DNA from: Thermosynechococcaceae cyanobacterium Okahandja
GTDB taxonomy: Bacteria; Cyanobacteriota; Cyanobacteriia; Thermosynechococcales; Thermosynechococcaceae
DNA length: 64,000 nucleotides
NCBI GenBank assembly: GCA_041530395.1
Contig: CP136945.1
Location: 248,001 to 312,000 of the forward strand
Reading direction: 5' to 3'
Shown here: positions 1 through 64,000 of the stretch, in pieces
Layout of the letters: each line of letters begins with the position of its first letter
How positions within the stretch are numbered: the stretch's first letter is position 1
Notes under the pieces: generated by a model
The model's database searches: none
Told to the model about the DNA's origin: nothing
What the model saw: only the letters and a program-made list of their open reading frames with translations
Made by a program: the position numbers and the translations under genes

Positions 1-1
1 G

Positions 2-1072
2 GACTTTCGGGTCAACACCCTGCCGAGCCGCTGGGGCGAAAAAGTGGTATTGCGGATTCTGGATAACTCCGCCACCCAGTTGGGGCTAGACAAACTCATT
101 ACCGACCCCGAGAGCCTTGCCATTGTCCGTGAAATGACCAAGCGCCCCTTTGGCCTCATCCTAGTGACGGGGCCAACCGGGTCAGGGAAAACCACAACGC
201 TTTACTCGGCCTTAGCGGAGTGTAACAGCCCGGGGGTCAACATCAGTACCGCCGAAGACCCGATTGAATATACCTTGCCCGGCCTGACGCAGGTGCAGGT
301 GATCCGCGAAAAAGGGATGGACTTTGCCTCCATTCTGCGTGCCTTCCTGCGGCAAGACCCGGACGTGATTCTGGTGGGGGAAACCCGCGACAAAGAAACG
401 GCCAAAACGGCAATTGAAGCGGCGCTGACCGGTCACTTAGTGCTGACCACCCTCCACACCAATGATGCCGCCAGTGCCGTGGCGCGTCTTTCGGAAATGG
501 GCGTAGAGCCCTTTATGGTGTCCGCCTCACTGATTGGGGTGGTGGCCCAGCGGCTGATGCGGCGGGTGTGCTCTGAGTGTCGCATTCCCTATACCCCCAC
601 CCCCGAAGAACTGGCGCGGTTTGGGCTATCGGCCTCCAAGGGGGTTAACCTCACCCTCTACAAGGCCAACAAACTCACGGCTGAGCAATTACAGGCTGCC
701 AAGGCCAGTGGTCAGCCCATCTGTAGTAAGTGTGGTGGCGTGGGCTACAAAGGTCGCTGCGGTGTCTATGAAATCATGCGGGTGACCGAACGCCTTCAGA
801 GCCTGATTACTGAAGGTGCCCCGACCGAGCGTATCAAAGAAGTCGCGGTGGAAGAGGGCATGAAAACCCTGCTGGCCTACAGCCTCAACCTTGTTAAGGA
901 GGGGGTCACCACCCTTGAGGAAGTAGAGCGGGTTACCTTTACCGATACCGGTCTCGAATCAGAACTCAAAGCCAAGCGTAAGAGTTCATTAACCTGCCGT
1001 ACCTGTGGTGCCGAAGCACAGCCGGAATGGTTAGAATGCCCCTATTGTTTAACGCCGCGCTTTATAGATTAG
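2..1072 (+). CDS. pilB: Type IV pilus extension ATPase PilB, C-terminal part (5' end outside window)
   Basis: This is the ATPase half of the hexameric motor that powers pilin polymerisation at the cytoplasmic base of the type IV pilus. The frame is open from base 2, so the N-terminal MshEN-type region lies outside the window. Visible motifs are Walker A (GPTGSGKTT, about residue 60 of the visible part), the Asp-box/Walker B stretch LRQDPDVILVGE, the conserved His in TTLHTNDA, and a CxxC pair (CSEC, CSKC) typical of GspE/PilB. The C-terminus has an additional CRTC...CPYC zinc-ribbon-like tail, which I recall from cyanobacterial PilB proteins. pilT and pilC follow on the same strand with short gaps, so this is the pilBTC cluster used for twitching and DNA uptake. 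Identity is secure; only the start is missing. Confidence 0.96.
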   Translation, partial: DFRVNTLPSRWGEKVVLRILDNSATQLGLDKLITDPESLAIVREMTKRPFGLILVTGPTGSGKTTTLYSALAECNSPGVNISTAEDPIEYTLPGLTQVQVIREKGMDFASILRAFLRQDPDVILVGETRDKETAKTAIEAALTGHLVLTTLHTNDAASAVARLSEMGVEPFMVSASLIGVVAQRLMRRVCSECRIPYTPTPEELARFGLSASKGVNLTLYKANKLTAEQLQAAKASGQPICSKCGGVGYKGRCGVYEIMRVTERLQSLITEGAPTERIKEVAVEEGMKTLLAYSLNLVKEGVTTLEEVERVTFTDTGLESELKAKRKSSLTCRTCGAEAQPEWLECPYCLTPRFID

Positions 1073-1132
1073 TAACTGCTGAAGCTAGATAACCGATTGT
1101 TCACCCCAGTGACCTAAACGAGGAATGGTGTT

Positions 1133-2230
1133 ATGGATCTAATGATTGAAGACCTAATGGAGCAAGTCGTTGCCAACGGTGGCTCAGATTTGCATATTTC
1201 GGCGGGGCTGCCCCCCTACATCCGCATCAGTGGCAAGTTGACCCCCACCGACTATGAACCCTTGACACCAGAGCAGTGCCAACGGCTGATCTTCAGTATG
1301 CTCAATAACACCCAGCGCAAAAACCTTGAGCAAAACTGGGAGCTAGACTGCTCCTACGGCGTGCGCGGACTCGCTCGCTTTCGGGTGAATGTGTATAAGG
1401 ATCGTGGCACCTACGCCGCCTGCTTACGCGCCCTCAGTTCCAAAATTCCCACCTTTGAGCAACTGGGCCTGCCCAACATTGTCCGCGAAATGAGTGAGCG
1501 ACCCCGCGGCCTCATCCTAGTGACCGGCCCCACCGGTTCAGGGAAAACCACCACCTTAGCGGCAATGATTGACCTGATTAATAAAACCCGTGCCGAGCAC
1601 ATCCTCACCATCGAAGACCCAATTGAATTCGTCTATGAGCCAATCAAGAGCCTCATCCACCAGCGGCAAGTGGGCGAAGATACCAAGAGCTTTTCCAATG
1701 CCTTGCGAGCCGCCCTACGGGAAGACCCGGATATTATTCTGGTGGGTGAGATGCGGGACCTAGAAACCATTCAGTTGGCCATCTCAGCGGCGGAAACGGG
1801 TCACTTGGTCTTTGGTACGTTGCACACCAGTTCCGCCTCTCAGACGGTGGATCGGATGGTGGATGTGTTCCCGCCTGAGCAACAGCAACAAATTCGGGTG
1901 CAGCTTTCTAACTCCTTGGTGGCGGTCTTTAGCCAGACCTTGGTGCCGAAAAAGAACCCTAAACCCGGGGAATTTGGCCGGATTATGGCTCAAGAAATCA
2001 TGGTGGTCACCCCCGCTATTTCCAACCTAATCCGCGAAGGCAAAACCTCGCAGATTTACTCTGCCATTCAAACGGGCGGTAAGTTGGGGATGCAAACCCT
2101 AGAAAAAGTTCTTGCTGATTATTACCGCGCTGGGATTATTAGCTACGAAGCGGCCATGTCCAAGTCTTCGCGGCAGGATGAACTGCAGCGTCTGATTGGC
2201 ACTGGCGCTCCGGCTGCGGCTGTTCGCTAA
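1133..2230 (+). CDS. pilT: Type IV pilus retraction ATPase PilT
   Basis: PilT hydrolyses ATP to depolymerise pili and drive retraction. The 365-residue product has the normal PilT length. It shows the N-terminal SDLHIS segment of the PAS-like domain, Walker A (GPTGSGKTT, about residue 133), Walker B (LREDPDIILVGE), the His box (GTLHTSSA), and a C-terminal AISNLIREGKT stretch matching the AIRNLIRE retraction motif. A purine-rich GAGGAATGG precedes the ATG. It sits 60 bp after pilB and 46 bp before pilC, consistent with one transcription unit. The lack of the PilB-type Cys motif and the presence of the retraction motif separate it from PilB. Confidence 0.97.
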   Translation: MDLMIEDLMEQVVANGGSDLHISAGLPPYIRISGKLTPTDYEPLTPEQCQRLIFSMLNNTQRKNLEQNWELDCSYGVRGLARFRVNVYKDRGTYAACLRALSSKIPTFEQLGLPNIVREMSERPRGLILVTGPTGSGKTTTLAAMIDLINKTRAEHILTIEDPIEFVYEPIKSLIHQRQVGEDTKSFSNALRAALREDPDIILVGEMRDLETIQLAISAAETGHLVFGTLHTSSASQTVDRMVDVFPPEQQQQIRVQLSNSLVAVFSQTLVPKKNPKPGEFGRIMAQEIMVVTPAISNLIREGKTSQIYSAIQTGGKLGMQTLEKVLADYYRAGIISYEAAMSKSSRQDELQRLIGTGAPAAAVR

Positions 2231-2276
2231 GTTGTCCTTTTTGTCATTACACGTAGGGTCAATAGGGTACTGAGTT

Positions 2277-3497
2277 ATGGCAACCTATGAAGTTCGGATA
2301 CGGGATGCCCAAGGGAAATATAAAACCGTACGGGAAGAAGCCAACACGCCCCGTGAAGCCCGCACGGCATTACAGCTACAGGGGGTACAGGTTCTAGAGG
2401 TGAAAGAGGCGAAAAAACTTTCCCTCAAGTCGGATCTGGATCTCAGTTTCCTGTCTAAGATTACGGTGAAGGATCGGGCCATTTTTGCGCGCCAGTTTGC
2501 GGCACTCGTGAATGCGGGGGTGGCGTTGGTGCGCGGCATTGGCGTGCTGGCGGATCAGGCCACCAACCCCAAAATGAAGAAAATTTTGATGGCGGTCAAT
2601 AACGATATTCAACAGGGGAGTAGTCTTGCGGATGCTATGCGTCCCCACCCTGCTGCCTTTGATAGTTTGTTTGTGGCCATGATCCAAGCGGGGGAAACGG
2701 GGGGGGTGCTCGATGAGGTACTGAACCGGCTCTCGAAGCTGCTTGAGGATCAAGCACGGCTAAATAACCAGATTAAGTCCGCCTTGACCTATCCGGTAGT
2801 GGTGGGTGTGCTAGCAGTGGGTATTTTCCTCGGGATGGTCATCTTTTTGATTCCGGTCTTTCAGGGAATTTTCACCCAGTTAGGTGGCGAATTGCCGGCC
2901 TTTACGGCGGCTATGGTGGCCTTGAGTGAATTTCTGCGCACGCCCCAGTATATGGCACTGCTCATTGTCTGTATTGTGGGGTTGGTCTTGGGGATTCGTT
3001 TTTACTACAAAACCCCCAATGGCCGCTTGACGTTGGATGGCTTGCTCCTGAAGCTGCCCCTGTTTGGCGAGTTGGTGGAGAAAACGGCAGTGGCGCGGTT
3101 CTGTCGTACGTTTGGTTCGCTGTCACGCTCGGGGGTGCCCATTTTACGCTCCCTTGAGATTGTGCGGGATACTGCTGGCAACCAAGTGATTGCTAATGCG
3201 ATTGAGCGGGCGGCCAAGGAGGTGCAAACCGGTGGGATGCTGAGTATTGCCCTGCAACAGGAGCGGGTCTTTCCGGTGTTGGCCACCCAAATGATTAATG
3301 TGGGCGAAGAAACCGGTGAGCTGGATAAGATGCTGATGAAGGTGGCAGACTTTTACGAGGATGAAGTGGAGCAGGCAGTAAAGTCCTTAACCAGTGTGAT
3401 GGAGCCGTTAATGATTGCGGTGCTCGGCGGTATGGTAGGGTCAATTCTGGTGGCGATGTACCTGCCCATGTTCAAAATCTTTGATTTGGTCAAGTAG
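2277..3497 (+). CDS. pilC: Type IV pilus inner-membrane platform protein PilC
   Basis: PilC is the polytopic inner-membrane protein on which the PilB and PilT motors act. The 406-residue product has the family arrangement: a soluble N-terminal segment, then two T2SSF (GspF) repeats of about 120 residues, each with the pattern FARQFAALVNAGV / FCRTFGSLSRSGVP followed by a GE(T)GG(E)L motif. Hydrophobic segments lie around residues 170-200, 220-245 and 375-400. It is the third gene of pilBTC. Nothing is truncated or odd. Confidence 0.97.
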   Translation: MATYEVRIRDAQGKYKTVREEANTPREARTALQLQGVQVLEVKEAKKLSLKSDLDLSFLSKITVKDRAIFARQFAALVNAGVALVRGIGVLADQATNPKMKKILMAVNNDIQQGSSLADAMRPHPAAFDSLFVAMIQAGETGGVLDEVLNRLSKLLEDQARLNNQIKSALTYPVVVGVLAVGIFLGMVIFLIPVFQGIFTQLGGELPAFTAAMVALSEFLRTPQYMALLIVCIVGLVLGIRFYYKTPNGRLTLDGLLLKLPLFGELVEKTAVARFCRTFGSLSRSGVPILRSLEIVRDTAGNQVIANAIERAAKEVQTGGMLSIALQQERVFPVLATQMINVGEETGELDKMLMKVADFYEDEVEQAVKSLTSVMEPLMIAVLGGMVGSILVAMYLPMFKIFDLVK

Positions 3498-3507
3498 TCG
3501 GCAGTCC

Positions 3508-3966
3508 ATGGAGAATCTGGCGCGGGGGCGATCTCACTATGCGGTGTTAGATGTGGCGCCAAGTGCGTCGCTGGCGGAGATTCGGCGTGCCTATCGGGAA
3601 AAGAGTAAGCTTTACCACCCCGATACAACGACGCTGCCGGTGGCGATCGCCCGCGAAGAGTTTCACCGCTTAAATGAGGCCTACGCGGTGCTCACCAATC
3701 CGGAACAGCGGCAGTGGTACGATTTACAATTACAACTCCGCTCTAGCCGTCACAGTGTCAGCCCCCCAAGCCAGCCAAGCTCTTTAAGTTCTCAGTCCTA
3801 TGCTCCGACTCGGGGCGATCGCCCCCTTTCGGCGGGCGAACTCTTTGCCCTGTTTATTTTGGGTGTCACATTTGTGGGCTGTTTGCTGCTAGCGGTGATT
3901 GTTGGCTTTTCCCAGCAGGGACAAGAGTGGATTTTGCAAATTATGAGTCAAGTTGCTACTTCGTGA
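3508..3966 (+). CDS. J-domain membrane protein
   Basis: A 152-residue protein with an N-terminal J domain (HYAVLDV..., HPD signature in YHPDTTT, then LNEAYAVLTNPEQRQWYD), which would stimulate an Hsp70 partner. A variable Ser/Pro-rich linker follows, then one strong transmembrane segment near the C-terminus (FALFILGVTFVGCLLLAVIVG). The Zn-finger and substrate-binding domains of true DnaJ are absent, so it is a membrane-anchored J protein. I start it at ATG 3508, because an upstream TTG would overlap pilC and add residues before the J domain. It lies 10 bp after pilC, perhaps read from the same transcript; a role in pilus assembly is only inferred from that position. Confidence 0.85.
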   Translation: MENLARGRSHYAVLDVAPSASLAEIRRAYREKSKLYHPDTTTLPVAIAREEFHRLNEAYAVLTNPEQRQWYDLQLQLRSSRHSVSPPSQPSSLSSQSYAPTRGDRPLSAGELFALFILGVTFVGCLLLAVIVGFSQQGQEWILQIMSQVATS

Positions 3967-4238
3967 TGCCTGATCTTCCTGCCCCCCATACCCCCCTGTA
4001 CAATCATGCCCTCCCCCAACTGGAAGAATGGTTACGGCAGAAGGGGTGTGTACAAAATGAGAATGATATTCACTGCTGGCATCTCGACTACCCGCAGTGG
4101 TCAGCCCAAATTTGCTTAGACATTGAAGAGCTAAAAGTGGTGTACCACGATCGCTTGGAGGGGAGTACCATTCAACGCTCATTCAAGTACTCCCTTGCCC
4201 GAGCAGATGTGGAAGATGCCATCTTTGCCGGCCCCTAA
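3966..4238 (+). CDS. DUF3143 family protein
   Basis: A 90-residue protein matching what I recall of the cyanobacterial DUF3143 family: an N-terminal TPLYNHALPQLEEWL segment, an LRQKGCVQNEND turn, and a C-terminal SFKYSLARADVEDAIFAGP ending. Function is unknown. The start is ATG 3966, which overlaps the stop of the J-domain gene (TGATG), so the two are probably translationally coupled. Its stop shares four bases with the stop of the convergent ChaN-like gene. No signal peptide or transmembrane segment is visible. Confidence 0.8.
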   Translation: MPDLPAPHTPLYNHALPQLEEWLRQKGCVQNENDIHCWHLDYPQWSAQICLDIEELKVVYHDRLEGSTIQRSFKYSLARADVEDAIFAGP

Positions 4239-5119
4239 TGCTGCCAAAACCAGTCGGCAAGGTCGGGAGTTGCTTTTTCGGCAGGCGTGGGGTTCAGCAG
4301 CACAATCGTCTGTTGTAGCGACGCTGGCAGCCGCCGTTGTACCCGCTGGGGAATACCGTCCCGGTGGTGGAGGTGCGCCCGCCCCGCCAAGACCACAATG
4401 AGGCGTTCTGGATACTGCCGATGGTGCTCAGCAATGGTAGCGGCCATGGTTTCATCCCACAACACCTGCGCCTGATAAAAAAACTCGACATTGAGACTGT
4501 GGCTGCGACCGGCATGGGCGGCCTCAAAAATTTCAGCAAGGCGATCGCGATAGCGGCGGTTACTTAAATCAATCTCCGCAAGGGGTGGAATATACTGAAA
4601 ATCTTCTGCCCTTAAGCTCTCTAAGCCTGAGCGTGCCACCTGACGGGTAATTTCGGTAGGGGTATTCAGGGCAATAAGGGGGATGCCGTGCTCCTTCGCA
4701 AAGCGAAAAATAGGCGCGTATAGCGACCAAGGAAAGCCCCAGCGCTGCGCATAGTCTGTTTGCTCGAGCAGTTCCATTTCAGTTATCTCGCCCGCAATAT
4801 AGGCATCGAGTGCCCCTTGGTAGGGACGCTGAATCATCTCTAGGGCGATTGCCAAGGGCCGGCTAGGGCGATGCAAGGCCTGTAAAATGGCTAATTGCGC
4901 CTGATGATCCGCCGGATTATCATGGGTTTCACCGAGGTAAAGAATCGTGCTGCGCTGCCACGCTCGCAAGGCCGTTGTCGGTTGAACAGGGGTCGTTCCC
5001 TGCCAAACCTGCTGTGCCGTAGCAATTGCCGATCCGCCTAAGAGTAAGGCCAACGCCAGAGGAACCACAAGGCTGCGCCGGTGGAGAACCTGCCATTGCC
5101 GATGAAGATAGCGTCTCAA
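4235..5119 (-). CDS. ChaN-like (haem-binding uptake) family protein
   Basis: The product carries the ChaN/Tiki-type fold markers: LGETHDNPADH near the N-terminus, ALEM about 50 residues later, then WGFPWSLYAPIFRFAKEHGIPLIALNTP, and near the end VLAGRAHLHHRDGIPQR. Family members bind haem or act as metal-dependent proteins at the cell surface. An N-terminal hydrophobic stretch (VVPLALALLLGGSAIATA) looks like a signal peptide. No ATG is present: the frame is open to a TTG at 5242 that would abut the divergent DHH gene and leave no room for promoters. I therefore prefer TTG 5119, just before the signal sequence, with low certainty. Its last codon overlaps the end of the DUF3143 gene. Confidence 0.75.
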   Translation of the reverse strand: MRRYLHRQWQVLHRRSLVVPLALALLLGGSAIATAQQVWQGTTPVQPTTALRAWQRSTILYLGETHDNPADHQAQLAILQALHRPSRPLAIALEMIQRPYQGALDAYIAGEITEMELLEQTDYAQRWGFPWSLYAPIFRFAKEHGIPLIALNTPTEITRQVARSGLESLRAEDFQYIPPLAEIDLSNRRYRDRLAEIFEAAHAGRSHSLNVEFFYQAQVLWDETMAATIAEHHRQYPERLIVVLAGRAHLHHRDGIPQRVQRRLPASLQQTIVLLNPTPAEKATPDLADWFWQH

Positions 5120-5244
5120 GGGGGATGTCAAAGGATAAAATATCTGCCAAGATCGGAATAGACGTGTTCCCAGTATTGGGGCGAGCCTATTTCCTTTGGT
5201 GTTCCCCGTTGAGTCATGATTTAGAAAAAAATGCTGAAACAACT

Positions 5245-6504
5245 ATGCAATCTCCCCATGCGCTTGACCTGACGGATTCCGTCACGACTGAGACAGGTGG
5301 CCATCACCCTGAAGTGAATGGTAACGCACTTGTCAAAACTGAAGCTGCACCGTCAGAACTGGTGAAACCGGATCCGCGCCTAAGCGATCCGCGCGCCGAG
5401 GCGCTCAGGCAGATGCTGGAACGCCATCGCAATAGCCGCCAGCTTATTATTTTGCAGGATTTTCCTGATCCGGATGCCCTCTCTTCGGCTTGGACCTACA
5501 AGCTGATTGCCGAAAAGTTTGAGATTCAGTGTGACATTGCCTACGCTGGCGCCCTCAGCCACCAAGAAAACATTACGCTTGTGCGCCTCACGGGGATGCC
5601 CCTCATCCGTTGGAATGTGCAGGGCACAAAAAATAAGGATCAGCGGGACTGCTCCTGTTATCAGGGCTACGTTTTAATTGATAACCAAGGTACCACCAGC
5701 CAACTGTTACCGATTGTGCAGGAAGCCGGTTTACCCGCAATCGCCATCATTGATCACCACAATCTGCAAGAAAGTATTCAAGCGGAATTTACCGATATTC
5801 GCCCCACCACCCGCGCCACCGCCACTATCCTCACCCAATACCTCCAGTCAGGGCTACTGCCCCTCGACAGCAGTAATCCGGTTCACGTCAAATGTGCCAC
5901 TGCCCTGATGCATGGGCTGCGCTCGGATACAGACTGCCTCAAACAGGCGAAGGAAGAGGATTTCCTCGCGGGTGCGTTCTTAAGCCGCTACATTGACTAT
6001 CAACTGCTCAATACGATCTTGCAGTCCCATCGCTCTAAGCAGGTGATGGATGTGATTGAGCGATCCCTCAAAAATCGCTCGATTCACAACAATTTTTCTA
6101 TTTCGGGGGTAGGCTATATCCGCTACGAAGACCGCGACGCGATTCCCCAAGCCGCGGATTTCCTTGTTACCGAAGAGAATGTCCACACGGCAGTGGTCTA
6201 TGGCCTAGTGCACGATGAAGATGAGGAAGTGGAGCTCATTATTGGCTCACTGCGCACCACCAAAATTACCCTCGACCCCGATGAATTTATTAAGGAAGCC
6301 TTTGGTAAAGATCGCCAAGGGCGCTTCTTTGGTGGCGGACGCTCCCAAGCAGGCGGCTTTGAAATTCCGGTAGGGTTTCTCTCGGGTCTCAATGAGAATG
6401 CCGAATACGCTAAACTCAAGTGGAATGTCTATGACACCCAAATTAAGCAGAAGCTCCTCCATCTAGTGAACCCGAAAAATAATGTTCTCCACGGGACTGA
6501 GTAG
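5245..6504 (+). CDS. DHH/DHHA1 family phosphoesterase (NrnA-like)
   Basis: A 419-residue cytoplasmic phosphoesterase. The N-terminal DHH domain has LQDFPDPDALSSAW (metal-binding Asp cluster) and IIDHHN, the DHH signature, around residues 75 and 170. The C-terminal DHHA1 domain ends with FGGGRSQAGGFEIPVG. Proteins of this layout degrade oligoribonucleotides, pAp or cyclic dinucleotide products; which substrate applies cannot be read here. A Ser/Thr/Glu-rich N-terminal tail of about 50 residues precedes the domain. I start at ATG 5245 because the upstream extension lies inside the signal-peptide coding region of the opposite-strand gene. Confidence 0.85.
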   Translation: MQSPHALDLTDSVTTETGGHHPEVNGNALVKTEAAPSELVKPDPRLSDPRAEALRQMLERHRNSRQLIILQDFPDPDALSSAWTYKLIAEKFEIQCDIAYAGALSHQENITLVRLTGMPLIRWNVQGTKNKDQRDCSCYQGYVLIDNQGTTSQLLPIVQEAGLPAIAIIDHHNLQESIQAEFTDIRPTTRATATILTQYLQSGLLPLDSSNPVHVKCATALMHGLRSDTDCLKQAKEEDFLAGAFLSRYIDYQLLNTILQSHRSKQVMDVIERSLKNRSIHNNFSISGVGYIRYEDRDAIPQAADFLVTEENVHTAVVYGLVHDEDEEVELIIGSLRTTKITLDPDEFIKEAFGKDRQGRFFGGGRSQAGGFEIPVGFLSGLNENAEYAKLKWNVYDTQIKQKLLHLVNPKNNVLHGTE

Positions 6505-6550
6505 TCTTGCCCTCAGAACCGCCAGCACGCTAGCTAATCTATAACACGAT

Positions 6551-7057
6551 ATGTTGGAGCTCACTCTCTTGTTTGTGCGCCATGGCATTGCCGTCGAGCG
6601 GGATGTATTTGCTGGCCCTGATGGCGATCGCCCCCTCACGGCCAAGGGGGAAAAAAAAACCCAGCAAGTGGCACAACGCCTGCTCGATGTCGGTCTCGAA
6701 GCCGAACTCATCCTCAGTTCCCCACTCCTGCGAGCGCGCCAAACCGCCGAAATTTTACTGGAAGCCGGAGTTGCCAGCGATCTCATGTTCTCGGATCTGT
6801 TGACCCCCACCGGCAGTTTTAGTGCTTGGTTAACTTGGTTAGAACGTTGGCGACAGCAGCACGACGGTGCCCTAGTGGTGGTCGGGCACGAACCCAACCT
6901 CAGCCATTGGGCAGAACTACTGCTTTGGGGCAAAGCCTTAGGGCATTTACAGCTTAAAAAAGCGGGCATTATTGGCCTTACCCTACCCCCCGTCGATAGG
7001 GATCCGGTTGCCAACAGTCAACTCTTTTGGCTCACCGCACCCAAACTATTTGTCTGA
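6551..7057 (+). CDS. sixA: Phosphohistidine phosphatase SixA-like
   Basis: A 168-residue histidine phosphatase. The catalytic RHG motif is at residues 10-12 (LLFVRHGIAV), the conserved LxSPLLRARQTAE follows at about residue 56, and the second catalytic His is in VVVGHEPNLS. Length and the DRPLTAKGEK segment fit the SixA branch, which removes phosphate from histidine-phosphotransfer proteins; other short branches of the histidine phosphatase superfamily are possible. It is 46 bp downstream of the DHH gene on the same strand. Confidence 0.85.
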   Translation: MLELTLLFVRHGIAVERDVFAGPDGDRPLTAKGEKKTQQVAQRLLDVGLEAELILSSPLLRARQTAEILLEAGVASDLMFSDLLTPTGSFSAWLTWLERWRQQHDGALVVVGHEPNLSHWAELLLWGKALGHLQLKKAGIIGLTLPPVDRDPVANSQLFWLTAPKLFV

Positions 7058-7107
7058 GGCCATCCTGATCATTCCCCCAAGGCAGGGTGGGGCGGCGGTT
7101 CATCGGG

Positions 7108-7929
7108 CTAAGCCTGCAGAAAGGCTAATAAGTCTGCATTCACCTGTTCCTTGTGGGTGGTACACAAACCATGGGAAGCGCCCTCATACACCTTTAGGGT
7201 TGCGTCCTTAATCAGTTGGGACTGTAGCAAACCGGAATTGGCCAAGGGAACAATTTGATCATCATCCCCATGGATAATCAGCGTTGGCACATCAATGGCT
7301 TTGAGATCTTCAGTTTGGTTTGTTTCCGAAAAGGCTTTGATACAGAAGTAGGCCGCCGGTAAACCGGCCATCATTCCCTGTAGCCAAAAGGACTCACGCA
7401 CGGCCTCTGAAACATTTGCTCCAGGCCGATTGTAACCGTAGAATATTAAGCTCAGTTCCTTGAACAACCGCGAGCGATCGCCTAAAACCTCTGCACGAAG
7501 TTGATCAAAGACTGCCCTAGGTATCCCATCGGGGTTGGTATCCGTCTGGATCATTAGGGGGGGCACTGCCGCAATTAAAACCGCTTTAGCAACCCGCTGT
7601 GTGCCGTGGCGACTGATGTAGCGAGCCACTTCTCCGCCACCTGTGGAGTGACCCACATGAACCACATTCGTTAAGCCTAGTGCCTCCACCAAGGTTGCTA
7701 GGTCGTCGGCGTAGGTGTCCATATCATTTCCATGCCAAGGTTGGCTTGAACGGCCATGGCCACGGCGATCGTGGGCAATACAGCGATAACCTTGCGAGGC
7801 CAAAAAGAACATTTGATCTTCAAAGGCATCGGCTGACAACGGCCAACCATGGCTGAAGATAACAGGCTGTCCATTGCCCCAGTCCTTGTAGTAAAGCTGT
7901 GTGCCGTCTTGAGTGGTGATTGTGGGCAT
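7108..7929 (-). CDS. Alpha/beta hydrolase, haloperoxidase/esterase branch
   Basis: A 273-residue alpha/beta hydrolase. The oxyanion-hole segment SHGWP is at residues 26-30, the nucleophile Ser95 sits in GHSTGGG, the acid Asp lies in [11 protein letters not shown], and the base His in EGASHGL near the end. The [13 protein letters not shown] context is typical of the cofactor-free haloperoxidase (non-haem chloroperoxidase) and arylesterase group, many of which act as esterases in vivo. No signal peptide is seen. The physiological substrate cannot be told. It is transcribed away from the tmRNA gene, with about 107 bp between them. Confidence 0.85.
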
Positions 7930-8035
7930 ACCCTTTGCTCCTTCCCGCTCGTCCAGCGCTATCGAGCGGAACTGAGTTAATCATATCCTAAGGTAGCACC
8001 CAGCACTCCTTGGGCAACGTGCCAAATACAACGTA

Positions 8036-8419
8036 TGGAGCTGACGGGAGTCGAACCCGTGTCCGCCCTAGCTATTCATCGGCTGCTCATTCACAGGCTT
8101 AGCCTTTCTGACCCTCAGGCAGGAACTGTTCCTTATCCCGAACAGTAGGATGCTCTGGTAGAGTCTTTGCTAAACAGGTCACCAGAGAGGCCTGCTTAGC
8201 GCATCCGTTGGGGTTAACCCGCTGCCCTTAACGGAGTCAGACAACGAGTGCTCGAACCGTTTTAGAGGTCTTAGGCTACCGCAGCAGCTTTACGAGCGAA
8301 AGGAACGATGTTGTTCGCAGTTACTTTTTGGTTTGGACTCTGGATTTACGAGAGATAGCCCACTCTCGGCCTGAATCACAGCCCAACTTTCACTAGAACG
8401 TCGAAGCCGTTACAGCCCC
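8036..8419 (-). ncRNA. ssrA: Transfer-messenger RNA (tmRNA)
   Basis: tmRNA rescues stalled ribosomes and tags their products for proteolysis. The 5' end GGGGCTG (minus strand, at 8419) pairs with the 3' end CAGCTCC beside a T-arm with GGTTCGACTCC, forming the alanine-tRNA-like acceptor. The tag reading frame runs from 8318 to 8271 and encodes ANNIVPFARKAAAVA followed by TAA, a cyanobacterial-type tag. The 3' CCA is not encoded after the discriminator base at 8036 and must be added by nucleotidyltransferase. A one-piece gene of this size fits cyanobacteria. Confidence 0.95.
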
Positions 8420-8436
8420 TTGCGAGACTTACTCCT

Positions 8437-8465
8437 ACTCTAGCTGAATTTTTTGGAGTTGACAA
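8437..8465 (-). promoter_or_regulatory. Likely sigma-70-type promoter of ssrA
   Basis: On the minus strand a TTGTCA (-35, 8465-8460) is followed after 17 bp by TAGAGT (-10, 8442-8437). The mature tmRNA 5' end lies 17 bp farther on, so a short leader would be removed, as is usual for tmRNA maturation by RNase P. The boxes match consensus at 5/6 and 4/6 positions. Confidence 0.5.
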
Positions 8466-8473
8466 CAACCGGA

Positions 8474-9655
8474 CTAGGCAATGTCAGATTGGTTGGTTGG
8501 GCGGAGGGGGTCGCTGGTGTTGAGTTGGGGAATCTCTAGGGTGGCGTGCTTGCCCTGTAGGACGACGTAAAAGCCGCCGAGTCCGAGGGGATCAATGAGG
8601 TGGTGGAGGGTTTGGTGTCGGCTGAGGGCCTGCTGGAGGTTGCCGTTGGTTTGCTGCTGGGCGAGGAGGCGATCGCCCAAGCCCAACGCCATTAAAAACA
8701 AGCTTTGGCGGGTGCGATAGAGGGTCTGGAGGCCAACCTGCGCGCCGTAGCGCTCTAGGGCGGTGATGTCCACATGGGCGGTGATGTCCTGCTGCCCCAC
8801 AAACCGATAGGGGTTATCGTGGCAACGGTGCTGGTAGTAGCACTGTAAGGTGCCCTCGCAGCGAGCGGGATGGTAGTACTGATGGGCGAGGTAGCCGTAG
8901 TCAATTGTCAGGACAAACCCCCGCTCAAGGCACTGACTCAAGGACTTGAGCCAAGAAATCAGGTGTAGATTCACCTCCGTCCGGTAGCCGTCGCTGTAGG
9001 GCTGCGGATCAATGCCGACGGTGGCAAAATATTCTGGAATTTGCTCATCCTTGAGCGGGTACAAGACCTCCTGAAACTGCCGCTGGGGGTTCAGGGTGAC
9101 GTAGATCTCGTACCAGCGATTCCCCTGCCATTGCAGGCGGTGCACCGGAAAGGCATCCACCAACTCGTTGCTGAAGATGCAGCCGGTCAACGGCTCTGGC
9201 AGAGCATCGGCGGCAAGCCAGCGGAGGCGATCGCTCCAGGGTTGCAGGGTCTCCCGCTGCCGCTGTTGAAGTGTGGGGGACTGCTCCTGAATGACATAGT
9301 CAAGGGCGGCAAAAAAATCGGGAGAGGCGCGTTGGCTGTAGTTCAAAACGGCAGCAGCAAACTGTCCTTCCCCAGCGCCCATTTCCAGCAGCGTAAAGGG
9401 GTGGGGTCGCCCCAGCGCCTGCCACATTAAGACAAAGGCATGAGTCAGCAGTTCCCCAAAATCCGCCGTCACTGTACTGGCGGTTACAAAATCCCCCCGT
9501 CGGCCAATACTAACTTGGGGGCGGTTGTAGTAGCCCCACTCAGGGTCGTAGAGTGCTAAGGCCATGAACTCGGCAAAGGAAATGGCTCCCGCCGCCTGAA
9601 TGCGCTCAGCAATGCGTTCTAGCAGTTGCGGACAGCCGCGATCGCTCCCCGGCAT
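8474..9655 (-). CDS. SAM-dependent methyltransferase, MidA/NDUFAF7 family
   Basis: A 393-residue protein of the COG1565/MidA family. It has the N-terminal signature ISFAEFMALALYDPEWGYY, the AdoMet motif LLEMGAGEGQFAAA at about residue 94, IFSNELVDAFPVHRL, and TIDYGYLAHQYY. Mitochondrial relatives methylate an arginine of a complex I subunit; in cyanobacteria a role with NDH-1 is plausible but not shown. The start codon overlaps the stop of the upstream putA gene by one base (TAATG), so translation is probably coupled. Confidence 0.88.
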   Translation of the reverse strand: MPGSDRGCPQLLERIAERIQAAGAISFAEFMALALYDPEWGYYNRPQVSIGRRGDFVTASTVTADFGELLTHAFVLMWQALGRPHPFTLLEMGAGEGQFAAAVLNYSQRASPDFFAALDYVIQEQSPTLQQRQRETLQPWSDRLRWLAADALPEPLTGCIFSNELVDAFPVHRLQWQGNRWYEIYVTLNPQRQFQEVLYPLKDEQIPEYFATVGIDPQPYSDGYRTEVNLHLISWLKSLSQCLERGFVLTIDYGYLAHQYYHPARCEGTLQCYYQHRCHDNPYRFVGQQDITAHVDITALERYGAQVGLQTLYRTRQSLFLMALGLGDRLLAQQQTNGNLQQALSRHQTLHHLIDPLGLGGFYVVLQGKHATLEIPQLNTSDPLRPTNQSDIA

Positions 9656-12603
9656 TAATCATCCACTCCGGCAATGGGGGCAAACCCTTGGCGTTGTACG
9701 TTTTCGGTAATCACCCGTGGCTCCAAAAACTGTAGCAGGTAGTCGGGCCCACCCGCTTTCGACCCCACGCCCGAAAGCTTAAAGCCGCCAAAGGGGTGAC
9801 GATCCACAATCGCGCCCGTAATCCCACGATTAATGTAGAGGTTCCCCACCGCAAAGCGAGCTTTGGCCGCTTGAATATGGGAGGGCGTGCGGGAGTACAG
9901 TCCGCCGGTCAGGGCGTAGGCAGTTCCATTGGCCACCTCAAGGGCTTGATCAAAGGTCTCTGCCCGCAGTACCGCGAGCACAGGGCCAAAAATTTCCTCC
10001 TGGGCGATCGTGGCGGTGGGGGGAACATTGGTAAAGATGGTTGGCGGCACAAAATAGCCCTCTGCGGGTGCTGTTGCCTGTAGGGCTAGCTCTGCCTCCT
10101 GCTGTCCCTTGGCAATGTACTCCTGAATGCGATCGCGGGCAGCCGCGGTTACCACCGGACCCACCCGGGTACTGGGCAAATGGGCCGGCCCCACATTGAG
10201 GGATTTGGTGGCTTCTATCAGGCGCTGCACAAAGGGTTGGTAAATTGGCTCGAGCACAATCACCCGCGAGCAGGCGGAGCACTTCTGGCCACTGTAGCCA
10301 AAGGCCGATTGCACCACCCCGGCCACCGCTTGATCCAAATCGGCGCTTTCATCAACAATGATGGCATTTTTACCCCCCATTTCGGCAATGACCCGCTTAA
10401 TGTGGGTTTGGCCCCGCTGTAGGCGCGCGGCTTCGGCAATAATGCGACAGCCCACTTCCTGTGAACCGGTAAAGGCAATCAGGTGTACCTCCGGATGCTG
10501 GGTCAGATAGGGGCCGAGCACCGAGCCACGACCGGGCAAAAATTGAAACACCCCCGGTGGAAATCCGGCGGCAACCAGAATTTCTGCCAGTTTGGCCGCG
10601 GTCACCGCCGCGGGATCAGCGGGCTTGAGGATGGCACAGTTGCCGGTTACGAGGGCCGCCACCGTCATCCCTGTGGGAATGGCTAAGGGAAAATTCCACG
10701 GCGAAATAATGACCGCAATCCCACGCCCTTGGTAGTGGTAGTGATTGGTTTCTCCGGGAAGGTTGCGATCGTAGCCAGCATTAAGGCGCTCCATTTCTGC
10801 GGCGTAGTAGCGGCAGAAATCAACGGCTTCTGAGACTTCGGCATCCCCTTCTGCCACCACCTTGCCAACGTCGTAGCACATCCACGCCACCAGTTCATGG
10901 CGCCGAACTTCTAGGAGATCCGCCGCGCGGCGCAGAAGAGCCGCGCGCTCACTCACGGGGGTTTGCTGCCATTGGCTCTGGGCTGCTTTGGCCGCTCGGA
11001 TAGCGTGCTCCGCATCTTCAATGGTGGCAAGGCCGACGCGACCCACTAGTTCATCGGGGTGGGAGGGGTTGCGGGAGTCGCTGTACTCGAGGGTATTCAC
11101 CCGCTCGCCGCCAATGAGGGGGGCATAGGTTTGGCCAAGCTGGCGGTGGACTTCCGTGAGTGCCGCTTCAATCCGTTGGCGCTCTGGCGCTAGGGCATAG
11201 TCCGTGTTGGCGGCGTTGACAAAGGCGGAGGTTTTGCCGGTTTGCCCATAGACGTTGGTGGCGCTGAAGTCGGCGGTGGGCATTGGCGCTGCCAGTAGTG
11301 CCTCAACGTCAGTGGTGCGCAATTGTTGCCGCAGGAACGAACTGTTGGCGGTGTTTTCCAGCAGGCGGCGGATCAGGTAGGCCATGCCGGGAATGAGGTC
11401 GCCGTAGGGACAATAGACCCGTACGGTTTGGCCTGTTTCTGCGAGGGCTTTCGCCAGTTTGTCCGCCATGCCGTAGAGAACTTGGCACTCCATGGCGGTT
11501 GGCGGTAGGCGGTAGTGTTGGGCAAGGGCGATCGCCCGCGCTTGGGAGCGGACATTATGGCTGGCAACCGCTGTGCGCAGCACCGTGTAATGGCTGAGCA
11601 GGTATTCGAGCACCCGCTCGTAGTTGACATCGGTATCTCCCTTGTGCTGATAGACCGGCAGCGGCCAATGGTGCTGTACGGCCTTAATGTACTCCTGATC
11701 CCAGTACGCCCCCTTGACGAGCCGCACCGTCACCGGCGTGCCCCGCCGTTGTGCCCAAGTGACTAATTCCTGCGCATCGTTGTAGCTATCCCGTAGATAG
11801 GCTTGTAGGGTTAAGCCCACATCGGCGCGATCGCGAAAGTCTGGTTCGAGCAAAATATCCTTGAGGATGGCCAAGGTAATGTCTTTGTAGGCGTACTGCT
11901 CCATATCAAAGTGCAGGCCAACCCCCAATTCTTTAGCGCGGTGCAGCAGGCGACGAATGGGTTCCCCCACCTTGGCACGGCAGCCCTGCACATCTAACGG
12001 ATCAAACTGGGAGTAAAAGGCCGTTAGCTTGACCGACACCTGGACGGGGTTGATGCCTTCACGCTCCCCAAGGGGACTCAGGTGGGTCATTAGCTCAAGG
12101 TAGCGATCGCAGTAGGCCGCCGCCTCCGCCTCCGTAATGACCGCTTCCCCAAGAATATCCATCGTGATGGCCATGCCCTGTTTGCGCAGGCGACCAATGG
12201 TTTTGAGAACCTGCTCTGTATTTTCACCAGCAATATACTTGTGGGCAAGGGCCTGTACGGCGGTGGTAAAGGTCGTCGCGGCGGCTTGCGCGGGTAGGGA
12301 GTCGGGCTGGGCAAAGTTCAGCAGTTTTTTTAGCCCTTCGGGCAGTTCCACACTGGGGTCGCTTAGGTATTCCTGCAAGTGCCGTGCCACTTCTGCTTTG
12401 CTGCTGAGGCTCGGCAGACAGTCAATGAGGCGAAAGAGTTGAACCCGCAGACCCGGGTGCTCCATCGCCCAACCGAGGAGTTTATCTTCAATGCGCATCT
12501 GCTCCCGCAGTTGGCTGAAAAAGTTGCGGGACTCTTGGCTGGCGCTCAGGAGTTGGCGAGCGATCGCGATCGTGGCTTCTTCGTATGGACTCAAGGATGA
12601 CAT
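9655..12603 (-). CDS. putA: Bifunctional proline dehydrogenase / L-glutamate gamma-semialdehyde dehydrogenase
   Basis: A 982-residue fused enzyme that oxidises proline to glutamate in two steps. The N-terminal FAD-dependent proline dehydrogenase barrel covers about residues 130-440 (RLVKGAYWDQEY and VASHNVRS are visible). The NAD-dependent aldehyde dehydrogenase covers about 480-960, with the VISPWNFPLAIPTG loop, general-base Glu in VIAEMGGKNAIIVD, and catalytic Cys in GYSGQKCSACSR. No N-terminal ribbon-helix-helix domain is present, so it is not an autorepressor as in enterobacteria. It is the first gene of a two-gene unit with the MidA-like gene. Confidence 0.95.
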   Translation of the reverse strand: MSSLSPYEEATIAIARQLLSASQESRNFFSQLREQMRIEDKLLGWAMEHPGLRVQLFRLIDCLPSLSSKAEVARHLQEYLSDPSVELPEGLKKLLNFAQPDSLPAQAAATTFTTAVQALAHKYIAGENTEQVLKTIGRLRKQGMAITMDILGEAVITEAEAAAYCDRYLELMTHLSPLGEREGINPVQVSVKLTAFYSQFDPLDVQGCRAKVGEPIRRLLHRAKELGVGLHFDMEQYAYKDITLAILKDILLEPDFRDRADVGLTLQAYLRDSYNDAQELVTWAQRRGTPVTVRLVKGAYWDQEYIKAVQHHWPLPVYQHKGDTDVNYERVLEYLLSHYTVLRTAVASHNVRSQARAIALAQHYRLPPTAMECQVLYGMADKLAKALAETGQTVRVYCPYGDLIPGMAYLIRRLLENTANSSFLRQQLRTTDVEALLAAPMPTADFSATNVYGQTGKTSAFVNAANTDYALAPERQRIEAALTEVHRQLGQTYAPLIGGERVNTLEYSDSRNPSHPDELVGRVGLATIEDAEHAIRAAKAAQSQWQQTPVSERAALLRRAADLLEVRRHELVAWMCYDVGKVVAEGDAEVSEAVDFCRYYAAEMERLNAGYDRNLPGETNHYHYQGRGIAVIISPWNFPLAIPTGMTVAALVTGNCAILKPADPAAVTAAKLAEILVAAGFPPGVFQFLPGRGSVLGPYLTQHPEVHLIAFTGSQEVGCRIIAEAARLQRGQTHIKRVIAEMGGKNAIIVDESADLDQAVAGVVQSAFGYSGQKCSACSRVIVLEPIYQPFVQRLIEATKSLNVGPAHLPSTRVGPVVTAAARDRIQEYIAKGQQEAELALQATAPAEGYFVPPTIFTNVPPTATIAQEEIFGPVLAVLRAETFDQALEVANGTAYALTGGLYSRTPSHIQAAKARFAVGNLYINRGITGAIVDRHPFGGFKLSGVGSKAGGPDYLLQFLEPRVITENVQRQGFAPIAGVDD

Positions 12604-12666
12604 GGAGGCCTAAAGGGTGAGGAGATGTACGTTTATTGTCCCATGGAGATTGGGGTGAAGGAACCG

Positions 12667-13692
12667 TTAGTAGTGAATGCGCGGATCAATCCAAGCATTG
12701 ATGACATCAATAACAATACTAGCGGCAACCACAATCACGGCAAAAAAGACAATAATGCCTTGCACGGTTGGGTAGTCCCGCAGGGCAATGGCTTCGTAGA
12801 GACGATTCCCTAGCCCCGGCCACGAAAAGGTGACTTCTGTGAGTACCGCTCCTCCCAAGAGACTGGCAAGGGTGAGGCCCAAGACCGTAATCACGGGAAT
12901 GAGGGCATTTTTCAGGGCATGATGCACCAGAATCCGTCGCTCGGGGATGCCGCGGGCGCGAGCAGCTTCAACATAGTCGGCCAAGAGGGTTTCTTTGAGG
13001 TTAACGCGGACAATGCGCTCAAAAATTCCACTCAGGACAATGGCTAGGGTCACCGCCGGCAATATCAGATGGTAGAGGGCAACGCCAAACTGGTGGAAGT
13101 TCAGGTTCAGTAGTGCATCAACGGTATAGAGTCCGGTGGGGCCACTCGGGGGTGTGAGGGTAATTGGGTAGCGGGTACCCAAGGGCAACCACCCTAGTTC
13201 AACCGCAAACAGCAGTTGCAGCAGCATTCCCAACCAAAAGAGGGGTAAGGCATAGGTGACAATGCCAAACAATCGCCCGCCCAGATCCCAAGCGGATCCG
13301 GCCTTAACGGCGGCCATGCTACCAATGGCCACCCCCAACCCAAAGGCGATCGCCAAACTCAACAGCGCCAGTTCCGCCGTGGCCGGAAAGTGCCGCGCAA
13401 TAATCGCGGTTACGGCTTCCCCTTGACTGGTGAGGGAGGTTCCTAAATCAAAGTGGCGCAATTGATCAAGGTAAGTGATGTACTGTTGCCACAGGGGTTG
13501 CGCTAAGCCCAATTGCTGCCGCAGCGCCTCTTTCACCGCCGCCGGTGCGCGCGGCCCCAACACCGCATCCACCGGATCCCCTGGGGTTGCCCGCAGCAGT
13601 AAAAACACGATTGTCACAATTGTCCAGAGCATCAGCGGTGCCAGCAGCAGCCGCACCACTAGGTAGCCTTGGAGGGCGCGCAGTCGAGACAT
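12667..13692 (-). CDS. ABC transporter permease, DppB/OppB (peptide/nickel) family
   Basis: A 341-residue inner-membrane permease with about six transmembrane segments. The N-terminal FLLLRATPGDPVDAVLGPRA is typical of the DppB/OppB branch. The EAA loop that contacts the ATPase is EAARARGIPERRILVHHALKNALIPV, near residue 230. The matching DppC-type permease, ATPases and binding protein are not in the window, as often in cyanobacteria where these genes are dispersed. The substrate (peptide, nickel or other) cannot be assigned. Confidence 0.88.
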   Translation of the reverse strand: MSRLRALQGYLVVRLLLAPLMLWTIVTIVFLLLRATPGDPVDAVLGPRAPAAVKEALRQQLGLAQPLWQQYITYLDQLRHFDLGTSLTSQGEAVTAIIARHFPATAELALLSLAIAFGLGVAIGSMAAVKAGSAWDLGGRLFGIVTYALPLFWLGMLLQLLFAVELGWLPLGTRYPITLTPPSGPTGLYTVDALLNLNFHQFGVALYHLILPAVTLAIVLSGIFERIVRVNLKETLLADYVEAARARGIPERRILVHHALKNALIPVITVLGLTLASLLGGAVLTEVTFSWPGLGNRLYEAIALRDYPTVQGIIVFFAVIVVAASIVIDVINAWIDPRIHY

Positions 13693-13726
13693 GAGTGTAT
13701 CTTTGCCCCCTGTGGATACACCCCCG

Positions 13727-13957
13727 CTATTGGTCTTGGGAGGAGTTGGGCAGCGAGAGGCGATCGCGCTCGAGGGCGGCTAAAAAGCGTTTTTCGACAC
13801 TGTCAGCAGCAATTTGCAAAATTTGATCGAGGGGGGTCTCGTGCATAAATTTACTGGCAGCAGCAATATACTTGCGGTTAGGACAGCGATCGCCCAGCAC
13901 ACAGCCATTGACACAGGCTTCGGCGCAGTTAATGGTTTCGGGGGTTAAGTCAGTCAT
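13727..13957 (-). CDS. Small Cys-rich conserved protein of unknown function
   Basis: A 76-residue protein with four closely spaced cysteines in its first third (CAEACVNGCVLGDRC, a C-x3-C-x3-C-x5-C pattern), followed by a helical tail (FMHETPLDQILQIAADSVEKRFLAAL). The spacing could hold zinc or an iron-sulphur centre; that is inference. I do not recognise a named family, although it looks like a protein conserved in cyanobacteria. It lies just upstream of the ABC permease gene on the same strand, separated by 34 bp. Confidence 0.65.
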   Translation of the reverse strand: MTDLTPETINCAEACVNGCVLGDRCPNRKYIAAASKFMHETPLDQILQIAADSVEKRFLAALERDRLSLPNSSQDQ

Positions 13958-14104
13958 GGCGCATGGATGCTCAGAGGAATCTCTCCAAATTTTACCAACC
14001 CAAGAACCCCTCCCCCAATTGGCATAGCCCCATGGGCTAGAATCGTACAGATATTAGCCACCCGTTAGCGACCTGTTTGCTTACACTGCTGCCAAGGAGT
14101 TCCT

Positions 14105-14971
14105 ATGCGCAAAAAATGGCTCACACTCTTGGTCTTAATTTTGGGGATTATTCCCTTTGTGGCCATTTCCTTGGTGCCGTTGCTCACTAGCGCCTTTACC
14201 GCCCCCGCTGAAACCCCAACACCAGTGGCCAGCCCTAACACCACCGATCAAGTTGCCGACTTGCAGGCGCAGGAAAAAGGCTATCAACTGGTTTTAGAAC
14301 GTGAACCCAACAACGCCACTGCTCTAGAAGGCTTAGTGATGGCGCGCCTCCAACTCATCCAATTGGGCAAAGGCACCATTGCCAGCGTCATTGATCCCCT
14401 GAGAAAACTGGCGGCGCAGCGGCCTGAGCAAACGGATTACGCCATCCTCTTGGGGCAAGCCCAGCAGCAAACCGGCGATCGCGAAGGTGCGGCCCAAACC
14501 TACCAAAACGTTCTTGCCAAAGCTCCGGGCAACCTCAACGCCCTGCGCGGCCTTGTGGATCTTTACCTACAGGAAAATCGCCCCCAAGCCGCCTTAGGTC
14601 TGATTGAAGACACCCTCAAAGGGGCAGAGCAGGCCAACGAAGTGCAACCCGGCAGTGTCGATGTCACCGCTGTACAACTGCTCCTAGGGGATATCTACAT
14701 TGCCCAAAAACAATTTGACGAAGCCCTGACCCTATTTCAGAATTTGAGTAAAGAAAATCCTGCCGACTTCCGACCCGTGCTGGCGCAGGCCATGACCCTC
14801 ACGGAGCAGGGCAAAGCCACTGACGCGGCCCCCCTCTACGCCAAAGCGGTTGAACTTGCACCCGCAAAATACAAAGACCAAATCCAGCAGGCCGCCGCCC
14901 AAGTGCAGCGTCAAGCGGAGTCTGCCGCCACCTCAACCCAATCTGAAACCGAATCTGAAACGGCACCCTAG
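14105..14971 (+). CDS. TPR-repeat protein with N-terminal membrane anchor
   Basis: A 288-residue protein. A hydrophobic N-terminal stretch ([22 protein letters not shown]) should anchor it in a membrane, with the rest on the lumenal/periplasmic side. Tetratricopeptide repeats fill residues 55-270 ([69 protein letters not shown]). The C-terminal tail is Ser/Thr/Glu-rich. TPRs mediate protein contacts; the partner is unknown. Its stop codon shares CTAG with the convergent ntcA stop. Confidence 0.8.
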
Positions 14972-15633
14972 GTAAACTGCTGGCTGAGCATCAGGGGGTT
15001 GTGAACGGTAATTTTTTTCTTGTGGATTGAAATCATATTTTGATCCCGCAGTTCCCCCAGCAGGCGGGTGACGGTCACCCGGGTCGAACCAATGGCCTCG
15101 GCGATCGCCTGATGCGAGAGCTTCAGATCCACCGTCACCCCGGCACTTGTCGGGATGCCAAAATCCCGACACAAAATGAGTAAAAAGCTCACCAAGCGCG
15201 ATCCCATATCGCGATGGGCAAGGGTTTCAATCATCATCTCGGTTTGCAAAATTCGCGAAGATAACCCTTGAATCATGAACATTGGCAGCGAGGGGTCCTC
15301 GTGCATTGCCTTTTCCACCTGTTCAATGGGAACCGCCAAAAGCTCAACATTGGTAAAGGCAACCGCATGGTAAAAGCGATCGGAGCGGGTGCCCGTAATG
15401 AGGGATAACACGCCAAACACCGTATTTTCCCGCAGCAGTGCCACGGTAATTTCCTCGCCAGCCTCATAGACGCGGGATAGCTTAACGGCACCTTTGAGCA
15501 AAAAATAGACTTTTTCGGCGGGGTCTCCCGGAAAGAAAATGGTCTTTCCCCGCTCATAGGTCTCGGTGGTAGAGGGAAAAAGTCCACTCGCCATATGGCG
15601 AAAAACGGTTGCTAAGGGCTGTTCTCTATTCAT
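14968..15633 (-). CDS. ntcA: Global nitrogen regulator NtcA
   Basis: NtcA is the CRP/FNR-family activator that senses 2-oxoglutarate and controls nitrogen assimilation genes in cyanobacteria. The 221-residue product has the normal length. The effector-binding jelly roll spans about residues 25-130 ([35 protein letters not shown]), then a dimer helix, then a C-terminal helix-turn-helix ([21 protein letters not shown], about residues 170-190) that binds GTA-N8-TAC sites. It is monocistronic as far as can be seen, with about 263 bp of non-coding DNA upstream. I did not find a clean NtcA box there. Confidence 0.96.
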
Positions 15634-15896
15634 GACCTGCGGTGGCTGTTTTATCCAAGGTGGTGGTGTGGTTCAGTCCTGTGAGCCTCCCCCGGCACAC
15701 CATTTCTGCAAACAAGACTGATACGGATGTTTGTGCAACATTCAGCATTGACTGATTAGTTAAACGGATTCAGTAGTACTTTTTTGTATCATTGCACACA
15801 TTTTCCTGAGAGAATTTAATTGACACACACCCTAGCCTCGGGCATCCCCGCCACACCCCAGCAATTGACACCAATAAATCCCTACGAGCCTCTGTG

Positions 15897-17054
15897 TTAG
15901 GGTTCGTACCACCCTTCCGGTTTCATGCCCTTGCGGAAGTCGGCTGTCTTGGGACGATTGTGGTAAACTGACATTCCCTCTTCGGTGCTAATGCGCCCGG
16001 GCTGGGGACGATGGTGGGTTTGCAGTCCTTGGAGCACTTCCGACAGGGTGAGGCCATCCGGTAGTGACGAGCGTACTTCGCGCACTTTGTGCCATACGGA
16101 GCGGGACATCATTAAACTATGGCGAATGGGGTCTGCCCACTGTTCGAGGTAGGCTTCCCGTTCCGGTTGATAATCGGTGGAGGCCAGTACCAAGGGCACC
16201 GGGTCGTAAGGTTGCAGTAGGCGGGCAAGGTGCGCCAACAGTTCTGGATAGAGCCATGTATAGGCAGGATGCACCGTCAGTTCGAGCCAATGGGGCGATC
16301 GCCCGTCTTGGCTGGCGTATAGGGTATAGGCGGCGATCGCGGCTTTACGCTGAGGTTCAAACACGTAGGCTCGCTGTGCCCGCGCTTGTCCGGTCCAAGC
16401 CCCAATGCTGTCTTGTAGCCACTCCCCTAGGCTTTTCTTGAAGTCGTGGCTATGGCGATCGAACACTTGCCGTACCAAGGCTGGCATGGAGGCCGTATCC
16501 AGTTGACACAACAGGGTTGCATCGGCGTTTGTCACCTTGAGGAGGTTGGGCAAGCTGGGGGTTTGCTGGGCAAGCTGCGCCAACTGGGGGCAAGAAATTT
16601 GCCAGTAGGTTAACTGAGCTAGGGGTTGAAAGCCATTTTGGCGGTAGAGGGCCAAGGCCTCTTGGTGCTCGATGTTAATTTCCAGCATCCACGTCCGGGC
16701 TTCCAGAATCGTACTAAAGCAGTGCCGCAGGAGTTGGGTGCCCACTTCTGTAAAGTCCTGAGCCGCTAACTGCTGGACCTGCCATGTGGTGCGGTTTTCG
16801 TTGAAGGGTGCCACCTGTACCACCCCCATTAACTGGTCACCCCGCTCAGCAACATAAATTCGTTCCTTGGCGGTACCTGTGAGCCACTGCAACCGCTGTA
16901 GCGGTGTTGTCATTGCTTGGGGCAACAGGGAGGGGTGATCGAAGGGATGGTCGTGAACGCCTTGCTGGCTTAGCCACTGCTCCACGACATCAACATCGCG
17001 ATAGGCTAGGGGACGAATGACGAGGTCGCTGGTGGGGGGAATATCAGAAAACAT
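15897..17054 (-). CDS. GNAT-family acetyltransferase-like protein
   Basis: A 385-residue protein that begins with a GNAT-like pattern (LVIRPLAYRDVDVVEQWLS, then RIYVAERGDQLMGVVQVAPF, then IEHQEALALYRQNGFQPLAQL), the acetyl-CoA-binding region of N-acetyltransferases. The second half (about residues 170-340) looks like a second, more diverged GNAT fold. Substrate unknown. It stands alone between ntcA and dxr. Confidence 0.7.
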   Translation of the reverse strand: MFSDIPPTSDLVIRPLAYRDVDVVEQWLSQQGVHDHPFDHPSLLPQAMTTPLQRLQWLTGTAKERIYVAERGDQLMGVVQVAPFNENRTTWQVQQLAAQDFTEVGTQLLRHCFSTILEARTWMLEINIEHQEALALYRQNGFQPLAQLTYWQISCPQLAQLAQQTPSLPNLLKVTNADATLLCQLDTASMPALVRQVFDRHSHDFKKSLGEWLQDSIGAWTGQARAQRAYVFEPQRKAAIAAYTLYASQDGRSPHWLELTVHPAYTWLYPELLAHLARLLQPYDPVPLVLASTDYQPEREAYLEQWADPIRHSLMMSRSVWHKVREVRSSLPDGLTLSEVLQGLQTHHRPQPGRISTEEGMSVYHNRPKTADFRKGMKPEGWYEP

Positions 17055-17126
17055 AGGTAGGGGGCAATACTACCCCTATCTTAAAGGACTCATTGCCTTC
17101 TGTCCCCTCCTGCGGTAGATATTAGG

Positions 17127-18341
17127 GTGTCCACTCACCCTCCCGCCGCTACTGTGAAAGCACTGAATCTGCTTGGTTCCACTGGTTCAATTGGCACCCA
17201 AACCCTTGATATTGTTAGCCAATACCCGGATCGCTTCCGTGTGGTTGGCTTGGCGGCGGGTCGCAACCTAGAGCGGTTAATTCCCCAAGTTCACCAATTT
17301 AGGCCGCAAATTATTGGTATTGCGGATCCAAATCAGTTGCCGGAGTTGGCGGCGGCGCTACAAGATTTGCCCTACAAGCCAGAACTGGTGGCCGGCGAGG
17401 CGGGCATTGCTGCGGTTGCCGCCTATGGCGATGCGGATGTGGTCGTCACCGGCATTGTTGGCTGTGCTGGGTTGGTGCCAACGATTGCCGCCATTAAAGC
17501 GGGTAAAGATATTGCCCTTGCTAATAAAGAAACCTTAATTGCGGGGGGGCCAGTGGTGTTACCGCTGCTCCAAGAGCACGGCGTTAAATTACTGCCTGCT
17601 GACTCAGAGCACTCAGCCATTTTTCAGTGCCTTCAGGGGGTACCGGCGGGGGGGCTGCGCAAAATTATCCTGACGGCCTCGGGGGGAGCCTTCCGCGATT
17701 GGCCCGTAGAACGCTTGGGTGAGGTCACGGTTGCCGATGCCCTCAAGCACCCCAACTGGTCCATGGGGCCGAAAATTACCGTGGATTCAGCCACGCTCAT
17801 GAATAAGGGGCTAGAGGTGATTGAGGCCCACTACCTTTTTGGCATGGACTACGATGACATTGACATTGTTATCCATCCCCAAAGTATTATTCACTCCTTG
17901 ATTGAGTTGCAGGATACGTCGGTGCTGGCGCAGTTGGGCTGGCCGGATATGCGCTTGCCCCTGCTCTATGCCCTGTCGTGGCCAGAGCGGCTGCCAACCA
18001 ATTGGTCGGCTCTTGACTTGGTGAAGGCGGGCGACCTCACCTTCCGCACCCCTGATCATCAGAAGTATCCCTGCATGGGGTTAGCCTATGCCGCCGGTCG
18101 GGCGGGAGGAGCCATGCCCGCGGTATTGAATGCCGCCAATGAGCAAGCCGTTGCGCTGTTTATTGCCGAGGCCATTTCGTTCCTTGATATTCCCCGCTTA
18201 ATTGAACTCACCTGCGATCGCTACCACGGTCAAAACATTAGTGACCCTACCCTCGACGATATTTTGGCGGCGGATCGCTGGGCGCGGCAAACGGTAATTG
18301 AATTGGCGGATCAGGAGCGATCGCCGGCCTTTGCCCTCTAG
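17127..18341 (+). CDS. dxr: 1-deoxy-D-xylulose 5-phosphate reductoisomerase
   Basis: Dxr makes 2-C-methyl-D-erythritol 4-phosphate with NADPH, the committed step of the plastid-type isoprenoid (MEP) pathway. Visible features are the NADPH motif [16 protein letters not shown], the metal/substrate loop [14 protein letters not shown], the ASGGAFRD loop, and [23 protein letters not shown]. Two GTG starts are possible, 17127 and 17154; the second gives a start [12 protein letters not shown] that matches the usual family N-terminus better. Neither has a good ribosome site. Its stop overlaps that of the convergent MntP-like gene. Confidence 0.95.
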
Positions 18342-18940
18342 GCCAGCTCAAAAAATTTCATCGTACCCAGTACCACTAAGAAGCAACTGGCGGCCAAGTC
18401 TAGGTAGCGGCTTAAAGGCAGGGGCGATCGCTGCAAACAGCCGTACCCCAGCCAAAACCCACCCGCGATCGCCAGCCAACTGGTCACCGTACTGGCAACC
18501 ACCGCACCCACAATCGATAGATCAGCAATGCCAGCGGCAACACCCGTCCCCAAATTGGTTAGGGTTAAGCTGAGGCCAAGGAGCAGCGAACGGCGAACCC
18601 CCAAGCATTGTTGCCCCAAGATCACCGGATCAGTATTGGCTGCGGCGGGCACCGACCAAAACTGCTTCAGCCACACACTAATGAGGGCGGACACGCCGAA
18701 ATAGATGAGTAGGCCACTGCCAAAGCGCTGTGCCAAGGCCACGGGTAAATAGGTGCTCAGCCATCCTCCCAACCCCATGGCAACACAAGTGCTCGCTCCC
18801 GACAACAGGGCAATCAGGCCGTTGCCCACCCCGCTGATGCGATAGCCGCGGATCCCGTAGCTGATGCCAACGCCAAAATTATCGATATTCGTGGCAAAAC
18901 CAAACAGGAGGCAGGTCAGAACCAATGAAAATACAGGCAT
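18338..18940 (-). CDS. MntP/YtaF-type membrane protein (putative manganese exporter)
   Basis: A 200-residue integral membrane protein with about six transmembrane helices, built as two three-helix halves. The first half holds [20 protein letters not shown], a variant of the MntP signature with a buried Asp; the second has [17 protein letters not shown]. MntP members export Mn(II); YtaF members are annotated as sporulation proteins in firmicutes. For a cyanobacterium, manganese or related cation export is the more plausible guess. It ends tail-to-tail with dxr. Confidence 0.75.
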
Positions 18941-19078
18941 GGCAATTGCGTCGGGACATCCCTACTATTCTATTGCGACGTTGGTTGTGACAATGGCTTT
19001 TGAACCCAGTGGGATGCTTGACGAGTAACCTGAAAGCATTACAAAAAACCTTCACAGGTCACGTTTGCCTTGATCTGC

Positions 19079-19126
19079 CTTGATCGCATCGAAGGCATCA
19101 AGATAGCCAAAAATTCAAAATATAAT
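19079..19126 (+). promoter_or_regulatory. Candidate promoter and operator of the defence-type locus
   Basis: A TATAAT box at 19121-19126 lies only 7 bp before the ATG at 19134, so the transcript would be nearly leaderless. An inverted repeat, CTTGATCGC (19079-19087) with its near mate GGCATCAAG (19094-19102), overlaps where a -35 box would be. That placement suits a repressor or activator site. No good TTGACA is seen. Inference only. Confidence 0.4.
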
Positions 19127-19133
19127 AGCAACA

Positions 19134-22100
19134 ATGATTAAGCTAGAAAAACTGACTTCGGGCACAACGGTTAAAGGCATACTACCCAATCAAAGTGTCA
19201 CCGTCATTGAGGCGAAGTGGCATGGCAGTGATGTGGTTGAGTTGACCTATAAGGATACAAACGGCCAACCCCATACTGAGATTTTATTCCGAGACAGGGA
19301 GCCAACTTTAGAGATTGTCACCGAGGGACGGCCTTGGAGCTTTGATGGGGATGGGGCGTTGCTGCGGTTGGTGTCCGAAGCCCATCGCATTCGGCTGGCG
19401 CACTTATTTGATCCGTTGCTGGCGGTGCATACCTCATTGGTGGAACCGCTGCCCCACCAGATCACGGCGGTGTATAGCGAGATGCTGACCCGGCAACCGT
19501 TGCGGTTCTTGCTGGCGGATGATCCGGGAGCCGGAAAAACCATTATGGCGGGGCTGTTTATCCGCGAATTGCTGATTCGGGGGGACTTACACCGGTGCTT
19601 GATTGTGTGTCCGGGCAGTTTGGCGGTGCAGTGGCAGGATGAGTTGTTTCATAAGTTTCATCTGCCCTTTGAGATTCTGACCAATGACCGGATTGAAGCG
19701 GCTCGCACGGGGAATGCCTTTGCCGAAATGCCGCTACTGATTGCGCGGCTAGATAAACTGAGTCGCAATGAAGACTTGCAAGCTAAGCTGGGGCAAACCG
19801 ATTGGGATCTGGTCGTGGTGGATGAGGCGCACAAACTGTCGGCCTCGTTTTTTGGGGGTGAAATCAAGGAAACCAAGCGTTATAAGCTCGGTAAACTGCT
19901 GTCCACGCTGACTCGCCATTTTCTGTTGATGACGGCTACGCCCCACAATGGCAAAGAGGAGGACTTCCAGCTATTTCTGGCGCTACTGGATGGCGATCGC
20001 TTTGAGGGGCGATTCCGGGATGGGGTGCATACCTGTGATGTGTCGGATTTGATGCGGCGACTGGTGAAGGAGGATTTGCTCAAGTTTGATGGCAGACCCC
20101 TGTTTCCGGAGCGGCGGGCGCATACGGTCAAATATGTTTTGTCGGATCTAGAAGCTGTTCTTTACAATCAGGTCACCGATTACGTCAGGGAAGAATTTAA
20201 CCGAGCCGAAGCGCTGGCGAATGAGGGGCGCAAGGGGACGGTGGGGTTTGCGTTGACGATTTTGCAACGGCGGCTGGCTTCTTCGCCAGAGGCGATTTAT
20301 CAGTCGTTGCGGCGGCGGCGGGAGCGGTTGGAGAAGCGGCTAAGGGAGGAAAAACTGAAGAGAGGAGAGAGTGAAAAAGCTTTCCTCAGTTCCCAAATCT
20401 CTTTTCTCGCTCCTCAAATTGACCCGGATGATTGGGACGATGATTTTGAGGATTCCTCTAGTGATGAGCGCGAGGCTACAGAAGAAGAGGTGGTGGATTT
20501 GGCGACGGCCTCCCAGACGATCGCAGAGTTGCAGGCGGAGATTGAGCGGTTGGGGGAGTTGGAGCGGTTGGCGTTGCAGGTGCGGCGGAGTGGTAAGGAT
20601 TGCAAGTGGGAGGAGTTGTCGCGGGTAATTCAAGCGATTTTTGCCCCACAAAGGCACGAAGGACATGAAGAAGATTCTTTGTGGTCTTTGTGTCTTCGTG
20701 GTTCGTCTCGCAAACTGGTCATCTTTACCGAACATCGGGACACCCTGAACTATCTGGTCAATCAAATTACGACTCTCATCGGGCGACCGGAGGCGGTGGT
20801 GACGATCCACGGCGGCATGGGGCGGGAGCAGCGCAAGCAGGCAGAGGAAACCTTTAAGCAAGATGTGGCGGTGCAAGTCTTGATTGCGACGGATGCGGCG
20901 GGGGAGGGGATTAACCTGCAACGGGCACACTTGATGGTGAATTACGATCTGCCGTGGAACCCGAATCGACTGGAGCAGCGCTTTGGGCGCATTCACCGGA
21001 TTGGTCAGACTGAAGTCTGTCACCTTTGGAACTTGGTGGCGGCGGACACCCGTGAGGGGGATGTGTATCTCTCGCTGCTCAAGAAGCTGGAGATTGAGCA
21101 AAAGGCGCTGGGTGGCAAGGTGTTTGATGTGTTGGGCAAGGCGATCGCCGGGAAGGAACTGCGAGAACTCCTGATTGAAGCGATTCGCTATGGCGATCGC
21201 CCAGAGGTCAAGGCGAAGCTGGATCGGGTGGTGAGCGATCGCCTCGACCAAAGTCGGTTGCGGGCGTTACTGGAGGAACGCGCCCTGGCACGAGATTCAA
21301 TGGATGTGACTAAGGTGCAGCAGATCCGCCAGGAGATGGAGCGAGCGGAAGCCCGAAAACTCCAGCCCCATTTCATTGCATCCTTTTTCTTGGAAGCCTT
21401 CCAGCGATTGGGCGGGACGATTCGGCAGCGGGAACCCAAACGCTATGAAATTACCCATGTGCCAGAGGCCATTCGCAGCCACAGCTGGGGGATGGGTCGA
21501 GGTGAACCGATTTTGCGGCGCTATGAGCGCATCTGTTTTGAGAAGGAACAGATCAGGGTGACTGGAAAACCCTTGGCGGCTTTTGTCTGTCCGGGTCATC
21601 CTTTGTTGGACGCTGTGCTGAATTTGACGCTAGAGCAGCATCGGGATCTGCTGCGGCAGGGGGCGATTCTGGTGGATGGGAATGATCCGGGGGAAGCAGT
21701 GCGGGTGTTAGTGTATTTGGAACATTCCATTCAGGATGCGCGCACCGAACGAGATGGGCGGCGGCGGGTGGTGTCGCGTCGGATGCAGTATGTGGAGATT
21801 TTTTACCCTCAAGAACACCCTCATCCCCTAACCCGTTCTCCCATCAAGGGAGAAGGGGAACAAGAGGATTTTCCTCCCCTCTCCCGTTCTGGGAGAGGGG
21901 TCGGGGGTGAGGGCGAGATCAGAAACGCAGGTTATGCCCCCTATCTCGACTATCGACCATTAGAGGAAGCGGAAAAGCCACTAGTAGAATCGGCGCTGAA
22001 TCATTTAGGTATTCGCGATGATATTGAAAACAAGGCGACCAGCTATGCCATTGCTCACCTGGTGTCGAACCATCTTCAGGAAGTTCGGGAACGGAAGGAA

Positions 22101-22889
22101 GAACTGATTGAAAAGACGGTGCGGGCGGTGAAGGATCGCCTGACCAAGGAAATTAACTATTGGGATCATCGGGCGGCGGAGCTGCGCCTACAGGAGCAAG
22201 CCGGCAAACCGAATGCCAAGCTGAACTCAGCCAAAGCACGACAGCGGGCAGATGAGTTGGCCGCACGGTTGCAAAAGCGTCTGGCGGAATTAGAGCAAGA
22301 ACGCCAGCTTTCACCCCTGCCACCGGTGGTCGTCGGTGGGGCGCTGGTGGTGCCGATCGGCCTCCTGCAACGGCTGCAAGGGAAACGGGCAGCACCCCCC
22401 GGCACCTTTGCCCAAGAAACTCAGCGGGTAGAGCGAGCGGCAATGGAGGCCGTCATGGCCGTAGAACGATCGTTGGGGTATGAACCACGGGATGTGAGTG
22501 CTCAGAAGTGTGGTTATGACATTGAATCCGCTGCTGGGGATGAGGGTCTGCGATTTATCGAAGTAAAGGGCCGAGTTGAGGGAGCGGAAACGGTAACCGT
22601 CACCAAAAACGAAATCCTGACGGCGCTGAATAAACCGGATAACTATATCTTGGCGCTGGTGCAGGTGCCGACTGATCGCAATTTTCCCGAAGGCGATGTA
22701 TTTCGGGTGCGGGAGGCTGGCGAAAATTATCAAGTACCGGGGCAGGGTTGCGAAATCCGTTATGTCCAGCAACCGTTCCAAGCGGCAGACTTTCGGGCTT
22801 GCAGTGTAAATTACTCTTGGAAAGATCTTTGGAATGCTGGATACGACCCAAGGAAAACAAAAAATGAAGTTAAAAATTCTTGCGAATGA
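19134..22889 (+). CDS. SNF2-type DEAD/H helicase with C-terminal DUF3883
   Basis: A 1251-residue superfamily 2 ATPase. Walker A is in [12 protein letters not shown] (about residue 130), the DEAH box in [11 protein letters not shown] (about 230), motif III in [15 protein letters not shown], and the C-terminal helicase lobe around 560-630 ([30 protein letters not shown]). The C-terminus has a DUF3883 segment (GYDIESA..., FIEVKGR), a PD-(D/E)XK-like fold found in defence proteins. The protein probably translocates on DNA together with the methylase and ATPase genes downstream. The frame contains three in-frame repeat insertions, at about residues 405-425, 504-525 and 895-927, none of which break it. 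The start ATG fits the promoter. Confidence 0.88.
   Translation: [1251 protein letters not shown]
20350..20412 (+). repeat. Family C insert: purine/pyrimidine inverted repeat inside helicase gene
   Basis: A purine-rich stretch (GAAGAGAGGAGAGAG) is followed by a pyrimidine-rich stretch (CTCTTTTCTCGCTCCTC) that is its rough reverse complement, so the region can fold back. In frame it encodes a short charged then Ser-rich linker between two helicase regions. A related arrangement lies in the DUF499 gene at 31611-31724. Confidence 0.5.
20644..20706 (+). repeat. Family B palindromic element inside helicase gene
   Basis: The left half reads CCACAAAGGCACGAAGGACA and the right half is its imperfect inverse (TTTGTGTCTTCGTGG). 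It belongs to the CCACAGAGACACAGAG-like family also found at 23104, 27305, 27930 and 28568. Here both arms are present, making a hairpin, and the element is read in frame as a His/Glu/Cys/Arg linker of about 20 residues just before helicase motif [10 protein letters not shown]. Confidence 0.65.
21818..21913 (+). repeat. Family A palindromic element A1 inside helicase gene
   Basis: The element starts CCCTCATCCCCTAACCC and ends with the near inverse GGGGTCGGGGGTGAGGG. Inside are two more hairpins: TTCTCCC/GGGAGAA and CCCCTCTCCC/GGGAGAGGGG. It is 96 bp, a multiple of three, and is read in frame as a linker containing SPIKGEGEQ and SGRGVGGEG. The same peptide signatures recur in the methylase gene. 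Confidence 0.8.
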
Positions 22890-23079
22890 GGCAGAAAAAG
22901 ATGTTTTTTGGGCTGAAGTGCCAGCTATTCTTGACCGTGCAACTCAGGGAGATAGCTTTGAAGAGTTGCTGGAAAATCTCTGCGAAGCGATCGAGGGTTG
23001 GTTGTGGGTGGGCATCGAAACACCTTTGGTTTCAGAGAACAGCCCAGTTATGAAATCGGACTGCTCTGCCACTTTATGA
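22864..23079 (+). CDS. HicB-like / DUF1902-type small protein
   Basis: A 71-residue protein whose centre, FWAEVPAILDRATQGDSFEELL, followed by NLCEAIEGWL, matches the HicB/UPF0150 fold used by antitoxins of HicAB pairs. The normal C-terminal extension or DNA-binding part is missing, and the last residues look out of frame: another frame stays open to 23114 (SYEIGLLCHFMKQ...). No HicA toxin is present. The start at ATG 22864 overlaps the helicase end by 26 bp. It may be a relic or a locus-specific regulator. A family B repeat follows immediately. Confidence 0.6.
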   Translation: MKLKILANEAEKDVFWAEVPAILDRATQGDSFEELLENLCEAIEGWLWVGIETPLVSENSPVMKSDCSATL

Positions 23080-23103
23080 AACAAGTCAACCTCTCAGAAT
23101 CTG

Positions 23104-23147
23104 ATCTTGAATAATCTCTGTGCCCTCTGTGTCTCTGTGGTTCTTTA
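23104..23147 (-). repeat. Family B repeat, single arm, before methylase gene
   Basis: On the minus strand this reads ACCACAGAGACACAGAGGGC followed by ACAGAGATTATT, the same family as the copies before the Uma2 genes but in the opposite orientation. It fills the gap between the HicB-like gene and the methylase start; reading it as protein gives a spurious N-terminal extension. Confidence 0.65.
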
Positions 23148-23190
23148 TTCTTCGCAGCAGTTATTCAAGTTATCTCAGCCCCAGCTCGCC

Positions 23191-26100
23191 ATGACTTACC
23201 GCAAAAAACTCATCGAAGTTGCCCTGCCCCTCGAAGCCATCAACCTAGAATCAGCACGGGAGAAATCCATCCGCCACGGCCACCCCTCGACGCTGCATTT
23301 GTGGTGGGCACGGCGACCCTTGGCCGCCTGTCGCGCGGTTCTATGGGCCTCCCTCGTCGATGATCCGTCAAGCTGGCCGGACAAGTTCCCCACGGAGGCA
23401 GACCAAGCACGGGAACGGCAGCGGTTGTTCGACATTTTGGGTCGGATTGAGGTGCAGCGGGATAAAAAAGGCAATGAGAAGCAAGTTGTCCGCGGGCTGG
23501 TGTCATGGGATGACGTGAACGATCCGAAGTCAGGCGTCTTGGAAGCAGCGCAGCGAGAAATTGCGCGGTGCTTGGCGTGGGATCGGGGTGAGGAACCACC
23601 GACTAAACCCGATGCGGTGCGGGAGTACATTGCCAAGTATGCGCCCCCGGCCTATGACCCGTTTGCGGGAGGGGGTTCGATTCCGTTGGAGGCGCAGCGG
23701 TTGGGGCTGGAGGCTCATGCGAGTGATTTGAATCCGGTGGCGGTGTTGATCAATAAGGCGCTGATTGAGATTCCGCCGAAGTTTAAGGATCAGGCACCGG
23801 TGAATCCAGTATTAAGAGGACAGGGATTAGGGAACGGGGAACAGGGAGATGAGCGAGGTTCAGTCGCACCGGGATCTAGTTGTTTGGCAGAAGTCGATGG
23901 ATCTAGTGGTGCAAATTTATCAACTGAGCGATCGCTTTCCGAAGGTGGAGATGTATCACCTAACCAGTCAGATCACACGAGCAGCAATCTCGATTCCGGC
24001 AAACATAGCCGAGGGAAACGCACGGGGAACGCGCAAGGACTACGCCAATTTTCTGGCGATCGCCAAAGGGTCGCTGATGGAAACAGAGACGTTTCTAATG
24101 TTGGCAGTCCGGCTCAACTATCTCACCCAGCAAGAAGTAGATGCAACCCTGGCATTGATTGTGGAAATCAGCAAGATGCTAACCGCCCTTCGCAAACGTC
24201 TGCTTCAGCCCTAAACCTTCCTGTTACCCGTTCCCTCTTCTCTCTTCCCTACAAAGGGGCCCAAGGATTGGCGGCGGACGTGCGCTATTACGGGCAATGG
24301 ATGCGGGATGAGGCGTTTAAGCGGATTGGGCATCTTTATCCGAAGGTGAAAGTAATTCGTCAGGCCGATGGCAGCTACCAGCCCTATCACCCTCATCCCC
24401 TAACCCCTCCTACTATTGAGGAAAACTCCCCTCACTCCCTAGTTCTTTCTGCCATTGAGGAGGATTCCCCTCACCCCCTAACCCCCTCTCCCACTGGAGG
24501 CGAGGGGGAATATGAGCGTTGGGAGATTTCTGCGGCACTGAGTAGGAGAATGACGGAAGTTGCGCGTCGGTTGCGCAAGGAACAAACCAAAAGTGAGAAA
24601 ATTCTCTGGCAGGCATTGCGAGGAGCACAACTGGACGGTCGAAAGTTTCGGCGTCAGCAACCAATTGGTTCGTTCGTAGTTGATTTTTTCTGTGCTTCTG
24701 AGAGGCTAATTGTAGAGGTAGATGGCTCTGTTCATGATTCTCAAAAAGAACTTGACGAAGAACGACAACGGCTATTGGAGTCTTTAGGACTGCGATTTGT
24801 TCGCTTAAAAGCAAGTGATGTTGAGACCAATCTATCCACTTGTCTTAACCAAATTAAAGCTGCCTTTACCCCCCTCTCCCCTCGTGGGAGAGGGGCTGGG
24901 GGTGAGGGGGCACAGCCCGAAGAACTGACTGTGATCGCTTGGCTCTGGGCGCGGACGGTGAAGTGCCCGAACCCAGCCTGTGGCTGTCAGATGCCCTTGG
25001 TACGGAGCTTTCAGCTTTCAACGAAGAAGGGGAAGGAGGCTTGGGTGGAGCCAGTGATCCATTACCCTCATCCCCTAGCCCCTTCTCCCATCAAGGGAGA
25101 AGGGGAGCAAGAAGAGGATCTAACTCCCCTCGCCCCGCATGGGAGAGGAGTCGGGGGTGAGGGGCCAACCATCCAGTTCGTAGTCAAGTCGGGGCAGGGG
25201 AAAGCACCCGAAGGAACGGTCGATCGCAAAGGGGCACGCTGCATTGCCTGTGGAACTCCCGTACCATTGGAGTATGTGCGGAGTGAGGGCAGAGCCGGAC
25301 GCATGGGGGCGCAAATGATGGCGATCGTTGCTGAGGGACAAAATGGACGGGTTTATCTGGCACCCACAGAAGAACAGGAAGCCATTGCTAATTCGGCTCA
25401 ACCGGAATGGAAACCGGATACTGAATTAATCCCAAACTCACGCCATGTTACGCCTGTAATTTACGGCATGACCAAACACGCCGATCTCTTCACCCCGCGT
25501 CAACTGGTTGCCCTCACCACCTTCAGCGATTTGGTGAGCGAAGCACGGGAAAAGGCAACTCAGGATGCTATTGCTGCGGGGCTACCGGATGATGATGTGC
25601 CGTTGAATGAGGGCGGCACGGGGGCTAGGGCTTATGGGGAGGCGATCGCGACTTATTTAGCGTTTGCAGTGGATAAATGTGCAGATTATTGGAATACTAT
25701 TGCCACTTGGATGCCAAGAGGAACAGTAGGACATTTGTTTACAAAACAGGCTATCCAAATGACATGGGATTTTGTGGAAGCTAATGGGCTTGTTGATTTT
25801 CACTGTGCATGGCATGAAGCTTTTGGATGGGTTTCCAAAAATCTTGAGACTTACTCTAATATCTCAATTGGAAAAGTTAGCCAACACGACGCCACTGCCC
25901 CCCACCCCAATGACACCACCCCAAAACTCATCTCCACCGATCCTCCTTACTATGATGCTGTGCCCTATGCCGATCTGTCAGACTTTTTCTATGTTTGGCT
26001 GCGGCGTTCTCTCAGTGCTATTTATCCCAACATTTTGAACACCGTTTTAGTTCCCAAAGCCCAAGAAATGGTCGCCGATCACTTCCGGCACGGCACGAAA

Positions 26101-27291
26101 GACAAAGCCAAAGAGTTTTTTGAAGCCAGCCTGATCAAAGTTTTTCACCGTGTCAATAGCCTGAATCATCCTGATTATCCAGTCACGGTTTACTACGCCC
26201 TCAAGCAAACCGAAGAAGACCCCTCACCCCCCGACCCCCTCGCCCCTTTTGGGAGAGGGGGAGAAGAAGAAAGCGAAGACGATCCGGTTCCCCTCTCCCG
26301 CTCTGGGAGAGGGGCTAGGGGTGAGGGTGGCAGAGCCTCAACAGGCTGGGAGACCATTCTCGAAGGTTTGATTCAATCGAACTTTAGCATTGATGGCACT
26401 TGGCCTATGCGAACGGAAAGAGAAGCAAGAACCCGTAACATTGGCTCCAACGCCCTCGCCTCCTCGATCGTCCTCGTCTGCCGCCCCCGCCCCACTGACG
26501 CACTCAAAATCACCCGTCGCCAATTCCTCACCGAACTCAAACGCCAACTCCCCCCCGCCCTCAAGGCTCTCCAACAAGGCAACATCGCCCCCGTTGACCT
26601 TGCCCAAGCCAGCATTGGCCCCGGCATGGCCGTCTTCTCCCGCTATGCCGCCGTCCTCGAAAACGACGGCTCACCCATGACCGTCCGCACCGCCCTGCAA
26701 CTGATCAACCAAATCCTCGACGAATACCTCAGCGAGCAAGAAGGCGAATTTGACAGCATCACCCGCTGGGCACTCACCTGGTTCGAGCAACACCAGTTCA
26801 ACGCAGGGCTATTTGGCGAGGCCGAAACCCTCAGCAAAGCCAAAAATACCAGTGTTCAAGGCATGGTCGAGGCAGGCATCCTCGAAGCCAAGGGCGGCAA
26901 AGTGCGCCTACTCAAACGCAGCGAGCTGAACGACACCCTCATCCCCCAGCCCCTTCTCCCATCAAGGGAGAAGGGGAGCAACCCCTCTCTTACTCCCCTC
27001 GACCCCCGTGGGAGAGGGATCGGAGGTGAGGGGGCCAACGACTGGCTCATCACCCAATCCCTCATCCACCAACTCGAACGCCACGGGGAAATGGGTGCCG
27101 CCGAATTGCTGGCTAAACTGGGAGACAGGCACAACATTGTCCGCGACCTCGCCTATCGCCTCTATAGCCTGTGCGACAAAAAAGGCTGGACTCAGGAGGC
27201 TCTGGCCTACAACAGCTTGGTTACCTCTTGGCTTGAAATCAGTCGGTTAGCAGCAACAATCAGGCAGGCTAGCCAAACCAGCCTCTTTTAG
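23191..27291 (+). CDS. DUF1156-type DNA methylase carrying several in-frame inserts
   Basis: A 1366-residue adenine-type DNA methylase (COG1743-like). The N-terminal DUF1156 region is [20 protein letters not shown], then [20 protein letters not shown]. The AdoMet motif [13 protein letters not shown] is near residue 155; the catalytic DPPYYD is near residue 917, followed by [12 protein letters not shown]. Cys pairs ([8 protein letters not shown]; CIACG) suggest zinc binding. Family members of about 900-1000 residues are usual, so roughly 350 extra residues come from inserts: a four-helix-bundle gene element at 23816-24251 (other frame), a DUF559 element at 24390-24909, and palindromic repeats at 25065, 26221 and 26936. 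All leave the frame open. I start at ATG 23191 because earlier codons are repeat sequence. Confidence 0.85.
   Translation: [1366 protein letters not shown]
23816..24251 (+). mobile_element. Four-helix-bundle gene element with terminal inverted repeats inside methylase gene
   Basis: The left end has GGGAACGGGGAACAGGGAG (23830-23848), and the right end inverted gives GGGAACGGGTAACAGGAAG (from the stretch 24218-24236). Between them lies a complete four-helix-bundle gene. Methylase homology stops at [10 protein letters not shown] just before the element and resumes at [13 protein letters not shown] just after. The methylase frame happens to stay open through the insert as a Ser/Gly/Asn-rich stretch of about 145 residues. 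Confidence 0.75.
23849..24214 (+). CDS. Four-helix-bundle protein (23S rRNA intervening-sequence type), nested in methylase gene
   Basis: A 121-residue protein read in a frame different from the surrounding methylase. It matches the S23/IVP four-helix-bundle family: HRDLVVWQKSMDLVVQIYQL, FPKVEMYHLTSQITRAAISI, PANIAEGNARGTRKDYANFL, and a C-terminal helix of the SKMLTALRKRL type. Such genes occur in intervening sequences of 23S rRNA and as stand-alone mobile cassettes; their biochemical role is unclear. It has a clear ATG preceded by AGGGAG. The complete family pattern argues that this frame, not the methylase frame, was the original coding sequence of the insert. Confidence 0.85.
   Translation: MSEVQSHRDLVVWQKSMDLVVQIYQLSDRFPKVEMYHLTSQITRAAISIPANIAEGNARGTRKDYANFLAIAKGSLMETETFLMLAVRLNYLTQQEVDATLALIVEISKMLTALRKRLLQP
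24390..24909 (+). mobile_element. Composite family A element carrying a DUF559 nuclease domain, in frame in methylase gene
   Basis: The left end starts CCCTCATCCCCTAACCCC (24390), includes a second CCCTCACCCCCTAACCCC at about 24478, and then the DUF559 coding segment. The right end (24870-24909) is CCCCTCTCCC...GGGAGAGGGG followed by CTGGGGGTGAGGG, the inverse of the left end. It is thus a family A repeat with a gene in its middle. Methylase homology ends at [10 protein letters not shown] and resumes at [17 protein letters not shown]. Confidence 0.75.
24550..24866 (+). other. DUF559 (Vsr-like endonuclease) domain embedded in the methylase frame
   Basis: From ATG 24550 the frame reads a full DUF559 domain of about 105 residues: [40 protein letters not shown], then [13 protein letters not shown] with the metal-binding Asp and Glu, then [14 protein letters not shown]. 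Stand-alone DUF559 proteins begin at just this Met. GGAGA lies immediately before it, so internal translation is conceivable. There is no stop at the domain end: the frame continues through the right-hand repeat into the methylase, so the nuclease is either fused or inert. Vsr-superfamily proteins nick DNA; activity here is not shown. Confidence 0.8.
25065..25163 (+). repeat. Family A palindromic element A4 in methylase gene
   Basis: Starts CCCTCATCCCCTAGCCCC and ends GTCGGGGGTGAGGG, with the internal CTTCTCCC/GGGAGAAG hairpin. It is 99 bp and read in frame with the peptide signatures SPIKGEGEQ and GRGVGGEG, the same frame as copy A1 in the helicase gene. It lies between EAWVEPVI and [11 protein letters not shown] of the methylase. 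Confidence 0.8.
26221..26327 (+). repeat. Family A palindromic element A5 in methylase gene
   Basis: Starts CCCTCACCCCCCGACCCC and ends GGGGCTAGGGGTGAGGG, with an internal CCCCTCTCCC/GGGAGAGGGG hairpin. In frame it gives [12 protein letters not shown] and [12 protein letters not shown]. It separates [10 protein letters not shown] from [11 protein letters not shown] of the methylase. Confidence 0.78.
26936..27032 (+). repeat. Family A palindromic element A6 in methylase gene
   Basis: Starts CCCTCATCCCCCAGCCCC, contains CTTCTCCC/GGGAGAAG, and ends GGATCGGAGGTGAGGG. Its left half is read in a different frame from A1 and A4 ([10 protein letters not shown]), while the right half gives the usual GRGIGGEG. 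It lies between LLKRSELN and [12 protein letters not shown] of the methylase C-terminus. Confidence 0.75.
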
Positions 27292-27304
27292 TTGGGCTGC
27301 AATT

Positions 27305-27341
27305 GAACCACAGAGACACAGACTACACAGAGATTTTTCCT
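27305..27341 (+). repeat. Family B repeat before first Uma2 gene
   Basis: Reads AACCACAGAGACACAGACTA then CACAGAGATTTTTCC. It fills the gap between the methylase stop and the ribosome-binding site AAGGAG of the first Uma2 gene. The nearly identical copy at 27930 has the same position before the second Uma2 gene. Confidence 0.7.
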
Positions 27342-27353
27342 AAGGAGACTGCC

Positions 27354-27926
27354 ATGATTGCCCTCCACCTCCGACCCGCCCTGCACCTCACCGATGAACT
27401 CTTTGAGCAGCTTTGTCGGCAAAACCCTGACCTGCGCTTGGAACGTACCGCCCAAGGAGACCTCATCGCCATGCCTCCTGCCGGAAGTGAAAGTAGCCGT
27501 CAAAATTTGAGCCTCAGCGCCCAGCTCTGGCAATGGAATCAACAAGCTAAACTCGGTGTGGCCTTCGACTCCTCCGCCGGATTTACCCTCCCCAATGGCG
27601 CAATTCGCTCCCCCGATGCCGCCTGGATTGAACAATCCCGCTGGGATGCCATCACCCCCGACCAACGGCGCAAATTTGCCCCTATCTGCCCCGATTTTGT
27701 CCTCGAACTCAAATCCCCCACCGATGACTGGGCTGTCCTCCAGGCTAGGCTAGAGGAATATATGGACAATGGCGCACAATTGGGTTGGTTAATTGATCCA
27801 GATGACCAAAAAGTCTATTGCTACCGTCCGGGGCAGGCTGTGCAAGTGTGCGATCGCCCTGACACCCTTGCTGGCGATCCCGTTCTTCCCAACTTTGCCA
27901 TGGACTTCACGCTGATTTGGAGTTAG
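27354..27926 (+). CDS. Uma2 family endonuclease-like protein, copy 1
   Basis: A 190-residue Uma2 (DUF820) protein with a PD-(D/E)XK nuclease fold. Visible markers are IRSPDAAWIEQSRWD, FAPICPDFVLELKSPTDDW (the E-x-K pair of the active site) and NGAQLGWLIDPDDQKVYCYRPG. Uma2 genes are numerous in cyanobacteria and often travel with mobile DNA; their role is unsettled. The start is ATG 27354 with AAGGAG upstream; an earlier in-frame start would translate repeat DNA. It is closely similar to the next gene, so the pair is a tandem duplication. Confidence 0.85.
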   Translation: MIALHLRPALHLTDELFEQLCRQNPDLRLERTAQGDLIAMPPAGSESSRQNLSLSAQLWQWNQQAKLGVAFDSSAGFTLPNGAIRSPDAAWIEQSRWDAITPDQRRKFAPICPDFVLELKSPTDDWAVLQARLEEYMDNGAQLGWLIDPDDQKVYCYRPGQAVQVCDRPDTLAGDPVLPNFAMDFTLIWS

Positions 27927-27929
27927 GAC

Positions 27930-27967
27930 AAAACCACAAAGCCACAGAGAACCCAGAGATTTTTCCC
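27930..27967 (+). repeat. Family B repeat before second Uma2 gene
   Basis: Reads ACCACAAAGCCACAGAGAAC then CCAGAGATTTTTCCC, followed by AAGGAG. It is the duplicate of the element at 27305, more diverged in its middle. Confidence 0.65.
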
Positions 27968-27979
27968 AAGGAGAAGCCC

Positions 27980-28552
27980 ATGATCGCTCTCCACCTGCGT
28001 CCCACCCTGCACCTCACCGATGAACTCTTTGAGCAGCTTTGTCGGCAAAATCCTGACTTGCGCTTGGAACGTACCGCCCAAGGAGACCTTATCGCGATGC
28101 CCCCTGCCGGAAGTGAGAGTGGATATCGAAATGCCGATCTGCTCGGTCAACTCTGGCAGTGGAATCGTCAAATGCGCCTGGGCGTAGTCTTCGACTCCTC
28201 AACGGGCTTTACCCTACCCAACGGAGCCATTCGCTCCCCCGATGCCGCCTGGATTGAACAATCCCGCTGGGATGCCCTCACCCCCGACCAACGGCGTAAA
28301 TTTGCCCCTATCTGCCCCGATTTTGTCCTCGAACTCAAATCCCCCACCGACGACTGGGCTGTCCTCCGGGCTAAGTTGCAAGAGTATATCGACAATGGCG
28401 CCCAACTGGGCTGGCTGATCAATCCAGAAACCCGGCAGGTCGAGGTCTATCGCCCTGGACAACCACCCCAACAGCTAGAGCAACCCAGTACCCTTTCTGG
28501 TGAGCTAGTTTTATCCGGCTTTGTAATGGACTTAACGTTAATTTGGGAATAG
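27980..28552 (+). CDS. Uma2 family endonuclease-like protein, copy 2
   Basis: A 190-residue Uma2 protein nearly identical to copy 1 in its first 60 residues and across the active-site segment (IRSPDAAWIEQSRWD, FAPICPDFVLELKSPTDDW), but diverged in residues 60-80 and in the last 45 (INPETRQVEVYRPGQPPQQL). The patchy divergence suggests duplication with later change or partial gene conversion. The start is ATG 27980; its ribosome site AAGGAG lies inside the duplicated leader. It may add a nuclease activity to the locus, or be an independent passenger. Confidence 0.85.
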   Translation: MIALHLRPTLHLTDELFEQLCRQNPDLRLERTAQGDLIAMPPAGSESGYRNADLLGQLWQWNRQMRLGVVFDSSTGFTLPNGAIRSPDAAWIEQSRWDALTPDQRRKFAPICPDFVLELKSPTDDWAVLRAKLQEYIDNGAQLGWLINPETRQVEVYRPGQPPQQLEQPSTLSGELVLSGFVMDLTLIWE

Positions 28553-28567
28553 GTATTTTTAAGCGCT

Positions 28568-28600
28568 AACCACAAAGACACAAAGTAAACGGAGTTTTCT
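28568..28600 (+). repeat. Family B repeat before DUF499 gene
   Basis: Reads TAACCACAAAGACACAAAG then TAAACGGAGTTTTC, a family B arm in the same orientation as those before the Uma2 genes. It stands 38 bp before the ATG of the DUF499 gene. Confidence 0.6.
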
Positions 28601-28637
28601 ATCCTTATCCTTCTGCTACCCTTACCTACGCACCTCT

Positions 28638-31600
28638 ATGGCGATTAGCAACCACGAACGAGTCGGACGCGCCCTCAAACTCCTCCATGACGGGTTGTAT
28701 CCCTATTTCGAGCGGGAAATGACTGCCACCTACACCCAGCAGTGGCCATTACGGGCTGCGGCCTATTTCAACAAAGACAGCATTGCGGTTCAGACCAGCC
28801 TCAAGACCGATCTCTACGACTTCCTCAAGTTTATGTGGAGCGAGTGGAACGATGTATTTCGCAAAACCCTCGGCAAAGTTGAACGCAGTTTGCTCTCCGA
28901 ATGTCAGGATATTCGCAACGCCTGGGCACACACCTCCACCTTCACCACTGACGATGCCTACCGTGCCCTGGATACCATTGGCCGTCTTCTCACTGCGATT
29001 TCTGCGCCTGAAGCGGCCGAGGTGGAACGACAAAAGCAAGAACTCCTCCGCATTCGCTTTGAAGAACAAGCCCGCAATGTCACGCGACGCAGTACCGTTG
29101 CTCCCACCGAGGGCCAACCCCAAGCAGGACTCAAACCCTGGCGGGAAATTGCCACTCCCCACCCGGATGTGGCGTCTGGCAACTTCCAACAGGCCGAATT
29201 TGCCGCTGACCTCTGGCAGGTTTACCTAGACGAAGGCTCCGACGAATACCGCGACCCTACCGAGTTCTTTCGCCGCACCTACCTCACCGATGGGCTGCAA
29301 CAACTGCTGAGAAACGCTCTCCTGCGGCTGAGTGGTCAAGGGGGCGATCCGGTAATTGAGCTACAAACGAACTTCGGTGGTGGTAAAACCCACGCCATGC
29401 TCGCCCTCTATCATCTGTGCAACGCTTGGGAAATTGCTGACCTGCCGGGAATGGAATCGCTCTTCCAGGCGATCGCCATGAACCGGCCACCCCAAAATGT
29501 GAACGTTGCTGTCCTTGTGGGCAATAAACTCCAGCCCAGCGGCATTGTTTCCTACAGGCCGGAACACACCAGTCAAAACCGTCCCCGGATCAACACCCTC
29601 TGGGGCGAACTGGCTTGGCAACTGGGCGGCGCAGAGGGCTATGAACTGGTGCGGCAGGCGGATGAAACCTCCACCAACCCCGGTGATGCCCTCAAGGTGC
29701 TGTTTAATCGCTTCTCCCCCTGCCTGATCCTAATCGATGAATGGGTCGCCTATGCGCGGCAGTTGCACGAGCAGCCCGATCTGGCGGGGGGCAGTTTTGA
29801 TACCCAGTTCACCTTTGCCCAAACCCTAAGTGAGTCCGCCAAAAATGCCAAAGATACCCTGCTGGTGGTGAGTATTCCCTCATCGGATATTGAAATCGGG
29901 GGCGATCGCGGTAAAGAAGCCCTAGACCGACTCAAAAACGCCATTGGTCGCGTCGAATCTCCCTGGCGACCGGCCAGCGCCGAAGAAAGCTTTGAAATCG
30001 TGCGGCGGCGGCTGTTTCAGCCCCTCACGGATCCCAGCTTATTGGTGCAGCGGGATGCCGTTGTCAAAGCTTTCGCGCAGATGTATCGCAGCCAGAGCCA
30101 GGAATTTCCCAGCGAGTGCAAAGAAAGCGACTACGAGCGTCGCCTGAAAGCGGCCTATCCCATCCATCCGGAATTGTTCGATCGCCTCTATACCGACTGG
30201 TCCACCCTCGATAAATTCCAGCGCACCCGCGGCGTCCTGCGCCTGATGGCCAAAGTTATCCACTCCCTTTGGGAGCGCAATGACCAAAGCCTGCTGATCT
30301 TGCCCGCCCATATTCCCATCGATGATCTGCAAGTGCAGTCGGAACTGACGCGCTACCTGGAGAATAACTGGCTGCCCGTGATCGACAAAGACGTCGATGG
30401 CACTAATTCGCTGCCCCTCACCCTCGATCGCCAAAATCCAAACCTAGGGCGTTATTCCGCCTGTCGCCGCGTGGCTCGCACCATCTATATGGGATCTGCC
30501 CCCACCCTGCAGGCGGCTAACCGGGGCATCGACGATCGCCGCATTAAACTCGGCTGCGTACAACCGGGCGAAAGCCCCGCCATTTTTGGCGATGCCCTGC
30601 GCCGACTTACCGATCAGGCCACCTACCTCTATGTTGATGAGAGCAAACGCTACTGGATCTCCACCCAGCCCAACCTCAACCGCACTGCTCAAGAACGAGC
30701 CGAGCAAATTTTGGGCAACCGCGACCCCGTCTGGCAAGAAATCATCAACCGCCTTAAAGCCGACAAACATCGCGGCGAATTCAATGCCGTCCATATTGCC
30801 CCCAACTCCACCGCCGACATTCCCGATGACGCTACCCTAGGCGTACGGCTGGTGGTACTGCATCCCCAACATCCCCATAGCAAAGGCACACCAGACAGCC
30901 CCGCCCGCCAGTGGGCTGAGGATGCCCTCAATCACAAAGGGAGTGGTCCCCGCTACTACAAAAACACGCTGCTATTCTTAGCGGCTGACAAAGCCAAAAT
31001 TGAAAACCTAGAACGCAATACGGCTCAGTACCTCGCTTGGAAAGGCATCGTCGCGGAGAAAGAAGCCCTCAACCTCGATGTTTTCCAGAGCAACCAAGCC
31101 ACCGCCAAGCTCAAGCAGTCTGACCAAGATGTGGACGCTATCCTGCGCGACACCTACCAATGGCTGTTGATTCCCACCCAACCTGAAGCTCAGGGTGGCA
31201 TTGAGTGGAAAGAAACCCGCCTGCAGGGGCAAGATTCCCCCGTCCTGCAAGCGAGCCGCAAGGCCACCCACGAAGGCGACTTACTCCCCGTCTATTCCGG
31301 CACTAACCTGCGGCGGGATGCCCTCGACCCCTACCTGTGGCGCGATCGCAACCATATTGATCTCAAGCAACTTTGGGAATACCTCACCCAATACCTTTAT
31401 CTACCTCGCCTCAAGAATGCCGATGTGCTGCTGCAAGCCGTGCGCGAGAGCGTCGCCCGAACCGATTGGGCCGACAGCTTTGCCTATGCCGAAGGCTTTG
31501 ATGAGAACACAGGGCAATATCTCGGCCTCCAAGCAGGTACAGGCATCAACCCCAGTATGAGCGCCAATAGCCTGCTGGTGAAGCCAGAGGTTGCTCAGAA

Positions 31601-31949
31601 ACGGTTTGACGAAGAAGCAAGAAAAGAGAAAGGAGAAGAGAGGAAAGAAAAAGGAGAACATCCCCCCCTCCCTCCTCACTCCTCTCCCCTCACTACTTCC
31701 TCCCCTACTCCTATCCTCCGTAGATTTTATGGAAATGTGGAAATTGATGCGATGCGGATTAACCGCGATGTGCCCACGATCGCCAACGAGGTGATTCAGC
31801 ATCTCAATGCGTTGAATGGCGCAACGGTCAAAATTACGCTGGAGATTGAAGCCGAAATTCCTGAGGGCATCCCTGATGATGTTGTCCGGACGGTGATGGA
31901 GAATTGCCGGACGCTCAAGTTTAATAGTCACTCTTTTGAGCAGACCTGA
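28638..31949 (+). CDS. Swt1-like HEPN / DUF499 AAA-type ATPase
   Basis: A 1103-residue protein. The first about 135 residues look like a Swt1-type HEPN domain (VGRALKLLHDGLYPYFEREM, then ECQDIRNAWAHTSTFTTDDAYRALD; the R-x3-H motif is RNAWAH). The DUF499 ATPase follows, with Walker A NFGGGKTHAML near residue 245 and a Walker B-like CLILIDEWVAYARQL near 363. DUF499 ATPases (COG1483) are recurrent neighbours of DUF1156 methylases in defence islands. HEPN domains are often RNases, so an abortive response is possible but unproven. A purine/pyrimidine insert sits in frame near residue 1000. The normal C-terminus resumes after it. Confidence 0.85.
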   Translation: MAISNHERVGRALKLLHDGLYPYFEREMTATYTQQWPLRAAAYFNKDSIAVQTSLKTDLYDFLKFMWSEWNDVFRKTLGKVERSLLSECQDIRNAWAHTSTFTTDDAYRALDTIGRLLTAISAPEAAEVERQKQELLRIRFEEQARNVTRRSTVAPTEGQPQAGLKPWREIATPHPDVASGNFQQAEFAADLWQVYLDEGSDEYRDPTEFFRRTYLTDGLQQLLRNALLRLSGQGGDPVIELQTNFGGGKTHAMLALYHLCNAWEIADLPGMESLFQAIAMNRPPQNVNVAVLVGNKLQPSGIVSYRPEHTSQNRPRINTLWGELAWQLGGAEGYELVRQADETSTNPGDALKVLFNRFSPCLILIDEWVAYARQLHEQPDLAGGSFDTQFTFAQTLSESAKNAKDTLLVVSIPSSDIEIGGDRGKEALDRLKNAIGRVESPWRPASAEESFEIVRRRLFQPLTDPSLLVQRDAVVKAFAQMYRSQSQEFPSECKESDYERRLKAAYPIHPELFDRLYTDWSTLDKFQRTRGVLRLMAKVIHSLWERNDQSLLILPAHIPIDDLQVQSELTRYLENNWLPVIDKDVDGTNSLPLTLDRQNPNLGRYSACRRVARTIYMGSAPTLQAANRGIDDRRIKLGCVQPGESPAIFGDALRRLTDQATYLYVDESKRYWISTQPNLNRTAQERAEQILGNRDPVWQEIINRLKADKHRGEFNAVHIAPNSTADIPDDATLGVRLVVLHPQHPHSKGTPDSPARQWAEDALNHKGSGPRYYKNTLLFLAADKAKIENLERNTAQYLAWKGIVAEKEALNLDVFQSNQATAKLKQSDQDVDAILRDTYQWLLIPTQPEAQGGIEWKETRLQGQDSPVLQASRKATHEGDLLPVYSGTNLRRDALDPYLWRDRNHIDLKQLWEYLTQYLYLPRLKNADVLLQAVRESVARTDWADSFAYAEGFDENTGQYLGLQAGTGINPSMSANSLLVKPEVAQKRFDEEARKEKGEERKEKGEHPPLPPHSSPLTTSSPTPILRRFYGNVEIDAMRINRDVPTIANEVIQHLNALNGATVKITLEIEAEIPEGIPDDVVRTVMENCRTLKFNSHSFEQT
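31611..31724 (+). repeat. Family C insert in DUF499 gene
   Basis: About 55 bases of almost pure purine (GAAGAAGCAAGAAAAGAGAA...) are followed by about 55 bases of almost pure pyrimidine (CCTCCCTCCTCACTCC...). The halves are roughly inverse and can fold back. Read in frame, it gives a Lys/Glu-rich then Pro/Ser-rich linker between KPEVAQKRFDEEA and RRFYGNVEID. Confidence 0.55.
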
Positions 31950-32012
31950 CGTTGTGAAATGAACCTTGGCCGTGCTTTGGCTAGCGCAGTTGAGTGAATT
32001 GATGGTTGATAG

Positions 32013-32042
32013 TTGACAAAGACCCTTACTGTACGAGATGAT
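32013..32042 (+). promoter_or_regulatory. Promoter of tRNA-Ala
   Basis: TTGACA at 32013-32018 and GATGAT at 32037-32042 are separated by 18 bp. The tRNA begins 16 bp after the -10 box, consistent with a short leader trimmed by RNase P. The -35 box is a perfect match. Confidence 0.5.
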
Positions 32043-32058
32043 AAATTTCTGCTGATTC

Positions 32059-32131
32059 GGGGCTATAGCTCAGTTGGTAGAGCACTTCAATGGCATTGAA
32101 GGGGTCAGCGGTTCGAATCCGCTTAGCTCCA
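32059..32131 (+). tRNA. tRNA-Ala (anticodon GGC)
   Basis: The 73-base sequence folds as a cloverleaf: acceptor GGGGCTA pairs with TAGCTCC, the D arm is GCTCAGTTGGTAGAGC, the anticodon stem CTTCA/TGAAG holds the loop ATGGCAT with anticodon GGC, and the T arm is GCGGTTCGAATCCGC. The 3' CCA is not encoded. It separates the defence-type locus from the IsrB element and could be an integration landmark, although no duplicated tRNA end was found. Confidence 0.97.
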
Positions 32132-32182
32132 TAGACAACTCCAAACAGGGCAGGGAAAAGGCTCTTGCTGAACATCCTCCCT

Positions 32183-32431
32183 ACCCCCAAAAGAGGGGGT
32201 CTCTCGCAGGTCAACGTTCAAGAACTCCCCCCTGCCAAGGCGAGGTGGAAGAGTGGGGAGCCAGCCTCACTGAAACCTTGAATAGCCCATAGAGCCGAGT
32301 CCTGCCACGCACTTCCGGTTGCTTCTCTAGACCGGATTATCTGCAAGCCTTCTGGCCTGAGGCGCTGGGACAGCCAAGACATGTTGGACTCGGTGGGCGA
32401 AGAGACTCAAACTCGAAAGAGGTTTATCACA
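32183..32431 (+). ncRNA. Probable omega RNA region of the IsrB element
   Basis: The stretch between tRNA-Ala and the isrB start has no gene of its own but is strongly structured. It has a hairpin ACCCCC/GGGGGT at 32183-32200, a hairpin TCCGGT/ACCGGA at 32314-32336, and a perfect 8-bp long-range helix CCGAGTCC (32295-32302) with GGACTCGG (32386-32393) enclosing the second hairpin. IscB and IsrB proteins use an omega RNA encoded directly upstream of the protein gene, so position and structure agree. Exact ends are unknown. Confidence 0.6.
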
Positions 32432-33499
32432 ATGCTACGCGTTCCAGTTCTATCTCCTGACGGAAAACCGTTAATGCCAACCAAGCCGAGCCGCGCCCGT
32501 CGCTGGATTCGAGATGGTTTGGCCGTAGGAAAGTGGTCAGATTTGGGCGTGTTCTACGTTCAACTAATTCGGAAACCTTCTGGGAAAAAAATCCAACCGA
32601 TTGCGGTGGGCATCGACCCTGGAAAGCTGTATTCCGGTATTGGAGTGCAATCCTCCAAGGCAACTTTATTTTTGGCTCACCTAGTGTTGCCATTCCAAAC
32701 GGTTAAAGACCGCATGGAACAACGCCGGATGATGCGACGTGGGAGGAGAATCAACCGCAAGGTTGCCTACGCCGAGCGCGCCCACAGACAGAAACGGTTT
32801 AATAACCGTAGGCAAAACAAACTACCGCCTAGTATTCGAGCCAATCGACAACTTGAATTCAGGGTTGTGAGTGAGATTTGCAAAATCTTTCCAGTGAGCA
32901 AGATTGTCTATGAGTACGTAAAGGCAGAGGGGTCAAAATCCTTTTCTCCTGTAATGGCGGGTCAACGCGTCATGCTGGGCTGGTTGGCAGCACTAGCGCC
33001 GGTTGAGACTCAAGTTTGGAACACCGCTAACCTCAGGAAGCAGTTAGGGTTAGCCAAGTCGAACGATAAGGCAGTACAAACACCTGAGAGCCATGCCGTG
33101 GATGGGCTAACTCTGGCGTGTTCTGAGTTCGTCAAATACGAACCGTTCCGCAGAGCCACTACGCACGGTCATCGGTGGAGAGGATCGGTGCAGTTAACGT
33201 CTGCGGTTTTCAAAGGGATTCGCAGACCTCCCATTTGTCGTCGGCAGTTGCATTTAATGCTTCCAGCCAAAGGTGGGGTGCGTCGTAAGTATGGGGGCAC
33301 CACTACACGGCATGGTGTCCGGAAGGGGGATTTTGTTCGGTACCCCCGCATGCGGGGGCAGGGGGCTACAGAAAAGGCAGGGCGAGCTTATATCGGCTGG
33401 GTGAGTGGGGATACTCAAAGGCAGATTTCTGTGAGCGATGCGAACTGGAAGAAACTAGGGCAATTTACTGCTTCTAAAAGTCTGTCTGATTGTCCGTAG
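32432..33499 (+). CDS. isrB: IsrB-type RNA-guided nickase (HNH-less IscB relative)
   Basis: A 355-residue protein starting at ATG 32432. The N-terminal PLMP domain is visible (SPDGKPLMPTKPSRARRWI), RuvC motif I is VGIDPGKLYSG, an Arg-rich bridge region follows (RRMMRRGRRINRK), RuvC II is around KIVYEYVKAEG, and RuvC III is TPESHAVDGLTLA. Only about 45 residues separate RuvC II and III, so the HNH domain of IscB is absent; that defines IsrB, which nicks the non-target strand under omega RNA guidance. The C-terminal KGDFVRYP...SVSDANWKKLGQFTAS is standard for the group. No TnpA is nearby, so movement would need a helper. Catalytic residues look intact. Confidence 0.85.
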   Translation: MLRVPVLSPDGKPLMPTKPSRARRWIRDGLAVGKWSDLGVFYVQLIRKPSGKKIQPIAVGIDPGKLYSGIGVQSSKATLFLAHLVLPFQTVKDRMEQRRMMRRGRRINRKVAYAERAHRQKRFNNRRQNKLPPSIRANRQLEFRVVSEICKIFPVSKIVYEYVKAEGSKSFSPVMAGQRVMLGWLAALAPVETQVWNTANLRKQLGLAKSNDKAVQTPESHAVDGLTLACSEFVKYEPFRRATTHGHRWRGSVQLTSAVFKGIRRPPICRRQLHLMLPAKGGVRRKYGGTTTRHGVRKGDFVRYPRMRGQGATEKAGRAYIGWVSGDTQRQISVSDANWKKLGQFTASKSLSDCP

Positions 33500-33556
33500 T
33501 ACTGGGCTGGTCGTTTCGGGGGTATCGCACCCCACTCAACTACCGCTCCTATCCCT

Positions 33557-33583
33557 CCCCCACCTGCTACGCGAGGATGGGGG
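33557..33583 (+). repeat. Right-end hairpin of the IsrB element
   Basis: CCCCCACC and GGATGGGGG form an imperfect stem about 57 bp after the isrB stop. Subterminal hairpins mark the ends of IS200/IS605-type elements. No T-run follows directly, so it is a poor terminator. The ribosome site of the next gene lies within 20 bp. Confidence 0.45.
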
Positions 33584-33601
33584 GTTCTCGGAGGTTTTTT
33601 G

Positions 33602-34279
33602 ATGAAAATTCTGCTGGTAGAGGATGATTCGCGTATTACGAAAGCAGTTGCAGAGGCGTTAATCGATCAGCACTATGTTGTAGAAGTAGCCGATGATGGT
33701 GAGCTTGGGTTTACATTTGCTGAGACAGGTGTGTTTGACTTAATTATTTTAGATTTAATGTTACCAAAACTAGATGGGATTAGACTCTGTAAAAAACTGC
33801 GGCAAAATGGGAACAAGACTCCAGTTCTAATGCTGACCTCACGTGATACAACTATGGACAAAGTGTTAGGTCTAGACGCTGGGGCTGATGATTACCTCAC
33901 TAAGCCGTTCGACCTCCAAGAATTTTTAGCAAGAGTCCGAGCACTTCTACGGCGTGGTAATGTTACCTTTTCACCAATTTTGGAGTGGGGGGAATTGATA
34001 TTGGACACGAATGAGTGCCGAGTGACATACCGTAATTCTCCCTTGACGTTGACCCCCAAAGAATATGCATTGCTAGAACTATTCCTGCGCAATGGAAGTC
34101 ATGTTCTTAGCCGTAGCGTAATTTTGGATCGTCTATGGACATTCGACGATATACCTAGAGAAGAAACTGTTAAAGTTCATCTAAGAAGCTTGCGTCAAAA
34201 ACTCAAAGATGCAGGTGCACCACCTAATCTGATTGAGACTGTCTATGGCTTGGGATACCGACTTAACCCCAATCTTTAA
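33602..34279 (+). CDS. OmpR/PhoB-family response regulator
   Basis: A 225-residue DNA-binding response regulator. The receiver domain has the acidic pair in LLVEDDS, the phospho-acceptor Asp51 in LIILDLMLP, and the Lys in LTKPF. The C-terminal winged helix (LTLTPKEYALLELFLRNGSH ... VHLRSLRQKL ... VYGLGYRL) spans about residues 125-225. The start is ATG 33602, preceded by GGAGG. Base composition is clearly more AT-rich than the core genes, pointing to acquisition. It overlaps the kinase gene by about 35 bp, the usual arrangement for a cognate pair. Confidence 0.9.
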   Translation: MKILLVEDDSRITKAVAEALIDQHYVVEVADDGELGFTFAETGVFDLIILDLMLPKLDGIRLCKKLRQNGNKTPVLMLTSRDTTMDKVLGLDAGADDYLTKPFDLQEFLARVRALLRRGNVTFSPILEWGELILDTNECRVTYRNSPLTLTPKEYALLELFLRNGSHVLSRSVILDRLWTFDDIPREETVKVHLRSLRQKLKDAGAPPNLIETVYGLGYRLNPNL

Positions 34280-35657
34280 CCATGAATTTCGTGGCTTAAG
34301 AAATCGGCTTTTATTGTCCTATTTCTTAGTCACCTCTGCTATTTTAGGAGTATTTGCTACTGCTATTTATTTTCTTGTTTACCACGATCGTAATCAACAG
34401 TTAGATACTCACTTGCGTCACGTTGCTGCTTCTGCTTCGAGGACATTTGAAATCATTCAGCATGAATACGGAGAACTCACGACGGACAATAAATATAAAG
34501 GCTATGTTTCCCTAGAAGTTGACGGAACACCGCCTCCAATCACTCTATCTCAACTGATGGGAAAGTATCGAGTAAAATCTGCTTTAGAAGCTACTGCTAG
34601 TTCCCTAACAGCTTCCCATCAACGGCTAGAGTGGTATGATGTATGGCAACGATTAATGATATACGAAGGAAGGCTGTTCTTGGAGACCACGCTCCCAAAA
34701 GATATTCCTCAAAACGGTATATTTATACAAAAAGGTAATATTCGCAGCTTTACTCAGCCTGTTTTCTCTTCTTCCACAACGAATGAGACTCGTATTATAG
34801 GATATGTTCGTGTTGCTGAATCAACTTTTCCATTGGAAATGGAACTCCACCAATTGCGATGGAGTTTAATTATTGGAGTTTTTATCGTTTCAGTACTAAC
34901 CGGAGTGGGTGGTATCTGGTTGACTCATGAGTCACTCAAGCCAGTTGTGCAAAGTTTTAATCAATTGAGACAATTTACCTCAGATGCCTCTCATGAGTTG
35001 CGTAATCCCCTGACTGCTATTCGGGCATCAATTGCAGTGATGCAAACCCATCCAGAGCGTGTTCATCCTGCTGACTGGGAAAAGCTAACTTCAATAGCAA
35101 CAGCTTCCGCCCAAATGAGTCGATTAGTTGATGACTTATTGTTATTGGCTCGTATGGACTGGCAAGCGCCAAATCGAGTTGGATGGCGAAACATTCCTTT
35201 AGATGAACTACTGGAAGACTTATTGAGTCTCTATAGCGACCAAGCTATGCAGTCCCAGATTTCCCTGAAATCTCAATTGGTTTCTAATCTAGAGGTTAAT
35301 GGAGATGCTTCCTAACTGCAGCGGTTATTTACAAATCTCCTAACCAATGCCTTGAAGTACACACCATCAGGCGGAACTGTAATTGTGTCAGCGCAGCGAC
35401 TCGATAATGGTGCCCTTGTCACGATTCAGGATACAGGTATTGGAATAGCTCCTGAAGACTTACCGTATATTTTTGACCGGTTTTGGCGGTCTGACCAATC
35501 TCGTAGCCAGTATAAGGACGGTTCTGGGCTAGGACTAGCGATCGCCAAAACAATTGCTCAACGCCATCAAGGTGATATCACCGTGCAAAGCAAACTAGGG
35601 CAAGGAAGCAGCTTCTACGTCAAGCTCCCACTGGCAGCACGCAATGTCGCTCTTTAG
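34245..35657 (+). pseudogene. Sensor histidine kinase interrupted by one in-frame stop
   Basis: A membrane sensor kinase: a transmembrane segment near residues 25-45, a periplasmic domain of about 160 residues, a second transmembrane segment (LIIGVFIVSVLTGVGGIWL), the phospho-acceptor box ASHELRNPLTAIR near residue 250, then the ATPase domain (NALKYTPSGG, DTGIGIAPEDLPYIFDRFWR, GSGLGLAI). TAA at 35313-35315 splits it just before the N box; the frame is otherwise continuous (GDAS*LQRLFTNLLTNAL). A CAA Gln to TAA change explains it. The remaining part after 35352 could only be made by reinitiation or readthrough. A sequencing error is possible. Confidence 0.85.
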
Positions 35658-35747
35658 GAACTCAGCCTGATCATCTTTCCGACTTCTTTACTTTTCTAGG
35701 GTTTACTAACTGGTAGCCCTAAATAAAGATGGTTCTTCTGGTTGCTC

Positions 35748-35770
35748 GGTGATAAGCTCAGCTTATCACC
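35748..35770. repeat. Perfect 23-bp palindrome after kinase gene
   Basis: GGTGATAAGCT and AGCTTATCACC flank one base. It lies 91 bp after the kinase and 138 bp before the lipoprotein gene. With no T-run after it, it is more likely a dimeric-regulator site or a processing hairpin than a terminator. Confidence 0.5.
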
Positions 35771-35907
35771 TGTAACCCGGTCAAGGCAGTCCTTTTAAGT
35801 ACTTGACACTGCAAAAAAATTATCCATCTTGTTATTTTCACCCTAAGCCTAGAAGAGCCATCTAAGGTCTTGTCTTCACTCTTAATTTGTCACGGAGGAA
35901 ATCTATC

Positions 35908-36153
35908 ATGCATTCTAAAGCTGTTGCCCTGTTTCTCGGGATTGGTTTAGCTGCAACTCTAGGTGCTTGTGGAGCTACTGATTCTGGAGGTGAAGAAGGT
36001 GGGCAATCACGCGCATTGCCAAGCTCGTCCTCTGCACTCAAGTCACCCCAGTCTGCAGATGTAAACTCCTCTAGTGCATTGCGTTTCGCATCACACGGTG
36101 AACGTGGTGAGTGGGGTGAGCGGTCAACCCCAGCAATTCGTAATTATTTATAG
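35908..36153 (+). CDS. Small lipoprotein of unknown function
   Basis: An 81-residue protein starting at ATG 35908 after GGAGG. The N-terminus is a lipoprotein signal (AVALFLGIGLAATLGAC, lipobox LGAC), giving a mature peptide of about 61 residues beginning at Cys21. The mature part is low-complexity Ser/Gly/Ala, then a distinctive tail with HGERGEWGERSTPAIRNYL. No family is recognised. It follows the two-component genes and precedes a 2OG-Fe(II) dioxygenase and a PepSY protein, so it may be a sensor accessory or secreted peptide of this cassette; that is inference. Confidence 0.65.
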   Translation: MHSKAVALFLGIGLAATLGACGATDSGGEEGGQSRALPSSSSALKSPQSADVNSSSALRFASHGERGEWGERSTPAIRNYL

Positions 36154-36193
36154 AGTGCTTTTTGCTCTGAATACAAAACCATAGTTGGTCTGA

Positions 36194-36382
36194 TGCATAA
36201 TCCTTGACTCTTTAGAGGAAATACTCGTCCCAAAGTTACTTCAGACAGGCTTTACAGTTGTCACTTCAGAAATTATAGGCTTTTCTGAGCTAAGGGATCT
36301 GAAGTATTTTCTGAGTTTTCAGGATTTGCATCAGGCAACTGAATCGTCTAGTCACAGCAATGATCTCAAAGATCGTGTTTAA
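36194..36382 (+). other. Start-less open frame overlapping a repeated ACTTCAGA motif
   Basis: This 189-bp stretch upstream of the dioxygenase is an open frame of 62 codons ending in TAA 6 bp before the next ATG, but has no ATG, GTG or usable TTG near its start. It could be the tail of a decayed gene. The same region carries ACTTCAGA at 36238 and 36263 and its inverse TCTGAAGT at 36298, which might be regulator sites. I cannot decide between the two. Confidence 0.3.
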
Positions 36383-36387
36383 CTACT

Positions 36388-37059
36388 ATGATTTTATGCA
36401 TTGACAATGTGCTTACAACTGATGAACTAAAGCAAGTTCATGACATTTTAGCAGATGCAGAATTTGTAGACGGCAAACTAACTGTCGGCACCTACGCTAA
36501 GGTAGTCAAAGAAAATTATCAACTAAAAGGTGATACTGAGGCAGCGAATCAGGCTAGAGTAATCATCGATCAAGCGCTGCAACGCAATTCCCTTTTTCAA
36601 GCAACAATCCGTCCTAAATCAGTTCGTCCTTTCTTATTCAGCCGCTATGAAGCAGGAATGTTTTATGGGATACATACTGATAATGCGCTGATGGGAGATG
36701 ACATATTGACTCGTTCTGATGTGTCTATAACCCTTTTTCTCAGTGCTCCGAATACCTATAAGGGGGGTGAACTAGTAATTGACACTAGCCTAGGAGAGCA
36801 GTTCTTTAAACTTTCGGCAGGTTCAATGATTGTCTATCCATCTATATTTCTGCATCGTGTAGCAGAGGTAACCGAGGGGGTTCGACTAGCAGCAGTGAGT
36901 TGGGTACAGAGCATTATTCGAGATCCCTATGAACGCGAAATGCTATTTGAACTCGATACTGTTCGACGTTCAATATTTGAAAAGTACGGCAAAACCATAG
37001 AATTTGATTTGCTATGTAAGCTTCATGCGAACTTGCTGCGAAAGTGGGCGGAAGTTTAA
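36388..37059 (+). CDS. Fe(II)/2-oxoglutarate-dependent PKHD-type hydroxylase (PiuC-like)
   Basis: A 223-residue dioxygenase. Iron ligands His96 and Asp98 are in GIHTDNA, the distal His157 in FLHRVAEV, and the 2-oxoglutarate-binding Arg167 in GVRLAAVSW. The layout, with a GGELVIDT loop and a C-terminal helical tail (YEREMLFELDTVRRSIFEKY), fits PKHD-type hydroxylases such as PiuC/YbiX, commonly linked to siderophore receptors and iron limitation. The substrate is unknown. AT-rich, like the neighbouring cassette genes. The PepSY gene follows 61 bp later. Confidence 0.88.
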   Translation: MILCIDNVLTTDELKQVHDILADAEFVDGKLTVGTYAKVVKENYQLKGDTEAANQARVIIDQALQRNSLFQATIRPKSVRPFLFSRYEAGMFYGIHTDNALMGDDILTRSDVSITLFLSAPNTYKGGELVIDTSLGEQFFKLSAGSMIVYPSIFLHRVAEVTEGVRLAAVSWVQSIIRDPYEREMLFELDTVRRSIFEKYGKTIEFDLLCKLHANLLRKWAEV

Positions 37060-37120
37060 GACTGAAAAGATACAAGAAACCACCCAAAAAATTATAAAAC
37101 TAACTAGGAGAGGCCTAGAA

Positions 37121-37708
37121 ATGAATCTACGAAGATTACACCGGAAAACTGCATTGATTTTCACTGTTCCTTTACTACTCACAGCATTGACAGGCATTTC
37201 ATACCGAATTGGCAGAAGTTGGTTTGGTCTGACTGATGAGTTTGGGGAGTTAATGATGATCCTCCATGAGGGTCGTTTTCTGGGTAAGCCAATGGTTCCA
37301 GTTTATGTCCTTTTGCTTGGTCTAGGGCTACTGAGTATTACCATTAGTGGCATTGCTTTAGTAAAGCGGCGAAAAAAAACTGCAATATCTAAATCCGGCA
37401 ATCTAAATGCACGGCGGCTACATCAATTTATTGCTCCGTTTGCAGCTCTACCCTTTTTTATCACTTCATTTACGGGCATTTTTTACCGTCTTGGTAAAGA
37501 TTGGTTGGGTTTATCGAATGAACAGGCGAGTTTTCTCCTAAAAATTCATCAGGGATCGTATCTTGGCTCAACACTCAGACCTATTTATGTCCTTTTCCTT
37601 GGAGTTACCCTAATTACAATGTTATTAACAGGAATTAAAATATCAGGTGTTTCTCGCAGACATTCTTCCCAAGGAATGAAAAGTAACTACAGCAATTTAC
37701 ATAACTAA
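37121..37708 (+). CDS. PepSY-associated transmembrane protein
   Basis: A 195-residue membrane protein made of two similar halves. Each begins with an HRK/HQF motif, a transmembrane segment ending in TALTGISYRIGRSWFGL or TSFTGIFYRLGKDWLGL, a helix with MILHEGRFLGKPMVPVYVLL or LKIHQGSYLGSTLRPIYVLF, and another transmembrane segment. This resembles PepSY-TM proteins, often located beside siderophore uptake genes. ATG 37121 has AGGAG upstream. The conserved His residues in the membrane could carry metal or haem. Membership in an iron-responsive cassette is inferred from the PiuC-like neighbour. Confidence 0.75.
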   Translation: MNLRRLHRKTALIFTVPLLLTALTGISYRIGRSWFGLTDEFGELMMILHEGRFLGKPMVPVYVLLLGLGLLSITISGIALVKRRKKTAISKSGNLNARRLHQFIAPFAALPFFITSFTGIFYRLGKDWLGLSNEQASFLLKIHQGSYLGSTLRPIYVLFLGVTLITMLLTGIKISGVSRRHSSQGMKSNYSNLHN

Positions 37709-37763
37709 ACCGTTGAGTTGCTGATGTAGTCGGTGTATACCCCATATTGCTCCAGAAACTACT

Positions 37764-38276
37764 CTAGGTAGCATTGCGATCAACAACCTGTGGCAACCAT
37801 ATCAAATCCGTTACGCCGTAGTCTTTGCCACACTGGCTTAACAATGCGGTTAATTGGCCACGATGGTGCGTCTGGTGATTAAAAAAGTGAGTGACGGCTA
37901 ACCAATATTCATACCTTCGCGGCTTGGGATTCACAATACTGGTGTAGTGCAAATGCCCTGCCAGTATCTCATCTGTTAAGGAATTGACCCATCTGAGAAT
38001 AGTATCGTCAGTGTCTTTCCTAGCCTGTGCTAGCTCCTCAAAATTTTGATAAAGCTCCTGATCCAATGACTGAACCTGAAAAGGGTGACTGAGGAATCTG
38101 CCCAGCCAAATTTTATCGGCAAGCAATAGATGGTTCAGGGTTCCATGAATAGACTTAAAAAATACTCCCCTATCTTTTCGCCTTTCGGCCTCAGATAAAC
38201 TGGCGCACAGGGAATAAAGGCGTTCATTCATCCATTGGTTGTATAGAGCCATATCCTTGGCCTGCTCAACGCGCAT
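37764..38276 (-). CDS. DinB-family protein
   Basis: A 170-residue four-helix DinB/YfiT-type protein. The metal-binding histidines are in SIHGTLNHLLLADKIWLGRF (about residue 45) and the C-terminal HFFNHQTHHRGQLTALL. Family members are putative metal-dependent thiol transferases or nuclease-related proteins of unknown role. The start is ATG 38276; an upstream ATG at 38294 is less likely. GC content rises again here, marking the right border of the AT-rich cassette. Confidence 0.85.
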   Translation of the reverse strand: MRVEQAKDMALYNQWMNERLYSLCASLSEAERRKDRGVFFKSIHGTLNHLLLADKIWLGRFLSHPFQVQSLDQELYQNFEELAQARKDTDDTILRWVNSLTDEILAGHLHYTSIVNPKPRRYEYWLAVTHFFNHQTHHRGQLTALLSQCGKDYGVTDLIWLPQVVDRNAT

Positions 38277-38335
38277 TGTGCGCCTCCACCTCATCCGATC
38301 AATCTAATCCGATTAATTGTGACATCTGCTGGGCG

Positions 38336-38503
38336 CTAGCGATCGCGCAGATAGCTATCCACGGCTTGTTGCGCTGTTTTCAGATCAACCCCCAGTTGCT
38401 CGCGGGTCATTTTAATGGCTTCGATGAGCCGTCCCGCCTCAGCCGCCTGCATGGCCGCCACAGGAATGACAATCGGCGGCTTGGATTCTTCAGGTGGTTG
38501 CAT
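38336..38503 (-). CDS. 55-residue protein with L7/L12-like C-terminal helix motif
   Basis: A 55-residue protein whose ATG (38503) overlaps the end of valS by 14 bp. After a Pro-rich start ([14 protein letters not shown]), the sequence [20 protein letters not shown], followed by [10 protein letters not shown], resembles the ribosomal protein L7/L12 C-terminal motif that contacts translation factors. Overlap with valS suggests translational coupling. It is a small conserved-looking gene, not a shadow: a single clean frame with HIP1-containing codon usage like its neighbours. Function is unknown. Confidence 0.6.
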
Positions 38504-41225
38504 GGCCCGTTAATGATTGCAGTCGATGCTCAATGATAGCGCATTGTTGCTGGGCGGCGGCAAGCTGCTGTTGTGCTGTGGCCACCACCTCCGGCTGGGC
38601 TTTATTGACAAAGTTCGGGTTGGCGAGCCGGGCACTCAGGGAGTGAATCTCGCGATTGAGGCGATCGCGCTCCTTTGTGAGCTTTGCCGTCAGCGCGTCC
38701 AGATCAACGACCCCCGCAAGGGGAATTAAAATTTCGCTGCTGCCCACCACGCCACTAAACACCTGCGCCGGTGCTGCAATTTCCGTGTCAATGGTGAGGG
38801 TTGCTAGGCGAGCCAGATGGCGAATATCGGCTGCGGTTGCCTTCAGGATGGGGGCATCTTCGGCACTGGCATGAATGAGGGCGGTAATCATTAAGCCGGG
38901 TTTGATGCCCGCTTCTGCCCGCAGGTTGCGCAGGGTACGGATGGTCTCCAGCACTAGGGCAAACTGGTGTTCTAGATCTGGGTTAATGTAGGCGGCATCG
39001 ACGCTGGGGTAGGCTTGCCGTGCCAGCAGCTGGGACGCATCCACTTGGTGCAGAGTATGCCAAATTTCCTCGGTAATGTGGGGCATAAAGGGGTGCAGCA
39101 ACCGCAGAATGCCATCGAGGACGCTGGCGAGGACCTGCTGGGCCGTACGCTTCATCTGTAGGTCTGCCCCTTGCAGGCGGGGTTTCACTAGCTCGATATA
39201 CCAGTCGCAGAAATCCCCCCAGATAAACTCGTAGAGTCCTTTGGCCGCTTCACCCAGACCGTAGGTGTCAATCCGTTGGGCAGTGGTTTGGATACAGGTG
39301 TGATAACGACTCAGCAGCCAGCGATCGCCCTCGGTTAAGGCTGTCGCCACAGGCGAACCCAACTGGGCGGGGGTCTGTCCTTCGAGGTTCATTAGCACAA
39401 AGCGAGAGGCATTCCAGAGCTTGTTGGCAAAGTTGCGCGCCGCTTCGACCGTGGCCGACTCATCGGTTTTGCGGTTGTACTCAAGGCGAATATCTTGGCC
39501 AGCGCCCACCACTTCTTTGACGAGGCTGTAGCGCAGGGCATCGGTGCCGTACTTCTCGATGAGGATCAGGGGATCAATGCCGTTGTTGGCGGACTTGGAC
39601 ATTTTTTTGTTGTTTTCGTCCCGCACTAGCCCGTGGATATAGACATCCCGAAAGGGAATGCGACCCGTAAAGTACTGCCCCATCATCGTCATGCGGGCCA
39701 CCCAGAAAAAGATAATGTCAAAGCCGGTTACAAGGGTGGCATTGGGGTAGTAGCAGCGATAGTCCGGTGTCTCCTCCGGCCAGCCAAGGGTGGAAAACGG
39801 CCACAGTCCGGAAGAGAACCAAGTATCCAGAACGTCTTCGTCCTGCTGCAGTTGAATCCCTTCGCCGAACTGAGCCACCGCCTTAGCGCGGGCAGAGGCC
39901 TCATCCATAGCCACCACAAAGGGGGTATCATCGCGGACTTCACCATCGGTGGCGCTAACAACGTACCACGCCGGAATTTGGTGCCCCCACCACAACTGCC
40001 GCGAAATACACCAGTCCCGCAGGTTCACCAGCCAGTCCCGATAAACTTTCGCCCACCGTTCTGGAATAAACCGCGGTGCGTTGTCCTCATCCAAGGCGCG
40101 CAGGGTGGCATCCGCAAGGGGACGAATTTTCACAAACCACTGGGTAGAAAGCAGCGGCTCAACGGGCACTTTGCCGCGATCGCTGTAGGGCACCGTATGC
40201 GTGTAATCCTCAACCCGCACTAAGTAGCCTTCTGCCCCTAGGCGCTCCACCACCTTTTTCCGCGCCACAAAGCGATCTAAGCCCGCAAACTCGCCCGCGT
40301 TTTCATTCAGGCTGCCGTCCTTATGCATCAGGTTAATCATGGGTAACTGATGCCGCTGCCCCATGACAAAATCGTTGGGGTCGTGGGCGGGGGTCACCTT
40401 GACGCAACCCGTTCCAAACTCAGGATCAACGAGGGGATCACCAATAATCGGAATCTCGCGGTTCACCAAGGGCAGGCGCAGCGTGCGGCCAATCAGGTGG
40501 CGATAGCGATCGTCGTCGGGATGCACCGCTACTGCCGTATCCCCCAGCATCGTTTCGGGGCGGGTGGTGGCAACTTCTAAGTAACCGGAGCCATCACTGA
40601 GGGGGTAGCGAAAATGCCACAAGTGCCCCTGCACTTCACGGTTTTCAACTTCTAAATCCGAGACGGCGGATTGACTGGCCGGGCACCAGTTCACCAAGTA
40701 CTTCCCACGGTAGATGAGACCGGCCTCGTAAAGACGGTTAAAGGCCGTGAGAACTGCCTGCGATAAGCCCGCATCCATGGTAAAGCGCTCGCGTGACCAG
40801 TCCACCGACAGCCCCAGCCGCCGCAGTTGGCCGACAATGGTGTTGCCGGAGCTATGTTTCCACGCCCAAGCCCGCTCTAGGTAGGCTTCGCGCCCAAGGG
40901 CAAACCGGGTGGTGCCTTCTGTGCGCAATTGCTGATCCAAGATGGCACTAACGGCAATACTGGCGTGATCGGTGCCCGGCAACCAAAGGACATTGTCCCC
41001 CTTCATGCGGTGATAGCGAATCAGCACATCAATGAGGGCGTGTTCAAAGGCGTGCCCCATGTGCAGACTGCCCGTGACGTTGGGGGGCGGAATCACAATA
41101 CAGTAGGGAGTACCGCTGTGCTGGGGATCAGCATGGAAGGCACCACTGGCTTCCCACTGCTGCTGCCACTTGGCTTCCGTCTGACGGGGATCGTATTGGC
41201 TAGGGAGTGTGATCGCGTTTGTCAT
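38490..41225 (-). CDS. valS: Valyl-tRNA synthetase
   Basis: A 911-residue class Ia synthetase that charges tRNA-Val and edits mischarged threonine. The HIGH-type motif is [16 protein letters not shown] near residue 50, the CP1 editing domain contains [20 protein letters not shown], the KMSKS motif is [10 protein letters not shown] near 560, and a C-terminal coiled coil typical of ValRS ([15 protein letters not shown]) ends the protein. Length is normal. It is followed by the overlapping 55-residue gene. Confidence 0.97.
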
Positions 41226-41254
41226 GGCTTGGGGGGCACCTCAACCGCAATGGC

Positions 41255-41992
41255 CTAGGCCATCACCATACCACCATCAACATTAAAGACTTGCCCCGTG
41301 ATGTAGGCGGCGGCAGCATCAAGGGCTAAGAAGCGCACCATCCCCGCCACTTCGGTGGGGTCTCCATAGCGCCCGAGGGGAATAAACTTGAGGATTTCTT
41401 CTGCGTTGAGGCCAGCGGTCATTTCTGTGGCAATAAAGCCGGGGGCTACGGCATTGACGGTAATGCCCCGACTGGCCAGTTCTTTGGCAACCGTTTTAGT
41501 GAAGCCAATCACCCCCGCTTTGGCGGCGCTGTAGTTGGCTTGGCCGGGGTTGCCCATTTGGCCTGCCACGGAGGCAATGTTAATAATACGGCCACGTTTT
41601 TGCTTAAGCATGAGCTTACTCACAGCACGGGTACACAAAAATACCCCCGTGAGGTTGAGGTTAATGACGGCCTGCCAGTCTTCAAGGCTCATCCGCAGCA
41701 GTAGGGTATCGCGGGTAATACCGGCATTGTTGACCAGCACATCGACACGCCCATAGGTTTCGAGAGTCTTGGCAACAAGGGTGTCCACCTCTTGGGGTAC
41801 GGATACATCGGCAGCGATCGCCACCGCCTGTCCCCCTTGCTGTTGAATCGTGTTGACCACATCTAGGGCGGCATCTGCCGATCGGGCATAGTTAATAACA
41901 ACAGAAGCTCCTTGCTGGGCTAATTCAAGGGCGATCGCCCGACCAATACCGCGAGATGCACCGGTAACAATGGCAACGGCTGTTTCACTCAA
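41255..41992 (-). CDS. fabG: 3-oxoacyl-[acyl-carrier-protein] reductase
   Basis: A 245-residue short-chain dehydrogenase. The cofactor motif is VTGASRGIGRAIA, NNAG is present, and the catalytic Ser-Tyr-Lys are in NIASVAGQMGNPGQANYSAAKAG. The C-terminus PLGRYGDPTEVAGMVRFLALDAAAAYITGQVFNVDGG is typical of FabG, which reduces 3-oxoacyl-ACP with NADPH in fatty acid synthesis. It lies 29 bp upstream of valS on the same strand and may be co-transcribed. Confidence 0.93.
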   Translation of the reverse strand: MSETAVAIVTGASRGIGRAIALELAQQGASVVINYARSADAALDVVNTIQQQGGQAVAIAADVSVPQEVDTLVAKTLETYGRVDVLVNNAGITRDTLLLRMSLEDWQAVINLNLTGVFLCTRAVSKLMLKQKRGRIINIASVAGQMGNPGQANYSAAKAGVIGFTKTVAKELASRGITVNAVAPGFIATEMTAGLNAEEILKFIPLGRYGDPTEVAGMVRFLALDAAAAYITGQVFNVDGGMVMA

Positions 41993-42215
41993 ACCCTATA
42001 CTCTCCTAAACACGGCGATGCTGGCGCAGCAAGACAACAATTTGCTACTCAGAAGCAATGCCCTAACGCAGAGCGCGCTTCATCGCTGATCATACCATCA
42101 TTGCCGCTGCTGCCTGCCCTATCCAGACCCAACCCACAGGGGTAAGTCAACCCCTTCCGACACATAGACGGGTTCATACTTGCCAAAAGCGCGGAAATTC
42201 AAGCATTATGGAAGT

Positions 42216-42370
42216 GTTGTCCCCACACACGTGGGGGTGTTCGGCCCCCTTTCGGGGGGCAGGCTAAAATTATTCTTGGGTTGTCCCCACACACGTGGGG
42301 GTGTTCGGTCGTTCTACACGGGTAACGAGGAATCCTCGCACCGTTGTCCCCACACACGTGGGGGTGTTCG
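42216..42370 (+). CRISPR. Orphan CRISPR-like array, three 28-bp repeats and two spacers
   Basis: Three identical 28-base repeats lie at 42216-42243, 42280-42307 and 42343-42370. Each starts GTTGTCCCC and ends GGGGGTGTTCG, with the hairpin CCCCAC-ACAC-GTGGGG; the ends resemble type I-E repeats. Spacers are 36 and 35 bases. Unusually, both spacers hold palindromes: GCCCCC-TTTC-GGGGGC in the first and CGAGGA-A-TCCTCG in the second. No cas genes or AT-rich leader are in the window. The array abuts a truncated gene. It is too short to exclude another kind of structured repeat. Confidence 0.75.
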
Positions 42371-42414
42371 TGGTGCCCTGTACGGTGCCCTAGGGGCTAG
42401 ACTCGGCTCTGTAC

Positions 42415-42900
42415 TTGCCTCAAGATAAGGCGGCAATTTACCAAACTCGTCTGCAAGCAGGTGAGTTTCTACTGGTGGTGGAAGTCCCGGCGGAGAAAAC
42501 AGGGGAAATCTTCTTGTTGTTGCAAGCAGCAGGCGGTGAAGAGGTGGCCATTACCGATATGCAAATTCCGCGCCAACCGGAAGGGGAGTTAACCAGTAAG
42601 GAGCAAATTTCACCAGAGATGCGGGCAAGTCTCTCTGATGAAGCGCAGTCAACGTTTGTAGAAGCCTACAACCAAACCCTAAGCAAGTCCAACGATAAAA
42701 CAAATGCTTTGCTCAATGCATGGAAACGCATTAAAAGCCTCTTTGATCGAGATGAGACGGGTACCTATTCCAACCGTAAAGACAATATTACTTCCCGTAT
42801 GATCAGATTGTCAGTTTTTAGCAGTGTGTTTATGAAAAAATTGCTGGATAATCCCTCATCTAAATTTTATTCTTGGCTCAATCGCACTGTAGTTGTCTGA
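42415..42900 (+). pseudogene. Truncated stress-type protein with ChaB-like region
   Basis: The frame opens with TTG 42415 without a proper start. The first 40 residues (AAIYQTRLQAGEFLLVVEVP) resemble the second half of a general-stress (YflT/DUF1269-like) domain, and residues 75-100 (SLSDEAQSTFVEAYNQTLSK) resemble ChaB. Upstream, in another frame, 42370-42425 reads GALYGALGARLGSVLA, like the Gly-zipper that precedes this domain, so a one-base frameshift near 42413 is likely. The frame then runs into the N-terminus of the next (PsiE-like) gene. The 5' portion is missing where the repeat array begins. Probably non-functional. Confidence 0.55.
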
Positions 42901-43340
42901 ACTCTGGAAACCATTCAAGACCTGATTGTTATTTCTTTGTGTATTGGTTTATTCTGTTTTATGGTTTTGGAATTACGGGAAATGTTTTTTCTCTGTTGCC
43001 GCCAATAGAATTTCAGGCGGTAACGGCTGACATTCCGTTTCTATTGATTTTGGTTGAATTATTTAGACTCTTAATTATTTACTTGCAAGAGCAGCGGGTA
43101 TCCATTGGTGTTGCGGTAGAGGTGTCTATTGTCTCGGTGTTGCGGGAGGTCATTGTACGAGGCATTTTAGAAACTCCTTGGATACAAATTTTGGCTGCTG
43201 GGGCATTTTTAATTTTTTTAGCTATGCTGCTCTTGGTAAGGGTTTGGATTCCGCCCACATTTGAAGGGATTGATCCCGAAAAGGTTATTTCAAATCGGTA
43301 CAAAAAAGTTGCTAAACATGCGGTCATGTCAGCAGAATAG
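42832..43340 (+). pseudogene. PsiE-like membrane protein with a stop and a frameshift
   Basis: Parts of a PsiE-type (phosphate-starvation-inducible) membrane protein. From ATG 42832 the frame gives KKLLDNPSSKFYSWLNRTV, a TGA at 42898-42900, then in the same frame LETIQDLIVISLCIGLFCFM. At a six-T run near 42984 the homology shifts frame and continues as SLLPPIEFQAVTADIPFLLI and later VRVWIPPTFEGIDPEKVIS to 43340. A CGA-to-TGA change and loss of one T would explain both lesions. The gene appears inactivated unless these are sequencing errors. Confidence 0.65.
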
Positions 43341-43423
43341 ACTCACTGACTGGCAAGATAGAACCAACTGCCACAGTTACCCTAGAGCTTTAGGCGAGTC
43401 ACTCATTGCTTAATCTTTTATTG

Positions 43424-43714
43424 TATAATAGTTGGTACGGAAAGGCGAACCTAAGCGGTCTGGAAAGCAGATCCGCTTGATTATTATTGCAGTGATAGGA
43501 TAATGACGTTAGGGTGAGTTGCAAGGAATGCACTCAACAATAATGGGTGCGCTGCAACGACGCTACATTGACGTTAGATTGACGTATAGGGATTAGGCTG
43601 GTGTTTCCATCAGCCGTTGGGTGTAGGTTATGGTCAGTTACCTCAACTGGTAGGGGCACTCAGGTGGACAGCCTCCTCAGTATGTTAGGTATGCATGGGT
43701 AACGGGAGGTGCCA
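43424..43714 (+). promoter_or_regulatory. Promoter and long structured leader before dnaJ
   Basis: About 374 bp before dnaJ contain no gene. A TATAAT lies at 43424-43429. Downstream are a hairpin AAGCGGTCT/AGA-CCGCTT (43453-43478), an inverted repeat TGAGTTGCA/TGCACTCA (about 43514-43535), and three copies of TGACGT[T/A]TAG-like motif at 43504, 43569 and 43580. No CIRCE element was found. The leader would be about 275 bases, long enough for temperature-sensitive folding; that is speculation. Confidence 0.4.
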
Positions 43715-44707
43715 ATGGCTGGCAGTACATTTAAGGACTATTACGAAACGCTGGGGGTCAGCAAAACTGCTACCTCTGAAGAAATTAAACGAGCTTACCG
43801 TAGGCTGGCGCGTAAATATCACCCGGATCTCAACCCGGGGGATAAGGAAGCAGAAGCGCGTTTTAAGGAAATTAACGAGGCGCACGAGGTGCTCTCGGAT
43901 CCCGAAAAACGGCAAAAATACGACCAGTTTGGTCAGTACTGGCAACAGGCTGCGGCTGGAGCGTCAGCAACGGGTGGTGTTGAGGGTATGGATTTTGGCC
44001 AGTACGGCAGTTTTGAAGATTTTATTAACGAACTGCTGGGGCGCTTTGGGGCTGGGGGCGCAAGCCGCCGAGTTTATACTTACCGCACGACGACCGGCCC
44101 GCAAGGGGTGCAGGAGTATGTGGAATTTGGCACCGATGTCGACCCCTTTAGTCGGTTTAGCGATATTCCTGCCCAAGATACGGAAGCGGCGATCGCCCTC
44201 ACGTTGGCCGAGGCGTTTCACGGTACCCAAAAACGGCTGCAAATTGGTGATGAAACGGTGACGGTGCGCATTCCTCCAGGGGCGAAATCGGGCAGTCGCC
44301 TCCGCCTGAAAGGGAAAGGGCAACGCAGCCCCTTTAGTCAGCAGCGGGGTGACCTTTACTTAACCATTGAACTGTTGCCCCATCCGTTCTACCGCTTTGA
44401 GGGGGATAATATCACCTGTGAAATTCCCATTACGCCGGAAGAAGCGGTGTTGGGTGCCCAAATTGATGTGCCCACTCCCGATGGCAAGGTGAAGCTAACG
44501 ATCCCGGCTGGGGTGGACTCTGGCCAAGCCCTGCGGCTACGGGGTAAGGGTTGGCGTACGGCTGGGGGCGATCGCACCGATCTAATTGTGCGCCTGAAAA
44601 TTGTTACGCCTAAACATCTAACGCCAGAGCAAAAAGCCCACTACGAACAATTGCTGGCAATGCGTCGGTTTAATCCCCGTCAAACGGTAGCAGAGGTGCA
44701 GTTATGA
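43715..44707 (+). CDS. DnaJ/CbpA-type J protein without zinc finger
   Basis: A 330-residue Hsp40. The J domain covers residues 1-75 ([23 protein letters not shown] in KYHPDLNPG). A short Gly/Ala linker follows, then two beta-rich substrate-binding domains ([74 protein letters not shown]). The four CxxCxGxG zinc repeats are missing, making it CbpA/type II. It delivers substrates to DnaK. ATG 43715 has GGGAGG upstream, and its end overlaps the next gene by 4 bp (ATGA). Confidence 0.92.
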
Positions 44708-45018
44708 GTACCAATTTTAGCCTGTCTCGCATAGTTTGCACGGCCAGAGGCGATCGCCTTTATAGTTTTGAGCAAGCCGCTTACGTCACCCAAACCTCTG
44801 TTGCCTTGCTTGAGCGATTTGCCCGCCTAGGATTAATTGAGCCGGTTGGCGCAATGCTCCATCCCCAAGACTTAGTGCGGGTCGTCAAACTACAGCGATT
44901 GCGTCGCGACCTAGGGTTAAATTTAGTGGGGGCAGCCATGGTTTTAGATATGGCGCAAGAAATTGCTCAGTTAAAAGCACAACTCGACGCCTATCGGCGA
45001 GCCAACTCTCCCGAATAG
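44704..45018 (+). CDS. CbpM-like MerR-type chaperone modulator
   Basis: A 104-residue protein with a MerR-like helix-turn-helix core ([20 protein letters not shown] ... GLIEP ... [22 protein letters not shown]) and a C-terminal helix. Small proteins of this build following CbpA-type J proteins are CbpM modulators that inhibit the J domain and DNA binding. The 4-bp overlap with the J-protein gene supports a functional pair. DNA-binding transcriptional control is the alternative. Confidence 0.82.
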
Positions 45019-45207
45019 GCATGGCAAGTATGTGGTGAACGTCATCAAGGAGGCATGGAGCCATGTTCAACGGATGAAACACGCCCTCGAGACCGCTTGG
45101 CAACGCTTAACGTCCTAGGGCAAGCGATACGTGCCCCAAGCAGCAAACACTGAGGGTTGCCCGGCTCAAGGGATGGCAATGGTGTAGGATAGAAAGTAGG
45201 CAACGTG

Positions 45208-45387
45208 TACAATAGGATACACTGACGGCTGTCTGTAAACGCGCCGAGTGGTTAATTGCCTATGCCTTCCGCATAGATAGCCTACCGCCACTAAAGAACT
45301 TCCAGCAGTTCCCGAGCCTCTGGAAGCTCAGTTTGCAAAACAGTCTATTTTCAGACGGTGGGCAATGACCCGCCTTTTTTGTTTCTT
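45208..45387 (+). ncRNA. Structured leader RNA of the rimP-nusA operon
   Basis: A TACAAT box at 45208-45213 should start an RNA near 45220. It contains a perfect hairpin CTATGC/GCATAG (45260-45276), a hairpin CTTCCAG/CTGGAAG (45299-45326), and a long-range helix CTGTCTG (45229-45235) with CAGACGG (45352-45358). The last helix shares bases with the intrinsic terminator that follows, so the two folds exclude each other: a classic attenuator layout. I do not recognise an Rfam family. The rest of the 45019-45207 gap shows no gene. Confidence 0.6.
45357..45380 (+). terminator. Intrinsic terminator/attenuator just before rimP
   Basis: GGTGGG and CCCGCC pair (one G-U) around a six-base loop, followed directly by six T at 45375-45380. 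It ends 7 bp before the rimP ATG, so transcripts must pass it to express rimP and nusA. NusA itself affects pausing and termination, which makes feedback control plausible. Confidence 0.75.
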
Positions 45388-45861
45388 ATGTCCATGCAAT
45401 CGCTTCTCCCTGTTGTCCAAGCCTTGGCACAGCAGGTCGCAGACCAGGAACAACTAGACCTTGTTGGCGTTCAGTGGTACTCCCATCAGTCGCCACCCAT
45501 TTTGCGAGTTGAGGTGCGGCACCCCAGCGCCGATACCAGCTTAGAGGACTGCGAGCGCATGAGTCGTGCCCTTGAAAGCGTTTTGGATGCAACGGCAGAT
45601 TTAGCCTTTGCTTACGTGCTGGAGGTCTCTAGTCCGGGGCTGTCCGATCGCCTCAGTAGCGATCGCGACTTCAGTACGTTTCGTGGCTTTCCTGTACGGG
45701 TCACCACCACTGCCCCTCACCGTGGCAAAACCCTATGGGAGGGTCATCTCATTCGTCGCGACGAGGACCACGTCTATCTCAATCAAAAAGGACGATCCCT
45801 AGCGATTCCGCGGGCACTCATTGCCAGTGTGCAACTCTATACCCCCCCTAACGAGCCTTAG
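45388..45861 (+). CDS. rimP: Ribosome maturation factor RimP
   Basis: A 157-residue protein needed for maturation of the 30S subunit. The N-terminal alpha-beta domain contains LRVEVRHPSADTSLEDCERM and SRALESVLD, then the signature YVLEVSSPGLSDRLSSDRDF; the C-terminal Sm-like barrel follows. I start at ATG 45388 because an upstream GTG lies within the terminator hairpin. First gene of rimP-nusA-ylxR. Confidence 0.93.
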   Translation: MSMQSLLPVVQALAQQVADQEQLDLVGVQWYSHQSPPILRVEVRHPSADTSLEDCERMSRALESVLDATADLAFAYVLEVSSPGLSDRLSSDRDFSTFRGFPVRVTTTAPHRGKTLWEGHLIRRDEDHVYLNQKGRSLAIPRALIASVQLYTPPNEP

Positions 45862-45920
45862 TCGGGTCTAGAGAAGCAGCGGACAACGCATTTTACTACA
45901 CCAAGAGGTTGCAATTTACG

Positions 45921-47111
45921 ATGAGTACCTATCGCTTACCCGGCCTGCGGGCCATGATTAATGAAATTAGTCAGGAACGGCATCTACCAAAACATGCGGT
46001 TCACCAAGCGCTTCAGGAAGCGCTGCTAAAAGGGTATGAGCGCTATCGCCGCAGTCTGCGCCCTGACCATGCCCATTTTGAAGAGGATCACTTTGCCAAC
46101 TTTGAAGTGGAATTAGATACTGAGCAGGAAGGCTTTCGGGTGCTGGCCACAAAAACCATTACCGAGACGGTGACCAACCCCGATGCGGAAATTGCCCTTG
46201 CGGACGTGGTGGAAGTGGTACAAGATGCCCAACTGGGGGATACGGTGCTGCTGGATGTGACCCCCGACCACCAAGAATTTGGCCGCATGGCCGCGATGCA
46301 AACCAAACAGGTACTATCTCAAAAGCTACGGGATCAGCAACGCCGCTTGATCCAAGAAGAGTTCCAAGAGTTGGAGGGCACCGTCCTGCTGGGGCGGGTG
46401 CTACGGTTTGAGCGCCGCTCGGTGATTATGGCGGTACGCAGTGATGCCAGCCAGCCGGAGGTGGAAGCGGAACTGCCGAAGCGGGAGCAACTTCCCAGTG
46501 ACAATTACCGCGCCAACTCCACGTTTAAGGTGTATCTAAAGCGGGTGAAGGAGGGAGCACAGCGGGGCCCCCAATTGGAGGTGTCCCGGGCCGATGCGGG
46601 CCTTGTGGTGTATTTGTTTGCCAACGAAGTGCCTGAAATTGAGGACGAAGTGGTGCGGATTGTGGCAATTGCGCGGGAAGCCAATCCGCCAAACCACAAG
46701 GTGGGGCCCCGCACCAAAATTGCCGTGGATACCCTCGAGCGGGATGTGGATCCGGTGGGGGCCTGTATTGGGGCGCGCGGCTCGCGGATTCAAGCGGTGG
46801 TGAATGAGCTACGGGGCGAAAAAATTGACGTTATTCGTTGGTCGCCGGATCCCGCCACCTATATTGCCAACTCCCTCAGCCCGGCACCGGTGGAAGAGGT
46901 GCGCCTGATTAACCCAGAGGCGCGCATTGCCCATGTGCTGGTGCATCCCGATAAGGTGCCTCAGGCCATTGGCAAAGAAGGGCAAAATGTGCGGTTGGCC
47001 ACCCGCTTAACGGGCTGGAAAATTGAGGTGCGTGATAGTTCTACCTACAACCACGAGGAGGAAGATCGCTTGGCGATCGCGGCTTTAGAGGCGCAGGACG
47101 CTGCCAGTTAG
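45921..47111 (+). CDS. nusA: Transcription termination/antitermination factor NusA
   Basis: A 396-residue NusA. The N-terminal RNA-polymerase-binding domain (LRAMINEISQERHLPKHAVH ... EALLKGYERY) is followed by the S1 domain (residues about 140-205) and two KH domains with GACIGARGSRIQAVVNEL and VPQAIGKEGQNVRLATRL. The acidic repeats of enterobacterial NusA are absent, normal for cyanobacteria. It controls pausing and termination and may regulate its own leader. ATG 45921 chosen over a TTG 12 bp upstream. Confidence 0.95.
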   Translation: MSTYRLPGLRAMINEISQERHLPKHAVHQALQEALLKGYERYRRSLRPDHAHFEEDHFANFEVELDTEQEGFRVLATKTITETVTNPDAEIALADVVEVVQDAQLGDTVLLDVTPDHQEFGRMAAMQTKQVLSQKLRDQQRRLIQEEFQELEGTVLLGRVLRFERRSVIMAVRSDASQPEVEAELPKREQLPSDNYRANSTFKVYLKRVKEGAQRGPQLEVSRADAGLVVYLFANEVPEIEDEVVRIVAIAREANPPNHKVGPRTKIAVDTLERDVDPVGACIGARGSRIQAVVNELRGEKIDVIRWSPDPATYIANSLSPAPVEEVRLINPEARIAHVLVHPDKVPQAIGKEGQNVRLATRLTGWKIEVRDSSTYNHEEEDRLAIAALEAQDAAS

Positions 47112-47123
47112 AGGAGTCGGGGC

Positions 47124-47411
47124 ATGGGAGTACCACAGCGGCGTTGTGTGGCCTGTGGTCGGCTTGCCGATCGCACCGAATTTTGGCGGATTGTCCGTTG
47201 CTGGCCTGACCATACCGTTACGGTGGATGCGGGGATGGGGCGCTCTGCCTATCTGTGCCGCAACCGCAACTGCCTGAAATTGGCGCAGCAGAAGAAACGG
47301 CTGGGGCGATCGCTGCGCTGTGCCGTTCCTGCAGCAGTATTCGATACCCTCAATGCTCGCCTTAGCCGAGAGTTACCCAGTGCTGTATCTCAAGGGGAGA
47401 CCCCATGCTAA
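47124..47411 (+). CDS. ylxR: YlxR (DUF448) family protein
   Basis: A 95-residue protein with the YlxR signature: PQRRCVACGRLADRTEFWRI, then RSAYLCRNRNCLKLAQQKKR. The family is proposed to bind RNA or DNA. In most bacteria infB follows it, but here bioA begins in its last codons, so the usual nusA-ylxR-infB order is broken after this gene. Confidence 0.9.
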   Translation: MGVPQRRCVACGRLADRTEFWRIVRCWPDHTVTVDAGMGRSAYLCRNRNCLKLAQQKKRLGRSLRCAVPAAVFDTLNARLSRELPSAVSQGETPC

Positions 47412-48706
47412 GCTCACCCATTTGGCAGCCCTTTACCCAAATGAAAACCGCCGATCCACCCCTCCAGGTGGAGCGAGCCGCAGGCGCTATCCTGCACCTA
47501 CGGGATGGCCGCCAGATTATTGATGCCATTTCCAGTTGGTGGGTGACGTTGCATGGCCACAGCCATCCGCTACTGGCGGAGGCACTCTACAAACAGGCAC
47601 AAACCCTCGAGCACGTCATTTTTACCGGCTTTAGCCACGAACCTGCCGAAACCCTCGCTCAACTGTTGTGCCGCCACACCCCTGACCCTCTCCAGCGGGT
47701 CTTTTTCTCGGACAATGGCTCAACAGCGGTCGAAGTGGCGCTCAAAATGGCCTACCAGTACTGGCAGCAGGTGGGGCAACCCCAGCGATCGCGCCTGATT
47801 GGCTTTGCGGGCGGCTACCACGGCGATACCCTCGGAGCCATGACCGTGGGGCAAAGTTCCCCTTGGTGGCACCCCTTTCAGCGGCTCCTGCCACCGCTCA
47901 CCATTGTTCCCTATCCGGCCACCTATCCGGCGGATCCCGACGTGAGTACCAAGGAAGCCGATGCCCTAGCGTGCCTTGAACAAACCCTTGCGGCAGCACC
48001 AAACGAGTATGCCGCCCTGTTTATTGAACCCCTCGTGCAGGGGGCAGGGGGGATGCGCATGTGCCGCCCCCAATTTTTGCAGGCGGTGTCTGAACTGGCG
48101 AACGCCTACGGGGTACTGGTAGTGTATGACGAAGTGATGACCGGCTTTGGCCGCACGGGGGATCTGTTTGCCTGCACCAAAGCCGGAACAGCACCGGATC
48201 TCCTCTGCTTATCGAAGGGGTTGTCGGGGGGATGCTTGCCCCTTGCGGTCACGTTAGCCACTGAAACCATTTATCAGGCGTTTTATGACGATGATCCGGC
48301 GCGTGCCTTTTTCCATAGTCATTCCTACACGGGTAATCCCTTGGCCTGTGCCGTCAGTGTGGCATCCTTTGAATTGTTGCTAGCACAACCCCATACCTAT
48401 CAGCGCTTGGAGGCTCTTCACTGGCAGCACTACCACCAGTACCTTGCCGATGTTCCCAACCTGCACCAGTTCCGCACCTGTGGCACGATTGCAGCGATGG
48501 AGTTAGCCGGCCAAGAGGCCTCCTACTTTAGCACCCGGGTTCCACAACTGCGCCGCCGCTTTTTAGAGCTAGGGGTGCTGCTGCGCCCCTTGGGGTCAAC
48601 CCTCTATATTTTGCCCCCCTACTGCATTAGCGAAACGGAACTGGCGACCGTCTATGGGGCTATCCGCCAAGTGGCCACTGAAGTGGCTGAAGTGGCTAAG
48701 AGTTAG
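47405..48706 (+). CDS. bioA: Adenosylmethionine-8-amino-7-oxononanoate aminotransferase
   Basis: BioA makes 7,8-diaminopelargonate with AdoMet as amino donor, a step of biotin synthesis. The 433-residue PLP enzyme shows the start SPIWQPFTQMKTADPPLQV, the ISSWWVTLHGHSHP substrate segment, the PLP Asp in VYDEVMTGFGRTG, and the PLP Lys in LLCLSKGLSGG. It overlaps ylxR by 7 bp. The biotin transporter gene bioY lies 380 bp downstream on the other strand, a functional grouping. Confidence 0.94.
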   Translation: MLSSPIWQPFTQMKTADPPLQVERAAGAILHLRDGRQIIDAISSWWVTLHGHSHPLLAEALYKQAQTLEHVIFTGFSHEPAETLAQLLCRHTPDPLQRVFFSDNGSTAVEVALKMAYQYWQQVGQPQRSRLIGFAGGYHGDTLGAMTVGQSSPWWHPFQRLLPPLTIVPYPATYPADPDVSTKEADALACLEQTLAAAPNEYAALFIEPLVQGAGGMRMCRPQFLQAVSELANAYGVLVVYDEVMTGFGRTGDLFACTKAGTAPDLLCLSKGLSGGCLPLAVTLATETIYQAFYDDDPARAFFHSHSYTGNPLACAVSVASFELLLAQPHTYQRLEALHWQHYHQYLADVPNLHQFRTCGTIAAMELAGQEASYFSTRVPQLRRRFLELGVLLRPLGSTLYILPPYCISETELATVYGAIRQVATEVAEVAKS

Positions 48707-49079
48707 CTGGAGCATGGCTGGCTAAATAACTGAGCAGCCAGTTCACAGCGGTGGCGCGACGGGTGCGCCGGGGCGTTAATTCCTGAATCGAGTAGCCTTC
48801 AAACCCCAACTGCTCCTTCAGGAGTTGCTTGTGGGGAGCCGGAATTGAACGAGTAAGCTGGACAATGGCGGGGCGGCTGCCGATGAAGTCCGGTGGTTCG
48901 GGGTAAGGGGTGGCCCACTCTGCGGGGACGCGATCGCACTGCCACACTTGACGAGCCGCGTCGTAGCGGTAGCCGAGGCAGTGCCACAATAGCCGGTTGA
49001 CCGTAGCATCGTCAATTTGATCATTCAGGACCTGCCAGAAGGTCTCTGGCGTGAGGGGAGGTAGCGCAGCCATCATCAC
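48696..49079 (-). CDS. DUF1823 family protein
   Basis: A 127-residue protein matching my memory of DUF1823, found in cyanobacteria and plants: LPPLTPETFWQVLNDQIDDA, VNRLLWHCLGYRYD, YPEPPDFIGSRPAIVQLTRS, and GYSIQELTPRRTRRATAVNW. Function unknown; plant homologues are plastid-targeted. Three Met codons in a row begin it; any could be used. Its end overlaps the bioA end by 11 bp, and bioY lies just upstream on the same strand. Confidence 0.82.
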   Translation of the reverse strand: MMMAALPPLTPETFWQVLNDQIDDATVNRLLWHCLGYRYDAARQVWQCDRVPAEWATPYPEPPDFIGSRPAIVQLTRSIPAPHKQLLKEQLGFEGYSIQELTPRRTRRATAVNWLLSYLASHAPANS

Positions 49080-49086
49080 TCAAACA

Positions 49087-49707
49087 TTAGTACAGCAACA
49101 CGAGTCGCAAAATCCGTGCCACCAAGGCAACGAGGCAGACAATCACCAGTTGGCCAGGTAAGGCCCATAGGGAGTATTGTTGCACAAGCTCTAGCAAGGG
49201 TTGGGTGATCTGGCCAAAGAGCGCTAAGCCCGCGAGGTAGAGCAGGCCACAGCCGTGAATGATGGCTAACCCAGCGAGGGCACTCAGAGCCAGCCATTCA
49301 ATTCGCGCCGTTGTCCCCGGCCGGAAGGCCAGCCAGCCGCACACCCATGCCGCCGGTACAAACCCCAACAAGTAACCAAAGGTGGGTTCCTGCCAATAGT
49401 CCAGCCCGCCGCCTTGGGAAAAAACCTGAAACCCACTCAGACCAAGGATGAGGTAGGCAACTTGCGAGAGGGCTGCCGCTTGGCGACCCCCCATACAGCC
49501 CACCAGCAGGACTGCCGCCACTTGGTAGGAGACGGGTAACCCATACACAGGAATGGCACTCCAAGAACTGGGTAACACCCACTGCCCCTCATCGTTGAAT
49601 AGATTGGGGATGGCGATCGCCGCCTCCATAAACGTCCCGGCCACAGTGAGGAGTAACCCCAAAATTGCCCAAAGAAATTCATCTAACGGTGACACAAGCT
49701 CCCTCAC
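49087..49707 (-). CDS. bioY: Biotin transporter substrate-binding membrane protein BioY
   Basis: A 206-residue membrane protein with about six helices. The family signatures are YGLPVSYQVAAVLLVGCMGG and GGGLDYWQEPTFGYLLGFVP. BioY is the substrate-binding S component of an ECF transporter, and can work alone. GTG at 49707 is the apparent start. An IS200/605-type element begins within about 30 bp upstream, so the native promoter may have been displaced. Confidence 0.9.
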   Translation of the reverse strand: MRELVSPLDEFLWAILGLLLTVAGTFMEAAIAIPNLFNDEGQWVLPSSWSAIPVYGLPVSYQVAAVLLVGCMGGRQAAALSQVAYLILGLSGFQVFSQGGGLDYWQEPTFGYLLGFVPAAWVCGWLAFRPGTTARIEWLALSALAGLAIIHGCGLLYLAGLALFGQITQPLLELVQQYSLWALPGQLVIVCLVALVARILRLVLLY

Positions 49708-49743
49708 GAACTTTTAACTCTTCTCGCGGAATTCCCCATCCGC

Positions 49744-49950
49744 CTAAACGGTGGGGATGGATAGCGACAGGGCGCAAGCTCTCCCACCGGATTGACTTTG
49801 AATATACTCTTTGAGAGTCTCTAGCGGCGCACCTCCACAAGAAATGATGCACTTAGAATCATGCCAGAGTTTTGCTTTTCCCCGATAGACTTTATCGATT
49901 TCTTCCTTGAACTGTTGCCTGAGAATTCGACTAGATGTGGATAAGCTGAG
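49744..49950 (-). pseudogene. C-terminal remnant of IS200-type transposase TnpA
   Basis: On the minus strand, 68 codons without a start read TSSRILRQQFKEEIDKVYRG, then AKLWHDSKCIISCGGAPLET, then LKEYIQSQ, matching the end of Y1 transposases (SSR...LR..., the GGAPLE...YI.SQ tail). The part with the catalytic His-hydrophobe-His and, probably, Tyr is lost. The stop lies inside the left-end hairpin. Without TnpA the element cannot move by itself. Confidence 0.65.
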
Positions 49951-50040
49951 TCATATCGATTTCTAGTCAGTCCCGAAAAATGTGCTATACTCATTGTAGT
50001 TGCAAATATCGAGTCAGCACTAAATTGAGGAAATCGTCTT

Positions 50041-51396
50041 GTGGTAACGAGAAGACAGACATTTCGACTGTATCCAAACAAGGCGCAAGAAAAAGCCTTG
50101 TTTGCGGCACGTCGTTTGCACTGTTATCTCTACAATGCTTGTATCTCGCATCGTCAATTCGAGTATAAGCATCATCGCAAGACGATTACCTACTTTGACC
50201 AGCAAAATCTCCTGCCCGCCTTTAAGGCGGAATGGCCAGAATTTGCAATGCTGCACTCGCAAGCACTGCAATCAACGGTGAAACGAGTTGATTTGGCATA
50301 CCAGTCATTCTTCAAGGGATTGCACGGTAAGCCAAAATTCAAATCGATTCGCAAATACTCAGGATGGGGGTATCCTGCAAAGTCTGGATGGAAAGTTGAC
50401 AGCACTGGCAAGCATGGAACGGTGAAGCTGAATGATTTGGGTATCACCGTCAAGATGCGCGGAAAGGCAAAACATTGGGGGACTCCAACGACCCTAACCA
50501 TTGTCTACAAGCCGTCCAAGCACCAGTGGTTTGCATCATTCACTGTTGAGGTTGTCACCCCCGCACCGAAGTTTGGCTCTGAGTCTGAACTGTCGTATCA
50601 GTCGATTGTGGCCTATGACTTGGGGACTGAAACGGCTCTGACGTTGTTTGATGGGTCTAACTTTGAGGAAATCGAAAATCCTCGTTTCACCCATAAAAAT
50701 GAAGAGCAAGTTCGCAAAGTTGCCAAACAAAAACGACGGAAACGCGCTCCAAAGAAAGGGGTCAAGGCTTCACGTCGTTGGCGGAAAATCAACAAACGGG
50801 AATCTAATCTAAAAGCTAAGGTTGCACGTCAGCGTACAGACTGGCAACACAAAGTTACTTCAGAGATTGCACGTCGTTATGACATCGGAGTGACTGAAAA
50901 GCTGAATACGAAAGGGATGACCCGTGCTGCAAAGAAAGGAAGTCAGCGGAGGAAGCAAAAAGCAGGACTCAACAAATCGATTCTCTCGGTCGGTTTTGGG
51001 ATTCTCAACAGGATGCTCTCGTACAAGATTGAGGAGAAAGGTGGGTTGGTGTTGCAGCTTCCAACACGCGAAATCAAACCATCGCAGCGTTGTCCTAAGT
51101 GTGGAGCCGTTCACCAAGAATGGGCTGAACTGGGGAATCGTTACCACGTTTGTTCTGACTGTGGTTTTGAGATTTCCAGAGACAAGGGAGCTGCGATGGT
51201 GATGTACAACGTTGCAACGAATCAGCAACCGGGGGTTGGAATGACCCTCGTTAGTCTTGGATGTCTTAGCTCTACTTCAGAGACTCGTAAGCATACGGGT
51301 TCGATGAAGCAACTAGGGCAGAAGAAGAGACGGAAATCCTCTGCTACGGTGGAATCTGGGGTCTTAGAAGCCCCATCCGCCTGTGTGGTGGGGTAG
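50041..51396 (+). CDS. tnpB: TnpB RNA-guided nuclease of IS200/IS605 element
   Basis: A 451-residue TnpB. The N-terminal helix-turn-helix region is FRLYPNKAQEKALFAARRLH. RuvC motif I is VAYDLGTETALTLF (catalytic Asp), motif II GVTEKLNTKGM (catalytic Glu), and motif III FEISRDKGAAMVMYN (catalytic Asp). A zinc finger with CPKCGAVH ... CSDCG lies before motif III. All catalytic residues are present. Start GTG 50041. The 3' end should encode the guide RNA scaffold across the right-end hairpin. It lacks a functional TnpA partner here. Confidence 0.9.
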   Translation: MVTRRQTFRLYPNKAQEKALFAARRLHCYLYNACISHRQFEYKHHRKTITYFDQQNLLPAFKAEWPEFAMLHSQALQSTVKRVDLAYQSFFKGLHGKPKFKSIRKYSGWGYPAKSGWKVDSTGKHGTVKLNDLGITVKMRGKAKHWGTPTTLTIVYKPSKHQWFASFTVEVVTPAPKFGSESELSYQSIVAYDLGTETALTLFDGSNFEEIENPRFTHKNEEQVRKVAKQKRRKRAPKKGVKASRRWRKINKRESNLKAKVARQRTDWQHKVTSEIARRYDIGVTEKLNTKGMTRAAKKGSQRRKQKAGLNKSILSVGFGILNRMLSYKIEEKGGLVLQLPTREIKPSQRCPKCGAVHQEWAELGNRYHVCSDCGFEISRDKGAAMVMYNVATNQQPGVGMTLVSLGCLSSTSETRKHTGSMKQLGQKKRRKSSATVESGVLEAPSACVVG

Positions 51397-51762
51397 TTCA
51401 TGTAAATCAGTGTTCACTGACGGTGTTGTGCCGCTGTAGCGGAAGGTTAGATCCGTATCGCCCATCATAATAATGTCGCCGTGGTGCAACACCCGCTCCT
51501 CGGTAATTGGCGTGCCGTTAATTAGGGTACCATTGCGGCTTCCGGCGTCCCGGATCAGGTAAATTAAGTCACTGCTGCGGGGGCGTAGCTCAATTGTGGC
51601 TTGATGGCGGGAAATAAAGGGGTCGTTAATAATGACATCGCACTCCCGAGAGCGGCCAATTTTCCAAAAGGGTTTACCCGCTAAGTGATACTTGCCAACA
51701 ATGATTCCTTGGGAGCGGACGACTAACCATGCTTGCTTCTCAAGATCGGGAGGACGAGCCAT
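51364..51762 (-). CDS. FHA-domain protein
   Basis: A 132-residue single forkhead-associated domain protein, which binds phosphothreonine peptides. The signature is WKIGRSRECDVIINDPFISR, followed by HQATIEL and DAGSRNGTLINGTPI. The last residues (PHHTGGWGF) are read from the right-end hairpin of the TnpB element and overlap tnpB by 33 bp, so the native C-terminus was altered by the insertion. The FHA core itself is complete. Confidence 0.88.
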   Translation of the reverse strand: MARPPDLEKQAWLVVRSQGIIVGKYHLAGKPFWKIGRSRECDVIINDPFISRHQATIELRPRSSDLIYLIRDAGSRNGTLINGTPITEERVLHHGDIIMMGDTDLTFRYSGTTPSVNTDLHELPHHTGGWGF

Positions 51763-51966
51763 AGCAGTTTACAATCAATACTTCCATCATACGCACTCAA
51801 TCTTGCAACAAGGGCAGATGAAGTCATCCGGCTAATTAAGGCAGTTCGGTACTTCTACGGATGTCAATTCTCCCTCAAACGTAATTCAATATAACTATTG
51901 AGTAATGTGTACCGTTAATTGAGCGAATCTTTAAGTGCCCTGTCCCAATATCTCAACTGAAGGCTG

Positions 51967-53313
51967 ATGATGAAGCGCCCACCCCTTGTGCCGGATACCT
52001 CTGGATCTGCCCAACCTGATACGTCTTTGACAGGGTCTAGTTCGCAGGTTATTCCAACCCAGCCGCTAAAGTTACGGCGATCGCTCCTTGCCAATACGTT
52101 GGTGATGGCAACGGGGCTAGGGATTTTGGCGTTTACCGGTATTTTTCTGTTTCATCACCTGACCAGCGTGCGCAGTCGGGATGCGGTGGTGAATGGCATT
52201 ATTACCAATGTGCGCGCTCCGGAAGAGGGTACTTTGGTTGAAATTCGCGCTCAAGTGGGGGACTTTATTCACCCGCTGGATGGCCCGGTTGCGGTGTTAA
52301 ACAACGCTCACGTGAGTACCGCTGGGGTCAAAAATATTGAGACATGGCTGCAAAGTCGCCGTGGCGAGCTAGGGGCCGCAAAGGCAAAGCTAGCCCAACT
52401 ACAGAGCCTACTCGCCTCTGCTGCAGCGGACAGCACCCATCAACAGCGCCTAGAAATCACCCAGAGCGATCGCCGCGTTGCTGCCGCCAAAGCAGAACTG
52501 GCAGCGGCCCAAGCCAACCTTGCCGATGCCAAAGCGCGACATGAGTTAGCCAAAATTAACTATCAGCGCTTTAGCAGCCTAGCCCAACAGGGGGCAGTGG
52601 CTCAGTCCCAAGCCGATGCGGCTCGCACTGAACTGCAACAAAGCCAAGCCCAAGTGCGCCACCATCAGCGCACCGTTGAGGCGGCAGCCCGCACGGTCGA
52701 AGCATTAGCCGCAGAAGCCCGAGCCGCCCAACTGGGGCTAACCCTGCGCAACACCCGCAGTAATTACGATCCACGCCTACGCTTGCAGGAATTGAGGATG
52801 CAAATTGCCGAGCAAGCCGCCATTGTCAGCGGCATCGAGGCAGAAATTGCCACTAAAGTCCAAGAACTAGCGGCAGCACAACAGGAGGTAGCCCAGCGGC
52901 AAGTGGTGCCGGTGGAAGCGCCAGTGGCGGGTTATGTGTGGCATGTTGATGCGCAGCCGGGTACGTTCTTAGGCAAGGGCGATGCCATTTTGCAGATGTT
53001 AGACTGCCAGCGCCGCTGGGTGGATGTCTTTGTGGATGAGCAGTCCCTACGCCTGATTCACCCGGGAACAAAGGCCACCATTGAACCCTATGGAGCCAAT
53101 AAGCGTGTCTTTCGGGGCACGGTTGTGAACATTCGCTCGGGGCTAGGGCGGCTAAACCCGGGGAATGATACGGCCTTACCAATTCCAGAAAACTACCCCC
53201 GCCAAAGTCAGGTACGGGTGGAGTTTGACAGTAGCGAGCACTTGGGCGAGGGGAATTTCTGCTACGTGGGGTACACCGCTAGGGTGACGTTTGACCTGCG
53301 CAGCAGCCCCTAA
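51967..53313 (+). CDS. HlyD-family periplasmic adaptor
   Basis: A 448-residue membrane-fusion protein. A transmembrane segment ([19 protein letters not shown]) at about residues 45-65 anchors it. Then come the first lipoyl half ([20 protein letters not shown]), a long alpha-helical hairpin rich in Ala/Gln (residues 120-310), and the second lipoyl half ([20 protein letters not shown]) with a beta-barrel. Such adaptors link an inner-membrane exporter or a glycosyltransferase to the outer layers; the partner is not in the window. Its stop overlaps the atpC stop. Confidence 0.85.
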
Positions 53314-53726
53314 ATTTCCACAACCCCACCGGCAGCCTGCAACCGTGCCCGCGCCCGACGGAAGGCTTGCGCCGCTTGAATTTGGGCTTGTTTCGAGCCA
53401 CTTTGCTCTGCTTTGGTTACCGCGGCTTGGGCCTCGCTAAACTCGCGCTTGGCCGTCTCAAGATCAATGGTGTCACCCCGCTCCGCCGCATTCACCAAGA
53501 TGGTGACTTCGTTATTTTCCACTTCGGCAAAGCCCCCCATCAGGGCGATCGCCACCCATTCCCGCTCTTGGCGCACCCGCATCACACCGGTTTCGAGGGC
53601 AGTCAGTAACGGTGCATGATTTGAAAGGATTCCCAACTGTCCGGTGGTACTCGGTAGAATTACTTCTTCAGCGGGGGCATCCCAAACGGTTTTATCGGGG
53701 GCAATCACCCGTACTGTCATTACCAT
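53310..53726 (-). CDS. atpC: ATP synthase epsilon subunit
   Basis: A 138-residue F1 epsilon subunit, inhibitory and coupling part of the rotor. The beta-sandwich contains [20 protein letters not shown] and [19 protein letters not shown]; the helical C-terminal domain is [26 protein letters not shown] 53726 gives the usual [15 protein letters not shown] start; an earlier ATG adds 14 unrelated residues. It follows atpD after 93 bp on the same strand. Confidence 0.96.
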
Positions 53727-53779
53727 AGTGCGTCCCTTCTCAATCGCCTTGTCAATGAATAATGTCAATAATGATCAAA

Positions 53780-53798
53780 GGGTGGGAAATTCCCACCC
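53780..53798. repeat. Palindrome between atpD and atpC
   Basis: GGGTGGGAA and TTCCCACCC flank one base, forming a strong hairpin in the intercistronic mRNA. There is no T-run on the minus strand after it, so it may serve processing or stability and differential expression of beta over epsilon rather than termination. Confidence 0.55.
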
Positions 53799-53818
53799 TC
53801 GCGCTCACGAATCGTTGC

Positions 53819-55276
<1,458 letters not shown>

Positions 55277-55379
55277 CTACTGTCTTGGTAAGTTCGTTGT
55301 TTGCAACACTGAAAAGTAATTGAAGCTGTGCCCGCAAAAGCACCACCATCCAACGTACCACTAATGGGGCAACGCGGGG

Positions 55380-55574
55380 TTAGCCAATGGCTTCGATTTC
55401 GTCTTCAAAAAACCATGTACTGGAGCGATCCTCAAAGGTGACGATCACCCCAACACCGCTACCATCGGTCATCTTAAAGCCCGTGACTTGACCGACTTGA
55501 CCCAGTTTTTTGACCACTTCTTGGGCGACGCGATCGCGAATTCGGCAGACGCGCACTTTTTGCCCCACGTCCAT
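55380..55574 (-). CDS. petP: Cytochrome b6f accessory subunit PetP (DUF2862)
   Basis: A 64-residue protein: [36 protein letters not shown] and [14 protein letters not shown], matching the DUF2862/PetP family (Ssr2998 in Synechocystis), a small SH3-like subunit bound to the cytoplasmic face of the cytochrome b6f complex. I start at ATG 55574, since the 14 upstream residues do not fit the family. It stands alone, divergent from ddl. Confidence 0.82.
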
Positions 55575-55646
55575 AGCAACTCCCAAAGTTTGTATAATCC
55601 TTGGAAATCGTACCAAAAAACGGTCGCGTTAACACAGGTTTACATT

Positions 55647-56681
55647 ATGGCTCGTCTGCGGGTTGGGTTGGTGTTTGGTGGTCGCTCACGGGAGCACGAG
55701 GTGTCGGTGGTATCAGCGGCGGCGATCGCCCAAGCGTTTGCCGATCCCCTCAATCGCGATCGCTATGAGGTGGTCCCCATTTACATTCAAAAAAATGGTC
55801 TTTGGCGCTGTACCGACACGGTGAGTTCAGCGGTGCCGTTGACGGAGGCGGCTCCCCGCTGGTCATTTCCGGCGGTGGCTGAAACGATTGATGTTTGGTT
55901 TCCGGTGCTGCACGGCCCCAACGGCGAAGATGGCACAATCCAAGGGCTGCTGGAACTCATGCAACAGCCCTACGTTGGCTCTGGGGTGGCGGCCTCGGCC
56001 ATTGGCATGGATAAGATTTTTATGAAAACCTTGTTTGGGGCGGTGGGGCTGCCGCAAGTGCCCTATATGGCGGTCAGTCGTGCGGAGCTATGGTCGGATC
56101 CCTGCCGTTACGGCCACCTGTGCGAGCGCATTGAAGCGGCGTTGGGCTATCCCTGCTTTGTGAAGCCCGCCAACCTTGGCTCGTCGGTGGGCATTTCTAA
56201 AGCCAAGAACCGCCAACAGTTGACCACGGCCCTTGACACTGCCGCGGAACTGGATCGGCGCATCATTGTCGAAGCAGGTGTTGTGGCGCGGGAACTCGAG
56301 TGTGCCGTCTTGGGCAATGACAAACCCCAAGCTTCGGTGGTGGGGGAAATTACCTACAGTAGTGAGTTCTACGATTACGAAACCAAATATACTGATGGCC
56401 GCGCCAATCTGGTCATTCCCGCCCAAGTTCCCGCCACCGTGAGTGAAACCATTCAGGCAATGGCTCTTCAGGCGTTTCAAGCCCTAGATGGAGCCGGCTT
56501 GGCGCGGTTTGACTTTTTCTATGTTCCCAGTAGTGGCGAGGTACTCATCAATGAAGTCAATACCTTGCCCGGGTTTACGGCACTGAGTATGTACCCGCAG
56601 TTATGGGCCGCCAGTGGCCTGCCGTTTCCGGAACTGGTGCATCGGCTGGTGCAACTGGCGCTGGAGCGGCATCAGCCCTAG
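55647..56681 (+). CDS. ddl: D-alanine--D-alanine ligase
   Basis: A 344-residue ATP-grasp ligase that makes D-Ala-D-Ala for peptidoglycan. Visible are the start [19 protein letters not shown], the [15 protein letters not shown] loop, [15 protein letters not shown], and the C-terminal metal site [26 protein letters not shown] 55647 is preferred over the earlier frame start, which crosses the divergent petP gene. Its stop overlaps the convergent DUF362 gene. Confidence 0.95.
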
Positions 56682-57643
56682 GACGGTTGGCTATAGGTGG
56701 CCAAGGGTTCCTTGATCCAGCGAATATACAGGTGCTTAAACGTGGACTTCAGGACGCGGGGGGCACCAAAATCAATGGGCATCATCTGGTGCGGCAGTTG
56801 CCAGTCCGCGACCTGCAACTCTGCGGGTTGGGCTAAGGGAAAGTGGATGGCCTCAAGGGGAGGGTTTAAGCCGAGGGCACTAGCGGCACGCTGGGTGGGG
56901 ACGCGCTCGGGATCGACGTTGAGAATGGCCAGCAGGGCGCGATCCAGGGCAAAGACATTCTGGCTGGCGGCCAAGAGGTTGAGGCGGCGGGGGGTGCCAC
57001 CACTGGGGCCATTGCCCTCATGGCCAATAATGCCGTCCATAATCGTTAGATCGGGGTTGATGGCACGGGCCGTTTCCACCAGCATTCGCCCGAAGCGATC
57101 GGCATCTTTACCGGCTTCCATGTGCCACCAGGCTTTCATTTTGCCGGGCACGCAGCCAAAGAGGTTTTTGACCCCCAAGGTAAGGGTGAGTTGCACGTGG
57201 GATTTGACCTTGGGCAGATTAATCACCACATCGGCAGCCATGGCTTCTTTGCTGAGGCGCAGGTGCTGAAATTCCGGGCTGCCGGTCGGGTAGCGATCGC
57301 CATGGAACTCAACCACAGGAACCTTCAGCGCTTCTAGGAAGGGCAGGTAGCCGTTGTTGCGAGCCACCCCCATCGCCGAACCAAAGGCGGGGCCATCCCC
57401 TAAAAAGGGCTGCCCACCTACCGCCTGCACCAGTTTGGCAACACAGTACACCAGTTCTGGCCGAGTGACGCACTCGTGTTGGGGTCGTGCGCCGGTGAGC
57501 AGGTTAGGCTTCAGGAGGACGCGATCGCCCGGTTTGACCATGGCCGCCATCCCCCCGAGGGGTGCCAACAGCGCCTGCAAAGATGCCTCAAGCGCCTCCA
57601 CATCGTAGGACGTGGCTCGTAATAAACTAACGGTTGGCATCAC
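56678..57643 (-). CDS. DUF362 family protein
   Basis: A 321-residue protein with the DUF362 pattern: [40 protein letters not shown] and [15 protein letters not shown]. The fused ferredoxin domain of longer members is missing. The family's role is unknown, possibly iron-sulphur linked. The start is one of two adjacent Met codons. Convergent overlap of 4 bp with ddl. Confidence 0.85.
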
Positions 57644-57700
57644 CGCCTCCTTGCCGCCAAAATAACTTTCTTGCAGTGTGCCACAGGTAAGGGGGTTTGA

Positions 57701-58519
57701 TCACGGTGGCGTCGGATCCACAATTGGAAACATCGCGCCCGCCAAATAGGCCTCAAAATGCTGCTGAAAATACAGCCACGAGGTCATATCGGCACCCTCG
57801 CGGTACGTGGTCGGGGCTTCCCTGTAGAGGGGCAGCCGCTGGAGTTGTTCTTGCAGCAAGGCGGGTAGCTCAGCCACCCTAAAGGCTTTTTGCCCACTGG
57901 CACTGTAGATGAGGTAACCGGGGCGATCGGCCATTTTCATCCACGGTAACCATGGGCCAATGCGGCTCCAGTAAAGGTGCACCTCAGCAATGGTGTTACT
58001 CTCTTTGGCCTTCAGCGCAGGGGTGGGCACCGTCAGCTTAAATAGCTCTACCGCTTGGTACAGCGGCTGGGGGCTATAGTCCTGAAAGCGCGGATCCTCA
58101 GCCAGAGGATTGGCATAGCGGGGGAACAGGTCAAATTGAAACGTGGTGGTGGTTAGGCCAACCTGAGCGGGCACCTCACGCCGAAAGAGTCCCTGTACCG
58201 GATCATTGGCCACAGGAATCACGGTGAGCACCTCGCCGGTCCACGGATTTTGCCAGCGCTCAGCCAGCGCGTTGGTCTCAGGATTAAGGTAAAAGGTTAA
58301 CTCCCGCGATAAAAAGTACCAGCCCGATTCGGGATGAGGCAAACAGCGCGCCGCACTCATGCCGACAATGTTAAACAGGTGGCGGCGGGGTTCGGTGGGG
58401 ACAAAACTATAGACCGCCCCCTGCCATACCATAAAGGTGGTGTCACCGCTCAAATCGGCGCGGACGCGCACCCAATCGCGAGCCGCAAACATCTCCTGCT
58501 GCCGTTGTGCCGTAGTCAT
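57701..58519 (-). CDS. DUF1838 family protein
   Basis: A 272-residue protein resembling DUF1838: WVRVRADLSGDTTFMVWQGA, YSFVPTEPRRHLFNIVGMSA, and a C-terminal PTTYREGADMTSWLYFQQHF. No signal peptide or membrane segment is seen. Function unknown. I use ATG 58519; a TTG at 58531 would overlap the upstream gene's stop by 4 bp. Confidence 0.7.
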   Translation of the reverse strand: MTTAQRQQEMFAARDWVRVRADLSGDTTFMVWQGAVYSFVPTEPRRHLFNIVGMSAARCLPHPESGWYFLSRELTFYLNPETNALAERWQNPWTGEVLTVIPVANDPVQGLFRREVPAQVGLTTTTFQFDLFPRYANPLAEDPRFQDYSPQPLYQAVELFKLTVPTPALKAKESNTIAEVHLYWSRIGPWLPWMKMADRPGYLIYSASGQKAFRVAELPALLQEQLQRLPLYREAPTTYREGADMTSWLYFQQHFEAYLAGAMFPIVDPTPP

Positions 58520-58527
58520 CCTGCGTC

Positions 58528-59205
58528 TCAATTCCCCTGCACTGGAATGTTGGCCGCCTGTAACTGCACATCCTGGTTGGGGTAGCTGGCTAAGCGCAAG
58601 GAAATGGTCTTTGCATCCGCCAGCAGGCTTTTGGGAATCGTGATCACCCCAGTGGCCAGATCACTACCCGCAGGCAAATCTGTGGGTAGCCCCTCCGTCA
58701 AGGCACTCAGGAGATTCCCCTGATCGTCTTTGACTTCCAAAAACGTATAGATAAACTGAATTCCTTGGCTACTGTCATTTTTGAGGGTGACGTTTAGCAC
58801 GAGGTCTGAGCCAATGGATTGCAGCGAACGAATTTCGAGGCGCACCCCCTTATCCTCCGCCACAATGGGTAGGTTACTCTGCTCGGCGGCTTGGGGTTCC
58901 GGTGCTGCCGGGTTGGCCGGGGCCGGCACAAGCTCTCGTTCCGTTGAGGTATCGCTCATTTCGGCAATCAGGGCTTGGGTGCGGGCAATAATCTCTGCCT
59001 CGTCGAGAATGGTGGGCCGCTCCTGACCCTCTTGGCTGAGGGTATTGCCTAAAATGGGGTTGACCACCGGTTGAGAGACCCCCCTCAGGGAGTCGCGCCC
59101 CAAGTAATAGCCAATAACGGCGGTGACTGTGGTGATGATCCCCGTCAGGGCAATGAGCACCAATGATGTTAGCAGACCCGGATGAATTGCCCGCAGCATG
59201 ATCAC
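58528..59205 (-). CDS. Membrane-anchored protein of unknown function
   Basis: A 225-residue protein with one N-terminal transmembrane segment (LLTSLVLIALTGIITTVTAV), a Pro/Ala/Glu linker of about 60 residues, and a C-terminal beta-rich domain (VRLEIRSLQSIGSDLVLNVT, LKNDSSQGIQFIYTFLEV, DDQGNLLSAL) that looks like an immunoglobulin-like fold of the DUF4352 sort. I do not recognise the family with confidence. It lies between the AI-2E type transporter and the DUF1838 gene, 6 bp from the former. Confidence 0.65.
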   Translation of the reverse strand: MIMLRAIHPGLLTSLVLIALTGIITTVTAVIGYYLGRDSLRGVSQPVVNPILGNTLSQEGQERPTILDEAEIIARTQALIAEMSDTSTERELVPAPANPAAPEPQAAEQSNLPIVAEDKGVRLEIRSLQSIGSDLVLNVTLKNDSSQGIQFIYTFLEVKDDQGNLLSALTEGLPTDLPAGSDLATGVITIPKSLLADAKTISLRLASYPNQDVQLQAANIPVQGN

Positions 59206-59211
59206 TCTCTC

Positions 59212-60375
59212 CTAGGATGGATTCATTTTGGAGGAAAACGTTGCCGCTGGAGGTGGCGGCGGCGCTGCTAATTCGGGTACGGCGGCATCCTCTGGGTTCA
59301 GGCGCGATCGCACACTCACCAAAAAGGTTTTAATGACCACCGCCGTTGGCACCGCAATTAATACCCCCACTAAACCCGAGACCCGTGCCCCCGTCAAAAT
59401 GGCCAAAAAGACCCACACCGGATTCAACCCCGTAAAGCTGCCAATGATGCGGGGGGCAACAATGTTTTCCAGAAGCTGTTGAAACAGGAATGAAAACCCG
59501 CACACCTTCAGGGCCAACCAAGCGTCCTGTAGCGTCACCAGCAAACTCACGGAAATAATGCCCACGGTGCCGCCAAAGGGAACCAAAGCCATGACACCAA
59601 TAATGACCCCAAACAACAACCCGTAGGGCACCTTTAAGAGTACAAAAATTGTCGTTAGGCCAATCCCCATGCACAAGGCCAGAATTAACTGGCCAATAAA
59701 GTAACTCTCAAAGCTTTTGCGAATGGTCTCGGAGGCGGTAGGGCGCAGGGTATCCGGCAGCCAGCTAATGAGACCCTCCCAAATTTCATCGCCGTGCTGG
59801 AGCAGGTAAAAGGTTAATACCACCGTCAAAATCACGTTAATGATCACATCCACCACACTGCTGACGGTGCCTAAAATCAGGTTCAGCGCTTCACGGGCAA
59901 CCGCTTGCAGTTGATCTTTGAGCTTTTCAAGTAATTGATTAGCTAGGGCATCAATATCAATGGTGACGGGTAAATTCAAGCTGTCAATCCACTGGCCAAA
60001 CTCGAGCAGGCGGCGTTGACTAGAGGTAAACCAGTCGGGCAAGCGGGTAATAAGCTGTTGCGCCTGATTTAAGACATTCGGGATTAAGACAATGCCCACA
60101 ATGGCAATAATTACCAGTGCCAGTAAAAAGACCACCACCGCCGCCGGACCACGGGGATTGCCTTGGGCTTCCATCCAATGCACCGGATAATTGAGCAAGA
60201 AGGCAAACAGAGAGGCCAAGATCAACACGGCCACTAGGGGGCCAAAGAAACTGAGAATTGAGGAAAATGCCCAGAAGTTAAGGGTCAGCAGCGGCGCGGC
60301 CAATCCAATGATGAGCAGGCGACTTAACAGGGAGAGGCGACTCCACCAGTAAACAGGTGCCGAAGACTGGTTCAT
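59212..60375 (-). CDS. AI-2E/PerM family transporter
   Basis: A 387-residue membrane protein with about eight transmembrane helices: two at the N-terminus, a large loop between residues 85 and 150, then the conserved VVLTFYLLQHGDEIWEGLIS and PFGGTVGIISV...QLLENIVAPRIIGSFTGLNP motif. Family members export AI-2-like signals or ions; in cyanobacteria the substrate is not established. A proline-rich cytoplasmic tail ends it. It sits 4 bp after murD on the same strand. Confidence 0.88.
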   Translation of the reverse strand: MNQSSAPVYWWSRLSLLSRLLIIGLAAPLLTLNFWAFSSILSFFGPLVAVLILASLFAFLLNYPVHWMEAQGNPRGPAAVVVFLLALVIIAIVGIVLIPNVLNQAQQLITRLPDWFTSSQRRLLEFGQWIDSLNLPVTIDIDALANQLLEKLKDQLQAVAREALNLILGTVSSVVDVIINVILTVVLTFYLLQHGDEIWEGLISWLPDTLRPTASETIRKSFESYFIGQLILALCMGIGLTTIFVLLKVPYGLLFGVIIGVMALVPFGGTVGIISVSLLVTLQDAWLALKVCGFSFLFQQLLENIVAPRIIGSFTGLNPVWVFLAILTGARVSGLVGVLIAVPTAVVIKTFLVSVRSRLNPEDAAVPELAAPPPPPAATFSSKMNPS

Positions 60376-60379
60376 AGGG

Positions 60380-61744
60380 CTACAACTCTAGACACAGTTG
60401 ACGGAAGTGATCGCCGCGTTCTTCAAAATTCTGGTACTGGTCAAAACTGGCACAGGCGGGGGAAAAGAGGACGGTTTTGATGGGGTACGCAGTGACAAGA
60501 TCTGCGGCAACGGCTACCGCGCGATCCAGTGTTTCCATAATCTCATAATTGGTAAATCCAATGGCCTCTAGGCGATCGGCAAACTGCGGTGCTGCTTCGC
60601 CAATGAGTAATACCCATGCGGCTTTTTCCTGAATGAGGCGCAGCCACTCCTGATCCTCACCTTTCTTGGGCTGGCCACCGGCAATGAGCACCACGGGTGC
60701 CATGACTGAAGCTAAGCCAATGGCGGCTGCGTCGTAGTTGGTGGCCTTACTGTCGTTAATCCACTGCACCTGCCGCCACGTGCAAATGGGTTCAAGGCGG
60801 TGGGGCACGCCTGCAAAGTTAGCGACGGCGGTGGCAATGGTAGCGGCGGGGATCCCAGCTAGATGAGCGGCAGCAACGGCCAAGAGCAGGTTCTGCTGGT
60901 TATGATAGCCCGGCATTTTGAGGAGGCTGACCGGAAAGAGGGGCTGCTCGTTGACCCACACTTGGCCGGCCTCAATATAAATGCCCTGGTCAATTCCTTT
61001 AGGAAGCGCCGCCGCCCCGTGAATACTTGTCCACCATGCCTTGGGCCAGCGATCGCCCAAGTGGGTGCGCAGGTAGGGATCATCACCGTTAAGAATTGCC
61101 TGCTGGGCGTGGTTGATCAGGTGAGCTTTGGTTTCAACGTAGGCGCTCAGGGTGCCATGGCGCTCGAGGTGATCAGGGGTGAGGGTGGTCCACAGGGCAA
61201 ACTTGGCCTTTAAGGGGGGCAAGGACTCTAGCTGGTAGCTACTAATTTCGGCAATCACCCAGTCGAGGGCAGTGCCGGTGAGTGCCACTTCACAGATACT
61301 GTTACCGATGTTGCCGCAGGCGGGGGCATTGTAGCCAGCGGCTTGAAAAATAGCGGCAGTGAGCGCCGTGGTGGTGGTTTTGCCGTTGGTGCCGGTAATG
61401 CAAAGCCACGGCAGATGGGCAAGGGTATTCCAAGCAATTTCGACTTCGCCCCGCACGGGAATGCCCGCTTGACGGGCGGCCACCAAGCTCGGACTGTGCC
61501 ACGGTACCCCCGGGCTAATCACAATTTCGCTGGGATGGCGCAAGCCTACGGTTGCCAGTGTTTCAAGGTCAAAGCGGTAGTTGAGGCAAACGCGAATGCC
61601 TTCCGCTTCCAGCAGGTGTTGCTGCGATTCCAACGCAGGGGTTTGGTGAGCATCACTCACTTCTACTTGCCAGCCTTGACGCTTGAGTAACCGAGCCGCC
61701 GCAATGCCGGAACGCCCTAAACCAATGACATGAACGGTTGGCAT
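60380..61744 (-). CDS. murD: UDP-N-acetylmuramoyl-L-alanine--D-glutamate ligase
   Basis: MurD adds D-glutamate to the peptidoglycan precursor in the cytoplasm. The 454-residue product has the N-terminal Rossmann start [19 protein letters not shown], the ATP motif [16 protein letters not shown], the HLERHG segment, and the C-terminal [17 protein letters not shown] and GGQPKKGED. Length is normal. It leads the murD/AI-2E transporter unit. Confidence 0.97.
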
Positions 61745-61950
61745 AGTGACTGTTGTTGCCCAAAACCAAAGTAATCGAGACCAACGGTTGAGGATGCTTT
61801 GCCTTGGCAGTACCTACACGATTAGGCGGACTGCCCACACCGATGTTATAGGCTCAAGAGCGATCGCCAACCCCAGATTTCACGTCTTACACTGTAGCAA
61901 AGGTTGGCATCCTCGCTACGCGAAGGTGGCTAAATCCAAGCATCCAACAG

Positions 61951-64000
61951 TTAGTCCTGCCGATAGAGTTGCAGGTAATTCCAGTAGTTTTCTAACACAC
62001 TCTTGACATAGCCATAGGTTTCACTAAAGGGAATGGCTTCAACAAAGCGATCGCCATCGCTGGCATCTAGCCGTTCTAACCACTGGCTGACGTTACCGGG
62101 TCCGGCATTATAGCTGGCGAGGGCTAGCAGGGTATTTTGTTGATACTGCTTATGGGTGTAGTCAAAATACCAAGTCCCGAGGCGAATATTGGTCTCTGGG
62201 TCTTCGAGGGACACAGGGGTGAAGTTAATCTGCGCGGCAATCCAAGCGGCGGTTTCCGGCATCAGTTGCATTAAGCCGGTGGCTCCCACCACGGAGCGAA
62301 TATCGGTTTCAAAGCGAGACTCTTGGCGAATGAGGGCCATGACCAGCAGGGCATTAAGCTGGCGGGCGGTTGCCCATTTTTGCACCAAATCCCAGTAGGG
62401 CAGTGGATAGAGGGCGTACCAAAAGCGCGGGTCGTTTTGAATCGGGGCCAAGAAGGTGGCGGTTTCGGGTTCACTCTGGGCGCGCACAAACAGGTTTTGC
62501 AGCATGAAAAGGCCATCGAGATACTCGCCCACTCCAAGGCGGATCAGGCCATCGGTAAGTTGTTCGGCAGCAGTGGGGTGAACCCGGTTCTGAAATTCCC
62601 ATTGCCAGCGCTGCCAAGCGTCGTGGCTTTGGCCCAGCAGGTAGAGTTCTTGGAGGGTGACGCTACCGGTGGTTAGGGGCAGCGGCTGTGCCCGCTCTGG
62701 GGCAATTTTGGGCTGATGTTGCCGCAGCGTGGTAAAGGTGCCCACGGGTTCCTTGAGGAGGCTGGCCGCCCGCCAACCATAGTAGGAATGGGGATACTGC
62801 TGGCGCAGCGATCGCCACATGGCAGTCTGGGCTTGGGTCTGGCCGGCCTCCCCCAACCACTTACCCAACCAAAAGGCGGCGCGGGGGGCAATTTCACTGT
62901 GGGGGTTCAGCTTTAGTATCTCACCAACCCAGCGCTGCGCCACTTGCCACTGCCGTTTTTGCGCTGCCGCTTCGGCGAAGGTCCAACGGAGTTCAGCCGC
63001 CGCCGGGTAATGCCCGTAGGTTTGGAAGAGTTCCGCTTGGCTGCGCTGGGCAGCCGTTTCATTCCCCAGTTGGCGGTAGGCTCGGTACTGCTCCAGCAAC
63101 ATATCGGCAGCAACGGCCGCTGATTGGCTTTGGCGAGCCAGTTGCAGCCCTGTGGCCAGCAGGGGTAGGCGAGCGGTTGGGGTCTTGGCTAGGCGGGCAA
63201 GGCGCAGTTGGGCGAGGGCCGCTTCCGGACTCTTGGGAAAGCGCCGCACCAGATCCTGATACGCTCTGGTTGCCGCCGGTATATTGTTGCTGAGTTGATG
63301 GCCACGACCCACCCGATAGCGATTCAAGGGGGTGGCAGGGGCGCGATCGTAGGCCGCCGCGGCGGCAGCGTACTGCATTTTTTCCCAATAGCCAAAGGCA
63401 ATGGCCTCCCAGTCGTCAGGGGTGAGAGCTTCGGGGTAGCGCTGCCGCAGAATTTCGAGGTAGGTGCCGTAGTCCTTTAGGTACAGCCCATACCGCGCCA
63501 CCACCTTCAGGTAAGGCACCCGATCCGGGTTGGTTTGCAACTGGGCATGGACGTAGTTCACAACCGCCGGATGCTGCGGAAACCGGGCGATCGCCTGTTC
63601 CGGTTGCCCAAGGTTAAGTAAGGCCACAGCGGCTTCTGGTTCTTGAGGATAGGTGTCAAGAAGCTGCTGCCACGTTTGTTTGGCCTTGGCGGTATTCCCG
63701 GCTTGCTGATGAGCCGCTGCCCGCAGGAGCAAAATGGGTGCTGCCATCGGACGATAGCTGGCCTCTAAATTGTTCAGCCACCCTAAACTGTCTTGGGGGT
63801 TGTTTTGGCGCAGACTATCCACGGCTAGCAAATAGCGGGCGCGATCGCGCCGTAATGGGTCCTTGCCCTGTGCCCAGGCTTGCAGTTGGGCGCGGCGTTG
63901 GGGGGGAGCCTCTAGGGTGAGGGAATAGAGCGGCTCCCCCGGCGGCACCGACAAGTACTGCCGCACCGCCAGCCCTCCGGCGATCGCAAGAACCGTCAGT
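61951..64000 (-). CDS. Soluble lytic murein transglycosylase (Slt-type), N-terminus outside window
   Basis: A periplasmic enzyme of the Slt70 type that cleaves the MurNAc-GlcNAc bond with formation of 1,6-anhydro ends. The long N-terminal part (about residues 30-480) is an alpha-superhelix with TPR-like repeats. The C-terminal catalytic domain has the Glu in LIRQESRFETDIRS, then GATGLMQLMPETAAW, and LASYNAGPGNVSQWL. The frame is open to the window edge; the visible first residues (LTVLAIAGGLAV) look like part of a signal peptide or anchor, so only a few N-terminal residues are missing. Confidence 0.92.
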   Translation of the reverse strand, partial: LTVLAIAGGLAVRQYLSVPPGEPLYSLTLEAPPQRRAQLQAWAQGKDPLRRDRARYLLAVDSLRQNNPQDSLGWLNNLEASYRPMAAPILLLRAAAHQQAGNTAKAKQTWQQLLDTYPQEPEAAVALLNLGQPEQAIARFPQHPAVVNYVHAQLQTNPDRVPYLKVVARYGLYLKDYGTYLEILRQRYPEALTPDDWEAIAFGYWEKMQYAAAAAAYDRAPATPLNRYRVGRGHQLSNNIPAATRAYQDLVRRFPKSPEAALAQLRLARLAKTPTARLPLLATGLQLARQSQSAAVAADMLLEQYRAYRQLGNETAAQRSQAELFQTYGHYPAAAELRWTFAEAAAQKRQWQVAQRWVGEILKLNPHSEIAPRAAFWLGKWLGEAGQTQAQTAMWRSLRQQYPHSYYGWRAASLLKEPVGTFTTLRQHQPKIAPERAQPLPLTTGSVTLQELYLLGQSHDAWQRWQWEFQNRVHPTAAEQLTDGLIRLGVGEYLDGLFMLQNLFVRAQSEPETATFLAPIQNDPRFWYALYPLPYWDLVQKWATARQLNALLVMALIRQESRFETDIRSVVGATGLMQLMPETAAWIAAQINFTPVSLEDPETNIRLGTWYFDYTHKQYQQNTLLALASYNAGPGNVSQWLERLDASDGDRFVEAIPFSETYGYVKSVLENYWNYLQLYRQD

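What the first reader, a model, noticed from the sequence alone, without database searches (positions are those of the whole stretch)
32183..33583. Apparently intact IsrB with a structured upstream RNA beside tRNA-Ala
The protein has PLMP, RuvC I-III and the C-terminal target-interaction motif but no HNH. A perfect 8-bp long-range helix (32295/32386) plus two hairpins lie in the omega-RNA position. IsrB proteins are few in characterised form, and one from a probable thermophile may be of biochemical interest. The element's left flank, next to the tRNA, would supply the guide.
Basis: partly seen in the sequence, partly recalled or inferred. Interest (0 to 1): 0.62.

Follow-up and report, generated by a model that had tools for sequence, protein, structure and literature searches.

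The report
Decayed RNA-guided nickase transposon (IsrB)
A 1.4-kb jumping element in a cyanobacterium carries a well-conserved guide-RNA gene and a relative of the Cas9-like nickase IsrB, but this copy's protein is damaged by a frameshift while two other copies in the same genome look intact, so it is a new but probably broken member of a known family.

Summary
The family call is right; "apparently intact" is not. Window 32217-33601 (1385 bp) is an IsrB element, one of four copies in this cyanobacterial chromosome. An empty site for a sister copy fixes the ends: left flank = guide, right flank = ATGA, the NTG(A) TAM known for IsrB. The window's guide is therefore 32197-32216. Against intactness: relative to 384-aa sister copies and about 80 relatives, the window protein lost three residues of the arginine bridge helix, gained nine from a 27-bp palindrome in the TAM-reading domain, changed the TAM-reading Arg to Lys, and lost the C-terminal beta7 strand by a +1 frameshift; deleting beta7 abolishes nicking in DtIsrB. 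The 99%-identical second copy shares these lesions, so the lineage moved without a sound IsrB of its own. Side result: in 32 of 60 elements the TAM's ATG is a downstream gene's start codon (23% expected), here a response regulator. New member of a known kind; interest moderate.

The parts
32217..33601 (+). whole IsrB element (1385 bp), TTCAAGAA...GGAGGTTTTTTG
   Evidence: four copies in G000 share exactly this stretch; the empty site of copy L004 in a congener fixes the right border before ATGAA
32197..32216 (+). predicted guide GGGTCTCTCGCAGGTCAACG (flanking host DNA)
   Evidence: immediately 5' of the conserved scaffold start; sequence unique to each copy; 20-nt guide length taken from DtIsrB (PMC9581776)
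32217..32431 (+). omega RNA scaffold
   Evidence: conserved in 89 aligned upstream regions from 32217 on; 53 pairs supported by covariation
32217..32222 (+). stem S1, 5' strand, pairs with 32277-32282
   Evidence: helix 1, 95.5% paired
32225..32252 (+). SL1, same core hairpin as the element's right end
32260..32264 (+). SL2 loop, adaptor pseudoknot with SL5 loop 32352-32356
   Evidence: helix 4, 77% paired, all six columns with double changes
   Evidence: helix 6, 97.4% paired, every pair with compensatory changes
32325..32328 (+). SL4 loop, nexus pseudoknot with 32401-32404
   Evidence: helix 9, 99.5% paired
32432..33499 (+). isrB ORF, 355 aa, C-terminally frameshifted
   Evidence: PF14239 E 8.9e-49; DtIsrB 8dmb E 2.5e-45; comparison with L003/L004
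33340..33366 (+). 27-bp palindromic in-frame insert, 9 residues in the TAM-interacting region
   Evidence: absent from L003, L004 and the relatives aligned; found only in this copy and L002
33476..33479 (+). AAAA run (AAA in L003 and L004): +1 frameshift that removes beta7
33554..33584 (+). right-end hairpin
33590..33594 (+). GGAGG, Shine-Dalgarno-like, 7 nt before the next ATG
   Evidence: similar in L003, L004, L081, L128 and others
33602..33606 (+). ATGAA: target site / predicted TAM, also the start codon of the next gene
   Evidence: empty-site comparison for L004; 61 of 62 placed right ends abut ATGA
33602..34279 (+). host response-regulator gene starting at the TAM (MKILLVEDD...)
   Evidence: start moved to ATG 33602
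32059..32131 (+). host tRNA-Ala, not part of the element

Best explanation
It is a member of the cyanobacterial IsrB elements (IS200/IS605-like, no transposase of its own). The omega RNA scaffold at 32217-32431 is transcribed with about 20 nt of left-flanking host DNA as guide. An IsrB-omega RNA complex would look for that sequence followed by an NTG(A) TAM, which is the unoccupied insertion site, and nick it; this would help the element persist or re-establish itself. TnpA would have to come from elsewhere in the genome. This copy's own protein is probably a poor or dead nickase (frameshift removing beta7, shortened bridge helix, insert and Arg-to-Lys change in the TAM domain), so its RNA would have to work with the IsrB of the L003 or L004 copies. 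Shown: family, RNA structure, ends, target site, lesions. Inferred: transcription, guide use, nicking, loss of function, help in trans.
For: Protein: RRXRR PF14239; DtIsrB 2.5e-45 over the full length, IscBs 4e-11 or weaker; Foldseek of the intact relative L081: 8dmb first, E 1.7e-31. RNA. Ends and TAM. Copies. Lesions; AF2 models give a bridge helix 88-101 against 88-109 and no strand matching 345-349 of L081. beta7 deletion and R323A each abolish DtIsrB activity (PMC9581776). Y1 TnpA genes elsewhere in the genome, none in the element.
Against: No transcript or activity data. The catalytic D62, E161, H221 and D224 are kept, and a +1 ribosomal or transcriptional slip at AAAA would restore the C-terminus. 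dN/dS between the two damaged copies (0.42) rests on only 3 and 4 changes, so relaxed selection is suggested, not shown. Whether any resident TnpA recognises these ends is unknown (no shared ends found).
Confidence: 0.85

Rival explanations
1. The window IsrB is still a fully active nickase: the C-terminal change is tolerated or bypassed by slippage at AAAA.
For: Catalytic residues intact; the correct C-terminal frame stays open to the element's end; two near-identical copies exist, so the lineage spread.
Against: beta7 deletion abolishes DtIsrB nicking (PMC9581776); further lesions at conserved positions; spread needs TnpA, not IsrB.
Confidence: 0.12
2. The damaged protein has been kept as a guide-directed DNA binder without nicking, repressing genes at start-codon targets, in the manner of TnpB-derived TldR.
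For: Nicking parts hit while RuvC and most of the protein remain; omega RNA almost unchanged between L001 and L002 (one difference in 215 nt); TAM coincides with start codons.
Against: The TAM-reading and bridge-helix parts are also hit, which should impair binding; no second target for this guide in the genome (nothing better than 3 mismatches apart from its own flank); the pattern looks like decay.
Confidence: 0.05
3. It is an IscB that lost its HNH domain secondarily rather than an IsrB.
For: IscB and IsrB share PLMP, RuvC and TI; NCBIfam guided_IscB matches the N-terminal half.
Against: E-value to DtIsrB is 34 orders of magnitude better than to any IscB; guided_IscB stays below its cut-off (107 against 175 bits); the RNA carries the adaptor pseudoknot reported for IsrB and degenerated in IscB; no Rfam match here, HEARO included, beyond the tRNA and chance hits.
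Confidence: 0.03

Closest known systems
CwIsrB and DsIsrB (Crocosphaera watsonii, Dolichospermum; Hirano et al. 2022, PMC9581776)
   Same: Cyanobacterial IsrBs with an NTG TAM and the same two pseudoknots (SL2-SL5; SL4 with the SL7-adjacent strand). Crocosphaera watsonii loci L090, L094 and L098 are 63-64% identical to the intact sister copy L003.
   Different: Window copy carries a frameshift and other lesions; the window clade has a shorter HNH linker (lacks the ADVDLTSGRKGA stretch of most relatives).
DtIsrB (Desulfovirgula thermocuniculi, PDB 8dmb)
   Same: Same domain order, same S1/S2/SL plan, Gln at the 4th TAM base (Q326 = window Q344).
   Different: R323 is Lys 341 here; beta7 (341-353) missing; RNA scaffold 215 nt against 262 nt; natural target ATGA, where DtIsrB prefers TTGA at 60 C.
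Arthrospira sp. PCC 9108 IsrB (L081, CP066886)
   Same: Closest relative outside the host genome found (82% to L003, 79% to the window protein), same ends, GGAG near the right end and ATGA target at a gene start.
   Different: Intact 384-aa protein.
IscB / HEARO
   Same: OMEGA family, guide at the 5' end of the RNA, TAM 3' of the target.
   Different: No HNH domain; no HEARO match.

Membership tests
IsrB | PLMP domain followed by split RuvC with D, E, H/D catalytic residues | tested here: met
   D62, E161, H221, D224 invariant over 48 proteins; PF14239
IsrB | no HNH domain between RuvC II and III | tested here: met
   aligned end to end with DtIsrB without an insertion there
IsrB | closest by sequence and fold to a proven IsrB rather than to IscB | tested here: met
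IsrB | omega RNA with S1/S2 stems and adaptor plus nexus pseudoknots | tested here: met
IsrB | guide at the 5' border and an NTG(A) TAM in the rejoined flank | tested here: met
   empty site for sister copy L004; 61 of 62 placed right ends abut ATGA. The window copy's own empty site was not found
IsrB | complete TAM-interacting domain with beta7 | tested here: not met
   frameshift at 33476-33479; met by sister copies L003 and L004. So this is a broken copy of a family member by descent, not a demonstrably functional IsrB
IsrB | RNA-guided nicking of the non-target strand | not testable with these tools
   needs biochemistry
IS200/IS605 element | subterminal hairpins of like sequence at both ends, no target duplication | tested here: met
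   LE and RE share CCCACCTGC...GCGAGGTGG cores; no duplication at the L004 empty site
IS200/IS605 element | Y1 transposase TnpA | tested here: not met
   none in the element; five full-length Y1 genes elsewhere in the genome. Non-autonomous at best
IscB (HEARO) | HNH domain | tested here: not met

The most novel reading that the evidence does not exclude
Cyanobacterial IsrB elements use start codons as landing sites: the TAM/target NTG(A) is the start codon of a host gene, the guide is that gene's leader, and the element end replaces the leader (in one subgroup with a GGAG ribosome-binding site 6-10 nt before the ATG), so insertion leaves the protein whole and puts the gene under the element's end.
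Probability: 0.35. Interest if true: 0.6.

Novelty: new member of a known kind. Interest (0 to 1): 0.38.

Why it matters
Four related copies in one genome, two damaged and two intact, plus a 53-bp end-only relic, allow a direct test of whether omega RNAs of broken elements work with IsrB from other copies. The natural borders give a TAM and guide without a library screen. The link between NTG TAMs and start codons, if confirmed with annotated starts, would explain where these elements sit and what their nickase sees.

Tried and rejected
Rfam search at E up to 10 found no omega RNA family. Energy folding of the single sequence was uninformative. A target for the guide elsewhere in the genome: none convincing. 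An autonomous partner sharing the ends with a Y1 transposase: not found. Origin of the 27-bp palindrome: no other copy of that exact form in the genome. Empty site for the window copy itself in congeners: only the tRNA-Ala and fragments matched. Literature on start-codon insertion of IsrB elements: nothing found in the held library; from memory, not verified, Weinberg et al. 2009 noted ATGA/GTGA sites for HEARO elements. First calls with the frame off by one failed.

Full report
What is there. The window lies in a 2.82-Mb cyanobacterial chromosome. A 355-aa ORF starts at ATG 32432. It matches Pfam RRXRR (8.9e-49) and, over its whole length, DtIsrB in PDB 8dmb (2.5e-45), far better than any IscB (best 3.9e-11). 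There is no HNH domain. The predicted fold of its intact 79%-identical relative L081 finds 8dmb first (E 1.7e-31).

Copies and ends. The genome has four copies: L001 (window), L002 (99%), L003 (94%) and L004 (87%). In 89 aligned upstream regions conservation begins at 32217 and everything to the left is unique. Joining the flanks of each copy and searching ten congeners found the empty site of L004 in several of them. The closest, G003, reads ...GATTTTGAGATC|ATGAAACCC against L004's ...GATTTTAAGCCC|element|ATGAAACCC. The right flank therefore starts with ATGA, with no target duplication. By analogy the window guide is 32197-32216 and its TAM is 33602-33605. IsrB TAMs measured by Hirano et al. 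are NTGA or TTGA for DtIsrB and NTG for the two cyanobacterial enzymes (PMC9581776).

The RNA. RNAalifold on 50 homologues gives 43 pairs, 38 of them with changes on both sides. I added two pseudoknots by hand, in the positions reported for DtIsrB and its cyanobacterial relatives (SL2 loop with SL5 loop; SL4 loop with the strand after S2). Over 53 pairs 93.5% of cells pair, against 67.5% in shuffles and 30-50% when slid by one to three columns; 671 cells have double changes against 204. A caveat: the pseudoknots were drawn from knowledge of DtIsrB and from inspecting this alignment. Energy folding alone would not have shown any of this (z -0.04).

Not intact. Against L003 and L004 (both 384 aa) and relatives, the window protein lacks three residues (RRG) of the arginine bridge helix and one residue between RuvC II and III, carries nine extra residues from a 27-bp palindrome at 33340-33366, has Lys for the nearly invariant Arg at 341 (DtIsrB R323), and ends early by a +1 shift at 33476-33479. 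Of 104 columns conserved in at least 90% of 47 relatives it departs at 8, five of them gaps (one in the bridge helix, one before RuvC III, three in beta7). Its nearest relatives L081 and L082 depart at 1 and 5; some distant relatives depart at more. Only two of the 80 other loci needed two frames to cover the protein. In DtIsrB, deleting beta7 (341-353) or mutating R323 to Ala abolishes cleavage. AlphaFold models agree: the L081 model has the bridge helix at 88-109 and a strand at 345-349; the window model has a helix at 88-101 and no such strand. L002 shares all these lesions, so the damaged lineage has moved at least once, unless both copies were damaged alike by gene conversion.

Mechanism. 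Best reading: an IsrB element whose RNA is sound and whose protein is probably not. IsrB from L003 or L004 could use its RNA in trans, and one of the Y1 transposases elsewhere could move it; both are inferences. The left-end hairpin, which is SL1 of the RNA, and the right-end hairpin share one core sequence, as expected for TnpA recognition; Hirano et al. found SL1 dispensable for nicking and suggested a role in mobility. A 53-bp relic (L165:1491-1543) joins the left arm to the right arm and nothing else.

Start codons. In 62 elements whose right end could be placed, 61 abut ATGA. In 32 of 60 this ATG opens a frame of 60 or more codons with an upstream stop within 40 codons, against 217 of 952 ATGA sites outside genes or at starts in the same flanks (odds ratio 3.9, p 1.3e-6). 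Fifteen right ends were placed by eye and gene starts come from ORFs, not annotation; without those fifteen, 29 of 47 have long ORFs (from the lists). Annotated plasmids give one exact case (a helix-turn-helix gene, L183) and one start 7 nt away (L182). One subgroup, including the window copy, has GGAG or GGAGG 6-10 nt before the ATG, but other subgroups do not, so supply of a ribosome-binding site cannot be the whole reason, and in the window the GGAGG can pair within the right-end hairpin.

Verdict. The start-codon bias is the part most worth following up.

Noticed in passing
window 33590-33610; L004, L081, L082, L094, L099, L107, L111, L113, L128, L130, L165 right ends: Right ends of cyanobacterial IsrB elements abut ATGA, which is the start codon of a downstream host gene about twice as often as expected among tolerated ATGA sites.
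   Followed up: partly
L165:1491-1543 (G000:C1 2167031-2167083): A 53-bp relic made only of the element's two ends, again directly before a start codon (TPR gene).
   Followed up: partly
window 33340-33366: 27-bp palindromic in-frame insert GTACCCCCGCATGCGGGGGCAGGGGGC of unknown origin, shared only with copy L002.
   Followed up: partly
L168 / L180 near position 1508: A different short hairpin ending in TCGGAGGTTTTG|ATGA before a small gene, resembling an end of another IS200/IS605-type element at a start codon.
   Followed up: no
L072, L073, L074, L075 (G000:C1 830517, 660399, 1113401, 32114): Four 95-97% identical copies of an IS200/IS605 element with a Y1 TnpA gene and an adjacent TnpB-like ORF, suggesting recent activity.
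   Followed up: no
L013, L151, L153, L184, L185, L186: Other IsrB subgroups seem to end at TTGA or GTGA instead of ATGA, in line with an NTGA target.
   Followed up: no
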